This document shows, in pieces, positions 1 through 64,000 of a stretch of 64,000 nucleotides of DNA. How positions within the stretch are numbered: position 1 is the first letter of the stretch; the number at the start of each line of letters is the position of its first letter. The stretch is from assembly GCA_029547025.1 (NCBI GenBank), contig JAKPQA010000022.1, forward strand, positions 1 to 64,000, written 5' to 3'. This stretch comes from Armatimonadota bacterium (GTDB lineage: Bacteria; Armatimonadota; Zipacnadia; UBA1398; JAKPQA01). A program made the position numbers and the translations under genes. The notes under the pieces were generated by a model. That model did not search any database, was not told the origin of the DNA, and saw nothing but the letters and a program-made list of their open reading frames with translations.

Positions 1-67
1 TCCCCGAAGCTCAGGTCTGGCGGCCAGTTAGGCGGTAGAACCGAGGACCACCGCGGGCGAGCCCTGA

Positions 68-745
68 CATTCCGCATCGAATCCCCCATGCCTTCGGGAT
101 GCATCACGCAGACGGAAGCAGCGTGTTGCCGGACATGGCCCCCCATGCGAAGAGCTCCGACTCGTCGCGCGTCTGCACCGTGTCCTGCATGAACACATCC
201 AGGCCAACGAGCCGTTCCGGAACTCAACCGACGAGTGGCCGAGTTACGTCCGCCTCCACCGGCAGGTCTACGCGGCCATGAACCGTGCGCACGCCGATCT
301 GGCGATCTCTGTGTCGCTCACGTTGCACGACCGGGTGGGGCGCGAAGAGACCGAGGAACAGCCCGCGGCGCGTTGGGCGGCGGTGCGCTTTACGACCCCC
401 GCGAGACCCGAAGGTCAGCGGTCCGTGCTGTGGGCGGTGGCGGATCTCGGGCACCGGTACGATGTCCGGTTCCTCATCTGGTTCGTGTGCCGCGACCACG
501 ACGCGCTCTGGACCAGGGCCCAGGACCAGGCACCGGACACCCTCGTACTCTGGCGCGACTGTGGGCTTCCCGACGTCCCCGCCCCTGCCCTACTCCAATG
601 CAAACGCCGCCACGCGGTCGACGGCCAGGCCGGCCTTGGCGGCCCAGTAGACGCGGGTTTCCATCCGGTTCGGCGCGCCAGGCCAGTCGACTTCGATCGC
701 GAACCACTGCCACTCGCCGACGGCGGCGAACTCCCTGGCCCGTAG
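68..745 (+). pseudogene. Possible degraded ORF of unknown function
   Basis: The frame is open from just after a stop at 65-67 to a stop at 743-745, with G/C-biased third codon positions over about 150-590, which suggests real coding. There is no ATG, GTG or TTG before 278, although sequence upstream of 278 in the same frame already looks protein-like (LHRQVYAAMNRAHADLAI spans the ATG). The 3' end runs about 156 nt into the 3' end of the opposite-strand GxGYxYP gene, which is unusual for two intact genes. I see no recognisable family. It may be a 5'-truncated remnant, a gene starting at 278, or a gene with an indel. In bases 1-67 one frame ends at a stop at 36-38 and could be the tail of a gene to the left. 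Confidence 0.3.
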
Positions 746-2962
746 CGGGCGAGTGCCCAATGGCTTCCCCGTGCCCTCGTAGCCGCCGGGATTCACGTCC
801 AGCGTCGCTACCACGGCCTCCGGATCGTTCATTGGCGCCAGGAGCTTCAGCCGGAAGGCCGCCAGGCACCGCCCTGCCGGCGCATCGACGTAGGGGCCGC
901 AGATGATGTGACTCTGCGGTGAGCCCTCTCCATCGGGTGAGGCCCACGCGCGGCCGTAGAGCGCGTCGGGCTCAGGCCGCTCCATGCCGCCGGAATGGTT
1001 CAGGCTCACGGCGTCCCACACGCCGACCAGTGAGGCACTCCTCGCGGCCACACCGTTGGCCGGAACCAGGGTCACCGTCGGATGGCGCACATCCTCGCCC
1101 CAGGGGCCTTCGATGGTGAGATCAGCCTCGCGGGTCGTTGGGCCGCCCGCGAGCAACAGCATCAGACCGTCGGCCGATGTCCGGGCGCCGGGCGCGACGT
1201 TGACAGCCGTTCGAGTTTGGAACTGGCCCACGCGTGCCGTGATCCGCGCATCCGCCGGCTCGCTTGCGTTGCTGACCAGGCCGAGCGGAACTCCGGTTGG
1301 CACCCCCTCGAGCGCCGCCCACTGGATGCGCTCGTTGATTCCGCCGGCGTCGACCAGCACGCGCCCCTTCGACCACGCCGCAAGTCCTGCCATGGCCTCA
1401 TCGAGCCGCATGGGCCTGAAACGCGCCGGGTCGAGCTGGTCCGCCACCTCGCGGTAGCACGTGGCGTGGTGGGCGTAGCTGTGCAGGTCACCATAGACGA
1501 GGATCACGAAGGGCGCCTCGTGGTGCCGGGCGATGTCCTCGATGCGCCCCACAAGCCAGTCGATGGCCTTGGCGCGCTTGGTGTCATCCGCGAAGGCCTT
1601 GAACCACGTCTCCGGCGCGGTCGCCGTGGTCTGCCAGTACATGAGCCCGTGATCGATCATCGGCACGCCGGGTATCGGCATGGTGAACCGGGCGCGGCCG
1701 ACGTTGGCGCTGAGACCCATGGCGCCCGAGGCCTCCGCGTAGCGCCGCCGCACGTCGTCCTTCGCCGCCATCCACAGGTCGACGCAGCTGATGTCCGCCT
1801 TCCGGCACATCTCGCCGGTGACGCTCGCGAACTGCTCGAGGTTCGGCATGTAGTCGGGGTACGCGTAGCCGGCCCCCGAACACCCGGCGAAGAAGCAGTC
1901 CTGCTCTGTTGCCGTGTCGTAGTAGTAGCTGAGCATGGCAGGGAACAGATCGGCCATCAGCGGGTTGATGCCCCAGTTCACCGGCACCTTGCCCCGTTCG
2001 GTGTCGAACCAGCTCCCCATGAAGAAGGGCAGCGGCCCCTTCATTGTGTCGCCCTCGCTGGTCATGAAGCACACCGCGTAGCGATCGGTCTCCGGCGTCA
2101 CGTTCTCGGGCGTGTAGCTGACCCTCTGCTTGAGTGGACGTGTCTCGGGGACCTTGCTGTGGAAACTCCAGTTATACCCGTAGTGGAACGAGTAGTGTCC
2201 GTACTCGCTGATCAGCTTGCACCAGTAGTCCTCGGGTTCGCCGTAGCCGTTGATCTGCGCCGGGGCTTCGAGTGCCGCGAGGATCCGCCGGTAGCACGCG
2301 GCCTGCTCGGGGCTCCCGCCCACCTTGGTGTCGCCATAGCTCGGCATGGGCTCCGGGCACACGCCGAGGTTGAAAACAACCCCGCGGTTCTGCACCGACC
2401 AGTCCAGTCCAGCCAGCGGGCCGCACAGGCCGGTGACGATGCCCTCGCACGTGGCGTCCACGGCCAGCCCCAGGTGCCGGTTGCACTCGGGGAACACCTC
2501 GGCGATGGCCCAATCGTAGGCGGCAACGCTGTCCGCGAACTGGCCCCGCAGATCGCGCACGGTCGGCAGCCCCAGCGCCCCGATGGGCGAGGCCTCGGAG
2601 AGGAACTCAGGCGCCACCGGCAGCAGGCCCTCCGCCCCTGCGATGGTCGCGGCGACGTAGCGACCGCCGTCGACCTCGGGGTCATACACGACCAGCCCCC
2701 GGGCCTCGCCGCCGAACCTGCGGAATAGGGCAGCCAGGTCGGTCTCGGTCTCATACACGATCCCATTGCGCTCGGCGTAGATGTCCAGCCAGGGGTCATC
2801 GGGCGTGCCGAGGAACAGGCGAGGCCCCGTTCGGTTCACGAGGCCCTGTAGTGCCTCCACCGTGCAGCGAAGCTCGTAGCCAAGAGCGGCCGGGTCGAAC
2901 ACGACCGCGGGATCCCCCACGGCGCCCGTCGATGACGCGGCGAGAACGAGACAAGCCAGCAT
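590..2962 (-). CDS. Secreted GxGYxYP-family putative glycoside hydrolase
   Basis: Protein of 790 aa with an N-terminal signal peptide (MLACLVLAASSTGAVG). The diagnostic motif GAGYAYP lies near residues 363-369, within the context GCSGAGYAYPDYMP, typical of the GxGYxYP putative glycosidase family. That family is common in Planctomycetes, Verrucomicrobia and gut Bacteroidetes, and its substrate is not established. About 220 residues after the motif form a beta-rich C-terminal region. The frame continues upstream to 3148, but ATG 2962 is preceded by GGAGG at 5-nt spacing and begins the signal peptide, so it is chosen. The gene is divergent from the GH42-like gene across a 211-bp gap. Inference: an exported polysaccharide-processing protein. 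Family assignment is fairly sure; the reaction is not. Confidence 0.85.
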   Translation of the reverse strand: MLACLVLAASSTGAVGDPAVVFDPAALGYELRCTVEALQGLVNRTGPRLFLGTPDDPWLDIYAERNGIVYETETDLAALFRRFGGEARGLVVYDPEVDGGRYVAATIAGAEGLLPVAPEFLSEASPIGALGLPTVRDLRGQFADSVAAYDWAIAEVFPECNRHLGLAVDATCEGIVTGLCGPLAGLDWSVQNRGVVFNLGVCPEPMPSYGDTKVGGSPEQAACYRRILAALEAPAQINGYGEPEDYWCKLISEYGHYSFHYGYNWSFHSKVPETRPLKQRVSYTPENVTPETDRYAVCFMTSEGDTMKGPLPFFMGSWFDTERGKVPVNWGINPLMADLFPAMLSYYYDTATEQDCFFAGCSGAGYAYPDYMPNLEQFASVTGEMCRKADISCVDLWMAAKDDVRRRYAEASGAMGLSANVGRARFTMPIPGVPMIDHGLMYWQTTATAPETWFKAFADDTKRAKAIDWLVGRIEDIARHHEAPFVILVYGDLHSYAHHATCYREVADQLDPARFRPMRLDEAMAGLAAWSKGRVLVDAGGINERIQWAALEGVPTGVPLGLVSNASEPADARITARVGQFQTRTAVNVAPGARTSADGLMLLLAGGPTTREADLTIEGPWGEDVRHPTVTLVPANGVAARSASLVGVWDAVSLNHSGGMERPEPDALYGRAWASPDGEGSPQSHIICGPYVDAPAGRCLAAFRLKLLAPMNDPEAVVATLDVNPGGYEGTGKPLGTRPLRAREFAAVGEWQWFAIEVDWPGAPNRMETRVYWAAKAGLAVDRVAAFALE

Positions 2963-3173
2963 GATGACCTCCGGAGCCCATCGGCGGCGGGCCAAGTGGC
3001 TCGTGTGTTCGGCCGGGCGCCCGGAGCGTCCTCCGCGCCCCATGCCAGCCGTCGAGCGGGCCTCCGTGGGTCCCGACTCGCGACGCATGCCGACCCAAGC
3101 GCCTGGCGGGAGGAGGGATGCGGCGCGTAGAATGGTCATGCCGCGCATCGGCGCGCGCTCGGGAGGCTACGTG

Positions 3174-5975
3174 ATGCTGCTCTGCGCCGCACTCATTGCC
3201 GCAACGCCGCTGATCGCCCAAGCTCCGGCCGAGTTGCTGTGGATCGACCTTGGACCGGCCAACCCGGGCCTGGGGCTCTCCATCCCGTCGGCCGGTGACG
3301 GCGTGAACTCCCCCGACGAGGTGGACGGCCAGGCGTGCCGTCGCGTGGCTCCGGGCTCATCGTACCTCTACGTCGCCGTCGACAACGCCCTGGTGCCCGC
3401 CGGCGACTACGACGTCTACGTCACGGTCGAGTTCTACGACGGCAGGCTCGGGCTGGCCGCCCTCGAGTACGACCGGGCCGGCGGCCAGGCCTATACGCGA
3501 GTCGACGACATGCTGCTGCTTCTCGGCAGCAAGCAGTGGCGCCGGCAGACGGTCCACATGCCCCATGCGGCTCTCTCGCACCGCGAGAACCATGGCACCG
3601 ACTTCCGTCTGTGTCTGCAAGGCCTCGCCGTGCGCCGCATTGAGGTGAGGTTCGCGCAGCCGACCGACTACAGGCCGGGGCAACTCGACCCCGCTGTCCT
3701 CGAGGCGATCCGCACGCGCATCGGCGAAGGCCTCGAACTCACGTTCGGCAACGATGTGGGCCCGGCTGAGGCGGCTCTCTACCGTGCGCTGGGCGTGACC
3801 AGTGTCGAGTCCTACGTGACCTGGCAGACCGTCGAGGACGCGGGCCAGGGGAAGTGGGATTGGAGCCGCTGGGACCGGCAGGTCGAGATCCTCGAAGGGG
3901 CCGGGCTCAAGTGGGTTCCCTTCCTCATCGCCGGGCCGGCCTACGCGAACCCCAAGTGGTTCCGCGAGTCCGACCAGTCGCACCCCTACGTGTGCTTGGA
4001 ACACGGCCTGCCCTCGAAGGTCGAGTCGCTGTGGAGCCCCACGCTGCGCCCCTGGATCCAGCGATTCCTGGCGGAGTTCGCCAACCGCTACCGAGACCGC
4101 GGCGTGATCGAGTCCGTGCTGCTCGGCATCACCGGCATATACGGCGAGTCCATCTACCCCGCCGGTCCTGAGGGGGGCTGGACCGCCGATATCCCCGGCC
4201 CCTACCACAACCACGCCGGCTGGTGGGCGGCCGACGAGTACGCGCGGGCCGCCTTCCGCCAGGCGATGCGGGAGAGCTACGGCAATGTGGGTGCGGTGAG
4301 CACGGCCTGGGGAACGGACCTGCGATCTCTGGATGAGATCGAGCCTTTCCTGCCCGACGGCGCGCCATCGCCGCGAGCCCGGCTCGACCTGGTGAACTGG
4401 TACGTGAAGACCATGACGGACTGGGCAGCCTGGTGGGTCGAAGTGACACGCGAGTGCTTCCCCGCCACCGAGATCTACCTCTGCACCGGCGGCGACGGCA
4501 ACCCGATGCTTGGCGCCGACTTCTCGGCCCAGGCCAAGGCCATCGCGCCTTTTGGGGCAGGCATTCGCATCACCAATGAGGCCAGCGACTATGCGGCGAA
4601 CTTCAGCATCACGCGCGAGGTGGCCACGGCCTGCCGAGCCTTCGGGACCTTCTTCGGCTTCGAGCCCGCTGGCGAGGTCAACGAGGATGGTGTGGTCGCA
4701 CGCATCTACAACGCCACGGCCTCAGGCGCGCGGCAACTCCATTACTACTCGCCCAATATCCTGCAGTCCGATCAAGCCATGGACAACTTCCGCGCAAACG
4801 CCCGGTTCCTCCAGCGGCGGAGCCCGGTGGTCAGCGCGGGCATCTACCTGCCCAAGACCACGTGGGCCCTCGACCCATCCGCCATCGGCCGGTGCTTCGA
4901 GGCCGCGAGGACGGTGCGTGACCGCGTCGATCTGGCTTTCGTCGACCGCACGCTGGTCGGCGAGGCGATGCCGGCCGAGGTCCGCGTGCTGGCCATCGCC
5001 GCAGCGCCATGGATCGAGCAGCCCGAGGCGCGGGCCATCGAGCGCTGGGTCGAGGCTGGTCACATCGTCGTGGCGGCGCCAGACACCGACGGCCTATTGA
5101 TGCGCACGCCCGAGGGCTCGGATACGGAGCGCGATGCGCTCTTCGCCCGGCCGCCAGCCGGCCTGTCTCTGATGCGGGTTTCGCTGGCCGGTGACCCTCC
5201 GCGGCGCTTCACGCTTCTCGTGGGCCAGGGCGATGACGCCGACTACCTCTTCGGCGACTGGTTCGGCCACGAGGCCGGCGGCGAGTGGCCGGACGTCCCG
5301 GGGGCCACCAAGCGCTGGAGCGGCGCGAAGCCGGGCGTCTTTCTGCCCATCGCGGCCGACGGCGACGCGGTGCTCACACTCGACGCCTGCCTGAGTGGCC
5401 ACTCGGTCCCCGGGCCCAACCGGGTGCTCGTCAACGGACAGCCCGTGGGCGAGATGGACCGGGTGGGTTGCGCGACCTACTCATTCCCGGTCCCACGGGC
5501 CATCCTGGCGGGACAGCCAGTGGCCCGGGTGACCTTCGAGTTGAAGACCTGGCGGCCCGTTGACTACGGCATGAACGATAGGCGCGACCTCGGGGTGGCG
5601 CTCCGGACCATCGAGATCGCCCAGGTCGGGCATGAATGGGACGCAGCTGACCACGCGCGAGTGGTCACCTCGCTGGATGCGGACATGCTCATCACGCACT
5701 GCGCGAAGCGCATCGGCCAGGGCGCCACGGTCGTGCTCCCGGCGGACCTGGAGGCCCTGGACGGCCTGGCCCAGGCCGTGGTTCTCGCGCTGGAGCGCCC
5801 CGGCATCTTCGCCCCGGGTCTCACCGGCGCGCCGGTACCCTTCGCGGAAGCCGACGGCATGTTCGTCACGCAGACACCCCAGGGACTGCTGCTGTTCAAC
5901 TCCGCGCCGGTGGGGCGGACGGTGGGGGGCGCTGCGGTGCCGGCCAAGGGCATGGCCTGGCTGGAGGGGCAGTAG
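3174..5975 (+). CDS. Secreted GH42/GH14-like (beta-galactosidase-type) glycosidase
   Basis: Protein of 933 aa with signal peptide MLLCAALIAATPLIAQA, then a beta-sandwich-like region of about 150 residues. From about residue 180 a TIM-barrel region follows, with a GH42-like opening (YRALGVTSVESYVTW, then GKWDWSRWD). A candidate acid/base Glu sits in GITGIYGESIYP (about residue 325), a segment that also resembles beta-amylase (GH14). A second candidate Glu lies in GFEPAGEVNEDG. The C-terminal 300 residues look like a trimerisation/beta-sandwich region. ATG 3174 (or GTG 3171) follows GGGAGG at 3161-3166. A TAGAAT hexamer at 3128-3133 could be the -10 element. It forms a divergent pair with the GxGYxYP gene. 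Clan GH-A membership is likely; the exact family and substrate are uncertain. Confidence 0.75.
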   Translation: MLLCAALIAATPLIAQAPAELLWIDLGPANPGLGLSIPSAGDGVNSPDEVDGQACRRVAPGSSYLYVAVDNALVPAGDYDVYVTVEFYDGRLGLAALEYDRAGGQAYTRVDDMLLLLGSKQWRRQTVHMPHAALSHRENHGTDFRLCLQGLAVRRIEVRFAQPTDYRPGQLDPAVLEAIRTRIGEGLELTFGNDVGPAEAALYRALGVTSVESYVTWQTVEDAGQGKWDWSRWDRQVEILEGAGLKWVPFLIAGPAYANPKWFRESDQSHPYVCLEHGLPSKVESLWSPTLRPWIQRFLAEFANRYRDRGVIESVLLGITGIYGESIYPAGPEGGWTADIPGPYHNHAGWWAADEYARAAFRQAMRESYGNVGAVSTAWGTDLRSLDEIEPFLPDGAPSPRARLDLVNWYVKTMTDWAAWWVEVTRECFPATEIYLCTGGDGNPMLGADFSAQAKAIAPFGAGIRITNEASDYAANFSITREVATACRAFGTFFGFEPAGEVNEDGVVARIYNATASGARQLHYYSPNILQSDQAMDNFRANARFLQRRSPVVSAGIYLPKTTWALDPSAIGRCFEAARTVRDRVDLAFVDRTLVGEAMPAEVRVLAIAAAPWIEQPEARAIERWVEAGHIVVAAPDTDGLLMRTPEGSDTERDALFARPPAGLSLMRVSLAGDPPRRFTLLVGQGDDADYLFGDWFGHEAGGEWPDVPGATKRWSGAKPGVFLPIAADGDAVLTLDACLSGHSVPGPNRVLVNGQPVGEMDRVGCATYSFPVPRAILAGQPVARVTFELKTWRPVDYGMNDRRDLGVALRTIEIAQVGHEWDAADHARVVTSLDADMLITHCAKRIGQGATVVLPADLEALDGLAQAVVLALERPGIFAPGLTGAPVPFAEADGMFVTQTPQGLLLFNSAPVGRTVGGAAVPAKGMAWLEGQ

Positions 5976-6026
5976 GTCACTTCTGGTGCCCCGGGACGTG
6001 CCGGAGGCGTTCCGCCTGCCGCCGGC

Positions 6027-7046
<1,020 letters not shown>

Positions 7047-7082
7047 CCGCCGGTCCTGGCCCCGGCGCGGGCCTAACTGAAG

Positions 7083-8207
7083 TCACCGAACGTCGATGGC
7101 GATCCGGCCCACGTCGTGGTCGCCCACCGGGTCCCGGACTTCGCAGGCGATGGAGTACCGGCCGCTCCTGGTTGGGGCCCTCCAGACGGCCCGCTGGCCC
7201 GCAACCTCCAGCTCGCCCCCGCCCCCGACAGCGGACCAGAAGTAGCGCAGGGGGTCGGCATCCGGATCTTGGGCCTCGCAACGCAGTCTCACCGTCTCAC
7301 CCGGTCGCACCGCAGCCGGTCCGGTCTCGATGCCGCGGATGCGCGGCGGCGCGTTCGGCGGGCTGGCCAGGGGCTCGTACGTGAAGTCGTGTACCCATAC
7401 CTCGGTGGGTTCGAGGCGGTCGAGGGGGTATCCGTCACCCCCTCGGAATAGCCACAGGTTCATGTCGGCGTGGTACCCACCCAATTCGGCATTGGGTATG
7501 TCGGCGTCCGGCGCCAGACCGGGCCGGTAAGTCCAGTGCCACAGGGAGTCACCATCTGCCGGCTCCCGGCCGGCCCATCCGGCGAACTCCACTCGCCGCG
7601 GGGTCCATCGGAGGCGGAACGTCAGTTCGTGGTGCGCCCCCGTGCTGAAGAGGTGGCGCTTCCCGGGCTGCCCCGTTCGGGCAGGGTCGGCCACCGGCTC
7701 AGGCTCGCCATCGCCGTCGTAGTCCCGCCACACCGGTTGCACGGCAAACTGACCGTTCAGGCCAGACTCGCTAAACCACTTCGAGATCTCCACATCCATC
7801 TCGTGCTCATCATCACGGTAGATGAACATCCCGAGCACAACTCGCCGGTGCCATTGATCGAAGTCCCCGGAGATCGACCATGTGTAGGTGCCGTAGCCAA
7901 CCGTCTCCGAAGTGATCAGTTCAGCACAAGTCCAGTTCCCCGCCGCACCCGGCGCGATCCGCAGCCGGGCGCCCCGCTCGGGATGGAGTGAGACATTCGC
8001 CCGGTCCCAGTCATTGGGCCCGGGCCCCTCATTGGCCTGATGACGAGTCTCGAAGTGAAGCCCGCGAAGGTGCGCCGGCCAGCGGCTTCCGTCGGGCCAC
8101 GGCCCCGCCCCCGGATGGGCAGCCACGGCCCCTCGCCCCACGAGGCATGGGGCGAGAGCCAGCGTCAGCAGGCCCGGCCGGACCGCCTGGCAGAGTCTAG
8201 GCCACAT
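7083..8207 (-). CDS. Secreted GH16-like beta-glucanase/concanavalin-fold protein
   Basis: Protein of 374 aa with a signal peptide (about residues 1-30). A concanavalin-type domain at about 45-255 contains the GH16 catalytic signature: E136, D138 and E140 in DDEHEMDVEIS, the ExDxE pattern of nucleophile, helper Asp and acid/base. The upstream strand YGTYTWSISGDFDQW also fits GH16. Residues about 270-374 form an Ig/PKD-like module (PGETVRLRCEAQDPDADPL). The start ATG 8207 overlaps the last 11 nt of the VOC gene; longer starts would run far into that gene. Inference: an exported endo-beta-glucan- or galactan-active enzyme; substrate unknown. Confidence 0.75.
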   Translation of the reverse strand: MWPRLCQAVRPGLLTLALAPCLVGRGAVAAHPGAGPWPDGSRWPAHLRGLHFETRHQANEGPGPNDWDRANVSLHPERGARLRIAPGAAGNWTCAELITSETVGYGTYTWSISGDFDQWHRRVVLGMFIYRDDEHEMDVEISKWFSESGLNGQFAVQPVWRDYDGDGEPEPVADPARTGQPGKRHLFSTGAHHELTFRLRWTPRRVEFAGWAGREPADGDSLWHWTYRPGLAPDADIPNAELGGYHADMNLWLFRGGDGYPLDRLEPTEVWVHDFTYEPLASPPNAPPRIRGIETGPAAVRPGETVRLRCEAQDPDADPLRYFWSAVGGGGELEVAGQRAVWRAPTRSGRYSIACEVRDPVGDHDVGRIAIDVR

Positions 8208-8607
8208 CAATGCCTGCCCCAAGCTGTCGGCTCTCAGGCGTGTAGCCATGCAGCTCGATCCGGTTTCCGTCCGGATCGCTGAGCCAGGCCTGCCAACTGC
8301 GGTCGGACCCAAAGTACGGATCCGTCACATCGACGCCACGGGCGCGGAGCGTGCGAACGGCCTCGGCCACGTCGTCGACCTCCAGGCAGAAGTGCTGGTA
8401 CGACTGGCCGTCACGCGCGCCGGCATGGTCACCCGAGAACAGCTCGACGAACGTTCGGTGCCCCACATGCAGGTAGACCCCGAAACGCTCGCCCTCGTCG
8501 TTGACGAAGTCGAAAGCCGGCCGTAGCCCCAGCACGTCTCGGTAGAACGCCTCCGACGCCTCGAGGTCGCGAACCAGGAAGCAGACGTGAGCCAAACCTC
8601 GGACCAT
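8197..8607 (-). CDS. VOC (glyoxalase/bleomycin-resistance) family protein
   Basis: Protein of 136 aa with the double beta-alpha-beta-beta-beta arrangement of vicinal-oxygen-chelate proteins. The first module starts GLAHVCFLVRDLEASEAFYRDVLGL with the first metal-ligand His (H7). The second starts YQHFCLEVDDVAEAV and ends SDPDGNRIELHGY with the conserved Glu. These features fit a glyoxalase I-like or dioxygenase-like fold, but the reaction cannot be told from sequence. It starts 2 bp after the lipoprotein stop and overlaps the GH16-like start, so it is inside the operon. Confidence 0.85.
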   Translation of the reverse strand: MVRGLAHVCFLVRDLEASEAFYRDVLGLRPAFDFVNDEGERFGVYLHVGHRTFVELFSGDHAGARDGQSYQHFCLEVDDVAEAVRTLRARGVDVTDPYFGSDRSWQAWLSDPDGNRIELHGYTPESRQLGAGIDVA

Positions 8608-8609
8608 GG

Positions 8610-9521
8610 CTAGCCGCCGTCCTGTGGTGTGCCCGACACGCCGCCGCCCATCCCCGGGCCGCCCGGTCCTCTGCCCATACCCCCGCCGCCGGGCCCTTTG
8701 CCCATGCCCATGCCCATGCCGCCCATCTTGCCCATCTTCTCGGCCATGGCCTTCATGTCGGCTTCGCGCATCTTCTCATACTTGGCGTACTGCTCTTTGC
8801 TAAGGATCTTCCGCATCTCGGCTTCGAAGTTCTTCGCGTTCTCCTGACCCCGCTTCTGCCACTGGTCGGGCGTGAGCTTCTGGCCAGATTTCATCGCCTG
8901 CTCGAGGCCTTTCCTCTGCTTCTCGAAAAGCGCCTCGATCTTCGTCACCTGTTCCGATGACAGGCCCAGCTCCTTCTTCATCCTGTCTCGGTACTCGGCG
9001 CGCATCCTCTCGAACTGCTGCCGGCCGCGTTCCCGGATCTGCTCGCCCATCTTGGCGCGCTCCTGGCGGGGGACGACGCTATCCAGCTTCCTCTCACGCT
9101 CTTCGGCGAGCTGCTTCGCCTTCGCCGCCTTCTGCTCATCGGACAGCGACTTGTCGGTGCCGATGGCCATCAGTTTCTTCTGATAGCCCTCGTAGATGGA
9201 CGTCATCTCGGTCTTCTGCTTCTCCGTCAGGCCATCGGTGGGGCTCTTGCCGCCCGGAGCGCCAGGTGCCTTGCCGGCCTCCTTTTCCGTCGCGCCGGCC
9301 TCCTCGGCTTCCCCCTCTACCTCCGGCGTCCCCGCTGGCTCGACCTCACCCGCGTCCTGGTCTGACGACGGGCCACCGGTTGCGTCAGCCCGCGTGCCCT
9401 TCTCTCCCGACCCGATGCCCGAGACCGTCACCGGTTCCGTCGAGTCCTCGTCGCTCTTACATCCGGCACTCACCATGATGCCCAGAATCAGTGCAAGCAG
9501 TGCCAACGGCATGAGCCGCAT
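8610..9521 (-). CDS. Lipoprotein with coiled-coil core and Gly/Met-rich tail
   Basis: Protein of 303 aa. N-terminus MRLMPLALLALILGIMVSAGC contains a lipobox (SAG then Cys), so it is probably a lipid-anchored exported protein. Residues about 25-95 are low-complexity Glu/Gly/Ala/Thr. Residues about 100-255 are highly charged and helical, with repeats resembling CpxP/Spy-type LTxxQ proteins (TDGLTEKQKTEM, LGLSSEQVTKIEALFEKQ). The last 40 residues are Gly/Met/Pro-rich (MGGMGMGMGKGPGGGGMGRG). ATG 9521 is preceded by GGGAGGAAT; a longer frame upstream lacks a signal. First gene of the minus-strand cluster. Periplasmic chaperone-like or metal-sensing roles are possible but unproven. Confidence 0.75.
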   Translation of the reverse strand: MRLMPLALLALILGIMVSAGCKSDEDSTEPVTVSGIGSGEKGTRADATGGPSSDQDAGEVEPAGTPEVEGEAEEAGATEKEAGKAPGAPGGKSPTDGLTEKQKTEMTSIYEGYQKKLMAIGTDKSLSDEQKAAKAKQLAEERERKLDSVVPRQERAKMGEQIRERGRQQFERMRAEYRDRMKKELGLSSEQVTKIEALFEKQRKGLEQAMKSGQKLTPDQWQKRGQENAKNFEAEMRKILSKEQYAKYEKMREADMKAMAEKMGKMGGMGMGMGKGPGGGGMGRGPGGPGMGGGVSGTPQDGG

Positions 9522-9911
9522 CGCCCATTCCTCCCATGGGGCCACGGGGGCCCACGGCAAAAGACGCACACCGCCCCGGCGGGTTCAAACAATCGCGCGC
9601 CCCGCACGAAGCAGACGCAGGGCAGTTCGCGTACAGGCCGGGGGGTCCCTCTGGCGCGGATGGCTGTGTTGCCTACCCGAATAGCCCGGTACTGGTTCGC
9701 GACAAGGGCCCAAGCGCCTGGTTGCGGAGGGCCGCCACGGGGCGAACCACGCGGGTCAGACGTGGGGGAGTCCAACGCGCCCATTCCCGGCCCCTGAGTG
9801 CGGCGTGAAGGCGCGTTCGGGTGCGATCCGTCGGCCATGCGGCCCACCCGGTCCGCCGATCGGCTCTGGGCCGGAAGCGGGTGGGCCATGGCTTGCGCTG
9901 GGCGCGAAAAC
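9522..9911. other. Divergent intergenic region, no gene seen
   Basis: About 390 bp between the lipoprotein start (minus) and the first NrdR-like box (plus). I find no ORF with plausible codon use and no RNA gene. It should hold the minus-strand promoter for the lipoprotein-VOC-GH16-corA cluster; no clear -35/-10 pair is visible for it. A TTGCGC at 9893-9898 could be the -35 of the plus-strand nrdD promoter. Confidence 0.5.
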
Positions 9912-9927
9912 ATACTACATATTGTGG
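9912..9927 (+). promoter_or_regulatory. NrdR-like operator box 1
   Basis: The 16-mer ATACTACATATTGTGG matches 12 of 16 positions of an idealised NrdR box (ACACTATATATAGTGT), including the central AT-rich core and the ACT...TGTG arms. It is the most A/T-rich stretch in this intergenic region. NrdR represses ribonucleotide reductase operons, and its boxes usually occur in pairs over the promoter; a partner lies 30 bp downstream. It probably overlaps the nrdD -10 region. Confidence 0.7.
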
Positions 9928-9941
9928 CGAACAAGCGAGTG

Positions 9942-9957
9942 CCACTGTCAGTTGTGG
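9942..9957 (+). promoter_or_regulatory. NrdR-like operator box 2, within an inverted repeat
   Basis: The 16-mer CCACTGTCAGTTGTGG matches 9 of 16 positions of the same idealised box, with both outer arms conserved and a degenerate core. It begins 30 bp after box 1 (14-bp gap), close to the three-helical-turn spacing of tandem NrdR boxes. The arms extend to a perfect 7-bp inverted repeat, GTGCCAC and GTGGCAC (9940-9946 and 9954-9960). Confidence 0.55.
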
Positions 9958-10141
9958 CACCAGGTCTTCCGGGACACTGTGGTCCCGATCGGCCCATGTG
10001 GCACGTGCAAGGCAAAAACAGCGAGAAGGACCCTTCAATACTGGGCCCGTAAAGCGAGAGCGTTGGTCACCGGGATTCCATCCCGACGGTGCTGGGGAGA
10101 ACCCCCAAGGGGCTCCTGGCACCCGCATGGAGACCTCGCGA
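9958..10141 (+). other. Probable long 5' leader of nrdD with hairpins
   Basis: About 184 bp between the operator boxes and the nrdD start, without a convincing ORF. Visible structures: a 6-bp stem CGGGAC/GTCCCG with 6-nt loop (9970-9987), and a short GGGG/CCCC hairpin (10094-10105) that competes with a CCCC/GGGG pairing (10102-10112). No known riboswitch class was recognised. Confidence 0.4.
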
Positions 10142-12226
10142 ATGGGAGTCGAGAGCGTGCGAGTCCTCGGCGTGGAGAAGCGCAACGGGCAGATCGTGCC
10201 CTTCGACCAGTCGAAAATCACTGCAGCCTTGCTGAAGGCGGGCCGCGCCACCGGAGAGTTTGACCTCGCAACGGCCCAGACGCTTTCCGACAAGGTTGCG
10301 GCCGTGCTCGAGTGGCAGCACTCGGGGGAGACGGTGCACGTCGAGCGGATCCAGGACCTGGTCGAGGACACGATCCTCGATGCCCGGTATATCCGCACAG
10401 CCAAGGCATACATCATCTACCGCGACCAGCACGCCAAGATGCGCGATCTGGCGGATGCCCTGGACCCAACCCACCTCATTGGCAGTTACCTGGATCTGCG
10501 CGACTGGCGGGTCAATGAGAACAGCAACATGAGCTACTCCTTGCAGGGGCTCAACAACCACATCGCGGCTTCGGTCACGGCGCGGTACTGGCTGCACAAG
10601 GTCTATCCCGCGGAGGTGCGCGAGGCCCACGAGAGCGGCGACCTGCACCTGCACGACCTGCAGCTTCTCTCCATCTACTGCTGCGGATGGGATCTGCGGG
10701 ATCTGCTTCTCCGTGGGTTCCGCGGCGCCGATGGGAAGATCGAGAGCGCCCCGCCGCGTCACCTCCGTACGGCTCTCGGGCAGATCGTGAACTTCTTCTA
10801 CACCCTGCAGGGCGAGGCGGCCGGTGCCCAGGCATTCGCCAACTTCGACACCTACCTGGCTCCCTTCGTCCGCGCCGATGGCCTCGAGTACTCCGAGGTC
10901 AAGCAGGCGATGCAGGAGTTCATTTTCAACATGAACGTGCCTACCCGGGTGGGGTTCCAGACGCCCTTCACGAACCTGACGATGGATCTGACCCCCACAG
11001 GCGAGATCGCCGACGAGGCGGTGGTGGTGGGCGGAGCGACGCTCGATGCGACCTACAGCGAGTACCAGGCCGAGATGGACATTATCAATCGGGCCTTCGC
11101 CGAGGTCATGCTTGAGGGCGATGCTCGGGGACGCGTGTTCACCTTTCCCATCCCGACCTACAACATCAGCCGGGACTTCGACTGGGACAACCCGGTGTTG
11201 GACACTGTGTGGGAGATGACAGCGAAGTACGGTATTCCGTACTTCGCCAACTTCATCAACAGCGACATGAGCCCCGATGACGCGCGAAGCATGTGCTGTC
11301 GGCTCCGGCTCGATAACCGGGAACTGCGTCGGCGAGGCGGCGGTCTCTTTGGTGCCAGTCCGCTGACGGGCAGCATCGGCGTTGTCACCCTGAACTTGCC
11401 GCGACTGGCGTATCTCTCGACATCGTATGAGGATTTCTGCGAACGCCTGGGCGCCCTGATGGATGTCGCCGATCGTAGTCTGCGTGTGAAACGCAAAGTC
11501 CTGGAGAGCTTCACGGAGCAGGGGCTCTATCCGTATGCCCGGCACTACCTTGACAGCGTCAAGCGGGCTTTCGGAGGGTATTGGTCCAATCATTTCAACA
11601 CCATCGGCCTGATGGGCATGAATGAGTGCCTTTTGAACTTGACCGGCGACCACATTGCGTCGCCTTCGGGCCGCGAACTGGCGCTCCGCATCATGGACTT
11701 CATGCTCGAGCGCTTGGTCAGCTATCAGGAGGAGTCGGGGCAGCTCTACAATCTGGAGGCCTCACCGGCTGAAGGGGCTTCATACCGCTTGGCTCGTGCC
11801 GACAAGAAGCGGTACCCCGACATCATCGTGGCCAATGATGCCGCCGTGCGGCAGGGCGCCGAGCCGTACTACACCAACTCGACTCACTTGCCCGTCGGAC
11901 ACACCACGGACATCTTCGAGGCCCTCGATCTGCAGGACGCCCTCCAGGCGAAGTACACGGGCGGCACGGTCCTCCACGGCTTCCTCGGGGAACCGATTCC
12001 AGACATCGAGACATGCAAGAAACTGGTGCGGAGGATCGCCGAGAACTACCGGCTGCCCTACTTCACTATCACGCCGACTTTCAGCGTGTGCCCGGTCCAT
12101 GGCTACCTGCCCGGCGAGCACGAGTACTGTCCTCGCTGCGATGAGGAACGTGGATTCGGGGCCCAGAGTGGTGAGACGCGGCTTGAGCAGCCGCGCGTCG
12201 GACGGTCATTGGCTGTCGCGGGCTAG
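10142..12226 (+). CDS. nrdD: Anaerobic (class III) ribonucleotide reductase, large part without the glycyl-radical domain
   Basis: Protein of 694 aa. It begins with an ATP-cone (VLGVEKRNGQIVPFDQSKI, about 7-95), the dATP/ATP activity-control domain. The catalytic barrel has the conserved Cys pair near 180-181 (YCCGWDL) and the thiyl-radical Cys region SMCCRLRLD (385-386). The C-terminal zinc-binding segment is CPVHGYLPGEHEYCPRC (650-666). The protein ends 28 residues later at a TAG without the RVVGY glycyl-radical loop that completes a normal NrdD; that loop is in the next ORF. Start ATG 10142 is preceded by GGAG at 9-nt spacing; ATG 10127 is an alternative. The enzyme reduces ribonucleoside triphosphates using formate under anoxia. 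Likely NrdR-controlled. Confidence 0.93.
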   Translation: MGVESVRVLGVEKRNGQIVPFDQSKITAALLKAGRATGEFDLATAQTLSDKVAAVLEWQHSGETVHVERIQDLVEDTILDARYIRTAKAYIIYRDQHAKMRDLADALDPTHLIGSYLDLRDWRVNENSNMSYSLQGLNNHIAASVTARYWLHKVYPAEVREAHESGDLHLHDLQLLSIYCCGWDLRDLLLRGFRGADGKIESAPPRHLRTALGQIVNFFYTLQGEAAGAQAFANFDTYLAPFVRADGLEYSEVKQAMQEFIFNMNVPTRVGFQTPFTNLTMDLTPTGEIADEAVVVGGATLDATYSEYQAEMDIINRAFAEVMLEGDARGRVFTFPIPTYNISRDFDWDNPVLDTVWEMTAKYGIPYFANFINSDMSPDDARSMCCRLRLDNRELRRRGGGLFGASPLTGSIGVVTLNLPRLAYLSTSYEDFCERLGALMDVADRSLRVKRKVLESFTEQGLYPYARHYLDSVKRAFGGYWSNHFNTIGLMGMNECLLNLTGDHIASPSGRELALRIMDFMLERLVSYQEESGQLYNLEASPAEGASYRLARADKKRYPDIIVANDAAVRQGAEPYYTNSTHLPVGHTTDIFEALDLQDALQAKYTGGTVLHGFLGEPIPDIETCKKLVRRIAENYRLPYFTITPTFSVCPVHGYLPGEHEYCPRCDEERGFGAQSGETRLEQPRVGRSLAVAG

Positions 12227-12296
12227 GACGAGGCCCGCGACGACCCGATGCGCGCAGTATGAACTCTATTCAGGCACGTGGAGGAACTTGACACCG

Positions 12297-12452
12297 ATGA
12301 ACGAGGAACACGAGGTCAGCACCCCGGCCAAGCGTCAGCGTTGCGAGGTCTATTCGCGGGTCGTAGGCTACCTGCGACCCGTGCATCACTGGAACAGGGG
12401 CAAGCGGCAGGAGTTTGCCGATCGCCGCGAGTACGTCGTATCGGCCGAGTAG
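12297..12452 (+). CDS. Separate glycyl-radical domain of class III RNR (51 aa)
   Basis: This short ORF encodes exactly the missing C-terminal domain of NrdD: CEVYSRVVGYLRPVHHWNRG and then KRQEFADRREY. Gly24 in RVVGY is the expected radical glycine that NrdG activates. It lies 70 nt after the nrdD stop, in a different frame, with its own ATG and an upstream GGAGG (12280-12284, 12-nt spacing). Its codons show strong G/C bias at third positions from the ATG onward, whereas the preceding 54 nt in frame do not. Inference: the radical domain is made as a separate polypeptide that docks on the 694-aa subunit. The alternative is a frameshift (biological or from sequencing) in a once-fused gene. Confidence 0.8.
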   Translation: MNEEHEVSTPAKRQRCEVYSRVVGYLRPVHHWNRGKRQEFADRREYVVSAE

Positions 12453-12490
12453 GTCTGGCCGTGCCGGAGATATGCAACCGGGGGGGCGTG

Positions 12491-13216
12491 GTGGCTCGCC
12501 CGCCGCGTCCCCCCGCTATCGCTGGTGTCGAGGCGACATCGCTCATCGACTTCCCTGGGCATTTGTCGGCCGTGCTGTTCGTGCAGGGCTGCGATTTCCG
12601 GTGTCCGTTTTGCCACAACCCCGAGTTGATCGCCACGGGCGCCGTGGTGGGTCCCGGCGGCTGCTTCGGGATGCCCCTCGATGAGCTGGCCGATCTGCTC
12701 GCGCGGCGCGTCCGCGTCCTGGACGGCATCGTCATCACCGGCGGGGAGCCACTGCTCCACCCCGGACTCGCCGACTTCGCGGCATGGATCCGTTCCTACG
12801 GCTACGCCGTCAAGCTCGATACCAACGGCTCGCTCCCGGACCGGCTCGAGGCGGTGCTGGCGGCGGGTGTCATCGACTACGTGGCCATGGACGTCAAGTC
12901 CTCACCCGAGCGCTATGCCGAGGCGGCCGGCTGCCATGTTGATGTGGACCGTGTCGCCCGGAGCATTGCCCTCATCCGCGCCAGCGGCCTGCCCCACGAG
13001 TTCCGCTCAACCGTGCTGCCCCGGCTCCACGACGAACCCACCGTCCGCGCAATGGCGCGCATGATAGCCGGAGCGCCCCGCTATTACCTGCAGCGCTTCC
13101 GGCCCGCGCGGACTCTGGACCCCGCGTTCCGATCGGAGCGCCCGTTCACCGACGATGAGATGCAGGCACTGGCCGCGGCCGCACGCGAGTTCGTTGAGGG
13201 CTGCACAGTTCGGTAG
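12491..13216 (+). CDS. nrdG: Anaerobic ribonucleotide reductase-activating radical SAM protein
   Basis: Protein of 241 aa with the radical-SAM cluster motif CDFRCPFC (CxxxCxxC), preceded by the family's opening TSLIDFPGHLSAVLFVQG and followed by HNPELI and ITGGEPLLHP (the GGEP SAM-binding motif). This is the NrdG/pyruvate-formate-lyase-activase type that installs the glycyl radical on NrdD. The start is uncertain: GTG 12491 (G-rich stretch 12480-12486 as ribosome-binding site), GTG 12488 and GTG 12461 (8 nt after the 51-aa ORF) are all in frame. It is the third gene of the RNR operon. Confidence 0.88.
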   Translation: MARPPRPPAIAGVEATSLIDFPGHLSAVLFVQGCDFRCPFCHNPELIATGAVVGPGGCFGMPLDELADLLARRVRVLDGIVITGGEPLLHPGLADFAAWIRSYGYAVKLDTNGSLPDRLEAVLAAGVIDYVAMDVKSSPERYAEAAGCHVDVDRVARSIALIRASGLPHEFRSTVLPRLHDEPTVRAMARMIAGAPRYYLQRFRPARTLDPAFRSERPFTDDEMQALAAAAREFVEGCTVR

Positions 13217-13251
13217 GAGCCACGAACACTCGGCCGCAATCCCCCTCCGCA

Positions 13252-13269
13252 CGGCCCCGCTGCGGGCCG
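13252..13269 (+). terminator. Weak GC hairpin after nrdG
   Basis: CGGCCC and GGGCCG form a 6-bp stem with a 6-nt loop about 35 nt after the nrdG stop. There is no T-tract, so an intrinsic terminator is only possible. Confidence 0.25.
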
Positions 13270-13485
13270 GCGTGGGCACTGGGACCAACTCCTGGGCCGT
13301 ACTACACGGGGAACCATGCCGCGCCGGGCCGTCCATGTGGGTCTGCCCGAGTCTGACGGAAGGCCCGAGACGGGCGACCACGGGCGTGCCGGAGACTCGG
13401 GTACGCTGAGGCCCGCGCAGGTCGGCTTCGTGGCGCGCCCGAACACGCCTGCCGTCCATCCAAAGAGCCCCGAGGAGTGTCGCCC

Positions 13486-16251
13486 ATGCTCCTGAGCGTT
13501 TTGTCGCTCTGCGCCGGCCTCGGCGCAGCGCCGGCCGACATCGTGCTCGAGAACCCCCATGTTCGGATCGCGATTGCGCCCGATGGCGGCTGCGCGCGGT
13601 TCGAGGACCGGAGGACCGGTCGCAACCATCTGGCGGACGGGCCGCCTGCCCCCTTGGCGCGCCTGAAGGTGGCTGGCGCTGACAGGGTCTGTGATCGTGC
13701 CTCCCACGCGGCGGGGAGGCTCACGCTAGGCTTCGGGGAAGACGGTCCGACCGTGGTCCTCCGCGTTCGCCCCGAGGCGCGCTATCTGAGGTTCGAGGTC
13801 GTCTCGGTCTCGGACCCCGACGTGGACGAGCTGGCATTCCTCGACATCCGGCTGGCCGACGACGGGTCGGCGGATGGCTTCCAGGCCTGCGTCCTGGCGC
13901 TCAACCTCCAGACTGATGTCCCCCAGCTTCCCGAGCCCAGCGCGGTGCTTCAGGCGCGGTGTGTGCGACGCTTCGGGCTGGTCGGGGCTCGAGCCGCCCT
14001 CATCGCCACGCCGGAGGCCGAGCTTCGCCAGGCCATGAAAGATGCCGTGCTGGGCTCCAGGGATCTGCCGCACTCGCCCTTGGGCGGGCCGTGGGCGCTC
14101 GAAGGCCCGCTCAACCGCAGCTCGTACCTGTTCAACTTCGGCGGCCTCTCGGAGCAGACGGTAGACGAGTGGATTGCCCGGGCGAATGCACTCGGGTTCA
14201 ACCAGATCCAGTTCCACGGCGGCAGCTCGTTCCGATTCGGTGACTGCGCGCTCGACCCGGCCACCTATCCCGATGGACTGGCCAGCATGCGGCGGGTGAC
14301 CGACCGCCTCCATGCTGCCGGGCTCTGCGCCGGGATGCAGCCTTATGCGTTCTTCATCGACAAGCGCTCTTCGTGGGTCACCCCAAAGCCCGACCCGAGG
14401 CTGGCCAAGAGCGAGACCTACACGCTGGCCGAGGACCTCACGGCCGACGCCGTGACCGTGCCGGTCCTCGAGACCACCGCTTCGGTGTCGACCGTCACCG
14501 GCTTCTTCGTGCACAACAGCGTCATCGTGCAGATCGATGATGAGCTGATCATCTACACGGGTGCCACGAAGCAGGCGCCCTATGCCTTCACCGGCTGCCA
14601 GCGGGGCGCGCTAGGTACGACGGCCGCACCACACCGGCGCGGCGCCACGGTTGGCCACCTCAAGGAGTGCTTCGGCTTGCTCGTGCCGGATCCCGAGACC
14701 ACGCTGTTCGAAGAGGTGGCCGCCAAGACCGCAGAGCTGTTCAACGAGGGCGGCTTTGACTGCATCTACCTCGATGCACTCGACGGCGAAGGCATCCTCG
14801 GGGGCAACGACAACGCGTGGCACTACGGGTCCAAGTATGTGTTCGAGATCTGGAAGCGGCTCAAGCGCCCGGCGGTCATGGAGATGAGCACCTTCCACCA
14901 TCACTTGTGGTTCGTGCGGTCGCGCATGGGCGCCTGGGATCACCCGACGCGCTCCCACAAGCGCTTCATCGACATGCACGTCGAGGGAAACCGGACCAAC
15001 CAGCGCATGTTTCTCCCCAGCAACCTGGGTTGGTGGGCCTTCATGGCGTGGCAAGGCTCACAGACCGAGCCGACCTACTCCGACGACATCGAGTACCTCT
15101 GCTGCAAAGCCCTCGGTACCGATAGCGGACTCTCGATGACCACCTTCGACCCCGCCCAGCCGGCCCAGGCACGTCTCGCTGCGATCGTCCGGCGCTATGA
15201 GACGCTGCGGCATGCTGGAACGGTTCCCGAGGCCATCCGGGCCCGACTCCGGCAGCCGGGGCAGGACTACAGCCTGGTGGACGGACCCGGCGGCGCCCCG
15301 GCTTTCGTCCCCATGCGCTACGCCAGGCACCGTGTACTCGGAGACGAGGTCTGGGCCACGCAGTGGACGGTCCGGAACGAGTTCGCCGAACAGCCCGCCG
15401 GTCTGCGGATCGAGGCGCTGTCGGGCGCTGCACCCTACGAGGAGCCGGATGCCGTGGCACTGGCGGGTTTCGACGTGCCCGACGAGTTCCCGGAACGGGC
15501 GGCCGCAGCTGGGGTCAGCCTCGACCTATTGGCGACCCGGGGCCCCAACGGTGAGGCTGCGGGCCTGATCCACGCCAGCAGCTCGCTCGGTGATCCGCGC
15601 GGGTCGTGGGCCAGGCTTGGGAAGCGCTTCGACCCCCCGCTGAAGCTCGGCGACCGGCAAGCGCTCGGTGTCTGGGTGCGCGGCGACGGCAAGGGTGAGG
15701 TGCTCAACTTCCAGCTCATGAGCCCAGAGCACCTGACCAGCGGCATCGGCGAGCACTACGTGATCGTGGACTTCGAGGGCTGGCGGTACTTCGAGCTCAT
15801 CGAGCCGGACTCCGACCTCTATGCCGATCTCGCTTGGCCCTATGGCGGGTCCTACTCCGTCTACCGCGAGTCGGTGACCTTCGACGCCATCGACCGGTTC
15901 AGCCTGTGGATCAACCACCTGCCCCCAGGAGAGCCGGTCGAGTGTGCCGTCGCCCCCGTTCGGGCACTGCCGCTGCGGACGGTGAGCCTGCAGAGCCCTG
16001 CCGTCACCATCGGCGGCCATACCATCGGGTTCCCGGTGACGATAGAGACGGGCTCCTATCTCGAGTCTCTGCCCGGTGGTCCGGCCCGGGTGTACGACCC
16101 GCAGGGCAGGCTCGTCGCCGAGGTGGCTCCCGAGGGTGCACTGCCTGCGCTCGGCGCCGGGGATAATGCTGTGGGCTTCTCCTGCGGACGAGGCAAGGTC
16201 GCGCCGCGGGCGAGGGTGACCGTCATCAGCCGCGGGGAGCCGCTACGTTAG
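13486..16251 (+). CDS. Secreted TIM-barrel glycosidase-like protein with inserted beta module
   Basis: Protein of 921 aa with a signal peptide (MLLSVLSLCAGLGAAPA). Residues about 20-190 form a beta-sandwich. The segment FNFGGLSEQTVDEWIARANALGFNQIQFHGG starts a barrel-like domain reminiscent of alpha-galactosidase-type hydrolases, which resumes after an insertion (GGFDCIYLDALDG, possible catalytic Asp). The insertion at about residues 311-392 (14416-14661) is a beta-rich module with FTGCQRGALGTTAAPHRRGA, a pattern I associate with phage tail and baseplate proteins. C-terminal beta-sandwich domains follow. ATG 13486 is 9 nt after GAGGAG; a GTG at 13477 abuts that site. It is followed 27 bp later by the WbsX-like gene. 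Substrate unknown. Confidence 0.65.
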   Translation: MLLSVLSLCAGLGAAPADIVLENPHVRIAIAPDGGCARFEDRRTGRNHLADGPPAPLARLKVAGADRVCDRASHAAGRLTLGFGEDGPTVVLRVRPEARYLRFEVVSVSDPDVDELAFLDIRLADDGSADGFQACVLALNLQTDVPQLPEPSAVLQARCVRRFGLVGARAALIATPEAELRQAMKDAVLGSRDLPHSPLGGPWALEGPLNRSSYLFNFGGLSEQTVDEWIARANALGFNQIQFHGGSSFRFGDCALDPATYPDGLASMRRVTDRLHAAGLCAGMQPYAFFIDKRSSWVTPKPDPRLAKSETYTLAEDLTADAVTVPVLETTASVSTVTGFFVHNSVIVQIDDELIIYTGATKQAPYAFTGCQRGALGTTAAPHRRGATVGHLKECFGLLVPDPETTLFEEVAAKTAELFNEGGFDCIYLDALDGEGILGGNDNAWHYGSKYVFEIWKRLKRPAVMEMSTFHHHLWFVRSRMGAWDHPTRSHKRFIDMHVEGNRTNQRMFLPSNLGWWAFMAWQGSQTEPTYSDDIEYLCCKALGTDSGLSMTTFDPAQPAQARLAAIVRRYETLRHAGTVPEAIRARLRQPGQDYSLVDGPGGAPAFVPMRYARHRVLGDEVWATQWTVRNEFAEQPAGLRIEALSGAAPYEEPDAVALAGFDVPDEFPERAAAAGVSLDLLATRGPNGEAAGLIHASSSLGDPRGSWARLGKRFDPPLKLGDRQALGVWVRGDGKGEVLNFQLMSPEHLTSGIGEHYVIVDFEGWRYFELIEPDSDLYADLAWPYGGSYSVYRESVTFDAIDRFSLWINHLPPGEPVECAVAPVRALPLRTVSLQSPAVTIGGHTIGFPVTIETGSYLESLPGGPARVYDPQGRLVAEVAPEGALPALGAGDNAVGFSCGRGKVAPRARVTVISRGEPLR

Positions 16252-16278
16252 CATCGGGCATCCAGAAGGGAACCACGC

Positions 16279-17406
16279 ATGCCAGGGCCATACCAAGTCG
16301 GTGCCTACTACTTCCCCAACTATCATGTCGATCCGCGCAATGAGGCCGTTCACGGGCCCGGATGGACCGAGTGGGAGTTGGTGCGGCACGCCACCGCTCG
16401 CTTCCCTGGCCACCGCCAGCCGCGCGTACCCTCCTGGGGCTACGTGGACGAGGCCGACCCGAAGGTCATGGAGGCAAAGATCGACGTCGCCGCCGACCAC
16501 GGGATCGACTACTGGATCTTCGACTGGTACTGGTACGACGACGGACCGTACCTGAGCCGTTGTCTCGAGGAGGGCTATCTCCGCGCGAGCAACAGCCAGC
16601 GGGTGCGCTTCTGCTGCATGTGGGCCAACCACGACTGGATCGACATCCACCCGGCCAAGTACGTCGACCCGCGGCGCCTGCTCTACCCGGGCCGAGTGAC
16701 GCCACAGACATTCGGCACCATGGTTGAGCACATCCTGAACACCTACTTCGCGCACCCGGCCTATTTCACGGTCGAGGGACGCCCCTACTTCTCGATCTAT
16801 GAACTCGAGAAGCTCGTCGAGAGCTTCGGAGGTGTCGCCCAGACGCGCGAGGCACTCGATCACTTCCGGGCGCGCACTCGCGCAGTGGGCTTCCCGGACC
16901 TTCACCTGAACGCCGTCGTTTGGGGGCAGCCGGTGCTGCCTGGTGAGAAGACGCCTGCCGATCCCAGGCGGCTGCTGGCCGACCTGGGCTTTGACAGCTT
17001 CACGTCGTATGTCTGGGTGCACCACGTCCCGCTGCACGAGTTCCCCGAGACCGACTACAACCACGTGCGAGACTGCTACTTCGAGTACTGGGATCGGGCC
17101 GTTGGCGAGATCCCCCTGCCCTATTTCCCGAATGCAACCATGGGCTGGGACTCGAGCCCGCGGACGGTGCAGTCCGAGGTCTTCCGGCCGGTGGGCTATC
17201 CTTTCACGCCACTCATCGGTGGGAACACGCCCGAGCGCTTCCGAGAGGCGCTGCGCATGGTGCGCGATCGGCTCGATGCGCGTCCAGCCCCACGGGTCCT
17301 GAACATCAACGCATGGAACGAGTGGACCGAGGGAAGCTACCTGGAGCCCGACACGATCACGGGCCTCGCCTACCTGCGGGCGGTCCGGGACGTGTTCGCG
17401 GGCTGA
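16279..17406 (+). CDS. WbsX/GH99-like protein
   Basis: Protein of 375 aa. It starts with VGAYYFPNYHVDP, then GPGWTEWELV and a stretch rich in aromatic residues (DYWIFDWYWYDDG). It ends with NAWNEWTEGSYLEPD. These are the conserved blocks of the WbsX family (often annotated as glycosyltransferase) that shares the GH99 fold. No signal peptide is evident, so a cytoplasmic location is likely unless exported otherwise. It sits 27 bp downstream of the secreted glycosidase-like gene and is probably co-transcribed. The family includes both polysaccharide-synthesis and degradation-cluster members, so the direction of the reaction is unknown. Confidence 0.75.
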   Translation: MPGPYQVGAYYFPNYHVDPRNEAVHGPGWTEWELVRHATARFPGHRQPRVPSWGYVDEADPKVMEAKIDVAADHGIDYWIFDWYWYDDGPYLSRCLEEGYLRASNSQRVRFCCMWANHDWIDIHPAKYVDPRRLLYPGRVTPQTFGTMVEHILNTYFAHPAYFTVEGRPYFSIYELEKLVESFGGVAQTREALDHFRARTRAVGFPDLHLNAVVWGQPVLPGEKTPADPRRLLADLGFDSFTSYVWVHHVPLHEFPETDYNHVRDCYFEYWDRAVGEIPLPYFPNATMGWDSSPRTVQSEVFRPVGYPFTPLIGGNTPERFREALRMVRDRLDARPAPRVLNINAWNEWTEGSYLEPDTITGLAYLRAVRDVFAG

Positions 17407-17448
17407 GGCGCTCAGGATCCGGTTGGGGCGTACCGGAGGCGCCCGAGC

Positions 17449-19686
17449 TCACTCCAGGACCTCCACCCGCCAGCCGAGAGCATCGGTCCACATGGAGGAG
17501 CCGGTGACCGCGCCCTGCCAGTCGGGGTACTGCGACGCGAACATGCTCATGACCTCTTCGCATGGCGCCGGGTGCGAATAGCCCACCTGAAGGACGCTCC
17601 GCAGCAGGATGGCCACCTCCTCGTCCTTCAGGTCCCAGATGTTCGCGTGACGGTACTGGCCCAGAAGGTCGCTCTTCGTCACCAGGTCGTTCGGGCCCAG
17701 CTCGACCTCTTTGCCGTCATCGGGCTCCCCCGACTTGTGGTAGATGACCTTGGTCCAGCGGTCGTACCCCTTCCAGACCGCGATGACGTGCCCGCCGGCT
17801 TCGACGCTGTTGTTGGGGTAATCCGAGAAGCAGACGGGCCCCCACAGCACGCCCCGGGTGTCCGCGAGGAACGAGTCCCGCTCCTTCACCTCGACGACCG
17901 CGCTGGCCGTCCCCACTTCTTCCCGCTCGCTCTGAGACGGTCCCGCCAGCGCGTACACCGTCACCGTGATCGTGTCCTTGCCCTCACCCTCGTCCGCGGC
18001 CATGTACATGACCGAGTGCCTTGAGCTGTCGAAGTCGTTCTGGTGCCCCTCGATCCCGTCCCACACCTGCCCCCACTTGGCCGTGCAGTTCCAGTGGTAG
18101 ACCAGGTTCACCCCCGAGCCACTCAGCTCCGGCACGGTGACCGTGAACGAGGCCGTCGCTCCGTTCGTCAGCGTGGTCTCCGCCGGAGTCAGCACCGCCT
18201 TGGGTTCCGTCACATCCACGGTCCACACATCCGCCATACTCGAGTGCGCGATGGCATAGCCGATGCCGCCGACGTCGAACACCGTCAGCAGCGCGTCGAC
18301 ATACTTGAGCGCGTTGAGGATTGTCGTCGTCGCGCTCAGCGCCTTGTCGGCGGCCTCAAGGCCCAGGTGGTCCTGGATCAGGTCCAGAAGCTTCTGCAGC
18401 ACCACGTCACGGAACGTGCCCGAGCTCGCGAATGCATGGTACGCGTCGGCCCACGCGCCCTTCACGTCCCCGGCATAGGCCTTCTCCCAAACGCCTGGGA
18501 CGTTCGACGAGAGAATCGTGATGAAGCTGCCGACAGCGTCCGCGCCGCCGATGTGCATCATCATGTCGTCGAGCGAGCTGTTGGGGATCAGGAGGTTCAG
18601 CACCATGGGCACGAACAGCTCTTTGACGACGAATACCTGGGTGGCGTACTGCTGGGCATCGCGTTCGGTGGCGCTGCACTCGGACAGATCGCCCGCCTGG
18701 CCGCCGGGTCCGACGGCCAGCACCCGGTAGCGCGTCTTCACCGTGCCCTCGACCAACGGCAGCTCGACGGCCCCGGTCGTCACCGGCGCGTAGGCTGTCC
18801 TGCCCCAGATGATGTCCACGAAGGTGTTGACCGTGGTGCTCAGCCCGGTCACCGAAGGCACGTCGAACTCGGTCAGCTCGGCCGGCGAGTTGGTCTCGGC
18901 TCCGCCCGAGCCGAAAGTCGACACGCGGTCCACGAAGCAGCGGCTGGTTCGCCGGTAGGTGTTGGCCACGCGGATCGAGTTGAGACCGGCGGTGGTGTCG
19001 AGAGCCAACCCGCTGCGGCTCTCGGCCGGGTTCACCAGCACGCCACGGCTGAACAGGCCGTCCCGCCCAGACCGTGCAGCGGCCTCGGCGTCGTTGGCGA
19101 GCTGCTGGACCAGCGCGCTGACCTCGCTCGCGACCGGGCTCGCACCGGCGAACGCATCCAGGTCGGCGGCCAGTGCGGCAGTGATGCTCGTCGCCAGCGC
19201 ATCGAGATCAGCGAGCCCGCGCAGAGCCTCGATGGCCTCCGCCTGCGCCGCAACCGGGAGCGCGAATGCGCCGGATGCGAAGTAGACCAGTACCTCGGCC
19301 GTGGTGCGAGGGCTCAGAGCCGTGTGTTCGGCATCGAGCCACCCCAGCAGCATGGGGTTTCCCGCGGGGCTGAGGGCGACGGCAAGTTGGCCCTCACCGC
19401 CGTAGCAGGTCAGTGAGAAGGCGCCGTCGGTGCCGAGCGGCGCCTCGCCCGCACTGCTACGGACCGTTGCTTTGGTCGTGCCGGTGAGCCCGATGGCGGC
19501 CAGATCAGCTTGGCCGGCGACGGTCTGCCGCCCGAGCTGGACGACGCCCTGCCCGCCGTCTCCGCCGTCCCCTGCCGGCGGAGTGCCCCCGCAGCGCGTC
19601 CAGAGGGGGAGCAGGGCGAGCACGAGCGCGAGGAGCAGTTGGGAGAGCGCGGAGAGCCTTCGAACACGAGCTGTAGCGCGGCACAT
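17449..19686 (-). CDS. Large secreted protein of unknown function, possibly a lipoprotein
   Basis: Protein of 745 aa. N-terminus has basic residues, then a hydrophobic stretch LLLALVLALLPLW followed by TRC and a Gly-rich linker (GDGGDGGQG), which suggests a signal peptide and perhaps lipidation at that Cys although the lipobox is atypical. Residues about 60-110 look like a beta-domain, about 130-200 are Ala-rich helical, and about 470-600 resemble an Ig/PKD-like beta module (TPAETTLTNGATASFTVTV). The remainder is unassigned. ATG 19686 is preceded by an excellent GGGGAGGAA at 6-nt spacing. It is convergent with the WbsX-like gene and divergent from secG. No family was recognised. Confidence 0.7.
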   Translation of the reverse strand: MCRATARVRRLSALSQLLLALVLALLPLWTRCGGTPPAGDGGDGGQGVVQLGRQTVAGQADLAAIGLTGTTKATVRSSAGEAPLGTDGAFSLTCYGGEGQLAVALSPAGNPMLLGWLDAEHTALSPRTTAEVLVYFASGAFALPVAAQAEAIEALRGLADLDALATSITAALAADLDAFAGASPVASEVSALVQQLANDAEAAARSGRDGLFSRGVLVNPAESRSGLALDTTAGLNSIRVANTYRRTSRCFVDRVSTFGSGGAETNSPAELTEFDVPSVTGLSTTVNTFVDIIWGRTAYAPVTTGAVELPLVEGTVKTRYRVLAVGPGGQAGDLSECSATERDAQQYATQVFVVKELFVPMVLNLLIPNSSLDDMMMHIGGADAVGSFITILSSNVPGVWEKAYAGDVKGAWADAYHAFASSGTFRDVVLQKLLDLIQDHLGLEAADKALSATTTILNALKYVDALLTVFDVGGIGYAIAHSSMADVWTVDVTEPKAVLTPAETTLTNGATASFTVTVPELSGSGVNLVYHWNCTAKWGQVWDGIEGHQNDFDSSRHSVMYMAADEGEGKDTITVTVYALAGPSQSEREEVGTASAVVEVKERDSFLADTRGVLWGPVCFSDYPNNSVEAGGHVIAVWKGYDRWTKVIYHKSGEPDDGKEVELGPNDLVTKSDLLGQYRHANIWDLKDEEVAILLRSVLQVGYSHPAPCEEVMSMFASQYPDWQGAVTGSSMWTDALGWRVEVLE

Positions 19687-19883
19687 CGTGCATTCCTCCC
19701 CGAACCAGACGACGAGGAACCCAGCACGGACCTCACGCGCGTTCTGTTCACTCCATAGAAACGGCGGTGCCAGGAGTCTGTGATGGTAGTTTCCCACCCC
19801 GTACGGTCTTGTCCTCCGAGCTCACGAGTCTGGGCAGGCACCTTGCTGCGGCAGGAGCCCGCCGCTAGGGGCGCGAGTGTCGG

Positions 19884-19912
19884 TTGCAGGCGGCCCAACG
19901 GGCGGCTATAAT
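19884..19912 (+). promoter_or_regulatory. Sigma70-type promoter of secG
   Basis: TTGCAG (19884-19889), a 17-bp spacer and TATAAT (19907-19912), giving a leader of about 75 nt before secG. This is a strong match to the housekeeping consensus in a G/C-rich context. Confidence 0.75.
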
Positions 19913-19992
19913 GCGGCATGATGCGCACTCGCGCTGGCTTCCTGGTGCCGGCTGCGGGGGTGTGCTGGTGTACCGAATAGAGGTAACCTCCC

Positions 19993-20229
19993 ATGATGAT
20001 CAAGCTGCTGATGGTCCTCGGGACAGTGCTCAGCGCGGTACTGATCGCCGCCGTGGCGTTGCAGAACTCGAAGTCGGACGGCTTCGGCGCGGGCCTGGGC
20101 GGACCTGGTTCGTCGTTCCGGGGCAGCCGTCAGGACGAGTTCCTGGTGAAGCTGACCCGCACCGCCGGTATCGCGTGGATGGTCGTTTTCACGCTCCTCG
20201 CGTACGTCTGGAACAACACGCCGCGCTAG
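19993..20229 (+). CDS. secG: Preprotein translocase subunit SecG
   Basis: Protein of 78 aa with the SecG layout: a first transmembrane helix (about 3-23, LLMVLGTVLSAVLIAAVALQ), a Gly/Ser-rich loop (GFGAGLGGPGSSFRGSR), then a second helix (about 56-74) after DEFLVKLTRTAG. SecG joins SecYE in the inner membrane and assists SecA-driven export. The start region carries GAGG (19980-19983) 9 nt upstream, itself part of a short palindrome GAGGT-A-ACCTC. It follows the TATAAT promoter above and precedes an exported LPP20-like protein by 26 bp. Confidence 0.85.
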   Translation: MMIKLLMVLGTVLSAVLIAAVALQNSKSDGFGAGLGGPGSSFRGSRQDEFLVKLTRTAGIAWMVVFTLLAYVWNNTPR

Positions 20230-20255
20230 GGCGCTCTCGCTGGGTTCGGCTCGCG

Positions 20256-21038
20256 ATGGCGGCGGCTCTGGTGGTGCCTGGACTGTCGCTATGCGCCCAG
20301 CCGGGTGACGAGTCTGTCGAGGTCTCCTCGGCTCTGCAGCTGCTGGGCCCACAGGTTGTGGTTGACTGGGGCCTTGGGGTGCTCGAGTGTGGGGCTTCGG
20401 CTCCGGACCGTGACGGCGGGCCCGCAGTTCGGGCGTCCTTCGAGGCCCGTCACCAGGCGGTCTCCAACCTCCTCCGGGCCGTCTCGGCGTTGCCGCTGTA
20501 TGGGGACACTTCATTGGGGGAGGCCGCGCGCCAACTGCCGGAGCTGCGCCACGAGCTGGCCCGGATGGCGGCCCGAGCGGACATCGTCGCGGAATGGCAG
20601 GAGGCAGGTCAGCTCACGGCCGTGGCCCGGCTCGACCTGTGGGGGACTCCAGCGTCGGTCGGCCTTCTCTGTCTGCGTCTGGGGGTCGTGCCGTCCGGCG
20701 GACTGGAAGGGGCTCTGGCTCAGGACGAGCCACCGTCGCCGCCCGTGGTGGTGGACACCCGCGATATCGAGGGTGGCCGGCTTCAGCCCTCGCTCTTCCC
20801 GCGGTTCTGGACCCCGGCTGGCACGTTGCTGCCCGCACGCCTCGCGGACCGCGTGCGGCATGATCCCACAGCGCCGGTGCGCTTCGTTCGGTCCCGTGAG
20901 GAGCTCGAGCGGCTACTCGGCGGAGCCGACTCCCTCTACGTTCGCGCCACCGAGATCCGGGGCAACGCCCGCTGTGACATGGTAGTCCCCGAGACCACAG
21001 ACCTGGTCAGGCCTGAGCGGATCCTGGTGCTGTACTGA
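20256..21038 (+). CDS. Exported LPP20-like protein
   Basis: Protein of 260 aa with a short signal peptide (MAAALVVPGLSLCAQP). The layout after it, a strand with VVVDWGLGVLECGASAP, a helix with regularly placed Ala/Arg/Asn (RHQAVSNLLRAVSALPLYGDTS), then ARADIVAEWQEAGQLTAVARLDLWG, follows the pattern of LPP20/LspB-like domain proteins, which are periplasmic or outer-membrane-associated. The resemblance is to the pattern, not to a specific homologue. The frame extends far upstream through secG in another phase, but the signal peptide fixes the start at 20256. No strong ribosome-binding site is visible; translation may depend on secG. Confidence 0.55.
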   Translation: MAAALVVPGLSLCAQPGDESVEVSSALQLLGPQVVVDWGLGVLECGASAPDRDGGPAVRASFEARHQAVSNLLRAVSALPLYGDTSLGEAARQLPELRHELARMAARADIVAEWQEAGQLTAVARLDLWGTPASVGLLCLRLGVVPSGGLEGALAQDEPPSPPVVVDTRDIEGGRLQPSLFPRFWTPAGTLLPARLADRVRHDPTAPVRFVRSREELERLLGGADSLYVRATEIRGNARCDMVVPETTDLVRPERILVLY

Positions 21039-21054
21039 CCGCCGCATCACCGGA

Positions 21055-21711
21055 TCATGCCAGGAACGGATTGGTCTCCCGCTCATCGCCGATCCGCGTC
21101 TCCGGGCCGTGACCGGGGAGTACGCGCGTGCCGTCGGGCAGCGGCAGCAGCCGGTCGCGGATCGATGCCATCAGCTGGTCCCAGTCACCGCCTTCGAAGT
21201 CCGTGCGGCCCACACTCCCACAGAACAGCGTGTCGCCGGTGAAGATCATGCCGTCAGTGGACAGGCAGACGCCGCCCTGGGTGTGGCCGGGAGTGTGAAT
21301 CACGCGGAGCCGGCAGCGCCCGAACTCGATGACCTGCCCATCCTCGAGCGCGCCAGTCGGGCACACCGAGGGTACCGGCCGGCCCAGGACGAACTCAGCC
21401 TGCGCCGATGGAGCCAGGGCCATGGCGTGGTCGGCCGGGTGCAGCAGGAAGGGGACCCCATCGGCCCGCTCCCACACCTCGTTTACGCCCATGACGTGGT
21501 CGAAGTGCCCGTGGGTGGCCAGGACACACCCGATGCGGAGCCCCAAGCGCTCGGCTTCGGCCAGGGCCGGTTCGGGCGACTCGCCTGGGTCGATCAGGAC
21601 CGCGTGCTTCGTGTCGGTGCACCATACCAGGTAGCAGTTGGTGTCCAAGACCCCGACTCGGAACACGCGGTAGTCCGGTGCCGCGCCTACATCCACTCCG
21701 GCCTGTTCCAC
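21055..21711 (-). CDS. MBL-fold hydrolase, glyoxalase II-like
   Basis: Protein of 218 aa with the metallo-beta-lactamase metal motif THGHFDH (H67, H69, D71, H72), then HTPGHTQGGVCL (third ligand His), FTGDTLF (bridging Asp) and VLPGHGPETRIGDE (last His). This is the small hydroxyacylglutathione-hydrolase-like subgroup that cleaves thioesters or related substrates in the cytoplasm. GTG 21711 overlaps the end of the TPR gene by 25 nt; GTG 21696 is an alternative. Last gene of the rel-dtd-TPR-MBL operon. Confidence 0.87.
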   Translation of the reverse strand: MEQAGVDVGAAPDYRVFRVGVLDTNCYLVWCTDTKHAVLIDPGESPEPALAEAERLGLRIGCVLATHGHFDHVMGVNEVWERADGVPFLLHPADHAMALAPSAQAEFVLGRPVPSVCPTGALEDGQVIEFGRCRLRVIHTPGHTQGGVCLSTDGMIFTGDTLFCGSVGRTDFEGGDWDQLMASIRDRLLPLPDGTRVLPGHGPETRIGDERETNPFLA

Positions 21712-22625
21712 TCGCCAGCACCACCCAACACCTTGTTCTTGAGGCGATCGACGTAGTCTGCGTCGTACTCGTCCAGGCGTCCCGCCAGATCCCGGAAACG
21801 GCGCGACAGGGTGGTGAGCCCGGCCTCTTGGCAGGCCTCAGCGACCAAGTGGCGGTAGGCCCGGTTCCTCGGCCGGATCTCCGCCGCGCGGCGGATGGCC
21901 CTCAGCGCGTCATGGGGCCGGCTGGATCCCTTGTAGGCCATGGCGAGTAGCGCATGGTAGTAGTCGTCACACGGGGAGAGCCGAACGGCATGCTCAAGCT
22001 GTCTCACCGCGTCCTCCAAAGCACCAGAGCGGATGAGCGCGTTGGCCAGGCGGAAGCGATAGTAGGAGTCGCCGGGCTTCCGCCGCGCCGCCAGCGTGAG
22101 CGCCTCGACCGCATCCTTCAAGAGCCCGACCGCCAAGCATGCCTCGCCCAACTTGAGCGCATAGTACGGCTGGTCCGCGCCCGAGAGCCTCAGCGCCTCG
22201 CGAAACTCCTCGATGGCCCAGAACGTGCGACTCATGCTCTGGAGGAACTCACCCATAAAGAAATGGGACTCTGGGTCCTTGGGGTCAAGTTGGATGGCGC
22301 GTCTGTAGGCGCGGTAAGCCTGTTGGGGAAGTCCGAGGGCGAAATAGGAGTCCGCAACACGCCGGCGCCACTTGGCGCTGCGGCCGAGCCGCGCCGCCTC
22401 CCGGTAGTCCTGGAGGGCACGTTCTACGAGTCCGGCCTCATAGAGGGCGTCGCCCCGCTGTCCGTATACTTCGGCCCGGAAGCCCCCGGCAGCGGGGAGC
22501 TCGGAGAGCACCTCGAAAACGAAACCATCGTCGGGGCCATCTCCAGCCTCCGCTGGTGCCTGGCTCTGCTCCTCCGGAGACTCCTCGGTGCTCTCCTCTG
22601 GCTCCTGGTCCTCGCGCATCCCCAT
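21687..22625 (-). CDS. TPR-repeat protein
   Basis: Protein of 312 aa. The first 45 residues are acidic and low-complexity (Glu/Pro/Ser). From about residue 50 to 290 there are successive 34-residue tetratricopeptide repeats, for example ALYEAGLVERALQDYREAAR, AYRAYRRAIQLDPKDPESHF and ALLAMAYKGSSRPHDALRAI. No signal peptide, so probably a cytoplasmic scaffold; partner unknown. It starts 10 bp after the dtd stop and overlaps the MBL gene, so it belongs to the rel operon. Confidence 0.85.
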   Translation of the reverse strand: MGMREDQEPEESTEESPEEQSQAPAEAGDGPDDGFVFEVLSELPAAGGFRAEVYGQRGDALYEAGLVERALQDYREAARLGRSAKWRRRVADSYFALGLPQQAYRAYRRAIQLDPKDPESHFFMGEFLQSMSRTFWAIEEFREALRLSGADQPYYALKLGEACLAVGLLKDAVEALTLAARRKPGDSYYRFRLANALIRSGALEDAVRQLEHAVRLSPCDDYYHALLAMAYKGSSRPHDALRAIRRAAEIRPRNRAYRHLVAEACQEAGLTTLSRRFRDLAGRLDEYDADYVDRLKNKVLGGAGEWNRPEWM

Positions 22626-22635
22626 GTTCTCGTGT

Positions 22636-23085
22636 CTACCTACCCGGGCTCTCCACGACCAGTGTCACCGGTCCGTCGTTGGTGAGTTCGACATGCATAT
22701 GGGCTCCGAAGCGCCCCGTGGCCACACGCACCCCCATGGCGGCCGCCCGGCTGGCGAAGCGGTCGCACAGGGACTCGGCCTTTTCGGGGCGAGCCGCGGA
22801 TGCCAGATCTGGCCGGCGTCCACGACGGGCATCGGCGCAAATAGTAAAGTTTGGCACAACAAGGATTCCGCTGCCCGCGACGTCGGCGATCGGCCGATCC
22901 AGTTTGCCCCCGGGGCCCTCGAACACCCGGAGGTTCGCGACCTTCTCCGCCAGGTAGTCCGCATCGCGTTCGGTGTCGTCTCGAGCCACACCGAGCAACA
23001 CCACGATGCCCGGGCCGATCTCTCCCACGACTTCGCCCTCGACCGTGACACGCGCCTCGGTCACGCGCTGCAGGACCGCCCTCAC
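22636..23085 (-). CDS. dtd: D-aminoacyl-tRNA deacylase, atypical active-site motif
   Basis: Protein of 149 aa, the standard DTD length. Conserved blocks: MRAVLQRVTEARVTVEGEVV at the N-terminus, GRRPDL in the middle, and the cross-subunit Gly-cisPro motif NDGPVT near the C-terminus. DTD hydrolyses D-amino acids (and Gly mischarged on tRNA-Ala) from tRNA as a homodimer. The first signature, normally SQFT as in E. coli, reads PNFT here (VVPNFTICAD). GTG 23085 overlaps the rel TGA (GTGA), implying translational coupling. The rel-dtd gene order is widespread. Confidence 0.9.
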   Translation of the reverse strand: MRAVLQRVTEARVTVEGEVVGEIGPGIVVLLGVARDDTERDADYLAEKVANLRVFEGPGGKLDRPIADVAGSGILVVPNFTICADARRGRRPDLASAARPEKAESLCDRFASRAAAMGVRVATGRFGAHMHVELTNDGPVTLVVESPGR

Positions 23086-25262
23086 TTGGGCACCCGCCGC
23101 ACACGCAAGACGTCCGAGAGCTGGGAGAACCTGTCGACCAGCGCGTTGACCTGTTCGGCCCCGCTGACGGTGAACACCAGGTCCATCGCGGCTTTCCTGC
23201 CCCCGTCGGTGCTGCGGATGTTGGCCTCGTTCACGGTGACACCTACGTCCGCCACAATAGAGGTGATATCCTTGAGCAGACCCACCCGCTCGATGGCCTC
23301 GAGTTCGATGTGCCCCAGGTGCGCGCCCTCTTCGCTACTTTCTGCCCACTCACACGGTAGGATCCGTGGAGGATCCTTGGCCATGAGCGCCCGCGCATTG
23401 TGGCAGTCCGACCGGTGGATCGCAAGCCCCCGGCCCCGGGTCACGTACCCGACAATTGGGTCTCCGGGCAACGGGCCGCAACACCGCGACAGGCGGAATC
23501 GGAGGCCGTCCATGCCCGAGGCAATGATCTGCACCGCACCGTCGCGCACCGGCCGGTGCTTGGCCAGCAGGCCGATGGACTCGAGGCTTTGCAGCTGCTC
23601 CTTGAGGATGGCGTTGTCGATCTTCCCGAGGACCGCTTCCGCGGACACTTCGCGGAACCCGATCCCGGCCAACAGGCGGTCGGCCGATGGATAGTTGAGC
23701 TCCGCGGCCGTCGCGCTCAGCCGATCCGCCGTGACCGTGTCCTGCCAGTCGGTGCCAAAACGCTGCCGGGCCTCCTGTTGCAGCAGTTCGCGGCCACGCT
23801 CCAGGTTCTCCTCGAACGTGACCCGGCGGAAGTAGGCCCGGATCTTGGCACGAGCCGAGGCCGTCCGGACGAAGCGGAGCCAATCGAGACTGGGCGTCGC
23901 TCCCCGCTGGGTGAGGATCTCGACGATGTCGCCGGTCTGGAGGGGCGCCGAGAGAGGCACCATTCGATGGTTCACCCGCGCCCCCACGCACCGATGGCCC
24001 ACCTCGGAGTGGATCCGGTAGGCGAAGTCCACCGGCGTCGATCCCGCCGGGAGCTCGACCAGGTCGCCTTTGGGAGTGAAGACAAAGGCCTCCTGGCGGA
24101 GCAGGCCCTCCTTGAGCGAGTGAAGGAACTCGTTGGCATCGCGCAAGTCCGAACCGAGGTCGAGAAGCTGCCGGAGCCACGAGATGCGGCGATCAAACTC
24201 GGTGTGGCTGGCCGCTTCGGCCTTGTACCGCCAGTGGGCTGCCACGCCGTACTCACAGATGTGGTGCATATCCCACGTGCGGATCTGAACCTCCAGCGGC
24301 TCGTTGCGGGGGCCCATCACCTTCGTGTGGATGGACCGGTAGCCGTTTGCCTTGGGGCGCGCGATGAAGTCGGTGAAGCGCTCGGGCATGGGAGCCCATG
24401 CCTGGTGCACCAGCCCCAGCGCCACATAGCACTCGGGGATGGTGTCGACGATGACGCGCAGCGCCGTCAGGTCGTAGATCTCCTCGAACTGGAGCTTCTG
24501 CCGGAGCATCTTCAGGTAGATGGAATAGAAATGCTTGGCACGGCCGTAGATCTCGGCCCGTATGCCGGCGGCCTCAAACCGGGGCCTAAGAGCCGAGACG
24601 GCGTTCTCGACATCGGCCAGCCGCTCCTGGCGACGGCGCGCGATCTTCTCCTCTATCGTCCTGTAGGCCTCGGGGTCGATCTCCCTCAGGCACAGGTCCT
24701 CCAGCTCCCACTTCACCCGCCAGATCCCCAGGCGCTCCGCCAGGGGCGCGAAGATCTGCAGTGTCTCCGTCGCAATGTCTTGGCGCTTCTGCTCACCAAA
24801 CACCGAGAGCGTTCGCATGTTGTGAAGACGATCCGCCAGCTTGATGACGACCACGCGGATGTCGCGAGCCATGGCGAACAGCAGGCGTCGGAAACTGCTG
24901 GCCTGGGCCTCCTGGCGTGAGGAGAACTGAATCCGCGAGAGCTTGGTGACGCCGGATACCAGGTCGGCCAGCTCGGCCCCGAACTCGGCGGCCAGCGCGT
25001 CGTGGGTGACGTCGCAGTCCTCGAGAACGTCATGAAGCAGGGCGGCCGCAACACTGGCCGTGTCGCCGTTGAGTTGGGTCATGATGCGAGCCACGGCCAG
25101 GGGATGGGTGATGTAGGGTTCGCCGGAGAGCCGGGTCTGCCCTTCGTGGCTTCTCACTGCATAGTGGTAAGCGCGGCGGATCAGGTCCAGGTCGGCCTCG
25201 GGGTGGTAGGCGACCAGCGCGGATGCGATGGGCTCGAAGCCGCTATCGGGTTCCGTCACCAC
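23082..25262 (-). CDS. rel: Bifunctional (p)ppGpp synthetase/hydrolase
   Basis: Protein of 726 aa with the full RelA/SpoT long architecture. The HD hydrolase domain (about 20-180) has an intact HDVLED (H77, D78) and KLADRLHNMRTL. The synthetase domain (about 235-345) has YGRAKHFYSIYLKM, YDLTALRVIVD and ARPKANGYRSIHTKV. It is followed by TGS (about 395-455, VFTPKGDLVELPAGSTPVDFAY), a helical/zinc-finger-like region (RCCGPLPGDPIVGYVTRGRG) and a C-terminal ACT domain (about 650-726). Both activities are therefore predicted, as in single-copy Rel enzymes. Start GTG 25262 (or GTG 25259) with GGGAGG upstream at long spacing. A promoter is predicted at 25394-25421. Confidence 0.95.
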   Translation of the reverse strand: MVTEPDSGFEPIASALVAYHPEADLDLIRRAYHYAVRSHEGQTRLSGEPYITHPLAVARIMTQLNGDTASVAAALLHDVLEDCDVTHDALAAEFGAELADLVSGVTKLSRIQFSSRQEAQASSFRRLLFAMARDIRVVVIKLADRLHNMRTLSVFGEQKRQDIATETLQIFAPLAERLGIWRVKWELEDLCLREIDPEAYRTIEEKIARRRQERLADVENAVSALRPRFEAAGIRAEIYGRAKHFYSIYLKMLRQKLQFEEIYDLTALRVIVDTIPECYVALGLVHQAWAPMPERFTDFIARPKANGYRSIHTKVMGPRNEPLEVQIRTWDMHHICEYGVAAHWRYKAEAASHTEFDRRISWLRQLLDLGSDLRDANEFLHSLKEGLLRQEAFVFTPKGDLVELPAGSTPVDFAYRIHSEVGHRCVGARVNHRMVPLSAPLQTGDIVEILTQRGATPSLDWLRFVRTASARAKIRAYFRRVTFEENLERGRELLQQEARQRFGTDWQDTVTADRLSATAAELNYPSADRLLAGIGFREVSAEAVLGKIDNAILKEQLQSLESIGLLAKHRPVRDGAVQIIASGMDGLRFRLSRCCGPLPGDPIVGYVTRGRGLAIHRSDCHNARALMAKDPPRILPCEWAESSEEGAHLGHIELEAIERVGLLKDITSIVADVGVTVNEANIRSTDGGRKAAMDLVFTVSGAEQVNALVDRFSQLSDVLRVRRVPK

Positions 25263-25368
25263 GCCGCATCACCCACCTCCCGCGGGAACTCGTCGTCCCC
25301 CTGTGCTGGCTCGGCACCGGAAGCGTTCGCACATCTGTGCGCTTCGGCCCCGCGCCACACGCCCTGCG

Positions 25369-25398
25369 TTGACATGCAGAATCAGCCGTCCCTATAAT
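25369..25398 (+). promoter_or_regulatory. Consensus sigma70 promoter towards amrA
   Basis: Perfect TTGACA (25369-25374), 18-bp spacer and perfect TATAAT (25393-25398). It would start transcription near 25405 and give a leader of about 100 nt before amrA. Confidence 0.8.
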
Positions 25399-25421
25399 AG
25401 CACCCGACTCGGTCGGCGCAA
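25394..25421 (-). promoter_or_regulatory. Divergent promoter towards rel, sharing the -10
   Basis: On the minus strand TTGCGC (25421-25416), a 16-bp spacer and TATTAT (25399-25394) point at rel. Its -10 is the complement of almost the same bases as the plus-strand TATAAT, so the two promoters overlap head to head. Confidence 0.6.
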
Positions 25422-25506
25422 GCGAAGCCGGCCGTCGTCTGCTTCCCAAGCCGCCACGGGTTAGGCCCAGCGTGGCTCAGCCTGCGGCCCCAGCGGACGG
25501 CGTTCT

Positions 25507-26061
25507 ATGGCTTACTCGCTCGAGGAGCGGCAGGCTCTCCTCCGCATTGCCAGAGCGTCCGTGCATTGCGCGGCTTCGGGGGAGCCCTACGCCCCTCCCC
25601 GGGATCCGAGCATCCCTTCGGAGCGTGCCGCCGTCTTTGTGACACTCCGGACTGCCGAGGGCCACCTGCGCGGCTGCATTGGAACCGTGGAACCGGTCGA
25701 GCCCGTCGCTCAGGCGGTCGCCAGCATGGCCCGCAGTGCAGCGCTCCACGATCCACGCTTTCGCCCTGTGCGGCCCGATGAGGTGGCCGGCTTGGTGATC
25801 CAGATCTCGGTGCTGACGCCGGCTGAACCCATTCTGGGGCCCGACGATATCCGCGTGGGACAGGACGGCCTCATCGTCGAGCGGCCGCCCCATCGCGGCC
25901 TCTTGCTGCCGCAGGTGGCGACCGAGTGGGGCTGGGACGCCCATACGTTCCTCGAACAAACCTGCGTGAAAGCCGGTTTGCCGATTGGCGCATGGCGCGA
26001 CCCGGACACGCGCCTTTTCCGTTTCGGTGCGGAAGTCTTCACAGAGGGGGACACGGGCTAA
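25507..26061 (+). CDS. amrA: AmmeMemoRadiSam system protein A (AMMECR1 domain)
   Basis: Protein of 184 aa with the AMMECR1 fold. It has the hallmark LRGCIG (about residues 54-59), preceded by AVFVTLRTAEGHLRGCIG and followed by ARSAALHDPRFRPVRPDE and the loop GLLLPQVATEWGWDAHTFL. The family is often encoded with a Memo protein and a radical SAM enzyme (AmrB, AmrS), but neither is next to it here. The molecular reaction is unsettled; a role in cofactor or redox radical chemistry is proposed from gene context elsewhere. It has its own consensus promoter and is divergent from rel. Confidence 0.88.
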   Translation: MAYSLEERQALLRIARASVHCAASGEPYAPPRDPSIPSERAAVFVTLRTAEGHLRGCIGTVEPVEPVAQAVASMARSAALHDPRFRPVRPDEVAGLVIQISVLTPAEPILGPDDIRVGQDGLIVERPPHRGLLLPQVATEWGWDAHTFLEQTCVKAGLPIGAWRDPDTRLFRFGAEVFTEGDTG

Positions 26062-26142
26062 CCTTGGGTCGGCAGGGGCCCGTGTCGGGGTGGTCGACTT
26101 TCGGGTGTGCCGCGGACGGCACACTGTGGTGCGGGGGATGGC

Positions 26143-26439
26143 ATGGGGAACGCGACCGATGACCGTCGGCAGCGCGAGGAGCAGCCCAAGGCCAGGGAGA
26201 CTTCGAGACCGCCTCTCACGGAGCAGCGGACACTGTTGCCCAGGGGCGTTGAGTACCTCATCTGCTTCCTGGTCGTTGGTGTGCTGGTGCTGTGGCTCTA
26301 CGGAGTGCTGCTCCTGGCCAAGAACCGCATTGCAGAGGGCATCTACTGCATCGGCGGCGCGGCGGTGGCGTTCATCGTCTTATTCTTTATTACCCGAAGG
26401 AACATCGAGATGCGACGGCGTGGCCCCCGCGTCTTCTGA
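26143..26439 (+). CDS. Small two-helix membrane protein
   Basis: Protein of 98 aa. A charged N-terminal tail of about 35 residues (Arg/Glu/Gln-rich) is followed by two hydrophobic helices (about 38-58, YLICFLVVGVLVLWLYGVLL, and about 66-86, GIYCIGGAAVAFIVLFFI) and a basic C-terminus. ATG 26143 follows a GGGGGATGG purine run; an in-frame ATG at 26107 is possible but lacks a site. It sits 81 bp after amrA on the same strand and is convergent with the DUF2752 gene. No family recognised. Confidence 0.6.
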   Translation: MGNATDDRRQREEQPKARETSRPPLTEQRTLLPRGVEYLICFLVVGVLVLWLYGVLLLAKNRIAEGIYCIGGAAVAFIVLFFITRRNIEMRRRGPRVF

Positions 26440-26454
26440 GAACCAGGGCTACCC

Positions 26455-26892
26455 CTATTCGGGCCGGCCCGGCGTCATCATCGCGTAGGTCGCGAGCTTG
26501 ACCGCATAGGCGAGGACGACGTAGAGGATCGCATACAGCCCCAGGCGCCAGCTCAGGGGTGCGGTCAGGTTCAGATGGATGCGGCGCCGCAACGTGAGCG
26601 CGAGCAGGCTATTCGTCCACAAGAAGGCACCCACCAGGAACAGCAGGGGGGCCAGCAGATTCGCGAGGCATGCGTCCAGCAGCCGCCCTCTCGCCATCCA
26701 TGCCAGCCCAGTCGTCACGCCACAGCCCGGACAGGGGATCCCGAACAGGACTCGCATCGAACAGGGCGGGAACCCCCACTGCTGATGTGTGCCCGTGTAA
26801 TCGGCCGAAGGCGTCGTTCGAGCCACGAGCACGAGCAGCGCGCTCAGCACGCCCACGATGACGCCATCGAGGATGAGCTGACGCGTCACCAT
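26455..26892 (-). CDS. DUF2752 membrane protein
   Basis: Protein of 145 aa with three or four hydrophobic helices and the DUF2752 signature CPGCGVTTGLAWMARGRLLDA (here GIPCPGCGVTTGL), in which the CPxCG motif precedes a helix. Function unknown; an inner-membrane protein. The frame extends to 27054, but ATG 26892 starts the hydrophobic region, and an upstream start would overlap the zinc-ribbon gene. It lies 136 bp downstream of that gene, and the two are commonly found together in related genomes (from general knowledge of DUF2752 context). Confidence 0.75.
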   Translation of the reverse strand: MVTRQLILDGVIVGVLSALLVLVARTTPSADYTGTHQQWGFPPCSMRVLFGIPCPGCGVTTGLAWMARGRLLDACLANLLAPLLFLVGAFLWTNSLLALTLRRRIHLNLTAPLSWRLGLYAILYVVLAYAVKLATYAMMTPGRPE

Positions 26893-27028
26893 GACGCGGT
26901 CGATCTCGATCCACGGCCGGCGTGCGGCCGTGGCGGCCCGGCACGGTCGCGCCGCGTTGCGAGTAGACCCCTCGCACCGCTCGGCCCGATGGGGCGGGCG
27001 GGCCAGACCCGGCCCTCCCCCGCGGGCG

Positions 27029-28186
27029 CTACGGGGCCATGGGTCCGCTGGCACTGCGCGCGCCTCTCATGAACTGCACCACCGCGACCGGCCCGCAGAT
27101 CACCATGGCTACCCCCACACCCAGCACCCAGAGGAGCAGCAGAATCAGGCCCACGATGGCCCAGGTCCGCTGGGATGCCCGGAACTGCTCCACCGAGGTC
27201 CAGCGGCCACGCTCCCACGAGAGCTGGCTGCCCCGGATGCCAAGATAGATGTTGACCCACCCGCAGTTGCAGAAGAGGCCCAGCAGGCCCCACCCGATCA
27301 GCCCGTTCGCGAATGCCCATACCCAGGAGAGCAGGAACGCTCCCCAGTTCCAGCCGAAGGTGCTGGTGGGCACTAAGGGCGCCACCATGTCCGCCCCGGC
27401 CGGCGGTGGGAGCGGGGCTGCCGTCGGCGTCTGACCGGGCGGCGGTCCGAAGGTGATCTCGGGTGCGCCCAGAGGCCGTTCGGTGACTTCAGCCGGCTCC
27501 TGCGGCGCCGCCACTGTCGGTGATGCTCCAGCGGGCGCAGCACCAAACGGGGCCTCGGGTCCCACACCGACGCTCGGCGCGCTGGTCGGAAACGGGGCTG
27601 CAGGCGGGACTTCAGGTCGCCGGACCGTCCGTCCCGGCTGCCCCGTCAACGGACCGCCGCCCAGGCGTGGCATGGCGAGCCCATAGTCCACAGTCGATTG
27701 CTCGAGCAGGGCTGCGGCGTCCGGCTCCGCGGCCGGCCGCGGCGGCTCCGTGGCAGACTCGCCCTCGGGTTGGATAGGCACCAGGAGCCGTGCGGCGTCC
27801 CGCTTGGGCTCCGGCCCGGGCCCGATCTCGAACTCCGGCAACGACGGGGGCTCCTCCTCCGCATCGCCCACGAGGGCCACTGAGGGGATCTCCTGCACGG
27901 GAGGCGACTCGACGCCGAGAGTAGGCACGGCAGGGACACCGTCGGGCGCGATTGGCTCGACACTCGCGGGCTCGGCCGCTGACCCGCCCGCGCCATCTGG
28001 CGCCTCGCTGGGCTGGTCCTGGTCCTCGGGCTCCTCATAGGTGTCCGGGCGCCGCCCGGGTGGGCGGTAGGCTATGCCTGGCACTTCTATGGGGCGGCCG
28101 CACCCCTCGCACGCGATCTGGTCGCCGGGCTCGTGTCCCTCGAGGCTCAGCGCGATGCCGCAGTCCGGACACTGGATCATTCGCAT
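27029..28186 (-). CDS. Zinc-ribbon membrane protein with proline-rich linker
   Basis: Protein of 385 aa in three parts. Residues 1-40 are a zinc ribbon (CPDCGIALSLEGHEPGDQIACEGCG, two CxxC pairs). Residues about 45-275 are low-complexity Pro/Glu/Ala. The C-terminus (about 280-370) holds hydrophobic helices with GWNWGAFLLSWVWAFANGL and YLGIRGSQLSWERGRWTS, a DUF2628-like pattern. ATG 28186 is preceded by GGGAGG at 6-nt spacing. It is divergent from mutS2 with 246 bp between. Function unknown; it may sit in the membrane with the ribbon in the cytoplasm. Confidence 0.7.
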   Translation of the reverse strand: MRMIQCPDCGIALSLEGHEPGDQIACEGCGRPIEVPGIAYRPPGRRPDTYEEPEDQDQPSEAPDGAGGSAAEPASVEPIAPDGVPAVPTLGVESPPVQEIPSVALVGDAEEEPPSLPEFEIGPGPEPKRDAARLLVPIQPEGESATEPPRPAAEPDAAALLEQSTVDYGLAMPRLGGGPLTGQPGRTVRRPEVPPAAPFPTSAPSVGVGPEAPFGAAPAGASPTVAAPQEPAEVTERPLGAPEITFGPPPGQTPTAAPLPPPAGADMVAPLVPTSTFGWNWGAFLLSWVWAFANGLIGWGLLGLFCNCGWVNIYLGIRGSQLSWERGRWTSVEQFRASQRTWAIVGLILLLLWVLGVGVAMVICGPVAVVQFMRGARSASGPMAP

Positions 28187-28416
28187 GGCACGCCTCCCGA
28201 ACCGTCACCGCCGGAGCGGTCCGCCGAGCCCTCACGCCGGGCTTTCAGGCGAGGTAGATCCCTCTAACCCGAGCCCGCGCCGCCTACCCGATTCGCCGTC
28301 CGGTCTTCCGGAGCCTGCGTGCCCCGCGCCCAGCCCGGGATCCGCACGCACTCCAAGAGGCTTCCACATGGCGGGCCGGAATGGGCACTCGTATCCGGCC
28401 CCAGGGACCTCGCCGA

Positions 28417-28422
28417 TATAAT
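28417..28422 (+). promoter_or_regulatory. TATAAT -10 element of mutS2, leaderless geometry
   Basis: TATAAT ends 10 nt before the mutS2 ATG at 28433, so the transcript would begin within about 5 nt of the start codon. No -35 match is visible 16-18 bp upstream. Confidence 0.6.
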
Positions 28423-28432
28423 GGTTGCCGTC

Positions 28433-30778
28433 ATGGACAAAAAGACCCTGGCCAAACTGGAGTTCGACAAGATCCGCGAGCGCCTGGTTTCGTGTTGTGC
28501 CTCGAGCCTGGGCCGGGAGCTGGCCGAACGCCTCTCGCCCTTCGAGCGCGAGGAGCTGGTTCGATCCCGGATGGCCGAGACGACCGAGGCAGTTCGGATC
28601 CTCGAGCGCCGCGGGCGGGTGCCCTTTGGCGGCGTGTCGGATTTCGGGCCCGCACTCGAGCGCGCTCGAGTGGGGTCCGCCCTGGCGGGCGAGGACTTTG
28701 TCCTGCTCCGCAATGCCCTGCAGGGCGCCGCCGAGCTACGCCGGGTGTTGCTGCCGGAGGCCGAGGCCTGCCCGCGTGTGGGACGGTTGGCCCGGGATAT
28801 GCCCGAGTTCGCCGCACTGCTCCGGCGGATCGAGTCGGTCGTCGACGATGATGGCCGGGTCGTGGACGGAGCCAGCGTCGAACTGGCACGGATCCGTACT
28901 CAGTGCCGGCGGCTCGAACGGCACATCCAGGAACGCATGGCCTCATTCCTCACAGATCCTGAGGTTCAGAGGGCCTTACAGGATCGGCTCATCACGCTCC
29001 GGCGCAACCGACCGTGTCTGCCGGTCCGCGCCGAGCTCAAGCGATCGGTGCCCGGCGTCGTTCACGACACGTCGGCCAGTGGGGCCACTGTGTTCATCGA
29101 ACCGGCCGCCGTCGTCGAGATGGGAGACGAGTACCAGCGTCTCGCTGTGGCCGAGGTGGAGGAAGTGGCACGCATTCTGCGCGAGCTCACCCTCTGCGTC
29201 GCCGAGCGTTACGACGAGCTGGCTCACCTGCGCCGCCTCCTGGCCATTCTGGACTTCATCTTTGCCCGAGGCCGTCTGTCGGGCGCCATGCGGGCCGAGG
29301 AGCCCCAGCTCATCGCCGAGCCCCAGATGGTTCTGGTCAAGGCGCGTCACCCGCTCATCGGGCCCGACGTGGTCGTGCCGATCGATGTGGCCATTGGCGA
29401 GGAGTATGACCTCCTGCTTATTACGGGCCCCAACACAGGAGGCAAGACCGTGGCCCTCAAGACCATGGGGCTGCTGGCCGCCATGGCGCTGAGCGGACTT
29501 CACATTCCAGCCGACCGCGGGACACGGATCCCCCTTCTGCCCGGTTTGTTTGCCGACATCGGCGATGAGCAATCCATTGAGCAGAGCCTTTCCACGTTTT
29601 CATCACATATCAGCAACATCGCCCACATCTTGCGCCGCGCTCCGCGCGGATCGCTGGTGTTGCTCGATGAGATCGGTGTGGGCACCGATCCAGAAGAAGG
29701 GGCTGCCCTGGCGGTGGCCATCCTCCGCCATCTGCTCCGCCGCGGCATGATCGTGGCCGCGACCACCCACTATGGTGCACTCAAGACCTTCGGGCTCCAG
29801 GAGCCCCGGGCGCAGAACGCGTCGGTCGAGTTCGATCCCGATACACTGGCGCCCACCTTTCGTCTGCGCACCGGCGTTCCGGGTAGCAGCAATGCCCTGG
29901 CCATCGCGAAGCGGATCGGCCTCCCCAGGGAGGTCATCGCCGATGCACGCGACATCGTGCCCCGCGATCGCGTGCGGGTCGAGGAAGCGATCCTCGAGAT
30001 GGAGCGGGCGCGGCGCGACTACGAGGCGCGCTCCCGTGCGCTCGCCCAGGCCACCCGGGAGCACGAACGCCGGGCCTCCATGTACGAGGAGCAGGCGAAG
30101 CAGCTTGCGGAAGAGCGAAAGAGAGCCCTCCGAGAGGGATGGGGTGAGGCCAAACGCGTGGTCGCCGATGCCCGCGAGGAAGCCCGCCAGGCTCTGGCCG
30201 CGCTCAGGAAGCAGACCCGAGAGGGCCGGGCCACCCAGCAGGTCCAGGAAGAGCTTCGCCGCCTGGCCGAGCGAGTCGAAGCAGCGGCTGAGGCGGCAGA
30301 GACTCCCGAGCCGACGCCGCTGCCGGACGTGCGCCCGGGCGACGTGGTGCACGTGCGCAGCCTCGGCCAGCGGGGTGTGGTGCTCGAGCCTCCCGGGCCC
30401 GATGGGCGCACGCCGATCAGCATCGGCGCCGCCCGGGCCGAAGTGGATATCGCAGACCTTGAGCGCGTGGACTCGGTCACCGATCCAGCCATGCGTGACA
30501 CCATCGGTGCCATGAGGGTCACCAAGTCACTGTCGGTGCCGAAGGAGGTTCACCTCCGCGGCTTGCGGGTTGAGGAGGCACTCGATCGTCTTGAGAAGTT
30601 CCTCGACGATGCATCCCTGGCCGAGCACCGGCGCGTGTTCATCGTGCACGGGAAGGGGACGGGGGTCCTGCGCGACGCCGTGCGCGAATACTTGAGATCG
30701 GATCCTCGGGCGCGTTCCTTCCAGTACGCCGAGCAGTCAGAAGGCGGACTAGGGGTCACCGTCGTCGACATGGAGTGA
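28433..30778 (+). CDS. mutS2: Endonuclease MutS2
   Basis: Protein of 781 aa, standard MutS2 length. MutS-like core without the mismatch-recognition domain; ATPase with Walker A GPNTGGKT (332-339) and Walker B LVLLDEIGVGTDP (408-420), then the signature ATTHYGALK. A long coiled coil (about 500-620) follows. The C-terminal Smr domain (about 705-781) has the expected LRGLRVEEALDRLEKFLDD and HGKGTG. MutS2 acts in anti-recombination and in rescue of collided ribosomes. ATG 28433 is chosen because the TATAAT lies just upstream; ATG 28421 overlaps that box. Confidence 0.94.
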   Translation: MDKKTLAKLEFDKIRERLVSCCASSLGRELAERLSPFEREELVRSRMAETTEAVRILERRGRVPFGGVSDFGPALERARVGSALAGEDFVLLRNALQGAAELRRVLLPEAEACPRVGRLARDMPEFAALLRRIESVVDDDGRVVDGASVELARIRTQCRRLERHIQERMASFLTDPEVQRALQDRLITLRRNRPCLPVRAELKRSVPGVVHDTSASGATVFIEPAAVVEMGDEYQRLAVAEVEEVARILRELTLCVAERYDELAHLRRLLAILDFIFARGRLSGAMRAEEPQLIAEPQMVLVKARHPLIGPDVVVPIDVAIGEEYDLLLITGPNTGGKTVALKTMGLLAAMALSGLHIPADRGTRIPLLPGLFADIGDEQSIEQSLSTFSSHISNIAHILRRAPRGSLVLLDEIGVGTDPEEGAALAVAILRHLLRRGMIVAATTHYGALKTFGLQEPRAQNASVEFDPDTLAPTFRLRTGVPGSSNALAIAKRIGLPREVIADARDIVPRDRVRVEEAILEMERARRDYEARSRALAQATREHERRASMYEEQAKQLAEERKRALREGWGEAKRVVADAREEARQALAALRKQTREGRATQQVQEELRRLAERVEAAAEAAETPEPTPLPDVRPGDVVHVRSLGQRGVVLEPPGPDGRTPISIGAARAEVDIADLERVDSVTDPAMRDTIGAMRVTKSLSVPKEVHLRGLRVEEALDRLEKFLDDASLAEHRRVFIVHGKGTGVLRDAVREYLRSDPRARSFQYAEQSEGGLGVTVVDME

Positions 30779-30902
30779 CCCGTCGGCGGATCAGACCCGA
30801 ACGGGCCTCAGGGGAGGCGGGGCGTGAGCGAAGCAGGCGAACTCGACGGGCTCCTGCGCTGGCCAGGGCGCCCCGGTGCTGGCGCAGCGCCCCAGTGCGT
30901 CC

Positions 30903-30908
30903 TATAAT
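30903..30908 (+). promoter_or_regulatory. TATAAT -10 element upstream of the serine operon
   Basis: TATAAT about 108 bp before the serC-like start. The -35 region shows no good match, so this is a tentative promoter for the six-gene operon that ends at 38661. Confidence 0.5.
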
Positions 30909-31015
30909 GGCCGCGCCGAACCTCAGTGGCGCACTGAGAGCACCGGCAGGCCCCCCCTCCCGCGAGCAGTTCCGGACCGGCGGATGGGCCACTTCCCCTG
31001 GACAGGTGATCGTTG

Positions 31016-32170
31016 ATGAAAGACCTGGAACAGCACCTTCTCCTGATCCCGGGCCCGACTCCGGTTCCCCCGCCGGTCGCGCGGGAACTCAGCCGTCCCA
31101 TGATCGCGCACCGGGCCCCCGAGATGGTGGAGCTCTATCATCGGGTGGTCGAGCGGCTGCAATACGTCTTTCAGACCCGGGCAGACCTGTTCGTCCTGGC
31201 CTCTTCGGGAACCGGCGGTATGGAGGCGGCCATCGCGAACACGCTGTCGCCCGGTGACGCCGTGCTGTGCATCTCGGTCGGTGTGTTCGGCGACCGCTTC
31301 GCGAAGATCGCCCAGGCTTTTGGCATGGACGTCGATGTCCTCGCGTTCGAGTGGGGACAGGCGGCGGACCCATCCGCTATTGAGCAGAAACTGAAGTCTG
31401 GGAAGCAGTACAAGGCCGTCACACTCACGCACAACGAGACATCAACGGCCATCACCAACGACACGGCCAGCATAGCGCCGATGGTTCGTGAACACGGCGC
31501 CTTGTTTCTCGTTGACTGCATCTCGGGCATGCTGTGCACGGACTTCCGCACAGACGAGTGGGACTGCGATGTGGTCGTAGCAGCTTCCCAGAAGGCGTTC
31601 ATGCTGCCTCCGGGTCTCTGTTTCGTGAGTGTCAGCCCCAGGGCCTGGGAGGCGGTCGAACGCGCCAAGAGCCCACGCTTCTACTTCGACTTCCGCGCCA
31701 TGCGCGAACCCGCCAAGAAGGGGCAGACGGCCTATACGCCGGCGGTGGGGCTCTTCTTTGGGGCCGACGCCGCTCTGGGCATGATCCTGCGGGAGGGGGC
31801 CGAGCAGGTGATCGCGCGGCACGCACGGCTGGCCGCCGGCGTCCGCGCCGGGGTGAAGGCGCTGGGCCTCAAGCTCTTCTCCGACGAGGCTCACGCCTCC
31901 AACGGCGTGACGGCCATCGTGCCCCCGGCGGGTATCGATGCAGACTCACTTCGGGCACTGCTCTCCCAGCGCTACTCGGTGGTGCTGAGCGGCGGACAGG
32001 GCAAGCTCAAGGGCCAGATCTTCCGCATCGCCCATATGGGCGCGGTCTCGGAGAAGGACTTGCTCGGGGCGCTGGGCACTCTCGAACTGGCTCTGAGCGA
32101 GATGGGGCATCGGGCCGAGCCGGGTGCTTCAGTGGCTGCGGCAGTCCGGGCATGGACCATCTCGCATTAG
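31016..32170 (+). CDS. Class V aminotransferase, serine-glyoxylate / phosphoserine type
   Basis: Protein of 384 aa of the PLP class V (fold type I) family. It has LLIPGPTPVPPPV at the N-terminus, SSGTGGMEAA (cofactor phosphate loop), VDCIS with Asp167 contacting the pyridine nitrogen, and the Schiff-base Lys193 in AASQKAFMLPPG. Sequences of this type serve as serine-pyruvate/alanine-glyoxylate aminotransferase, and in several phyla as the phosphoserine aminotransferase. The adjacent serA (27 bp downstream) favours the latter: 3-phosphohydroxypyruvate plus glutamate to phosphoserine. ATG 31016 is used; a TTG at 31013 is adjacent. Confidence 0.88.
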   Translation: MKDLEQHLLLIPGPTPVPPPVARELSRPMIAHRAPEMVELYHRVVERLQYVFQTRADLFVLASSGTGGMEAAIANTLSPGDAVLCISVGVFGDRFAKIAQAFGMDVDVLAFEWGQAADPSAIEQKLKSGKQYKAVTLTHNETSTAITNDTASIAPMVREHGALFLVDCISGMLCTDFRTDEWDCDVVVAASQKAFMLPPGLCFVSVSPRAWEAVERAKSPRFYFDFRAMREPAKKGQTAYTPAVGLFFGADAALGMILREGAEQVIARHARLAAGVRAGVKALGLKLFSDEAHASNGVTAIVPPAGIDADSLRALLSQRYSVVLSGGQGKLKGQIFRIAHMGAVSEKDLLGALGTLELALSEMGHRAEPGASVAAAVRAWTISH

Positions 32171-32197
32171 GACGGGCGCACGGGAAGGCGGGCAAGT

Positions 32198-33787
32198 GTG
32201 AGCAAGATCCTCGTATGTGATTCCATCGCCGAAGAGGGCGTTGCAAAGCTGCGGGAGGCGGGTTCGGTCCACGTCTCGACAGGCCTGAGTGAGGAGCAAC
32301 TGATCGAGGCGGCTCGAGACGCTTGCGCCATCATGGTGCGCAGCTCCACTTACATCACTGCTCCGGTCATCCGGGCCGCCCCCGAGCTCCGGGTGGTCGG
32401 GCGGGCGGGCGTCGGCGTCGACAATATCGACGTGGATGCCGCAACCGCCGCGGGTGTGGTGGTCGTTAACTCGCCCAGCGGCAACACCGTGGCCGCAGCC
32501 GAGCACACCATTGCCATGATGATGGCCGTGGCTCGGAGGATCCCCTTCGCTCACAGTCGCATGCTCGCCCGCGACTGGGCGAAGAGCAAGTGCCTGGGAA
32601 CTGAGGTGCGCGGCAAGATCCTGGGTGTCGTCGGCTTGGGCAAGATCGGCACCGAGGTGGCGCGGCGCGCCAAGGGCCTCGAAATGCAAGTCATCGCTCA
32701 CGATCCCATGCTCTCCGAGGACCACATGCAGAAGATGGGCGTCGAGCCGGTCTCGCTGGATGACCTTCTCGCCCGCAGCGACTTTGTCACGCTCCATGTG
32801 CCCGGCGGGGCCAAGACCGCTCAGCTCATCAACGAGGACGCGTTGGCGAAGATGAAGCCGGCGGCGTTCCTCATCAACTGCAGTCGCGGCGCGGTTCTCG
32901 ATGAGGCAGCCGTCGCCCGCGCGCTCAGTGAGGGCCGGCTCGCCGGTGCCGCCATCGATGTGTTCCAGGGCGAACCCAACCCATGGTCGAGCCCGTTGCT
33001 GGACGCCCCCAATGTGGTTCTGACACCACACCTGGGTGCCTCGACCGTCGAGGCCCAGCTCGTGGCGAGTCTCGACGTGGCCGAGCAGATCTGCGACGTG
33101 CTGGCCGGCAGGCAGGCCCGGAGCGCGGTGAACCTGCCCCGAGTGCCCGCCGAGACTGCCGAGGAGCTCCGGCCCTGGATGGGTCTGGCCGAGCGCGTCG
33201 GCATGCTCGTTGCCAACCTGGCGCAATCGGGTCTGCGAAGTGCTCAGGTCGAGTACCTGGGCGAGCTGCGTGCCTTCGACTGCTCGCTGCTGACTCGGGC
33301 GGTTCTGGTTGGCCTGCTGAGCCGCGTCGGCACTGACAACCTGAACATCATCAGCGCGCCGGCCGTAGCCAAGCAGCGTGGAGTTGCCATCTCGGAGACC
33401 AAGGGCAGCGATCGTACGCCGTACCATTCGGTCATTCGCGTCATCGCCCACACGCGCGAGGGCGACTTGGTCGCCAGTGGCACGCTCCGGGGATTGGACG
33501 AGCCGCGGATCGTTCGCGTCGGCGCCTACCAGGTTGACTTCGTCCCCAGCGGCGGGCTGCTGATGGTGTGGTTCCGCGATATCCCCGGGGTCATCGGCGC
33601 CGTCGGGACGCTGATGGGAGAGGCCGGGGTCAACATCGGCCAGATGCACGTCGGGCGGTGTGAGAGGGGCGGCACGGCGCTGATGATCCTGAATGTGGAC
33701 CAGCCCGTCTCCGAAGCCACGGCCGACGCCATCCGGGCTCTGCCGACCGTGGAGGGCCTCCGGCTAATGGACCTGCCGCCCGCCTAG
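32198..33787 (+). CDS. serA: D-3-phosphoglycerate dehydrogenase
   Basis: Protein of 529 aa, the long SerA form. The NAD-binding motif is VVGLGKIG (144-151), with catalytic Arg230 (INCSRGAV), Glu259 (FQGEP) and His278 (TPHLGAST). A two-part regulatory region follows, with an allosteric substrate-binding domain (about 310-450) and a C-terminal ACT domain (about 455-529, MVWFRDIPGVIGAVGTLMGE). It oxidises 3-phosphoglycerate to 3-phosphohydroxypyruvate, the first step of serine synthesis. GTG start with a GGAAGG purine run upstream. It sits between the serC-like gene and DUF1015. Confidence 0.95.
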   Translation: MSKILVCDSIAEEGVAKLREAGSVHVSTGLSEEQLIEAARDACAIMVRSSTYITAPVIRAAPELRVVGRAGVGVDNIDVDAATAAGVVVVNSPSGNTVAAAEHTIAMMMAVARRIPFAHSRMLARDWAKSKCLGTEVRGKILGVVGLGKIGTEVARRAKGLEMQVIAHDPMLSEDHMQKMGVEPVSLDDLLARSDFVTLHVPGGAKTAQLINEDALAKMKPAAFLINCSRGAVLDEAAVARALSEGRLAGAAIDVFQGEPNPWSSPLLDAPNVVLTPHLGASTVEAQLVASLDVAEQICDVLAGRQARSAVNLPRVPAETAEELRPWMGLAERVGMLVANLAQSGLRSAQVEYLGELRAFDCSLLTRAVLVGLLSRVGTDNLNIISAPAVAKQRGVAISETKGSDRTPYHSVIRVIAHTREGDLVASGTLRGLDEPRIVRVGAYQVDFVPSGGLLMVWFRDIPGVIGAVGTLMGEAGVNIGQMHVGRCERGGTALMILNVDQPVSEATADAIRALPTVEGLRLMDLPPA

Positions 33788-33828
33788 CAGCGGTTCGCCG
33801 GGTCTCGTCGCGAGAGAGGAGCCGTTGT

Positions 33829-35148
33829 TTGGCCCAAGTGCATCCTTTCGCCGGGTGGCACTATGACTTTGCCCGCGTGGGATCCCCCGCGGGCATACTG
33901 GCACCGCCCTACGATGTCATCAGCGCTGACCAGGCCGAGCGGATGCGGGAGGGGCCCTACCATGTGGCTCACCTGATCCTCGGCATGCCGGCCCGCGGCG
34001 GACAGCATGCCCCGGAGGCGTATGAGGCGGCTGCCGCCCGTTGTGAGTCGTTCCGCCGCGATCGAGTGATCGTGCGGGACCCCCGGCCTGCGTTCTACCG
34101 CCTCTCCCAGACATCGACGGGCCCCGACGGCGTTACGCGCACGCGGCACGGACTCCTCGTCGCCTTACGGCTCCACGAGTTCAGCGAGGGGGTCGTTCTG
34201 CCACACGAGGAGACCTTCAGCAAACCCGTGGCCGACCGCCTGGCGCTGATGCGGTCAACGCGGATGAGCTTCTGCAGTGTCTTCGGGCTCTACGATGACC
34301 CCGAGGGCCGTGTGCGCGGTCTGGTGGCTAGCAGCGCGGGACCCGAGCTGTGGCGGATGACGGACAGTCTCGGCGTCCATCACGCATTCGCCCGCATCGA
34401 CGACCCATCAGCCGTGGCCGAACTGCGTGAAGCGCTCGCGCCTCGGCGCATCTTTATCGCCGACGGCCATCACCGCTATACGGCCGGGTTGGCCTACTGG
34501 AAGGAACTGGGGTGCCCCGAGCCCGCCGACACACGCAACGGCGCCGCCGCTTGCGTCACGGCGTGCCTGGCCGACATGCGTGACTCGGCCGTCGGGCTGT
34601 TCCCGACCCACAGGCTCTTTGGGGGCCATGTCGAGCCTGATGTCTCCGCCCTACCTCCCGGGATCGAGGCCGAGCGTCTGCCCGGCGACGTGTCAGCCCG
34701 CCTGGTGGCCGAGCGACTCCTCGCCATGTCGGTCGACGGTTCGGCCTGCTGGGCGCTGGTTACCCCGGAAGCCTGGTGGGTCCTCCGAGTGGTGGACCGT
34801 CTGGCCGTCGACGCCCTCATGGACGCGAGCCGGGGTCCGGCGTGGCGCTCACTGGCTGTTAGCATCCTGCATGGGGTCGTCCTGCCGGCCCTGCTCGGGC
34901 CCGATGCGCTTCACGCTGCCGAGGAGCAGGGTCATATCAGCTACTCGCCCGATGCGGACTCGGTGGCTGCCGCAGTACGGACGGGGGCGGCCCGGCTAGG
35001 GGTCCTCGTGGCTCCACCCGCCCTCGAGCAGATGCGCCAGGTATGTGAGAGCGGAGAGCGAATGCCACACAAGACCACGTACTTCTACCCCAAGACGCTC
35101 TCTGGGGCCGTCTTGCGGAGCTTGGAGGGCGGTGTGTCGGATGCCTGA
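33829..35148 (+). CDS. DUF1015 family protein
   Basis: Protein of 439 aa with the recognisable DUF1015 blocks: LAPPYDVI near the N-terminus, LPHEETFSKP in the first third, IADGHHRYTAGLAY in the middle and HKTTYFYPKTLSGAV at the C-terminus. Biochemical function is not established. In many bacteria it sits beside serA and a serC-like aminotransferase, exactly as here, which suggests a link to serine or phosphoserine metabolism. TTG start 33829 with GAGAGGAG upstream; its end overlaps the next aminotransferase by 8 nt. Confidence 0.88.
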   Translation: MAQVHPFAGWHYDFARVGSPAGILAPPYDVISADQAERMREGPYHVAHLILGMPARGGQHAPEAYEAAAARCESFRRDRVIVRDPRPAFYRLSQTSTGPDGVTRTRHGLLVALRLHEFSEGVVLPHEETFSKPVADRLALMRSTRMSFCSVFGLYDDPEGRVRGLVASSAGPELWRMTDSLGVHHAFARIDDPSAVAELREALAPRRIFIADGHHRYTAGLAYWKELGCPEPADTRNGAAACVTACLADMRDSAVGLFPTHRLFGGHVEPDVSALPPGIEAERLPGDVSARLVAERLLAMSVDGSACWALVTPEAWWVLRVVDRLAVDALMDASRGPAWRSLAVSILHGVVLPALLGPDALHAAEEQGHISYSPDADSVAAAVRTGAARLGVLVAPPALEQMRQVCESGERMPHKTTYFYPKTLSGAVLRSLEGGVSDA

Positions 35149-36307
35149 GTTCGCTGCTCGTGTCTCGAGGGCCCGTACCGAGGGCGCCTTCGGCGTTCTG
35201 GAGAAGGCCGCGAGGCTTGAGGCCCAGGGGCGATCGATCGTGCACCTCGAGATCGGGCAGCCGGACTTCCCGACGCCGGAACACATCGTCGAGGCAGGGT
35301 GCAAGGCCCTTCGGGATGGCTACACGCGGTATGGTCCCGCCGGCGGCCTTCCCGTTCTCCGTGAGGCCATCGCCGAGCACATTGGCGAGACCCGTGGGAT
35401 CGATGTGTCGCCCGAGGAGGTTGTGGTCACCCCGGGCGCCAAGCCCATCATCTTCTTCTCCGCCCTCGCCCTTCTCGATGAGGGCGACGAGATGGTCTAC
35501 GCGGACCCCGGCTTTCCCATCTACGACTCGGTGGCTGCTTTGGCGGGGGCCACGCCTGTTCCCGTGCCGATCCGCGAGGAGAACGACTTCGTGCTTCGCG
35601 CCGAGGACTTCCTCGAGCGTGTCACACCCAGGACCAAGCTCCTGCTCATCAACACACCCCATAACCCCACCGGCGGCGTGCTGTCGCGGGAGGATGTCGA
35701 GGCCATCGCTCAGATCGCCATGGAACGGGGCATCACGGTACTGTCCGACGAAGTGTACTCGCGGATCCTCTATGAGGGCGAGCACGTCAGCTTCGCCAGC
35801 ATACCGGGGATGAAGGCGCACACGATCCTCCTGGACGGCTTCTCGAAGACCTACTGCATGACGGGTTGGCGGTTGGGCTATGCCGTGACCACGCGAGAGA
35901 TCGCCAAGGTCTTCGAACTCCTCCAGGTGAACTCCAACTCATGCACGGCCAGCGCGGTGCAGATGGCGGGAGTCGCCGCGCTGCGCGGCCCTCAGGACTG
36001 CGTGGACCGGATGGTCGCCGAGTTCGACCGCCGGCGCCGCTTCATCGTTGAGGGCGTCAACAACCTCCCCGGGTGGTCGTGCCGGATGCCCCGGGGGGCC
36101 TTCTACCTCTTCTGCAATGTGAAGCAGCTGGGCATGGAGGTCGTCGAACTCCGTGACCGGCTGCTTGACGAGGCCGGCGTTGCCACGATGCACGGCACGG
36201 ACTTCGGGGTCTTCGGTGAGGGGTACATGCGAGTGTCCTATGCCACGTCGATCGAGCAACTCGAAGAGGGCCTCCGGCGTATTGCGGAGTGGTGCGAGAG
36301 GCTGTAG
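35141..36307 (+). CDS. Class I aminotransferase, aspartate-aminotransferase-like
   Basis: Protein of 388 aa, PLP fold type I. Motifs: LEIGQPDFPTPEH at the N-terminus, NTPHNPTGG (Asn175), LSDEVYSRI (Asp203, Tyr206), Schiff-base Lys236 in DGFSKTYCMTGWRLGY, and Arg244 in the same segment. These place it in subgroup I-gamma or alpha of the aspartate/aromatic aminotransferases; the amino-acid substrate is not determined. ATG 35141 lies inside the end of DUF1015 (ATGCCTGA overlap) with GGAGG 12 nt upstream, so it is translationally coupled. Confidence 0.9.
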   Translation: MPEFAARVSRARTEGAFGVLEKAARLEAQGRSIVHLEIGQPDFPTPEHIVEAGCKALRDGYTRYGPAGGLPVLREAIAEHIGETRGIDVSPEEVVVTPGAKPIIFFSALALLDEGDEMVYADPGFPIYDSVAALAGATPVPVPIREENDFVLRAEDFLERVTPRTKLLLINTPHNPTGGVLSREDVEAIAQIAMERGITVLSDEVYSRILYEGEHVSFASIPGMKAHTILLDGFSKTYCMTGWRLGYAVTTREIAKVFELLQVNSNSCTASAVQMAGVAALRGPQDCVDRMVAEFDRRRRFIVEGVNNLPGWSCRMPRGAFYLFCNVKQLGMEVVELRDRLLDEAGVATMHGTDFGVFGEGYMRVSYATSIEQLEEGLRRIAEWCERL

Positions 36308-36358
36308 CGGCTGGCGACACGAGCCCGATGGGGCTCGCGACCGATCGAGACGAGAGCG

Positions 36359-37441
36359 GTGGCATCTGTGGATTCGCGACTCGAGCTTCTGCGCGCGGTG
36401 ACGGAGACGGACGGGGTGGTTGGCCACGAGGACGCGGTGCGGGCGCTCATGGCCGACCGGCTCTCGGCCGTCGGCGAGATCAGCTACGACCGCCAGGGAT
36501 GCATCTTCTGCACCAAGGCCGGCACTTCGGCGTCGCCCCGTGTGATGCTTGCCGCTCATATGGACGAGATCGGGTTCCTCGTGAAGCTGGTGACCGACGA
36601 GGGACTCCTGCGCTTCACCCCGGTGGGCGGCTGGTTCGACCAGGTGCTCTTGGCCCAGCGGGTCCGTGTCACGACACGCAAGGGCTCCTACGTGGGGGTC
36701 ATCGGCTCCAAGCCGCCGCACCTGCTGCATGATGAGGATCGGCGCAAGGTGATCCAGCAACGCACCATGTTCATCGATATCGGCGCGACTTCCAAGGCGC
36801 AGGCGGAGGAGGAGTTCGGCGTCCGCCCGGGCGACCCCATCGCCCCGGTGAGCGAGTTCTGTGCCCTGGGCGACGGATCACGGCTCATGGGGAAGGCGTG
36901 GGACGATCGCGTGGGCGTGGCGCTGGCGATCGAGGCGCTTCTCGAGGCCGGTCCCGATCACCCCAACACCCTGATCGCGGCGGGAACCGTGGCCGAGGAG
37001 ATGGGGCTTCGCGGCGCCACCACGGCACCGTGGACGGCCGAGCCCGACGTCGCCATCGTCCTCGAGAGCGCCATCGCGGGCGACGTGCCCGGTACGAAGC
37101 CTGAGGAGTCGTCCGAGAAGCTCGGCGCCGGCCCGTCGATCCTGTTCCGTGAGGGGGCCGCGCTGCCATCGCGGGCGTTCCGCGAGTTCGCTCTGAGTGT
37201 GGCCTCCGAGGAGGGCATCCCGGTGCAGCATGGTTTCCTCGAGGGGGGCTCGACCGACGGCCGGGTCATTGCCCTTCATCGCGTGGGCGTGCCGGTTCTC
37301 GTACTGGGCGTGGCGGCACGCTACATTCATACGCACGCCCAGATCATCGCCCGGCAGGACTATGAGAACGCGCTAAAGCTGCTGGTCGCCATGGTGCGGC
37401 GGCTGGATGCGGCCCGAGTGGAGTCGTTCACGGCATGGTAG
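36359..37441 (+). CDS. M42-family aminopeptidase
   Basis: Protein of 360 aa of the M42 glutamyl-aminopeptidase/TET type. Metal and catalytic residues: His67 in AAHMDEIG, Asp182 in GKAWDDRVG, the Glu213-Glu214 pair in VAEEMGLRG, Glu236 in VLES (many M42 enzymes have Asp here) and His324 in RYIHTHAQ. These enzymes form large tetrahedral peptidase complexes in the cytoplasm that trim peptides to amino acids. Start GTG 36359 or GTG 36368. The end overlaps the TolB-like gene by 7 nt. Confidence 0.92.
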   Translation: MASVDSRLELLRAVTETDGVVGHEDAVRALMADRLSAVGEISYDRQGCIFCTKAGTSASPRVMLAAHMDEIGFLVKLVTDEGLLRFTPVGGWFDQVLLAQRVRVTTRKGSYVGVIGSKPPHLLHDEDRRKVIQQRTMFIDIGATSKAQAEEEFGVRPGDPIAPVSEFCALGDGSRLMGKAWDDRVGVALAIEALLEAGPDHPNTLIAAGTVAEEMGLRGATTAPWTAEPDVAIVLESAIAGDVPGTKPEESSEKLGAGPSILFREGAALPSRAFREFALSVASEEGIPVQHGFLEGGSTDGRVIALHRVGVPVLVLGVAARYIHTHAQIIARQDYENALKLLVAMVRRLDAARVESFTAW

Positions 37442-38661
37442 AGCGCAGGGCCCGTGGGGGCCGAACGAGCTCTGGGCGTCCGACTCGGTGCATCGCGGCC
37501 GCCCTGGCGGTCGGCATCGTCTACATGGGATCGGCAGGAGTTGCGGCGGAGGGAGAGGGGCTGACGGTTCCCGCCCCCGGCCAGGAGGGGAAGCTGCCGT
37601 CCTACGTGAGGCCCGCCTCGCCTCCCCCCGCCGAAGAGGCCCCCAAGCTTCCCCGCATCGCGATCCTGCCGTTCGGCAATCAGACCAAGGATGCCGGACT
37701 CGCGTACCTCGAGCAGGGCATCCGGGTGCTGCTCCAGGGCATGGCGGAGCGCAACACCGGGGTGGACCTGGTCACCGCAAGGGCAGTGGACCGGGCCATC
37801 CGGCGGCACGGCATGAACCCCGCTCGCGGCGTGCCCCTCACCGAAGCCAGAGCCATCGCCGAGGAACTGGGGTGTGCGTTCATCGTTGGTGGCTTCTTTC
37901 ATGACGTGCAGGAGGGCTACTGTCTCCGTGGGCTGCTGTTCCGCCGTCCTTCGGCAGCTGCGGAGGCCGATGAGTTCGTCTGGCCTCTCGAGGCCAGGAT
38001 GCCCAACGCCGCGGCGGCCGTGCAGGCCGCTGCCGATCTGTGGGCTGCCTGCGCCGGATGTGTGTCTCTCGCTGCCACCCAGACCGATGCTCAGTTCTGG
38101 ACGGGCTACCTGGTGAAGCTGCGAGTCATCACGGACTCCGACCGGGTGATGCTGTCTCTAGCCGATCCCGGCGCCGCCCGCGTGGCGGGCCTCCGCTACA
38201 ACGTCGTTGAGGGGCGCCAGGTCTCGGCCGTCGAAGTGGAACCCGCTCCTGGCGGGCCCGGGCGCGTCTTGGTGGCCAGCGATCACCCTGAGGGCTCCCG
38301 CCGCCGCGCGGTGGTGGACGTGCATCTCGTGATCGACGCCAGCGGGCCGGGGGTCAGCCTGAGAGTAGACAAGCAGGGCGAGGGCCAGGTCCAGCTTGAG
38401 TTCTACAACGAGAACTCCCTGGGTGAACCAAGGCTCACCCAGACGGTGGCAGTGGATGCCGTGACCTCGTCGACGCAGTTCCGGCTGGATCTGGATCCCC
38501 TGCGCCGCGACGGCCCCACCTTCGCATTGGTCGTTCCCTTTGGCCCGGAAGAGGGATCCGTGGCACTGGCCACGCCCGCCCCCGCACCCCAGCCTGCTAC
38601 CGAGCCGCCCACGGTCGAGACGGGCCCGGGCGAGGCCACCCCGGCCGGACCGGCCGCCTAG
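37435..38661 (+). CDS. Secreted protein with TolB-N/FlgO-like domain
   Basis: Protein of 408 aa. A basic N-terminus and hydrophobic stretch (IAAALAVGIVYMGSAGVAA) form a signal peptide. Residues about 70-165 resemble the TolB N-terminal or FlgO/CsgG-like domain: RIAILPFGNQTKDAGLAYLE, then LVTARAVDRAIRRHG and LGCAFIVGGFF. A beta-rich C-terminal half and a Pro/Ala-rich tail follow. Probably a periplasmic or outer-membrane-associated protein. ATG 37435 overlaps the M42 stop; last gene of the operon. Its stop overlaps, tail to tail, the stop of the ARPP-1-like gene. Confidence 0.65.
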   Translation: MVERRARGGRTSSGRPTRCIAAALAVGIVYMGSAGVAAEGEGLTVPAPGQEGKLPSYVRPASPPPAEEAPKLPRIAILPFGNQTKDAGLAYLEQGIRVLLQGMAERNTGVDLVTARAVDRAIRRHGMNPARGVPLTEARAIAEELGCAFIVGGFFHDVQEGYCLRGLLFRRPSAAAEADEFVWPLEARMPNAAAAVQAAADLWAACAGCVSLAATQTDAQFWTGYLVKLRVITDSDRVMLSLADPGAARVAGLRYNVVEGRQVSAVEVEPAPGGPGRVLVASDHPEGSRRRAVVDVHLVIDASGPGVSLRVDKQGEGQVQLEFYNENSLGEPRLTQTVAVDAVTSSTQFRLDLDPLRRDGPTFALVVPFGPEEGSVALATPAPAPQPATEPPTVETGPGEATPAGPAA

Positions 38662-39719
38662 CGCCGCCGGGCCCAGGGCCCCATGGACACCATGCTGGCG
38701 TGAACGAGGTGGCCCTCCCACGTCAGTGCCTGGCCGGCAACGGGGCCCCGCCCGTCCAGAACGTAGGTCTCACCTAGGCCAATCGACGGCACGGGCCGCC
38801 GGCGCGCCGAGGCCACCGATGCCAGGGCACCAGCCGCCTCGTCCGTCGATACCCATCCGTCGTTTGAGAAGCCGCTGCGGACTGCTTCGATAAGGTAGGA
38901 GTTGAGTAGCTTCGGCCACATGGCCTCGAACAGCCGGGGACTGCCATACACGTCCACGCCCGCGATGCGGCCGCTGATCGCGCACACCATGCCGACACGG
39001 CTCGGCCCCGTCGCGCGCCCTCTGAGCGCCGCGCCGGCCATGGCGTCCAGCCGCGCCTGCACCTTCTCGTCCTGGACCACCGTGCCGTAGGACGTTCCCC
39101 GCTGCTGGCGTTCCGGGAACGCTCGCTGGACGGACTCGATCTCATCCCACACCTGCTGCTGGTTACCCCGCACGGCCAGCCCCCGCAACGTGGGCGAACC
39201 GAGGGCGTCCATCCAGCCAAACACATCGCTCTCACCCGTGTTCCGGCCCTTCTCGGCGCAGAAGACCGACACACGGATCGTCTCGCCCGGCGGCGCCAGG
39301 AAGCTGAACTGGCTGAAGCGGTTCTGGTAGCCCCCGCCGCCGAAGAAGTCGCCGCCCTGCGCAAAGACGGGCGAGCGGCCGTCGTTGCGCAGCATCAGGC
39401 TGAACTGGTCCATGCGATGGATCTCGCGGATCTCGATCTCGCCACGCCCATAGGCCTCGGCCAGCGTGCTGACGTAGGCCGTCAGGAGCACTTCGGGCGG
39501 CGCGTCGATGGGAAAGAACTGAATGGGACCATCGGAGATGGACTGCTGGACCATGGCGTGGGTGATGAAGTAGCTGATGGGATCTCGCGGCAGTTGCCCG
39601 AGGTCGTCGGGCTCGACACTGCCATGGGTCGCCTGGCCAATCACGTTGGCGCTCGAGGGGAGGACGGCGCTCGCCAGAGCCAGCGCCAGAGCCGTCAGAA
39701 GGAAGCGATTGAGCCGCAT
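38658..39719 (-). CDS. Secreted ARPP-1/DUF6569-like protein
   Basis: Protein of 353 aa with signal peptide MRLNRFLLTALALALASA. The core has the pattern I associate with the ARPP-1 (DUF6569) domain: IEIREIHRMDQFSLMLRNDG, SPVFAQGGDFFGGGGYQNR, then APPGETIRVSVFCAEKGRN. The remainder fits the same family, including VCAISGRIAGVDVYGSPRLFEAMWPKLL. The biochemical role is unknown. ATG 39719 follows GGGAAG at 10-nt spacing. It is convergent with the TolB-like gene (4-nt overlap of stops). Upstream, 251 bp without a gene separate it from the ftsQ stop. Confidence 0.7.
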   Translation of the reverse strand: MRLNRFLLTALALALASAVLPSSANVIGQATHGSVEPDDLGQLPRDPISYFITHAMVQQSISDGPIQFFPIDAPPEVLLTAYVSTLAEAYGRGEIEIREIHRMDQFSLMLRNDGRSPVFAQGGDFFGGGGYQNRFSQFSFLAPPGETIRVSVFCAEKGRNTGESDVFGWMDALGSPTLRGLAVRGNQQQVWDEIESVQRAFPERQQRGTSYGTVVQDEKVQARLDAMAGAALRGRATGPSRVGMVCAISGRIAGVDVYGSPRLFEAMWPKLLNSYLIEAVRSGFSNDGWVSTDEAAGALASVASARRRPVPSIGLGETYVLDGRGPVAGQALTWEGHLVHASMVSMGPWARRR

Positions 39720-39970
39720 CGGGTGACCACTTCCCATCCGCAGAAGCGACAAACGCGCGAGGGCCGCCGGGGAGTCGGAAGCAAGCTTCCGCCGGCAGGC
39801 GAGCCGGACCGGTCAAGGGAGCCTCTGCGCATCGCTCTAGGCCTTGGACGCGCTCGCCGTGACAGTGGTTCCCATGGCACAGGCCGGGCCATGCGGGAGC
39901 AGGCTGGCACGCGACGCGGCAACTTCCCGCACCAAGTTCGTCGGAGAGGACCCACCAGCCACTCGGGGAT

Positions 39971-40825
39971 CTAGCGAGGAGTTGCCCATCCCTCGACGGA
40001 GTCGGGCTGGCCGCGGTGAGGGGCCGCATGCGAGGGAGAGCTCGCCTGAGGGTTCGCCGAGGTGGCTGACTGGTCCGTGCGCGCGCTGCGCCGGGCCATC
40101 ACGCCGGCCTCCGGGAGTTCGACATCGACATAGTCGATCGGGCCGGAGTCCGTCACGTCCATGGCTGCGCGCGCCACGGCCAGCTTGCGTTCGACACGCA
40201 CCGGCCAGCCCAGTTTGATGAGCATCCCGTCGGGCAGTGCGGCGTTCACCCGGCCATCGGGAAGGAAATCGATCTTCCGAAGCCGCGGTAGGCCGAGGGC
40301 TCGAGCGCACTCGACGAGCTCGCGAGCGGTGGCGATCTCGCGGAGGCCGATGCGCCACCCATGGTCCGCCGCGAGCGGGGTCACACCCGTCAGGAGCACG
40401 AGGCCTGGCGGCTCATCACACCGGCCAAAGAGCACTCCATCCCGGTCGACGACGCCGAATCGGCCACCGTCGAGGCGGACACAAGCGAACGGCGCGCGCG
40501 GCCGCAACCGCACGTCGAGGCCATTGGGCAAGTGGCGGTGGGCCTCAACCTCGGCCACGCGCGGATCGGACCGGATACCGGCAATCATATCGCCCACCCG
40601 CGCCCACAGCACGTTCTGCCCCACCGGGGCATGGCTCTGCGCTGTCAGGGTGAGGTGCCGCGGGCCCCGGAGCGTCACCTGGCCGATATCGAATGCCGGC
40701 GATGTGCTCAAGTACACCAGCACACCCGCCACCAGCCCAAGCACTGCCCCCAAACCCCAGACGGGCCGACGGCGCTTGGGTCGTGGAGCCCGCCGCGGCC
40801 GGGCCGGGGTTCCTCGCTCCCTCAA
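39971..40825 (-). CDS. ftsQ: Cell-division protein FtsQ
   Basis: Protein of 284 aa. A short basic cytoplasmic tail (RPRRAPRPKRRRP), one transmembrane helix (about 22-40), then a POTRA-like segment (FDIGQVTLRGPRHLT) and the beta domain (VVDRDGVLF, then RKIDFLPDGRVNAALPDG). FtsQ links division proteins in the periplasm. The C-terminal 45 residues are Ser/Pro-rich and extend past the usual end. TTG 40825 overlaps the murC TGA (TTGA). It is the last gene of the envelope cluster; no ftsA or ftsZ follows. Confidence 0.88.
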   Translation of the reverse strand: MRERGTPARPRRAPRPKRRRPVWGLGAVLGLVAGVLVYLSTSPAFDIGQVTLRGPRHLTLTAQSHAPVGQNVLWARVGDMIAGIRSDPRVAEVEAHRHLPNGLDVRLRPRAPFACVRLDGGRFGVVDRDGVLFGRCDEPPGLVLLTGVTPLAADHGWRIGLREIATARELVECARALGLPRLRKIDFLPDGRVNAALPDGMLIKLGWPVRVERKLAVARAAMDVTDSGPIDYVDVELPEAGVMARRSARTDQSATSANPQASSPSHAAPHRGQPDSVEGWATPR

Positions 40826-42240
40826 GACGAGTCCTCCTCGGCAACCAGGGCCTCGCCTATGCTGCGGACATCACCCGCGCCCATAGTCACAATAAGGTCG
40901 CCCGCCCGGCCCAGTTCACGCACGCGCTGCAGGGCCTGGGGGTTACCGCCCACGAACTCGACCCACGGGTGATTGCCCGCGTCCCGAATCTGTTGGGCGA
41001 GGTCGCGTCCGCTGATGTCCCCCGTGGAGCCCTCCCGCGACCCATAGATCTCGGTCACGAGCACCACGTCGGCGTCACCAAACGCCCGGGCGAAATGATC
41101 CAGCAGGAGCCGAGTGCGGCTGAACAGGTGGGGCTGAAACACGACGATCCGGCGAGTAGCCACGGTGGCAAGCCGAGCCGCATGGAGCGTTGCACGGACC
41201 TCCGTGGGGTGATGAGCATAGTCGTCAATCACCGTGGCGCCGCGCCACCGGCCCAGTCTCTCGAACCGCCGACGGATGCCTCGGAACGATGCCACCGCTT
41301 CGCGAATGGCCTCGACCCCGCAACCCACATGCATCGCCATGGACACGGCGCCGGCGAGGTCGACCGCGTAGTGCTCGCCCAACAGGGGTGACACCCAGTC
41401 TCCCAGGTCGGTGGCCCCCGGCCCCGACAAATGGAAGGCCGACCGGTCTTGCTCCATCCGGAACCCGCTCACACGAAAGTCGGCTGACGGGTCGAACCCG
41501 AAGGTGACCACCGGACAGGGCGCGGCATCGCGCAGCGAGAGGGCATTGGGGCAGTCAGCACCCAGCGCCACGCACCCGTTCGGCGAGACCAGTGCCACAA
41601 ACGCGCCAAAGGCATCCACCACATCCGTCAGACCGGCGTAGACGTCCAGATGCTCGGCCTCGACATTGGTGACGATGGCCGCGGCAGGGCGGTAGTTCAC
41701 GAACGACCGGTCGCTCTCGCACGACTCCACTACGGCGTAGCGCCCGTTCCCCAACCGGGTGTTCGAACCCCAGGCGACGCTACTTCCACCCAGGAGCACG
41801 AGCGGGTCAAGGCCGCTGCACTCCAGGATGTGCCCAAGGAGGCCTGTGGTGGTGGTCTTCCCGTGCGTGCCTGCTACGGCGAGCATGTCATAGCCGCGCA
41901 CCGTGTACGCCAGCAGCTCGGAACGATGCCAGAGACGCAGACTGCGGCGCCGAGCCTCCAGCACCTCGGGGTTGTCGTCTCGGACCGCGGTCGACACCAC
42001 CACCGTGTCCACCGTCTCGCCGATGTGTGCCGCCGAGTGTCCGACGAACACGTTCGCACCAAGCTGCCTCAGCTCCCGGACCGTTGCCGAGTCCGATGCA
42101 TCGGATCCCGAGACGGCCATGCCCCGATCGAGCAGCACGCGCGCCAGACCGCTCATCCCGACGCCACCGATGCCGATCAGATGGACCTGGTCTAGGTCCA
42201 GGTTATCCCAGCGGCCGTCCCGCACCACCCGATCTCCCAT
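40822..42240 (-). CDS. murC: UDP-N-acetylmuramate-L-alanine ligase
   Basis: Protein of 472 aa with the Mur-ligase layout. N-terminal UDP-binding GIGGVGMSGLARVL, central ATP loop AGTHGKTTTTG, EAEHLDVY, and C-terminal DDYAHHPTEVRATL with FQPHLFSRT. It adds L-alanine to UDP-MurNAc in the cytoplasm. ATG 42240 preceded by GGGGGAAGG overlaps the murG end by 38 nt. Confidence 0.95.
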   Translation of the reverse strand: MGDRVVRDGRWDNLDLDQVHLIGIGGVGMSGLARVLLDRGMAVSGSDASDSATVRELRQLGANVFVGHSAAHIGETVDTVVVSTAVRDDNPEVLEARRRSLRLWHRSELLAYTVRGYDMLAVAGTHGKTTTTGLLGHILECSGLDPLVLLGGSSVAWGSNTRLGNGRYAVVESCESDRSFVNYRPAAAIVTNVEAEHLDVYAGLTDVVDAFGAFVALVSPNGCVALGADCPNALSLRDAAPCPVVTFGFDPSADFRVSGFRMEQDRSAFHLSGPGATDLGDWVSPLLGEHYAVDLAGAVSMAMHVGCGVEAIREAVASFRGIRRRFERLGRWRGATVIDDYAHHPTEVRATLHAARLATVATRRIVVFQPHLFSRTRLLLDHFARAFGDADVVLVTEIYGSREGSTGDISGRDLAQQIRDAGNHPWVEFVGGNPQALQRVRELGRAGDLIVTMGAGDVRSIGEALVAEEDSS

Positions 42241-43354
42241 GCTCACAACCTTCCCCCACCATATCAAGCAACACGGCCGCGATGTGATCTGCGGCGTCTG
42301 GGCGGCCACATGCCCGAGCGGCCGCGGCCATCGATGCCAGCCGGTCTCCCTCCAGGAGAGCCCGGATCTCGGCGACCAACGACTCTCCCGTAAGTACGCC
42401 GTCCTGGATGATCGTACCTCCTCCGGATTGGGCCACGGCCTCGGCGTTCTTGGCCTGGTGACCGAGGGCGAAGGGATAGGGCACGTAGATTCCCGGTATG
42501 CCCACTGCGGTCAGCTCGCCGACGGTTCCCGCCCCGCTGCGGCACAGGCAGACGTCGGCCGCCGCCAGGGCCAGGTGCATGGTGCCCTCCAGGTAGGGCC
42601 TGACTTGGTAGTGGGCCAGGACATCAGGCGGCAGGGCCTCCCTTCCCGCGCGGACCCGGTCCCAATCCGCTGGTCCGGTGATGTGCAGAATCTGGAGGGC
42701 CAGCTCGCAGACCAAAGCGCTCGCCCCGGTGAGCACGGCGTCGTTCAGCCGCCGTGCCCCCTGGCTGCCCCCCAGCACCAAGAGCGTTCGGCGATCAGCC
42801 GCAAGACCGAAGGCCGCCAGGCCCTCGGCCCGCGACGCCGACCCGATCTCACCGCGGATCGGGTTGCCGGTATGGATGGCGTCGGGGCGTCCCAAGGCCG
42901 CGGCCGCCTCGGGGTAGCCCACGGTGACCCGGGTGGCCAGTCGCGCGAGCCGCCGGCTCGCGCGACCCGGCGACGCGTCCAGGTCATGAATCAGGGTCGG
43001 GATGCCCAGATGTGCGGCGGCATAGACCACGCACGCACTGGCGTAGCCACCCGTACCAAAGACCGCCGCCGGGCGGACGCGCCGCAGCAACCACCATGCT
43101 TGGCAACAGCCGAGTGCCAGGGCGCCCATGGCCGTGAGGGTGGCCAGCGACCTGCGGGTCGGCAAGGGGCGGGCGATGATGAACATCGAAGGGATCCAGT
43201 GATCCTTCATTACCCGCCGTTCAACGCCGCGGCGGGCCCCAACGTACATCAACTCCAGCGGAACTGGCGCGGGGCGGCGTGAGAGGGCCTCGGCCACCGC
43301 CAGGAGGGGGTACAGGTGCCCTCCGGTACCCCCGCCGGTCATCAAGATGCGCAA
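42203..43354 (-). CDS. murG: Lipid II synthase MurG (GlcNAc transferase)
   Basis: Protein of 383 aa. The first glycine loop GGGTGGHLYPLLAVAEAL is at the N-terminus. The donor-binding half has LVLGGSQGARRLND, CRSGAGTVGELTAVG and the HQAKNAE segment. It transfers GlcNAc from UDP-GlcNAc to lipid I on the inner face of the membrane. The start is TTG 43354 with GGGGGAGAAG upstream; this lies inside the ftsW frame (134-nt overlap). The C-terminal 20 residues are low-complexity and overlap murC. Confidence 0.95.
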   Translation of the reverse strand: MRILMTGGGTGGHLYPLLAVAEALSRRPAPVPLELMYVGARRGVERRVMKDHWIPSMFIIARPLPTRRSLATLTAMGALALGCCQAWWLLRRVRPAAVFGTGGYASACVVYAAAHLGIPTLIHDLDASPGRASRRLARLATRVTVGYPEAAAALGRPDAIHTGNPIRGEIGSASRAEGLAAFGLAADRRTLLVLGGSQGARRLNDAVLTGASALVCELALQILHITGPADWDRVRAGREALPPDVLAHYQVRPYLEGTMHLALAAADVCLCRSGAGTVGELTAVGIPGIYVPYPFALGHQAKNAEAVAQSGGGTIIQDGVLTGESLVAEIRALLEGDRLASMAAAARACGRPDAADHIAAVLLDMVGEGCEHGRSGGAGRPLG

Positions 43355-44501
43355 CAGCTTCTCCCCCTCGGGGCCTTAGCCCCGCCGTGCGCGACGCGCT
43401 GAGCAGCAGACCCACGGCGGCCAGCGTCATGGTCAGCGACGACCCGCCGCAACTAATGAATGGCAAGTTGACACCTGTCGCGGGAATCAGGTCGGTGACC
43501 ACCAGCATGTTGGCCAGCGCCTGACCCGCCAGGCCGATGGTTAGCCCCCCCGCAGTCAGGGCCGAGAACGCATCGGGCGATGTCCGCGCCACTCGGCAAC
43601 CGCAGTGAAGCAACCAGCCATACAGCAGGATCACCCCGACCGCGCCGACAAATCCCAGCTCCTCGCCCACGATGGCAAAGATAGCGTCGTTGTACCCAAA
43701 GGGCACATGACCGAACTTCTCAATACTGCCGGCCAGACCCGTGCCCCTCAGACCGCCGTTCCCAAAGGCCATGAGGCAGTTCTGGGTCTGGTAGTTGCGT
43801 GCCTCGATGGGCACGGCCACGGGAAATGGCTTGCGCTCGAACCGATCGAGCATGTAGTCCGTGCGCAGGACCACCCATGCGAGCGCAGCGACCCCCAGCA
43901 CCCCGATCAGAGCCAGGTCGCGAAAGCGAAGGCCAGCCAGGAACATCACCGCCAAGCTGGTCAGCATCACGAGGAGCGCCGTGGACAAGTTGGGCTCCGC
44001 CACGATCAGGCCGAGCACCAGCACCAGCGGAATCAGGCATAGCAGCAGGAAGCTCTGGTAGTCGCGGGCCCCCCGACGCTGGACCGAGCCCACCCGGGCC
44101 ATCCAGAGCACCAAAGCGACCTTGGCGACCTCCGAGGGCTGGAATTGGTACCCGAGGATCCGCACCCAGCGCCGGGCACCATTGGCACTCACCCCGATAC
44201 CCGGCACAAAGACGAGCACGAGCAGTGCCACCGAAACGGCCAACAGGATGGGCGCGGCGTTGAAGTGAGCCCTCGGGCCAAGGCGCCACAGTAGCAGCAG
44301 GAGCCCACACCCGCCGATGCCCGCACTCAGCTGGCGCAGCAACAGGCCGTAGGTGTCGCCGGTACCGTCCCCTCCTGTCAGCACCGCGTAGCTCGAACTG
44401 AAGGTCATGACGAGGCCGATGCCCACCAGAGCCAGGGTGATGAGGGGGATCGCGGGATCTCCCGGTCCACACGGGACTCGCGGCTGGCTGGCGTGGGTCA
44501 T
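43221..44501 (-). CDS. ftsW: Lipid II polymerase/flippase FtsW
   Basis: Protein of 426 aa of the SEDS family with about ten hydrophobic helices. Signatures: FQPSEVAKVALVLWMA, GNGGLRGTGLAGSIEKFG, FAIVGEELGFVGA and the C-terminal NLPFISCGGSSLTMTLAAVG. FtsW polymerises septal peptidoglycan with FtsI. After the last helix the frame continues 50 residues of Arg/Pro/Gly-rich sequence overlapping murG. An alternative frame has TAA at 43376-43378, just before the murG site, which would be the normal end position, so a single-base indel is possible. ATG 44501 has GGGGGCGG upstream; GTG 44507 is an alternative. Confidence 0.9.
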   Translation of the reverse strand: MTHASQPRVPCGPGDPAIPLITLALVGIGLVMTFSSSYAVLTGGDGTGDTYGLLLRQLSAGIGGCGLLLLLWRLGPRAHFNAAPILLAVSVALLVLVFVPGIGVSANGARRWVRILGYQFQPSEVAKVALVLWMARVGSVQRRGARDYQSFLLLCLIPLVLVLGLIVAEPNLSTALLVMLTSLAVMFLAGLRFRDLALIGVLGVAALAWVVLRTDYMLDRFERKPFPVAVPIEARNYQTQNCLMAFGNGGLRGTGLAGSIEKFGHVPFGYNDAIFAIVGEELGFVGAVGVILLYGWLLHCGCRVARTSPDAFSALTAGGLTIGLAGQALANMLVVTDLIPATGVNLPFISCGGSSLTMTLAAVGLLLSASRTAGLRPRGGEAVAHLDDRRGYRRAPVPPPGGGRGPLTPPRASSAGVDVRWGPPRR

Positions 44502-44513
44502 GGGCACCGCCCC

Positions 44514-45932
44514 CTACTCATTCCCGGCTCCCGCCGGCTCGAACCCCGGCAGCTCCGCGGCCGCACGTTCGAAGGCCACCCCGCGGGCCTTGTAGTTCTC
44601 GAACAAGTCAAAGCTCGCACACGCAGGCGACAGGATGAGATAGTCCCCCGGTCGGGCCAGGGCGAACCCGACGCGCACCGCCTCGTCCATGCTCTGCGCC
44701 TCGCGGATGCACTTCAGCCCCGCCCGCCGCGCGGCATCCGCAATCTCATGCGCTGTGGCCCCCAGAACCACGAGCGCCCGAGCGCGCCGTGCCAAACACT
44801 CGCCCAGGGGCGCGTAGTCGGCTCCCTTGCTGCTCCCGCCAGCGATCAGCACCGCGGGCCCGTCGAGGCCCTCGAGCCCCCGCACCGTCGCGCCGACGTT
44901 CGTGCCCTTCGAGTCGTTAATAAGCACAACTCCGCCGGCCGAACCAACGCGGCGAAACGTATGCGGGGCCGGCTCGAACACCCTCAACGCCCGCTGCACG
45001 CCCTCCGCCGTCGCCCCAGCCGCCATCGACAGCGCGCTCGCCGCCAGCACGTTCTCGAGGTTGTGCCGACCGACCAGGCGAATCCCGTCCACCCGGCACA
45101 GCTCCGTCACCGCACCACCCACCGCATGCACCACGCATCCATCGGCGACATACGCCCCATCCGTCACCGGTCCATCGGTGGAGAACCACCAGACGCGCGA
45201 CCGGAGTCGGGGGAGCACCGAACGGCACGCCTCGTCGGCGGCGTTGAGTACCGCGACATCGGCTGGCGTCTGCCGCTGAAACAGCCGTGCCTTCGCGCTC
45301 ACATAGGACTGCACCGTCGGGTGCCGGTCTCGGTGGTCGTCGGTGATGTTGAGTAGTGCCGCCGCGCGGGGCCGAAACCACTCGGTCGCCTCGAGCTGAA
45401 AGCTGCTCACCTCGGCCACGAACCACGTCTGGTCGCGCGCGGCCTCCGGGACGTCCGCCACCACCCCGATCAGCGGGGCCCCGATGTTCCCACAGACGCG
45501 AACCGGCACACCCGTCTGCGCCAGCATCTCCCCGGTGAGGGCCGTCGTCGTCGACTTGCCATTCGTGCCTGTCACGCCGATCACCGCGATGCCGGGCCAG
45601 AGGCGGAAAGCCGCCTCGATCTCGCTGATCACCTCGACGCCTCGCTCGCGCGCCGGCCCAAAGTACGGTGACTCGATGGGAACCCCAGGGCTCGTAACCA
45701 CCACCGCGTGGTCGCCCAGGCCGTCATGAGTGCCCAGCCGCACGGTGCAGCCCATGCTGCGAGCTCTCCGCAGCGCGTCCTCCGGAATCGCCGACTCCTC
45801 GCGTGTGTCATAGAGGGTCACTTCGGTGCCGAGGCTCAGGAGCACCCGAGCGGTCTCGAGCCCCGTCACGCCGGTCCCCACCACGGCGACTCGCGATCCC
45901 CTCCCGCTCAGCCCGTGCCAACCCATCGCCAT
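44514..45932 (-). CDS. murD: UDP-MurNAc-L-alanine-D-glutamate ligase
   Basis: Protein of 472 aa. N-terminal Rossmann loop VAVVGTGVTGLETARVLL, ATP loop GVTGTNGKSTTTALTGE, the SSFQLEAT segment, and C-terminal INDSKGTNVGATV and ILSPACASFDLFENYKARG. It adds D-Glu to UDP-MurNAc-L-Ala. ATG 45932 (or 45926) follows GGGACTGGGG; the frame continues upstream through mraY but only as a non-coding extension. Confidence 0.95.
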   Translation of the reverse strand: MAMGWHGLSGRGSRVAVVGTGVTGLETARVLLSLGTEVTLYDTREESAIPEDALRRARSMGCTVRLGTHDGLGDHAVVVTSPGVPIESPYFGPARERGVEVISEIEAAFRLWPGIAVIGVTGTNGKSTTTALTGEMLAQTGVPVRVCGNIGAPLIGVVADVPEAARDQTWFVAEVSSFQLEATEWFRPRAAALLNITDDHRDRHPTVQSYVSAKARLFQRQTPADVAVLNAADEACRSVLPRLRSRVWWFSTDGPVTDGAYVADGCVVHAVGGAVTELCRVDGIRLVGRHNLENVLAASALSMAAGATAEGVQRALRVFEPAPHTFRRVGSAGGVVLINDSKGTNVGATVRGLEGLDGPAVLIAGGSSKGADYAPLGECLARRARALVVLGATAHEIADAARRAGLKCIREAQSMDEAVRVGFALARPGDYLILSPACASFDLFENYKARGVAFERAAAELPGFEPAGAGNE

Positions 45933-45967
45933 CCCCAGTCCCGACAATCCTCTCCGCAGCGAAACCA

Positions 45968-46933
45968 CTAATGGACCAGGAGCGCCAACCCCACGGCCAG
46001 ACACGAGGCGGCCAGTGAAGCGGCCCAGAAGCCCTTCACAATCGCCGTCTCCCCGTGACCAACCAGCTCGAAATGATGGTGAAGTGGCGACATGCGAAAC
46101 ACTCGCCGGCCGGTGGTCTTGAACGAGACGACCTGGATGATCACCGACAGAGCCTCGGCCGCCAGGACGGCGCCTGCCACCGCGAGAAACCACTCGATCC
46201 CACCAAAGATCGCCAGCGCCGATAGTGCCCCACCCAGCCCCAGCGATCCCGTGTCCCCCATCCAGATCCGCGCAGGACTCAGGTTGAAGCGCAGGAACCC
46301 CACACACGCCCCCGCCACCGCTGCCGCGGCCACACCGCAGGCCTCAGGCCCCACCGACAAGCACACCGTCATCACGGCGAGGAGTGTGGGCACCAAGGAG
46401 CCCGCCGCGAGGCCATCCAGCCCATCCGTCAGGTTCACCGCGTTGGTGACGGCCATGGCGACAAATGCTCCGAGGACGTAATAGCCCCAGCCCAAGTGCG
46501 CGACGGAGCCGCTGGGCAGAGACAGCCCGTCCGGGCGACCGAGCACTCGGTGGGCATAGAGCGCCAGCCCGGCGCCCAGAAGAGCCTGTATCACGAGCTT
46601 CTCGCGCGCCTTCAGGCCCCGGCCTCTGGACGAGCGAATCTTGCGCAGGTCATCGGCGAGCCCGAGCAGGCCGAAGAGCGCCATGGACAACACCACGCCA
46701 ACCACTTCGGGCTTCCAGATCACCACGGCCATCCCGGCGCAGGCCGATGGAAGGATGAACCCACCGCCCATGCTCGGCGTGCCCACCTTGCGCAGGTGGG
46801 TCTGCGGCACATCCTCACGGGGGCGCGCATCGGGCTGGCGGCGGCGAGCCCAAGCAATGGTCGAAGGGCCCAGTGCCCAGGCAACGCTCGTGGCCACGAA
46901 GAAGGCCACGGCGGCGGCGGCGATCCAAAACAT
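45968..46933 (-). CDS. mraY: Phospho-MurNAc-pentapeptide translocase
   Basis: Protein of 321 aa, multi-pass membrane enzyme. MraY signatures: QTHLRKVGTPSMGGG, ADDLRKI (catalytic Asp pair), NAVNLTDGLDGLA, ARIWMGDTGSLGLGG and MSPLHHHFE. It transfers phospho-MurNAc-pentapeptide to undecaprenyl phosphate to make lipid I. It starts 5 bp after the murF stop. Somewhat shorter than the common 350-360 aa because the N-terminal helices are compact. Confidence 0.95.
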   Translation of the reverse strand: MFWIAAAAVAFFVATSVAWALGPSTIAWARRRQPDARPREDVPQTHLRKVGTPSMGGGFILPSACAGMAVVIWKPEVVGVVLSMALFGLLGLADDLRKIRSSRGRGLKAREKLVIQALLGAGLALYAHRVLGRPDGLSLPSGSVAHLGWGYYVLGAFVAMAVTNAVNLTDGLDGLAAGSLVPTLLAVMTVCLSVGPEACGVAAAAVAGACVGFLRFNLSPARIWMGDTGSLGLGGALSALAIFGGIEWFLAVAGAVLAAEALSVIIQVVSFKTTGRRVFRMSPLHHHFELVGHGETAIVKGFWAASLAASCLAVGLALLVH

Positions 46934-46938
46934 GGCAG

Positions 46939-48303
46939 TCAGTCCAATAGGGCGGCGACGATGCTCTCCATCCGTTGGCCTCGCGATCCCTTGACAAGCA
47001 CGGTGTCTCCGGGCGCGAGTACCCCTAGAAGGAACGTCGCGGCGTCATCGTTGTTCATGAAGTGATGGACATGCTCCGGACTCATGCCCCGTGACACGGC
47101 CTCGTCGGCTATCCAGCGCGCCCGTGAACCCACGGCAACTAGCCGGTCGATCGAAAGCTCGGCCGCATAGGCACCGACGGCCCGGTGCCCCGTCTCCTCC
47201 GCGTCGCCCATCTCGAGCATGTCGCCCAACACGGCCACGCGGCGCGCCGGTTGTACCGAGAGCACGTAGAGCGCCGCCTTGACGCTCCGGGGCGACGCAT
47301 TGTAGGCGTCATCGAACACGCGTACCCCGCGGGCACTGACGCACACCTCGCCCCGTCCCCGGCCGGGAGCATATCCCTCGAGGCCCTCCGCAATGGCCGA
47401 CAGGGGCAACCCCATGCACAGGCCGGCTGCCGCCGCGCACGCCGCGTCGTACGCGTAGTGGGGGCCGATACAGCGGAGCTTGATGTCCGCACTTCCCTCC
47501 GGAGTCGTCACCGCCACCGTTGACCGCCCCGAACTGGCGTCCTCAGATGCGATCCGCGCCCGGACGTCGCCCCGGCTCAGGCCGAAGCTCATGACCGGGC
47601 ACAAGGCACGCGGCCGGAGAAAGCCGAAATACACATCGTCCGCGGGCAGGGCGGCGGCTCCATCGCGCGGCAGCGCCGCCAGCAACTCTGCCTTGGCCTC
47701 GGCTATGGCCTCCACCGTCCCCAGCAGCTCCGCGTGCACGGCATCGATGTTCGTGATCGCGCCCACCCGTGGGCGCGCCGCGTCAGCCAGCCACGCGATC
47801 TGCCCCGGGCCCCGCATGGCGAACTCCAGCACCAGATACTCCGTCGCGTCATCGGCGCGGAACACGGTCAGGGGGACACCGACCTCGGTGTTCAGATTGC
47901 CCTGCGCGACCACCGTAGGGCCGCACCGCATGCAGATCCGGCCCAGCATCTCTCGAGTGGTCGTCTTGCCCACACTCCCGGTGATGGCCACGGTCTGCGC
48001 ACGGAGAGAGGACCGGTACCATCGGCACAGCCGCCCCAAAGCCTGTAGCGGGTCGCGCACCATGAGGACCGGCCCCCGCGCCTCGGATGGCCGGTTCGAC
48101 ACGGCCGCCACCGCGCCGCGCGCGAACGCCTCGCCGATAAACGAGTGCCCGTCGGCCTGCTCGCCAGGTAGTGCAAAGAACAGCTCGCCGCCCTCGATCA
48201 GGCGGGTGTCATGCACAACCCCCATCACTCGGGCCCCCGACGCCTCGCTCGGGCAGTCTACACCCAGTGCCTCCGCTACCGCCGCCAGTCCAGTGGCCCT
48301 CAC
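46939..48303 (-). CDS. murF: UDP-MurNAc-tripeptide-D-alanyl-D-alanine ligase
   Basis: Protein of 454 aa. It has the MurF N-terminal domain (VVHDTRLIEGGELFFALPGEQADGHSF), ATP loop AITGSVGKTTTREML, NLNTEVGVPLT, and the C-terminal FDDAYNASPRSVKAAL. It adds D-Ala-D-Ala to the tripeptide. GTG 48303 overlaps the murE TGA (GTGA). Confidence 0.94.
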   Translation of the reverse strand: MRATGLAAVAEALGVDCPSEASGARVMGVVHDTRLIEGGELFFALPGEQADGHSFIGEAFARGAVAAVSNRPSEARGPVLMVRDPLQALGRLCRWYRSSLRAQTVAITGSVGKTTTREMLGRICMRCGPTVVAQGNLNTEVGVPLTVFRADDATEYLVLEFAMRGPGQIAWLADAARPRVGAITNIDAVHAELLGTVEAIAEAKAELLAALPRDGAAALPADDVYFGFLRPRALCPVMSFGLSRGDVRARIASEDASSGRSTVAVTTPEGSADIKLRCIGPHYAYDAACAAAAGLCMGLPLSAIAEGLEGYAPGRGRGEVCVSARGVRVFDDAYNASPRSVKAALYVLSVQPARRVAVLGDMLEMGDAEETGHRAVGAYAAELSIDRLVAVGSRARWIADEAVSRGMSPEHVHHFMNNDDAATFLLGVLAPGDTVLVKGSRGQRMESIVAALLD

Positions 48304-49793
48304 AGCGAACCTCCGGCTGCCTCGAGAGCCTGGCGGGCCACCTGCCGGTCATCGAAGTCGATCTGATACCCGTTGAACAGCTGATAGGTCTCATGTCCCT
48401 TGCCCGCGATCACCACGATGTCCTTGGGGCCGGCCATCGCCACGGCCTCGAAGATGGCCTCGCGTCGATCCGTGATACGCCGGGCTGCCGAGACCGGCAT
48501 CCCGCCGACGATCTCGTCGATGATGGCCTCAGGGTCCTCGGACCGGGGATTGTCCGAGGTCACCACGGCGACATCAGCCAGGCGAGCCGCAATAGCCCCC
48601 ATCTCCGGACGCTTCGTCCGATCGCGGTCACCTCCGCAGCCGAACACCACGATCACCCGCTCGGGCCGCATCTCACGTACCGAGCGCAGCACATTGCGCA
48701 AACCGGCCGGCGTGTGCGCGTAATCCACCAGCACCAGCGGCTGCCCTTCCCGTCCGGTGACCGGCTCGAGACGCCCCGGCACCGCGGCCAAGGACTCCAC
48801 CCCGCGTACGATGATCTCGGCCGGTACGTCCAGGACCACGCCGATGCCGACGGCCAGGGCCACATTCGATACCGTGTACAACCCCCTCAGAGGGCTCCGT
48901 ATGTCGAGAACACCCACAGGTGTCGCCAGCTCGATGCGCGTGCCGTCGGCCGCAATCTCCCAACGACGGGCCCGCACGTCCGCGCCATCGTTCATCCCCA
49001 CCCGCAGCACGGGCCGATCGGCCTCACGCGCCAGCCGACTCCCCCATTCGTCGTCAGTGTTCACCACCGCGGGGCAAGACCCGATCCCTCGGTACTCTGA
49101 TGTGAACAGCCGGCGCTTGGCCTCGTAGTAGTTCTCCGGCGTTCCGTGAAAGTCCAGATGGTCATGCGACAGATTGCTAAATGCGACGCACCCAAACAAC
49201 GTGCCAGCCACGCGGCCCAATACCAGCGCGTGCGATGACACTTCCATCGTCGCGTGCTGTGCTCCCGCGTCGACCATGGCCCGGAGCGCTTCTTGCAGAT
49301 CGCTCGCCTCGGGAGTGGTCCGCCCGGCCACCGCAGACCGGCCCGGGCCGATGCGCACCTCGAGCGTGGTGAGGAGACCCGTGGCGATGCCCGACTCCGT
49401 CACGATGGCGTCCACCAGGTAACAGGTCGAGGTCTTCCCGTTGGTCCCCGTGATGCCCACCAGCCGGAGCTGGCGCGATGGGTACCCGTAAATCGCGTTC
49501 GCGGCCACCGGCAGGGCCTGCCGCGTGTCCGCAACGGCCACGGCGGGAATCCTCGGGACCAGCGTCGACAGGCGCTCGGCGCCCTGGATGATCAGCGCCC
49601 GGGCGCCGTTGGCCGCTGCCTGCTCCGCGTAGTCGTGCCCATCCACCGCCTCGCCAGGTATGCAACAGAACGCATGGCCCGGAACCACCCGACGAGAGTC
49701 GTGCGTGATGCCGGTGAGCTCGACCGACATATCACCACGGAACCCCACGATCCCCGGGAGGAGTGGCGAGATCCGCCCCAGTTCGACAGCCAA
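48300..49793 (-). CDS. murE: UDP-MurNAc-dipeptide-meso-diaminopimelate ligase
   Basis: Protein of 497 aa. N-terminal THDSRRVVPGHAFCCIPGE, ATP loop GITGTNGKTSTCYLVD, TPEASDLQ, and HDHLDFHGTPENYYEAK. The amino-acid selectivity motif is DNPRSEDP; DNPR is typical of meso-diaminopimelate-adding enzymes rather than lysine-adding ones, which indicates DAP-type peptidoglycan. The start chosen is TTG 49793 with a purine-rich AAGGGGGCAAGG upstream. GTG 49829 in the same frame is possible. Confidence 0.94.
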   Translation of the reverse strand: MAVELGRISPLLPGIVGFRGDMSVELTGITHDSRRVVPGHAFCCIPGEAVDGHDYAEQAAANGARALIIQGAERLSTLVPRIPAVAVADTRQALPVAANAIYGYPSRQLRLVGITGTNGKTSTCYLVDAIVTESGIATGLLTTLEVRIGPGRSAVAGRTTPEASDLQEALRAMVDAGAQHATMEVSSHALVLGRVAGTLFGCVAFSNLSHDHLDFHGTPENYYEAKRRLFTSEYRGIGSCPAVVNTDDEWGSRLAREADRPVLRVGMNDGADVRARRWEIAADGTRIELATPVGVLDIRSPLRGLYTVSNVALAVGIGVVLDVPAEIIVRGVESLAAVPGRLEPVTGREGQPLVLVDYAHTPAGLRNVLRSVREMRPERVIVVFGCGGDRDRTKRPEMGAIAARLADVAVVTSDNPRSEDPEAIIDEIVGGMPVSAARRITDRREAIFEAVAMAGPKDIVVIAGKGHETYQLFNGYQIDFDDRQVARQALEAAGGSL

Positions 49794-49861
49794 GATGCCT
49801 TGCCCCCTTGAAGTGCCGGGGCCACACACGCTCCGCCAATCCCGCCTCCGCGGCCGCGACG

Positions 49862-51637
49862 TTACCGCGCCGGGAGCACGGCCCGTGGATCCGCCCCAGG
49901 GGCGGAACTCGACGAGGGCAGCCCATCCTGCTCGATGATGGCCTGAGCGATGGCGCTGAAGGTCGGTGCGGCGACGACTCCCCCGTAATGGGCGGTGGGC
50001 GTGGGTTCGTCCACCACAACCAGTATGACATACTGAGGCTTGTCGGCGGGCAGCAGCCCTGCGAACGACGCCACGAAACGCGACTTAGAGAAGCGCCCGT
50101 TCTCCGCCTTCTCCGCCGTTCCGGTCTTTCCGGCGACCACGTAGCCGGGGACCTTCGCCGCTCCGCCCGTGCCACGCGGGTCATGGACGACGGCTTTGAG
50201 CATCTGCACGATGGACCGCGCCGTCGAAGGCTTCACGACCTGCCCGATGGCTTCGGGCTCGGTGGTGATCACTTCGCCCCGAGGTGTCACTCGCTTCGCA
50301 ACCAAGTGCGGACGCATGAGCTGCCCGTCGTTCGCCAGGCACGCGTACCCCATGGCGAGGCCCAGTGGTGTCACGGCAACCGACTGACCGAAGGCAGCCG
50401 TGCCACACCAGCTCGGCCACAGTGTCTCTCGCCGCGGAGTCGAGCCGACCTGCTCGTCGACCTCCACTCCCGTCGGCGACAGCAAACCAAAGGCCCGAAG
50501 CGCCTGGATCATGCGATCGTTCTTCATGCGGAGACCCACGTGCATGGCGCCCAGATTGCACGAGACCCGGAGAATCGCCTGCGCGTCGACGGCACCGTGC
50601 CCTCCCCGGGGGGGGTGGTCGCAGTGAATCTCGTCGGGGCCCACGCGCTCCGCACCCCGGCACCGGAACACCTCGCTCGGGCCGATGATACCCCGGTCTA
50701 TGGCCTCCGCCAGCACCAGCGGCTTCATCGTCGACCCGGGCTCGAACACAAACTGCGAGAACAGCATGGTCATGCGACTGACCTCGCCCGGTCTGATGCA
50801 ATTCGGGTCGAAGCCGGGCAGCGAAGCCGCCGCCACGATGGCCCCCGTCTGCGGGGCAATGACCAGCGCCGTGGCCCGCTGCGCATGGTGCTGTTTCATG
50901 CACTTGGCCAGCTCGCGCTCGCAGGCCGCCTGGATGCCCGCGTCGAGAGTGAGCCACAACGAGTCACCGTGAACGACCGGTGTGATGACCTCCTCCGTGC
51001 CCGGGATCGGCTGACCCTTGGGGTCAAGCCCCACCCGCGACCTGCCAGCCACGCCGGCCAGAGGACGGTTCATCGATCGCTCAATCCCGGACAACCCCAC
51101 GCGGTCCGCCCCCGCCACGCCGATCAGCGCTGCGGCCAGCGAGTGCTGCGGGTAGAGGCGTGTCGCCTTCTCCTCCACGTTGAGCCCGGCATGGACCTTC
51201 GCCGCCTCCCGAACCCGCTTCGCCGTCTCCTCGGAGACATCCCGGGCCACATACTCATAGCGCGTGTTCGCAGCCGCCCGGCGCCGCAGCACGCCAAGGT
51301 CCAGCCCTGTGCTCATGGCCACCGCCGCCAGGTCCGTGCCCTGCGTCCGGATGACCTTCGGATCGATACCGATCGAGTACGACACCTGGTCGACGGCCAA
51401 CTCGATCCCCGAGCGATCGTAGATGGAACCGCGGTGGGCCGGCTTCGTCACCGAAGCCCACACATAGTCGTGGACCGCCCGCACCCACGCCTCATGCTGG
51501 AGAACCTGCACCTGGAAGAGCCGACCCACGACCAGGACGAACCCCAGAACGATCAGAACGTGCACCGCATCCACTCGCCAGGTCTCCAGCCATGGCGACG
51601 GGCCGCTCGGGAGCCGAGTGTGAGCGCGGGCGCCCAT
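49862..51637 (-). CDS. ftsI: Septal transpeptidase, class B penicillin-binding protein
   Basis: Protein of 591 aa. One transmembrane helix (about 24-43), a non-catalytic PBP dimer-type domain (about 55-210, RGSIYDRSG), then the transpeptidase domain with the SxxK serine S302 (EPGSTMKP), SxN S359-C-N361 and KTGT at 504-507 (GKTGTAEK). FtsI crosslinks septal peptidoglycan together with FtsW. It starts 3 bp after the ftsL-like stop. No PASTA domain at the C-terminus. Confidence 0.94.
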   Translation of the reverse strand: MGARAHTRLPSGPSPWLETWRVDAVHVLIVLGFVLVVGRLFQVQVLQHEAWVRAVHDYVWASVTKPAHRGSIYDRSGIELAVDQVSYSIGIDPKVIRTQGTDLAAVAMSTGLDLGVLRRRAAANTRYEYVARDVSEETAKRVREAAKVHAGLNVEEKATRLYPQHSLAAALIGVAGADRVGLSGIERSMNRPLAGVAGRSRVGLDPKGQPIPGTEEVITPVVHGDSLWLTLDAGIQAACERELAKCMKQHHAQRATALVIAPQTGAIVAAASLPGFDPNCIRPGEVSRMTMLFSQFVFEPGSTMKPLVLAEAIDRGIIGPSEVFRCRGAERVGPDEIHCDHPPRGGHGAVDAQAILRVSCNLGAMHVGLRMKNDRMIQALRAFGLLSPTGVEVDEQVGSTPRRETLWPSWCGTAAFGQSVAVTPLGLAMGYACLANDGQLMRPHLVAKRVTPRGEVITTEPEAIGQVVKPSTARSIVQMLKAVVHDPRGTGGAAKVPGYVVAGKTGTAEKAENGRFSKSRFVASFAGLLPADKPQYVILVVVDEPTPTAHYGGVVAAPTFSAIAQAIIEQDGLPSSSSAPGADPRAVLPAR

Positions 51638-51640
51638 GGC

Positions 51641-52096
51641 CTACCGTCCTCGAGCCCAGGCCACCGCTCGCGGCGTGACTGGCCGCGGAGCCTCGGGCCA
51701 CGCCGCGCGGCCGGCGTCTGCGATGGCCCAGCTAACGCGTGACGCCAGGTCCGGGCTCGAGCACGCCGTCTGCGCCACCACCGGCAGCCGAAGTGGCGTG
51801 CAGTCGCTTCCCCCGGCCACCACGGTGATGCCGGCGGCCGCCAGCCGCTCCCGCACGCTCGCGGTCGAGCTCTTGCGACTTAGCTCCGTGGTCAGCCGCG
51901 CATGGCGTTCGGCCAGTTCGGCATGCCGCTTCTCGAGAGCCTGGGTCCGCCGCCCCAACTGCGTCAGGTGTGCACCCAGCCCGACCCGGGCGAGGCAGAC
52001 CAAAGTCAATACCACCACCACCACCATCCAGCGGCGATATGCCACGGCACGCTCCCACTGGACGCGCGCTGATCCCTCGAACCGCTCCCGCCTCAT
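51641..52096 (-). CDS. ftsL: FtsL/DivIC-like division protein
   Basis: Protein of 151 aa with a short basic cytoplasmic tail, one transmembrane helix (about 24-40, MVVVVVLTLVCLARVGL), and a heptad-like coiled coil (about 43-90, TQLGRRTQALEKRHAELAER). The size, topology and position between rsmH and ftsI are those of FtsL, though sequence similarity in this family is low. The C-terminal 50 residues are an Ala/Pro-rich extension. ATG 52096 overlaps the rsmH TGA (ATGA). Confidence 0.8.
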   Translation of the reverse strand: MRRERFEGSARVQWERAVAYRRWMVVVVVLTLVCLARVGLGAHLTQLGRRTQALEKRHAELAERHARLTTELSRKSSTASVRERLAAAGITVVAGGSDCTPLRLPVVAQTACSSPDLASRVSWAIADAGRAAWPEAPRPVTPRAVAWARGR

Positions 52097-53085
52097 GGCT
52101 GCCTCCCTTGGGCGTAGCCAGCCGTGCCGCCGATCCACTCCGCGACTCTCAGCCGCGCGCTTCGGGCCCGTGGGTTGCGACGGACCTCTGCTTCCGTCGG
52201 ACGAACCGGCTTGGGCGTCAGTACCCTCAGAGACGGGCTCCGCCCGCACCCGCACGCGGGGACTCGGGGCGGGCAGATGCAGCCTCGCTGCGCCGTCCGG
52301 AAGTACTCCTTCACCATCCGGTCCTCCAACGAGTGGTACGCGAGGAAGGCCACGCGTCCTCCCGGGCGCATGATGCGTCCCAGGGCCTCCAGCGCCGCCG
52401 AGAGCTCGCCGAGCTCGTTGTTCAGGTGCATGCGCAGCGCCATGAATGTCCGCGTCGCCGGATGGATCCTCTGCGGCGGCCCCGAAGGGACAGCGTCGGA
52501 TATGATCCGGGCCAGCTGCGCCGTGGTCTCGATCGCGTGCTCCTGCCTCGCCCGGCAGATGGCACGGGCGATCCGAGCATGATGCCGATCTTCTCCCAGA
52601 TCCCGGATCAGGGCCGACAACTCCTGTTCCGACAGCGAGGCCAGTAGGTCCCGGGCGCTCAGGGGGGCCCTCGGGTCCATCCGCATGTCCAGCGGCGAGT
52701 CGTGGGAGAAGGCGAACCCTCGGTTCGCGCGCCCGGACAGCTGATGTGCCGAAACGCCCAGGTCGAACAGCGCCTGGTCGAATCCACCGGCCTCGGTTCC
52801 ATGTAGAACCTCGCCGACGGCGCCGAAGTTCGCGTGGATCACGAGAACCCGGCCGGCAGTGTGCCCGAACCTCGCCCGGCAATGGGCGACCGCTTCGGGA
52901 TCCCGGTCCAGAGCTACCACGCGCCCGCCGGGGCTGACCGCCTCAAGCAATGCCGCGGTCGCGGCCCCACTGCCCGCCGTGGCGTCCAGTACCACCTGGC
53001 CCGGCCGGGGCTCCAGTAGGGCCAGCACCTCCGCCATCATCACGGGGTCATGCGGGGTGTAGTCGTGATCACAGGGCCCAATCAT
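52093..53085 (-). CDS. rsmH: 16S rRNA C1402 N4-methyltransferase
   Basis: Protein of 330 aa. SAM-binding LDATAGSGAATAALLE, DLGVSAHQLSGRANRGFAF, PLDMRMD, and FMALRMHLNNELGELSAAL, AYHSLEDRMVKEYF in the second half: the MraW/RsmH pattern. It methylates C1402 of 16S rRNA. In most bacteria mraZ precedes it; here the 176-bp gap after hslU contains no mraZ and only a GC hairpin (CCGGCT/AGCCGG, 53124-53144). Confidence 0.95.
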   Translation of the reverse strand: MIGPCDHDYTPHDPVMMAEVLALLEPRPGQVVLDATAGSGAATAALLEAVSPGGRVVALDRDPEAVAHCRARFGHTAGRVLVIHANFGAVGEVLHGTEAGGFDQALFDLGVSAHQLSGRANRGFAFSHDSPLDMRMDPRAPLSARDLLASLSEQELSALIRDLGEDRHHARIARAICRARQEHAIETTAQLARIISDAVPSGPPQRIHPATRTFMALRMHLNNELGELSAALEALGRIMRPGGRVAFLAYHSLEDRMVKEYFRTAQRGCICPPRVPACGCGRSPSLRVLTPKPVRPTEAEVRRNPRARSARLRVAEWIGGTAGYAQGRQP

Positions 53086-53261
53086 GCCCGCTGCGGCTCC
53101 TTGGCGTTGCGCCAGTGGTCGGGCCGGCTTGGCTCCGCAGCCGGACTGCCCGCGCGCTGGGCCCCGGCTACCCCGGCCGCCATGTGCACCGAGAGTGACC
53201 AGGGGCGCCGGCCACTCACCGCGGGCACACGCAAGCTCGATCGGATGGGCCGGCTTGCGTC

Positions 53262-54710
53262 CTACAAGATGAACCGCCCAATGTCCTCGTCGGCCAGCGC
53301 TTCCTCCAGGTGCCGGCGGACATAAGCGCGATCCACTCTCACCGTCTTGCCCCTCATCTCGGACGCCGAAAACGACACGTCATCCAGCACGCGTTCCAGG
53401 ATCGTGTGCAGCCGACGGGCGCCGATGTTCTCGGTCCGCTCGTTCACCACGCGGGCCATGGTCGCGATCTCTTGGAGGCCGGTCTTGGTGAACTCGAGTG
53501 TCACGCCCTCCGTCGCCATCAGCGCCTCGGCTTGCCGGCAGAGGGCGTTGCGCGGCTCGGTCAGGATGCGCACGAAGTCCTTCTCGGTCAGGCTGTCCAG
53601 CTCGACCCGGATCGGGAGCCGCCCCTGTAGCTCAGGGATCAAATCGCTGACCTTTGTGGCGTGGAACGCCCCGGCTGCGATGAACAGGACATGGTCGGTC
53701 CGCACCGTACCGTGCTTGGTCTGGACCGCCGACCCTTCAACAATCGGCAGAATGTCCCGCTGCACGCCCTCGCGCGATACATCGGGCCCCTGGCCCTTGC
53801 GTCCGCCGTCCGCGATCTTGTCAATCTCGTCGATGAAGATGATCCCCGACTCCTCGGCCCGTCGAATGGCCTCCCGGGTCACCTCATCCATATCAATGAG
53901 CTCCTGTGCCGCCTGATCCTCCAGGATCTTCCGCGCCTCGGCCACCGTGACCCGGCGGTGCTTCGTCTTGCGGGGTCCAAGGCTTCCGAGCATGTCGCCG
54001 AGGTTCCCCAGATTGATTTCCTCGAGCCCGGACACCGACGAAAACACTTCCACCATGGGCCGCGATGTGTCCGCCACTTCGATCTCCACGCTCTGGTCGT
54101 CCCACATGCCGCGCGGCAGCTCCTCCCTGAGCTTGCGACGGCGCGCCGCAATCTCGTGGCTCTCCTCCTCGCTCGGAGGAGGAGCGGGCGGAGACTGCGG
54201 CTGGAACAGGCCCTGTAGGATCCCCGGGAACCCGATGGCCGTCCCCTCCCGCGGCCGCTTGCGCGCCGCCGGATCCGGCTCCATTAGATCCACCAGGCGG
54301 TCCAGGGCGATCTCCTTGGCCCGGGCGCGGACCTGTTCGAGGCACTCAGCCCGCACCATGTGGATGGCCACCTCGACCAAGTCGCGGACCATGGACTCCA
54401 CGTCCCGCCCCACGTACCCGACTTCCGTGTACTTGGTGGCCTCGACCTTGACAAACGGAGCCCGCGCCAACGATGCCAGCCTTCGGGCGATCTCCGTCTT
54501 GCCCACTCCCGTTGGCCCAACCATCAGGATGTTCTTCGGCATAACCTCCTCGCGCAGTTCGTCGGGCAGCAAGCGCCTCCGGTAGCGATTCCGCAGGGCA
54601 ATGGCCACCGCCCGCTTGGCCTTGGCCTGCCCGACAATGTACTGGTCCAGCGCCTCCACGATGCGCTGCGGCGTGAGGTCCTGATCGCATCCATCCCGCT
54701 GGGGGTTCAT
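53262..54710 (-). CDS. hslU: HslU ATPase of the HslUV protease
   Basis: Protein of 482 aa. [16 protein letters not shown] at the N-terminus, Walker A GPTGVGKT (65-72), the pore loop region GYVGRDVE, the I-domain (about 110-245), Walker [12 protein letters not shown], sensor GRLPIRVEL, and the C-terminal end GRFIL that inserts into HslV. AAA+ unfoldase. ATG 54710 overlaps the hslV TGA (ATGA). Confidence 0.95.
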
Positions 54711-55255
54711 ATCGTCTCCACATGAATCGTGTCGTTGGTATAGACGCAGATGCCCGCCGCAATGCCCAGCGCCTCGGTGGCGATGGCCTCGGCGCCCATC
54801 TGAGTGTGCTTCGCCAGCGCCTTGGCCGCCGCCAGGGCATAGGCACCGCCCGTGCCAATGGCAGCAATGTCATCCTCGGGTCTCAACACGTCCCCCTGGC
54901 CCGACACCAGGAACAGATGCTCGGAGTCGCCCACCAGCAGCATCGCCTCGAGTCGACGGAGCATGCGGTCCGTGCGCCAGTCCCGAGCCAGTGCGTGGAC
55001 GGCCCGCTGGAGATTCCCACTGCTCTCCTCCAGCTTCTGTTCGCAACGCTCCAACAAGGTGACCGCATCCGCCACACTGCCAGCGAAGCCGGCCACGACC
55101 CGGCCGCGGAAGATCCGCTGCACCTTCTGCGCCGTCGCCTTGAGAATGGTCTCCTGGAGAGTCACCTGGCCATCCCCGGCGATGGCCAGAACGCCGTTCC
55201 GGCGCACCGCCACGATGGTGGTGCCGTGCATGCGTGCTCCCGTGTCCCGCGACAT
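54707..55255 (-). CDS. hslV: HslV peptidase of the HslUV protease
   Basis: Protein of 182 aa of the proteasome beta fold. The catalytic threonine is in [12 protein letters not shown], so a short propeptide (ending His-Gly) must be removed, as in Thermotoga-type HslV. Other conserved parts: [39 protein letters not shown] 55255 has GGGAGGGAGG upstream with 8-nt spacing; ATG 55231 (GGGAG at 5-nt spacing) would leave just Met-His-Gly before the Thr; ATG 55279 directly follows the xerC stop. Confidence 0.93.
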
Positions 55256-55279
55256 CAGTGGCGCCTCCCTCCCATCCAT

Positions 55280-56173
55280 CTACGCCAGGGGGTGGGCCTG
55301 GTCATAGGCATCCCGCAGACTCCGCAAGGTGACATGGGCATAGATCTGAGTCGTCGACAGACTGCTGTGCCCCAGTAGCTCCTGGATGGCCCTCAGATCG
55401 GCCCCGTTCTCGAGCATGTGTGTCGCATAGCTGTGCCGCAATGTGTGTGGTGAGGTCTGGGCACGCTCCCCGACCCTCAGGGCATACTTCCGCACGATCC
55501 GCTCGATCCCCCGAACCGAGAGACGCCCACCTCGGCTGTTCAGCCAAAGGTCCTTCCGTCCCAGGTCCTCGATCCTCTTCGATCGTGCCGCCAGGACCGG
55601 CCGCCCCCGCGCCCGATACGCCTCCACAGCAGCCAGAGCGTACCGGCCGACCAACACCATCCGCTCCTTACTTCCCTTACCCACCACGCGGAGGTGGTCC
55701 GAGGAGCCGTCAAGCTGATCGACGGTCAGCGACGCCACTTCGCCCACCCGAAGCCCCGTGGCGTACATCACCTCGAGCAGTGCCCGGTCCCGAAGACCCG
55801 CCGGCGAGTCGTCTGGCGCCCCCAGAAGCGCGCCAATGTGTTCGGAGTAGATGAAGTCGGGCAACGCCTTGTCGAGCTTCGGGCCCCGCACCAGAGCCGC
55901 AGGATTGAGCGTGAGATCCCCTCTCTCCCGCAGATACTCGAGGAAGCTCCGCACCGCTGCCAGCTTCCGCGCCACCGTGCGCTTCTTCCGGCCCAGTCTG
56001 TGCAGTGAGGCCACATACCGGCGCACCGTACCCACATCCGCCAGTCCGCTGGCCTCCGTCTGTCCGGCATACTCGAGAAACTCCCGAACGTCGGTCGAGT
56101 AAGCCTTCACCGTGTGCCGCGACAGGCCCCGGCCCATAAGGGCCGCCGCGAACGCGCTAGCCTGCTCCTCCAC
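55280..56173 (-). CDS. xerC: Tyrosine recombinase XerC
   Basis: Protein of 297 aa. N-terminal SAM-like core-binding domain (SRHTVKAYSTDVREFLEY). Catalytic residues of the C-terminal domain are all present: R142 (ATGLRVGEV), K166, H243 and R246 (HTLRHSYATHML), H269 (LGHSSLSTTQ) and the nucleophile Y278. Such enzymes resolve chromosome dimers at dif. The trmFO-xerC-hslVU order is widespread in bacteria, supporting a housekeeping rather than mobile role. GTG 56173 overlaps the trmFO end by 17 nt. Confidence 0.92.
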   Translation of the reverse strand: MEEQASAFAAALMGRGLSRHTVKAYSTDVREFLEYAGQTEASGLADVGTVRRYVASLHRLGRKKRTVARKLAAVRSFLEYLRERGDLTLNPAALVRGPKLDKALPDFIYSEHIGALLGAPDDSPAGLRDRALLEVMYATGLRVGEVASLTVDQLDGSSDHLRVVGKGSKERMVLVGRYALAAVEAYRARGRPVLAARSKRIEDLGRKDLWLNSRGGRLSVRGIERIVRKYALRVGERAQTSPHTLRHSYATHMLENGADLRAIQELLGHSSLSTTQIYAHVTLRSLRDAYDQAHPLA

Positions 56174-57485
56174 ACCCCACGCTCCTTGCGAACTCGTCGA
56201 TGGCCTCCAGCGCGCGGCGAGCCATCGCGGCCCGACGATCCCGCTTCGCCACCCCCTCTACCGGCGGCACCAGCCCGAAGTTCGCGTTCATGGGTTGGAA
56301 CTCTCCGGATCTCGCCGAGGTCACGTGCGACAACAGGGCCCCCGACACACTGCACTCCGGCAGCCGCACCGGATCGAGCCCCTCCGCGACCCGAAACGAG
56401 TTCAGCCCCACGTACAGCCCCGAGAGCGCTGACTCGCAGTACCCCTCCACGCCGGTGATCTGCCCCGCGAATGCGATACGGGGATCGGTCACCAGCCGAC
56501 AGAACGGATCCAGAAGCGCCGGGCTCTCGATGAAAACGTTCCGGTGCATGACCCCGTAGCGCAGAAACTCCGCCTCAGTCAAACCCGGGACCATCCGGAA
56601 GACCCGCTCCTGCTCGCCCCAACGCAGCCCCGTCTGACACCCCACCAGGTTGTACAGCGTCCCGGCCGCGTTCTCGGGCCGCAGCTGGACCACCGCATAG
56701 GGCCAACGGCCGGTTCGCGGGTCCGTCAGCCCAACCGGCCTCAACGGACCGTGTCGCAGGGCGTCGGGGTGCCGCCGCGCGATCTCCTCAACCGGCAGGC
56801 AACCCTCGAAGAACGCCCCCGGCGCGATCTCGCGCGTGGGCGAAACCGCCGCTGCAGTCAGCTCGGCGACGAAGCGCTCGTACTCCTCCTTCGACAGCGG
56901 GCAGTTGAGATAGGTCGCCTCGCCCTTACCGTGCCGGGCCGCCTCGAAAGCCACAGACCGGTCCACCGACTCCGCCGACACGATCGGCGAGACCGCATCG
57001 TAGAAGTGCAGGAAACCGCGGCCTACGACGGCGCGGATCGCCTCGGACATGGCGGGAGACGTCATCGGACCGGTCGCGACAATTGTGGTCACTCCATCCC
57101 CACAAACCTCCCGCGCCTCCGCACGCACCAGGTGAACCGTCTCAAGCGCGAGCAGCTTCGATTCCACGCGACTCGAGAACCGCACTCGGTCCACGGCCAG
57201 TGCCGAGCCCGCCGGGACGGCGCACTCATCGGCACACGAGATGATCAGCGACCCAAGCCGCCGCATCTCCTCCTTCAGGATGCCCTGGGCCCGGTCAAGG
57301 GCGTTCGAGCGAAGAGAGTTACTGCAGACCAACTCAGCCAGGCCGCTGGTCGCATGGGCGGCCGTGCCGACCAGTGGGCGCATCTCCACGAGCTCCACGG
57401 CCACCCCGCGCGATGCCAACTGCCAGGCCGCCTCGCAACCTGCCAGCCCGCCGCCGATGACTCGAATGCCCGCCGATCCACCCAT
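56157..57485 (-). CDS. trmFO: Folate-dependent tRNA (uracil-54) methyltransferase TrmFO
   Basis: Protein of 442 aa. FAD-binding loop IRVIGGGLAGCEAAWQLA, then ELVEMRP, LVCSNSLRSN, the middle segment FEGCLPVEEIARRHPDALRHGPLRPVGL and the C-terminal FAGQITGVEGYCESALSG with MNANFGL. It forms m5U54 in tRNA using methylene-tetrahydrofolate. ATG 57485 lies 9 nt from a TATAAT on the same strand, so it is translated from an almost leaderless transcript; it is the first gene of the long envelope block. Confidence 0.95.
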   Translation of the reverse strand: MGGSAGIRVIGGGLAGCEAAWQLASRGVAVELVEMRPLVGTAAHATSGLAELVCSNSLRSNALDRAQGILKEEMRRLGSLIISCADECAVPAGSALAVDRVRFSSRVESKLLALETVHLVRAEAREVCGDGVTTIVATGPMTSPAMSEAIRAVVGRGFLHFYDAVSPIVSAESVDRSVAFEAARHGKGEATYLNCPLSKEEYERFVAELTAAAVSPTREIAPGAFFEGCLPVEEIARRHPDALRHGPLRPVGLTDPRTGRWPYAVVQLRPENAAGTLYNLVGCQTGLRWGEQERVFRMVPGLTEAEFLRYGVMHRNVFIESPALLDPFCRLVTDPRIAFAGQITGVEGYCESALSGLYVGLNSFRVAEGLDPVRLPECSVSGALLSHVTSARSGEFQPMNANFGLVPPVEGVAKRDRRAAMARRALEAIDEFARSVGCGGAG

Positions 57486-57494
57486 GGTGGAGCG

Positions 57495-57500
57495 ATTATA
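57495..57500 (-). promoter_or_regulatory. TATAAT -10 element of trmFO, leaderless geometry
   Basis: On the minus strand TATAAT (57500-57495) ends 9 nt before the trmFO ATG. No -35 match is seen 16-18 bp further upstream. This may be the promoter of the whole trmFO-to-ftsQ block. Confidence 0.6.
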
Positions 57501-57568
57501 CGTCACCGCCCCGCGCAGGCGGCTCGGCACCCCTCACCGAATCCGCGAGCGATGGAGGTGGTACGCCC

Positions 57569-58231
57569 ATGACACGGCGCGAGTTCGGAAAGTTGGCCGC
57601 GACGGGACTGCCCATGCTCGGCGCATCCCTCGCCGCTGCGAACGACGACGTCATCGAGGGCTACTTTGGGGCCGCGAATGACCACCTGCGCCGCATACGG
57701 TCCGACCGGGCCGGCCAGATCGGCCGCGCGGCGCGGCGGCTCGCCGGACGGGTGGCGGAGGGAGGACGCCTCTTCATCTTCGACTCCCGAGGGGGCTATG
57801 TGTCTGAGGCGCTGGGGCGGGCCGGCGGACTCATGGCCATCGCAGCGCTCCCGGCGGACGCCGCTGGAGTCACCGCCAGGGACGCGGTGATCGTTGTGGC
57901 CGACGACCGGCCGGACGCCGCCGCCATCGCCAGCGCCCAGGCCGCTCGTGCAGCCGGCGCCTTCGTGGCGGGCATCGGCCCGGCCACCGGCACCGACAAC
58001 AGCCTGGCAGCGGCGTGCCACGCCACCATCGACAACACCCTTGATGGCGGCGCCGGCAACCCTCTCTCCGGGGTGCTCAACACCGCCATCCTCTGGGCGC
58101 TCATCGCCGGCTACATCGAGGCCATGGAGGCCCGGGGGAAGCCGCCACATATCTGGATGAGCATCAAGCGCCCGGGATCCAAGGCTTTCAACGACGCGGC
58201 TCTGGCCGACACGGCGAAGGTGGGGTACTAG
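57569..58231 (+). CDS. SIS-domain protein with Tat-like signal
   Basis: Protein of 220 aa. The N-terminus MTRREFGKLAATGLPMLGAS has a twin-arginine motif (T-R-R-E-F-G-K) and a following weakly hydrophobic stretch with an Ala-Ala-Ala end, as in Tat signals. The rest reads as a sugar-isomerase (SIS_2-like) domain: RRLAGRVAEGGRLFIFDSRGGYVSEAL and RAAGAFVAGIGPATGTDNSLAAA. SIS domains bind phosphosugars and are normally cytoplasmic. GGAGG (57554-57558) precedes ATG 57569. Paralogous partner of the next gene, 2 bp downstream. Confidence 0.65.
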   Translation: MTRREFGKLAATGLPMLGASLAAANDDVIEGYFGAANDHLRRIRSDRAGQIGRAARRLAGRVAEGGRLFIFDSRGGYVSEALGRAGGLMAIAALPADAAGVTARDAVIVVADDRPDAAAIASAQAARAAGAFVAGIGPATGTDNSLAAACHATIDNTLDGGAGNPLSGVLNTAILWALIAGYIEAMEARGKPPHIWMSIKRPGSKAFNDAALADTAKVGY

Positions 58232-58233
58232 CC

Positions 58234-58791
58234 ATGGGCTACGCCGAAGCCTATCTGGATGCGGTCCGTGCCAACCTGGAGAAGGTGGCCCAGCGCGAGG
58301 CGGAGCGGCTGCGCCAGGCTGCGGCACGTATCGCCGGCGCCATCGCGGCGGGGCACCGAGCCTTCGAGTTCCTGCAAGGGCACTTCCTGCCCATCGAGGC
58401 CGCGCGGGGCCACGAGGACCGCCCACTGGTGTTCACGCCGATCACGCTGCCCGATGCCGCCCACCTGCGGCCGGGCGACGTGCTGGTCATGAGTCACCAG
58501 TACGGTGTGCTCCCCGAGTGTGTCGACATGGCATTCGCCGCCAGGCGCCATGGAGCCTACATCGTGGCCATGTGCCCGCCCAGCGACCCAGCGGTGATCG
58601 TCCGGTCACACCCATCAGGCAAGTCAGTGCCCGACCTGGCCGACCTGGTCATCAGCACGCACATCCCCGCGGGGGACGTCGCCCTCCAGGTCCCCGCCGG
58701 GGGGCCGGGAGCCTGTCCCACGTCGGGAACGATCCAGGCCGCGATGCACTGGGCACTGGTCTGCGCGGTGGCAGAACGACTGAGACCATAG
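58234..58791 (+). CDS. SIS-domain protein, paralogue of its neighbour
   Basis: Protein of 185 aa without signal. It opens AEAYLDAVRANLEKV and continues AARIAGAIAAGHRAFEFLQGHFLPIEAARG, then LRPGDVLVMSHQYGVLPECVDMAFAARRHGAYIVAM. This is the SIS_2-like layout (helix, strand with Gly-His/Gly-Ser loop) found in phosphoheptose-isomerase relatives. The usual Ser-rich phosphosugar loop is poorly conserved, so catalysis is uncertain. It starts 2 bp after the preceding SIS gene and is followed by a strong hairpin. The two probably act as a pair. Confidence 0.65.
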   Translation: MGYAEAYLDAVRANLEKVAQREAERLRQAAARIAGAIAAGHRAFEFLQGHFLPIEAARGHEDRPLVFTPITLPDAAHLRPGDVLVMSHQYGVLPECVDMAFAARRHGAYIVAMCPPSDPAVIVRSHPSGKSVPDLADLVISTHIPAGDVALQVPAGGPGACPTSGTIQAAMHWALVCAVAERLRP

Positions 58792-58800
58792 CGAAGTAGG

Positions 58801-58827
58801 TGCCGGGCGGGCGTCTACCGCCCGGCA
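58801..58827 (+). terminator. Perfect 10-bp hairpin after the SIS pair
   Basis: TGCCGGGCGG and CCGCCCGGCA form a perfect 10-bp stem with loop GCGTCTA, 9 nt after the second SIS gene stop. There is no T-tract. It lies in the convergent gap before the ThuA-like gene and could stop transcription from both sides. Confidence 0.65.
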
Positions 58828-58873
58828 TATACTTCGGTGGCCATATGAGCATCTAGGCTGACCAGCCGAGAGG

Positions 58874-59497
58874 CTAGCCGCGAGCCGCCCACACCGTTCC
58901 CCGCTGCAGCAGCGTCTTGAAGTAGCTGTTCTGGCACGCCGGGCCGTCATGGCCCAGTGCGAGGTAGAACACCCGGCCGCTACCCCACGGCTTGGTCCAT
59001 GCCACGGGGCGGGCGATTCCCTGGTAGAGCGCCGTGGCGAGAACATGGTTTCGCGGGTCGTAGTCCGTGATGTACTGCTCATCGCGCACCATGAACTCGT
59101 CCAGGCCCTCCGTGATGGGATGCTCGGCGTCGAGTACGCTGACCTGGTAGTCGCGATAGTGCGGATGCGTCACGAACCAGCCCCCCACCATCGCCCGGTA
59201 CTCGGGGCACTCGCGGAACGAGTCGCCGGCCGAGTGAATGCCGACGTACCCTCGGCCCGAGGCCACGAATCCCAGCAGGCCATCCCGCTGCGGGCCGGTG
59301 ATCTCGCCAATGGTGTAGTAGAACACGATGACCTCATAGGGGTCGAGGTTGGGCGCGGTCAGACAGTCCAGGTCCTCGTTGACGCGTGTCACGTCGAAGT
59401 GCCCCGCCTCAGTCAGTGCCGCCTCCGCAGCGTCCGTGCAGGCGCGCCAGTCGTGGATCTCGCCGCCACCAAACAGCAGGGTCTTGATCTTGGGCAC
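58874..59497 (-). CDS. ThuA-like domain protein
   Basis: Protein of 207 aa with the glutamine-amidotransferase-like ThuA pattern: LLFGGGEIHDWRACTDA, DPYEVIVFYYTIGEITG, GRGYVGIHSAGDSF, a segment FVTHPHYRDYQVSVLDAEHPITEGLDEF and GRVFYLALGHDG. ThuA-like proteins are frequent in Planctomycetes, Verrucomicrobia and Armatimonadetes and are linked to sugar utilisation. No signal peptide. GTG 59497 with GGAGAGGA upstream. It is 116 bp downstream of the sigma-factor gene. Confidence 0.85.
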   Translation of the reverse strand: MPKIKTLLFGGGEIHDWRACTDAAEAALTEAGHFDVTRVNEDLDCLTAPNLDPYEVIVFYYTIGEITGPQRDGLLGFVASGRGYVGIHSAGDSFRECPEYRAMVGGWFVTHPHYRDYQVSVLDAEHPITEGLDEFMVRDEQYITDYDPRNHVLATALYQGIARPVAWTKPWGSGRVFYLALGHDGPACQNSYFKTLLQRGTVWAARG

Positions 59498-59613
59498 GAT
59501 GGGAGCGTCCTCTCCGTCGGGTGATCGTTGGGTTGTGGGCCAGAATGCAGCCCCGGAGGGGATTCGGGTGCCGACGGGCCCGAGACCTTCGACCTTTTTC
59601 CGCTGATCGCCCG

Positions 59614-60285
59614 CTACGCAGCCAGGTAAGGCTGCAGCGAGTCCTCGAGCTTGCGGCGAGCGCGATAGATGAGCGACTTGGCGCTCCCAACACTCCCATC
59701 GATGCGAGCGGCGATCTCTTCCATCGACAACCCATCGCGTTCACGCAGCAAGAAGGCGTCTCGCGATGCCGCCGTCAGCGCCCTGAGCCCCTTGCGGTAG
59801 GCCCGGTTGAGCTCATTCACTTGGGCGCTGGAAACCGGATCCGACCGAGTGTCGGGAAGCTCGCAGGCCGCGGCATCCTCACCGCCGGGTCCCGGCTCGT
59901 CCATCGAGACGAAGGTCAGGCGGCCGCGGCGCCGGAGGTAGTCGATGCACGCGTGCCGGGCGATCACCGATACCCAGGTGGCGAACCGGCTGGGATTGGA
60001 CAGCTCCCACAAGCTCGTACAGGCTTTCACAATGACATCCTGTTCGAGGTCGTCGGCGTCCTCGGGGTGCGAGACCCGGCTGCGGATCACCCGGCGGATC
60101 CGGAGCCGATGGCGCCGCACGAGCTCGTCGAACGCCGCGCGGTCGCCACCTCGAGCGGATCGCACCAAGTCGCCGTCGTCGGCCGCTGCCAGCGCGGCGT
60201 CCGGCCGGGCACCGACCCATGCCGAGGGGGCTGAGCCGAACTGCGTACACGTTGTTGCGTGGCGCTCCAGGACCAAGGTTGCCAT
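59614..60285 (-). CDS. ECF-type RNA polymerase sigma factor
   Basis: Protein of 223 aa. Sigma2: AFDELVRRHRLRIRRVIRSR, DADDLEQDVIVKACTSLWEL and FATWVSVIARHACIDYLRRR. Sigma4: SRDAFLLRERDGLSMEEIAARIDGSVGSAKSLIYRARRKLED, the helix-turn-helix of ECF sigma factors. No anti-sigma gene is adjacent. The N-terminal 45 residues are an extension with unknown role. ATG 60285 was chosen; the frame runs upstream to 60489 but without a plausible start. It is divergent from the Trm112-like gene. Confidence 0.88.
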   Translation of the reverse strand: MATLVLERHATTCTQFGSAPSAWVGARPDAALAAADDGDLVRSARGGDRAAFDELVRRHRLRIRRVIRSRVSHPEDADDLEQDVIVKACTSLWELSNPSRFATWVSVIARHACIDYLRRRGRLTFVSMDEPGPGGEDAAACELPDTRSDPVSSAQVNELNRAYRKGLRALTAASRDAFLLRERDGLSMEEIAARIDGSVGSAKSLIYRARRKLEDSLQPYLAA

Positions 60286-60534
60286 CCGACTCACTCGCTC
60301 TCTCTCCCGCGCGCCGGTCCAGGTTTTGGTCGCGCGCGATACCGAGGGAGTGTGACTGCAACGAGATTGCCAGCCGTGAACGGCCCACCGGGGCGACGGG
60401 CGGGTGAGGCTGCCCAGGACTTGGTGGAATCCACCAACTCGCCGCGGTCTCCATGGATGGCAGGAGGGTGGCCGTGGTGCCCTGAACACAGAGGCGCCCG
60501 GCGCGCCCCAACCGGTGCGAGGAGGGAACCGTCC

Positions 60535-60720
60535 GTGATCTCCAAGGAGTTACTCGAGATACTTGTGTGCCCCGCCTGCCGCGGCGAACTGGACTATGAG
60601 CCCGATGTGAGGCTGACCTGCCGAAGCTGTGGGAAGTCGTACCCCATCCGCGACGGTATCCCCATCATGCTGGTCGACGGAGAGGGGGCCGAGCCGCAGG
60701 GCGGCGAGGGTGATGCCTGA
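60535..60720 (+). CDS. Trm112-like zinc-ribbon protein
   Basis: Protein of 61 aa: ELLEILVCPACRGELDYE, then LTCRSCGKSYPIRDGIPIML. Two CxxC pairs make a zinc ribbon; the LLEIL...IPIML frame is that of Trm112/YcaR proteins. In eukaryotes and archaea Trm112 is an activating partner of methyltransferases; the bacterial role is less clear, although such genes often lie in polysaccharide or lipid operons. GTG 60535 has GGAGGG upstream with 8-nt spacing. It overlaps the next gene by 8 nt. Confidence 0.83.
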   Translation: MISKELLEILVCPACRGELDYEPDVRLTCRSCGKSYPIRDGIPIMLVDGEGAEPQGGEGDA

Positions 60721-61663
60721 GGGTGGCGGCGGAGCGTCTCGAGCCCTGACCGCTGGATCCGAGAACCCCGTGGATGTATCGATCTGCTTCGTCAACTGGC
60801 GTACCGCTGACGACCTTATCGGATGTGTGCGCTCGATTGAGGCCCACCCCCCGGCCTGCAGCTACGACGTATGGATCGTCGACAATGACTCGGGCGATGG
60901 CTCCGTCGAGCGTCTGCGGGCGGAGCTGCCGGGGGCGCGCCTGATCGCGAACTCCGCCAACGTCGGTTTCGGCCGGGCCGCCAACCAGGCGATCGCGTCC
61001 AGCACCGGACGTTATGTGCTTCTGCTGAACCCTGACATGGTGGTGGATCCGGGCGCCGTCGACACACTGGTGGCCTTCATGGACTCGGAAGCACACGCGG
61101 GGGCGATCGGGGGGGCCATGCGTGCCCCGGACGGTCGGCGGCATCACTCGTGCCGGCGCTTTCCCGTGCCCTGGGCCGCTCTGGTCCGGGGCACCTTTCT
61201 CGAGACGCTCCTGCCGCGGGATCGCCGGGTCCGCGAGTATCTCATGGAGGACTGGGACCACTCCTCGGTCCGCGAGGTCGACTGGTTGAGCGGCGCCTGC
61301 CTGATGCTGCGTCGAGAAGCGCTCGACCAAGTGGGTGTCTTTGACGCACGGTATTTCATGTATCTTGAGGACACGGATCTATGCCTGCGCATGCACCGGT
61401 CGGGCTGGGGTGTCTATTACGTGCCGTCGGCGGGGTTCGTCCACACGATCGGGCGCAGCAGTGACCAAGCGCAGCCCCGGATGATCCTGGCTCATCACCG
61501 GAGCATGTGCCAGTACTACTGCAAGCACATGGCCCGGGGTTTGGGCCTGCTGCTGGTGCCCCTTGCCCTGGCCGCGATCGGGGCCCGGTGTCTGCTCGTT
61601 CTCGCAAAGAACCGGATGCTGTGGTGGCGGACCACACGGATTGCCGGCACCAACAAGACGTGA
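60713..61663 (+). CDS. Family 2 glycosyltransferase
   Basis: Protein of 316 aa. GT-A fold: DVSICFVNWRTADDLIGCV at the start, DVWIVDNDSGDGSVE (DxD-type nucleotide-sugar site), NVGFGRAANQAI, RYVLLLNPDMVVDPGA and, later, FDARYFMYLEDTDLCLRMHRSGW. These blocks fit rhamnosyltransferase-like GT2 enzymes of surface polysaccharides. A hydrophobic helix near the C-terminus (about 277-295) may anchor it. ATG 60713 overlaps the Trm112 stop (ATGCCTGA). Confidence 0.9.
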   Translation: MPEGGGGASRALTAGSENPVDVSICFVNWRTADDLIGCVRSIEAHPPACSYDVWIVDNDSGDGSVERLRAELPGARLIANSANVGFGRAANQAIASSTGRYVLLLNPDMVVDPGAVDTLVAFMDSEAHAGAIGGAMRAPDGRRHHSCRRFPVPWAALVRGTFLETLLPRDRRVREYLMEDWDHSSVREVDWLSGACLMLRREALDQVGVFDARYFMYLEDTDLCLRMHRSGWGVYYVPSAGFVHTIGRSSDQAQPRMILAHHRSMCQYYCKHMARGLGLLLVPLALAAIGARCLLVLAKNRMLWWRTTRIAGTNKT

Positions 61664-61683
61664 GGAGACCCCGGCCCACTGAT

Positions 61684-63957
61684 ATGGCAGCCCGTAGACC
61701 GAAGAACGCGCTGGCGAAAGGCCGGCGACCCAAGGACAGGAGCCGGCGCAACTCGTGGGCGACTGAGATCGGCTGGTGGCGTTGCCTCGATATCCTGGTC
61801 GAGGCGCCGCTGTTCCTCGCCCTGCTGTTGACGCCCGTCGTCGCGGGGGAGTGCGTGGCCGGTCAGCCGCCTCGCGGGGGCGAGCTGAGCCTGAGTCTGG
61901 CGTTTTGCACCCTCATCCTGGTAGCTCTGGCACTCGCCGCTCTGCGTGAGCTGTTCGAGCTCGACCCGCTGCCCTGGCCTCCGGTGGCTTTGGTGGTTGC
62001 TGCGGGCGTGCTCGTGGCCGCGCATGTGGCCAGTTACGCAGTGACTATCGATCGGCATGCGACGACGATCGAGACGGCCCGAATACTCTGCGGCATGCTG
62101 ATGGTCGTCCTGCTGGCTCGCGAGTCGGGCCGCTCGCCCGATGTTCGGCTCCGGGCCGCCATCGCCATCGCGGCCGGTACGGCATGGAGCGCCGGGGTCG
62201 GGATCCGCGACTACCTGTTCAATGTCCGGATGGGCGATCCGTCGTGGAGGACCTTTGGGACTTTCGCGTCGCCCAACTCGCTGGCGGGCCAGATCGTGAT
62301 CGGTTTCCCCCTAGCTCTGGCCCTGGTATCGGTCCGTCGCCTACGCCCGTGGCAGGCCGTGACCATCGTGGGGTGCATGATCATCGCGGTGTGTCTGCCA
62401 CTGACGGCGTCGAAGGCGGGTCTGCTGGCCTTCGTGGCTTCCATGGCGGTCTTTGCGGTGCTGCGCATCCACGGTCCGGCTCATCGCCGGGTATTGCTTG
62501 CCCTGCTCTGCTGTGCAGCCCTGGGGCTGGTGGTCTTCGTATTACCACCAGTACGAAATCGTCTTGTGGTGGCTCTGACGACGCAGAACCACTCGTGGGT
62601 GTTTCGATACTATACCTGGTTGGCCGCCGCCGCGTGCTATATCCACCATCCGGTAGTCGGGACGGGCGCGGGGACCTTCTCTCAGGCCTACCTACCCTAC
62701 GCTCTAGCCGGGCCGACCCACCACGCGCACTGCCAGCTCCTGGAGACCGCCAGCGACACGGGCTCGATCGGACTCCTGGCCACCGTTGCGCTGCTGGTTC
62801 TCGGCATCCGGTTCACCCTGGCGCCCGCCCACGCTGACTCGGACCCGTCGCCCGATGCGTTTCTCAGCCTGCTGCGCCCGGGGGCCGCCGCGGCGCTGGT
62901 TGCCGCGTGCATACATAACCTCTTCGACTACGACTGGTATGTGCTTCCCTCGATGCTCAGCGTGGCGGCGGTTATCGGCATCAGTTGCGGCGTGGGCCGG
63001 TCGCGGAGGCCCGCCGTTCGCATGGCGCTGCGGCGGTCGATCGCTGCCATTGCCCTGGTCGTGGCGGTGGGGCTGATCGGGCTGGTCCAGCGCGAGCGGG
63101 CGGCCGCACGGCTGTTCGAGTCCGCCCAGGCCTCGCGGCGATCGGGCAACACCAGTGCGGCGGTGCTGCAGCTGGAGGCGGCCACGAGGCTGGCGCCCGG
63201 CTGGGGCGCGGCGTGGAGGCTGTTGGGCATCCTGCAGCGCTACGAGCCGGATGCGGGTCGTGAGGCGTTTGGGAGGGCCATCGCCGTGCAGCCTGCCTTT
63301 GCGGGGAACCGCATGGCTTTTGCCGAGGCGCTGATCGAGGCCGGACAGTACGATGAGGCCAAGGAGCAATGCGAGGCGGCCGTCCGGCTGGACCCGCACG
63401 CGACGCAAGCTCTGGTCGAGCTCGCAGCCATGGCGCAGCAGGAGGGAGGCCTGGCCACGGCCATCGGCTGGCTTGAACGCCTCGCGGCCCTCGAGACCAC
63501 ACCCTACGGCCGGTACAAGGCCGCACCGGAGATTCTCAACACCGAGTTCCTGTATGCGCACGCGGGTCTGGCCGAGCTGTTCGCCTTGCGGGATGGCCCG
63601 GACTCGCCCAGTGCGAAGCGAGAGCGGGCGCGGGCCCTGGCGCTTGCGGAGGATATGACCCGGCGCTACGAGGCGCAGTACGCAGCTCTGATGAAGAAGC
63701 ACGATGACTCGCCGGACCGTGCCATGCTGGTCCGTAGTTTCCTGGCCGCTTATCACTTCACTCCCGAGGCCATGCGCCAGGTCGATATCGTCCGAGCCGC
63801 ACTCCTGTTGGCGGGTGGATCGGCCGGTGGCGAGGCGGACACGGCCCGGGACCGGGCGATGTCGATCCATAGCGAGACGGTGCGGCAGATCGAGTCGGGC
63901 AACTGGCCGGGCGTCTTGGTGGCAACGCGAGCCGAACGGCTGGTCAGCGGGCTATGA
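61684..63957 (+). CDS. O-antigen ligase/polymerase-like membrane protein with C-terminal TPR
   Basis: Protein of 757 aa. The first half has about 10-12 hydrophobic helices, with the Wzy_C/WaaL-like block FGTFASPNSLAGQIVIGFPLA, LTASKAGLL and a large periplasmic loop (PVVGTGAGTFSQAYLPYALAG, HHAHCQLLETASDTG). The second half (about 465-757) holds TPR-like repeats (ASRRSGNTSAAVLQLEAATRL, AEALIEAGQYDEAKEQCEAA). Such proteins ligate or polymerise surface polysaccharide. ATG 61684 is used; GTG 61660 overlaps the GT2 stop and is possible. It belongs to the GT2 operon. Confidence 0.85.
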   Translation: MAARRPKNALAKGRRPKDRSRRNSWATEIGWWRCLDILVEAPLFLALLLTPVVAGECVAGQPPRGGELSLSLAFCTLILVALALAALRELFELDPLPWPPVALVVAAGVLVAAHVASYAVTIDRHATTIETARILCGMLMVVLLARESGRSPDVRLRAAIAIAAGTAWSAGVGIRDYLFNVRMGDPSWRTFGTFASPNSLAGQIVIGFPLALALVSVRRLRPWQAVTIVGCMIIAVCLPLTASKAGLLAFVASMAVFAVLRIHGPAHRRVLLALLCCAALGLVVFVLPPVRNRLVVALTTQNHSWVFRYYTWLAAAACYIHHPVVGTGAGTFSQAYLPYALAGPTHHAHCQLLETASDTGSIGLLATVALLVLGIRFTLAPAHADSDPSPDAFLSLLRPGAAAALVAACIHNLFDYDWYVLPSMLSVAAVIGISCGVGRSRRPAVRMALRRSIAAIALVVAVGLIGLVQRERAAARLFESAQASRRSGNTSAAVLQLEAATRLAPGWGAAWRLLGILQRYEPDAGREAFGRAIAVQPAFAGNRMAFAEALIEAGQYDEAKEQCEAAVRLDPHATQALVELAAMAQQEGGLATAIGWLERLAALETTPYGRYKAAPEILNTEFLYAHAGLAELFALRDGPDSPSAKRERARALALAEDMTRRYEAQYAALMKKHDDSPDRAMLVRSFLAAYHFTPEAMRQVDIVRAALLLAGGSAGGEADTARDRAMSIHSETVRQIESGNWPGVLVATRAERLVSGL

Positions 63958-63972
63958 CTGAAGGGGCGTGCC

Positions 63973-64000
63973 ATGCCGAACGTGCGAGTGATTCACGGCC
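63973..64000 (+). CDS. Start of a gene cut by the window end
   Basis: ATG 63973, 15 bp after the ligase gene, with AAGGGG upstream. Only nine codons (MPNVRVIHG) are present, so nothing can be said of its function. Confidence 0.4.

Follow-up and report, generated by a model that had tools for sequence, protein, structure and literature searches.

Gene and domain organization

The window, a stretch of 64,000 nucleotides from an Armatimonadota bacterium, contains a gene for a 924-amino-acid protein whose domains are listed in Table 1. A structure was predicted for residues 20-660 from a 35-row alignment (model number plus 19 gives the protein number) and reached a mean pLDDT of 91.3 and a pTM of 0.90. 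In this model, strands 1 to 3 of a (beta/alpha)8 barrel occupy residues 217-220, 243-247 and 284-288, and strand 4 occupies residues 429-433. Strand 3 is followed by a linker, by an all-beta block at residues 311-395 and then by helix 3 (409-425). When residues 312-397 were modelled alone, the pLDDT was 93.2 and the pTM 0.82. The block, called the module below, is predicted to be an independent six-stranded beta domain located in the beta3-alpha3 connection of the barrel.

The initial annotation, made from sequence, had described an insert that interrupts the barrel of a secreted glycosidase. The predicted model agrees, with the module strands (311-395) lying between strand 3 and helix 3. The positions given then, 14416-14661, correspond to 82 residues (314-395, beginning TYTLAEDLTADAVTVPV) within the secreted-glycosidase-like ORF. 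The end of the insert was right by its coordinates, which reach GHL, but the string quoted for it, HRRGA, closes at residue 390, five residues earlier, and the stretch from TYTL to HRRGA contains 77 residues. The flanking strings QPYAFFIDK and CFGLLVPDPE were named in the correct order but do not adjoin the insert, as 17 residues (RSSWVTPKPDPRLAKSE) follow QPYAFFIDK and KE lies between GHL and CFGLLVPDPE.

Table 1. Features of the enzyme gene, with positions in the window
Feature	Protein residues	Position	Strand	Basis
ORF, uncharacterised GH36/GH31-like enzyme with module	924 aa	13477..16251	+	uninterrupted ORF; barrel fold by structure comparison
Likely signal peptide	1-19	13477..13533	+	inferred from sequence: hydrophobic run, then AAPA
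N-terminal beta-rich domain	22-179	13540..14013	+	secondary structure of predicted model
Barrel strands 1 to 3	217-288	14125..14340	+	predicted model
Linker PYAFFIDKRSSWVTPKPDPRLA from strand 3 to module, family-conserved	289-310	14341..14406	+	family alignment
Phage-type six-stranded beta-barrel module, beta3-alpha3 insert	311-395	14407..14661	+	profiles, predicted structure, structure comparison
Module loop 1, TTASVSTVTGFFVHNSV	333-349	14473..14523	+	alignment of enzyme modules
Module loop 2, TKQAPYA	364-370	14566..14586	+	alignment of enzyme modules
Module core motif stretch	E356, R376, G377, T381, H386	14542..14634	+	alignment, 37 enzyme modules
Candidate nucleophile, end of barrel strand 4	D433	14773..14775	+	model and alignment A3
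Candidate acid/base, just after barrel strand 6	D488	14938..14940	+	model and alignment A3

Relationship of the module to phage virion proteins

The insert is homologous to a small six-stranded beta-barrel add-on domain of tailed-phage virion proteins. A PHROG scan of the whole 924-residue protein (E <= 1) gave three matches, all within residues 313-392, and none in the rest of the protein. A 97-residue cut-out matched phrog_1101 (tail protein, 4.2e-7), phrog_7578 (function not assigned there, 1.9e-5), phrog_2885 (baseplate wedge, 1.3e-4) and phrog_11439 (tail fibre, 3.2e-4). The likeness exceeds chance because all three whole-protein matches fall in 313-392 and the cut-out reaches 4.2e-7. The phrog_1101 profile is matched by all 37 enzyme modules (E <= 0.01; best 1.7e-9), and the Pfam family Rcc01698_C (PF23666) by 18 of the 37 (E <= 0.1; best 1.1e-5). 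Against Rcc01698_C the insert of the window protein reaches 15.3-15.6 bits, under the cut-off of 27 bits, and a search of the window's own genome with this model gave no match over the cut-off; judged by these scores, the insert is a relative and not a member of the family. L317, E356, R376, G377, T381 and H386 are invariant in the 37 enzyme modules.

A tblastn search of 50,697 phage records with the insert (E <= 1) found 33 records, with weak single-sequence matches (best 1e-3, many above 0.05). The matched feature is named tail tube, baseplate wedge, tail fibre or virion structural protein in 27 of them; the other six consist of one 'constituent protein', two 'hypothetical proteins', two records without features and one unannotated. 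As far as sequence goes, the case for homology is carried by the profiles, not by these single-sequence matches. The insert found no match at E <= 1 in 72,556 plasmid records. An NCBIfam glutamate racemase match to the insert (0.034, far under the cut-off) was taken as chance, as was the only match found among PDB sequences with the module profile (E 2.5).

Structure comparison leads to the same proteins. The best match of the module is the JBD30 baseplate chain 8rk3_b, residues 479-558 (Z 10.7 over 76 residues, 24% identity), followed by the VP1 capsid chain 9in6_M (Z 10.3), the Chi tail tip 8vjh_A (Z 9.7) and the GP4 portal-tail complex 8jov_1 (Z 9.6). These four virion chains align over 74-78 residues with 15-24% identity. 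The next five phage rows have Z scores of 7.5-6.1, in the range below 8 where the tool warns of a mere common arrangement: the R4C baseplate, the Mystique tail tube, two Klebsiella K1 capsule lyase entries, which we count as phage, and the Phi92 tailspike. Chain b of 8rk3, with 727 residues, is presumably gp53 of JBD30, which has 735 residues by its gene, and residues 479-558 would then be its domain VI. This stretch, reached via structure and not via sequence, also possesses the E / RG / T / H / G motif, so that both fold and motif are found in the module and in phage virion domains. A library of viral proteins gave 43 matches at E <= 0.001, so the fold does occur in viral proteins; as the library is all viral by construction, with many entries unnamed and one match from a virus of a eukaryote, these matches are given no weight as to phage or other origin.

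Small barrels recur, and the module could in principle be one of them, bearing the motif by chance. The first non-phage row has a Z of 6.0, and the N-terminal barrels of F1-ATPase are found at 5.6-6.0. Foldseek gave no match to the insert in the PDB at E <= 0.001 (best 8.7e-3, a phage capsid chain), and the sub-threshold Rcc01698_C score and the chance-level PDB sequence match point the same way. Against this, the tail-protein profile is matched by every enzyme module, 37 of 37, and the Z scores of the four top virion chains exceed that of the first F1-ATPase barrel by 3.6-4.7. Since sequence profiles and structure comparison agree, absence of homology is very improbable.

The module had first been described as one of phage tails and baseplates. 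This holds for the PHROG tail and baseplate families, which were matched in a profile search with the insert alone, and for the phage virion proteins that are its best structural neighbours; the module is not tail-specific, as major capsid proteins contain it too. The independent fold that had been envisaged for the insert is found in the confident lone model, whose best neighbours among solved structures are again phage virion proteins.

Distribution of the module within the enzyme family

The barrel profile has matches in 35 of 61 genomes, including the window's own, and the whole protein in 36 of 61, one of them (G034) in the module region only. Loci that carry the enzyme in metagenome-assembled genomes are titled Lentisphaerae, Hydrogenedentes, Armatimonadia/Armatimonadetes, Zipacnadia and Bacteroidetes/Cytophagaceae/Sphingobacteriales. 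Five loci were left out before the first alignment as copies (L001, L013, L017, L024 and L026, the first two being the window gene itself), together with the shorter second ORF of L039; the near copy L021 was left out of alignment A1, and L021, L025 (partial) and L042 were left out of A2. Each of the 38 sequences in the first alignment has the module.

In the 61 genomes, the module lies directly upstream of the barrel in 97 of 106 barrel matches. Five of the nine exceptions are located at a contig end or at most a few bases from it (G042:C1021, G046:C337, G020:C590, G022:C640 and G019:C171), and two (G014:C11 and G041:C704) are second fragments of genes that have the module in their first fragment. 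The remaining two come from a single broken gene (G055:C5), in which the front half of the barrel is missing along with the module, so that this gene is no example of an empty site. No intact gene lacking the module is found among these nine. Twelve further matches in 11 regions, from Lentisphaerae, Hydrogenedentes and Bacteroidetes and for the most part divergent, all possess the module at E 3.7e-9 or better; they were taken from 28 matches, of which six more were already in the alignments and the other 10 lie outside this count.

An insertion that is recent or specific to one gene is ruled out by the 38 of 38 rows, the 97 of 106 barrel matches and the 12 of 12 further matches. As the module is near-universal in the family, it is taken as a defining part of it: the insert is an old and regular part of this enzyme family and no oddity of a single gene. 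The initial observation was real, apart from the five-residue difference between string and coordinates, and its main interpretation right, with a scope wider than one gene. A phage origin of the enzyme as a whole finds no support, the full protein having no match at E <= 1e-3 in the 50,697 phage records; a scan of viral contigs, which reaches close relatives only, likewise gave none.

Occurrence outside the enzyme family and phylogeny of the module

Of 102 module matches in the 61 genomes, 97 pair with the enzyme. Two of the other five are in enzyme genes, at the start of a contig (G023:C44 and G046:C269; the whole enzyme protein also matches both), and three belong to other proteins. Nine regions with such odd matches were inspected among 101 genomes. 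In three of them the module is inserted in SU10-type major capsid proteins (Pfam 1.6e-53 to 4.5e-77), and in a fourth it is inserted in a Phage_capsid protein (5.9e-7). Three others encode proteins with an HExxH motif and the module, and these have no Pfam match. The last two (L079 and L083), also without Pfam matches, belong to a second TIM-barrel-like family, in which the module apparently follows strand 3 as well, in a region of poor alignment. L105, a relative of L079 from a different genome, can be aligned over 178 positions immediately downstream of the module (31%), and the module search found no match in L105.

A module tree was built from 64 rows and 86 columns; it is unrooted and has long branches. 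Its non-enzyme rows comprise five phage proteins found by similarity, JBD30 found by structure, and the capsid, HExxH and second-family proteins found by profile, an uneven sample of phages. One branch separates the 49 enzyme modules from all other rows (support 95/98; 96% of 200 bootstrap trees, from a bootstrap that had not settled), while the phage modules require three changes on the 64-row tree. The modules of the HExxH proteins share a branch with that of a Pelagibacter phage (98/84).

This separation of the enzyme modules from the other rows agrees with one capture by their family, and a single capture is what we infer, probably in the direction from phage to bacterium. The co-option suggested in the initial annotation would be of this kind; it and the binding or positioning role suggested along with it are likewise interpretations. 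The direction may instead be open or reversed, with an old cellular module picked up by phages as virion decoration. The tree being unrooted leaves room for this, cellular HExxH proteins and a second TIM-barrel family carry the module, and the HExxH modules join that of the Pelagibacter phage. We consider it unlikely, since in the genomes nearly all module matches are tied to one enzyme, whereas in phages the module is spread over proteins annotated as capsid, wedge, tube and fibre, and since the enzyme modules are one group among several phage lineages, unevenly sampled as these are.

The barrel and its enzyme relatives

The structural matches of the barrel are GH36 and GH31 enzymes, with identities of about 10% and Foldseek TM-scores of about 0.4. 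The best is 9ayu, a galactosaminidase from Flavonifractor (Z 22.5, rmsd 5.5, 452 residues, 11% identity); by Foldseek, 8x1b was found at 2.6e-15 with a modest TM-score of 0.40. The family profile matched alpha-galactosidase and galactosaminidase chains at about 2e-5 (2.3e-5) over 50 residues. Both a (beta/alpha)8 barrel and an N-terminal beta domain of the GH36/GH31 type are found in the model and by structure comparison.

A Pfam scan of the 924-residue protein gave no model above its cut-off, no glycosidase model of Pfam or NCBIfam matched it, and no Pfam glycosidase model matched the 35 aligned members (A2) at E <= 0.1. AP_endonuc_2, a Pfam model of another TIM barrel, matched seven of the 35 (best 0.0011). 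By its predicted fold, the protein resembles a GH36/GH31 glycosidase and may be called a putative one, with no curated family sequence model matching it. D433, which closes strand 4 in the model, is invariant in the 38 rows of alignment A3, and position 488, which follows strand 6, is D in at least 90% of them. We take these positions to fit those of the nucleophile and acid/base in clan GH-D and in GH36/GH31, which makes D433 a candidate nucleophile and D488 a candidate acid/base.

Putative function of the module

In (beta/alpha)8 barrels, the beta-alpha connections, and the insertions in them, are on the catalytic face, so that the module should sit over or beside the predicted pocket holding D433 and D488. 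By analogy, we consider it rather probable that the module acts like domain B of alpha-amylases, forming one wall or roof of the substrate cleft and setting specificity. A phage virion add-on barrel would have been fixed in the beta3-alpha3 connection of a clan-GH-D-like barrel in the ancestor of the family; placed over or beside the pocket, it would form one wall of the substrate cleft, as domain B does at the same topological position, and specificity would be set through two module loops, whose lengths are unlike those of most sampled phage modules.

Loop 1 contains 16-17 residues in 33 of the 37 enzyme modules and 9-10 in the other four. The spacing from E to R, which spans loop 2, is 20 in 34 modules and 17 in the other three. 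On the phage side, counted by eye, this spacing is 17 in Skadi-4, CRP-901, Sf-CH8, L082 and three SU10 proteins, 18 in JBD30, and 21 in P12026 and GJ44, and because of the last two the longer spacing is not unique to the enzymes. Both loops are conserved within enzyme subfamilies. The confidence of loop 1 in two ten-residue blocks is 96 and 91 in the whole-protein model, against 87 and 83 for nearly the same residues in the lone module, a weak hint of contact with the barrel.

In the alternative reading, the module would remain the docking domain it is in phages, holding the enzyme's own domains together, making an oligomer, or attaching the enzyme to a partner or the cell surface, with no contact to the substrate. 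The invariant E, R, G, T and H belong to a core that phages conserve as well, which suggests a structural role for them and not one in substrate binding. Domain VI of JBD30 extends out of a fibronectin-like domain and is described as architectural, stabilising the baseplate; this speaks for docking no less than for contact with a substrate. The fibre-binding domain of the R4C megatron covers residues 1131-1447 in the available text (PMC10276861). The stretch of R4C chain M matched here, 1194-1296 (Z 7.5, in the range where common arrangements are warned of), would lie within it if chain M is the megatron, as seems probable. RcGTA likewise possesses a fibre-binding domain, at 985-1304 (PMC7296036). 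Fibre binding, like the stabilising role in JBD30, is an architectural role. Docking is nevertheless rather unlikely to be the whole role, as a docking domain has no need to be at beta3-alpha3 on the catalytic face, the module apparently follows strand 3 in the second TIM-barrel-like family too (by our reading), and the loops are conserved within enzyme subfamilies. The cleft-forming role is favoured over pure docking.

A broader view is possible, and we hold it only tentatively: a virion-assembly barrel of tailed phages may have been taken over by bacteria as a general active-site domain, becoming the regular 'domain B' of a large putative glycosidase family in at least four phyla and, separately, appearing in the second TIM-barrel family (apparently after strand 3) and in HExxH-motif proteins. 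If the favoured reading is right, an architectural barrel from phage virions has become part of the catalytic barrel in a family of secreted bacterial enzymes for which the Pfam glycosidase models gave no match here. The family would then be well suited for studying how a new enzyme specificity arises from a domain added at beta3-alpha3, it would indicate that bacterial enzymes can retain virion modules over long evolutionary times, and the module would be a marker for finding this unclassified enzyme family.

Comparison with known systems

The GH36 alpha-galactosidases and the Flavonifractor galactosaminidase, which we take to belong to clan GH-D, have in common with the window enzyme the barrel and the N-terminal beta domain; they differ in that the glycosidase Pfam models match neither the window protein nor its 35 aligned relatives. 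In the portions of the open-licence literature available, we found no account of a phage-virion-type module in GH36-type enzymes or in glycosidase barrels.

Domain B of GH13 enzymes lies between the third strand and the third helix, where it holds the carbohydrate chain like a clamp, and the loops of the domain influence reaction specificity (PMC10480278). A separate domain between strand 3 and helix 3, the feature that defines domain B, is present in our model, and domain B is likewise a non-catalytic domain at this place of a (beta/alpha)8 barrel (PMC10480278). The likeness is one of topological place. The barrel of the window enzyme is closer to GH36/GH31.

Rcc01698_C (PF23666) and PHROG families 1101, 2885 and 11439 align over the insert and have in common with it the motif E ... 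RG ... T ... H ... G. These families are virion proteins, whereas the module of the window sits in a secreted enzyme. Finally, JBD30 domain VI, as identified here, and the module of the window both extend from another domain: in the phage from a fibronectin-like domain, stabilising the baseplate, and in the window from an enzyme barrel.

Genes adjoining the enzyme

The gene next downstream of the enzyme encodes a WbsX-family protein and starts 28 bases after the enzyme stop; its product also has a weak match to GH99 (5.6e-5, under the GH99 cut-off). Because a gene of this kind lies directly downstream, the enzyme may be part of a carbohydrate operon. A Pfam scan at E <= 0.001 gave no match for the neighbouring 782-aa ORF.

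Further copies of the enzyme gene

Two enzyme-family genes, located no more than 7.5 kb apart in a Sphingobacteriales MAG (L120; genome G105, contig 7), both possess the phage-type module. Another genome (L128; G055, contig 5) contains a broken copy of the gene, from which the module and the barrel's front half have both been lost.

Module in other protein families

The module is also encountered in a second TIM-barrel-like family (L079 and L083), where it apparently lies after strand 3; a module search of L105, a relative of L079 from another genome, returned no match. It is present in three proteins with an HExxHxxxxxH motif (L078, L080 and L081), for which no Pfam match was found, and in L080 and L081 the motif comes shortly after the module. 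Finally, the same module occurs as an insertion in four major capsid proteins from genomes of the window's phylum, three of SU10 type and one of Phage_capsid type.

Coordinates of neighbouring genes and of module-containing proteins
Feature	Location	Strand	Remarks
WbsX-family protein gene	window 16279-17406	+	Pfam PF14307, 4.5e-51
782-aa ORF	window 17449-19797	-	adjoins enzyme and WbsX genes, strand opposite to both
Second TIM-barrel-like family protein with module	L079 3336-5282	+	
Second TIM-barrel-like family protein with module	L083 3093-5246	+	
HExxHxxxxxH protein with module	L078 729-2501	-	
HExxHxxxxxH protein with module	L080 2016-2927	-	
HExxHxxxxxH protein with module	L081 1492-3537	+	
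Major capsid protein with module	L082 1989-3263	+	
Major capsid protein with module	L084 3-932	-	
Major capsid protein with module	L085 3114-4211	+	
Major capsid protein with module	L086 2222-3325	-
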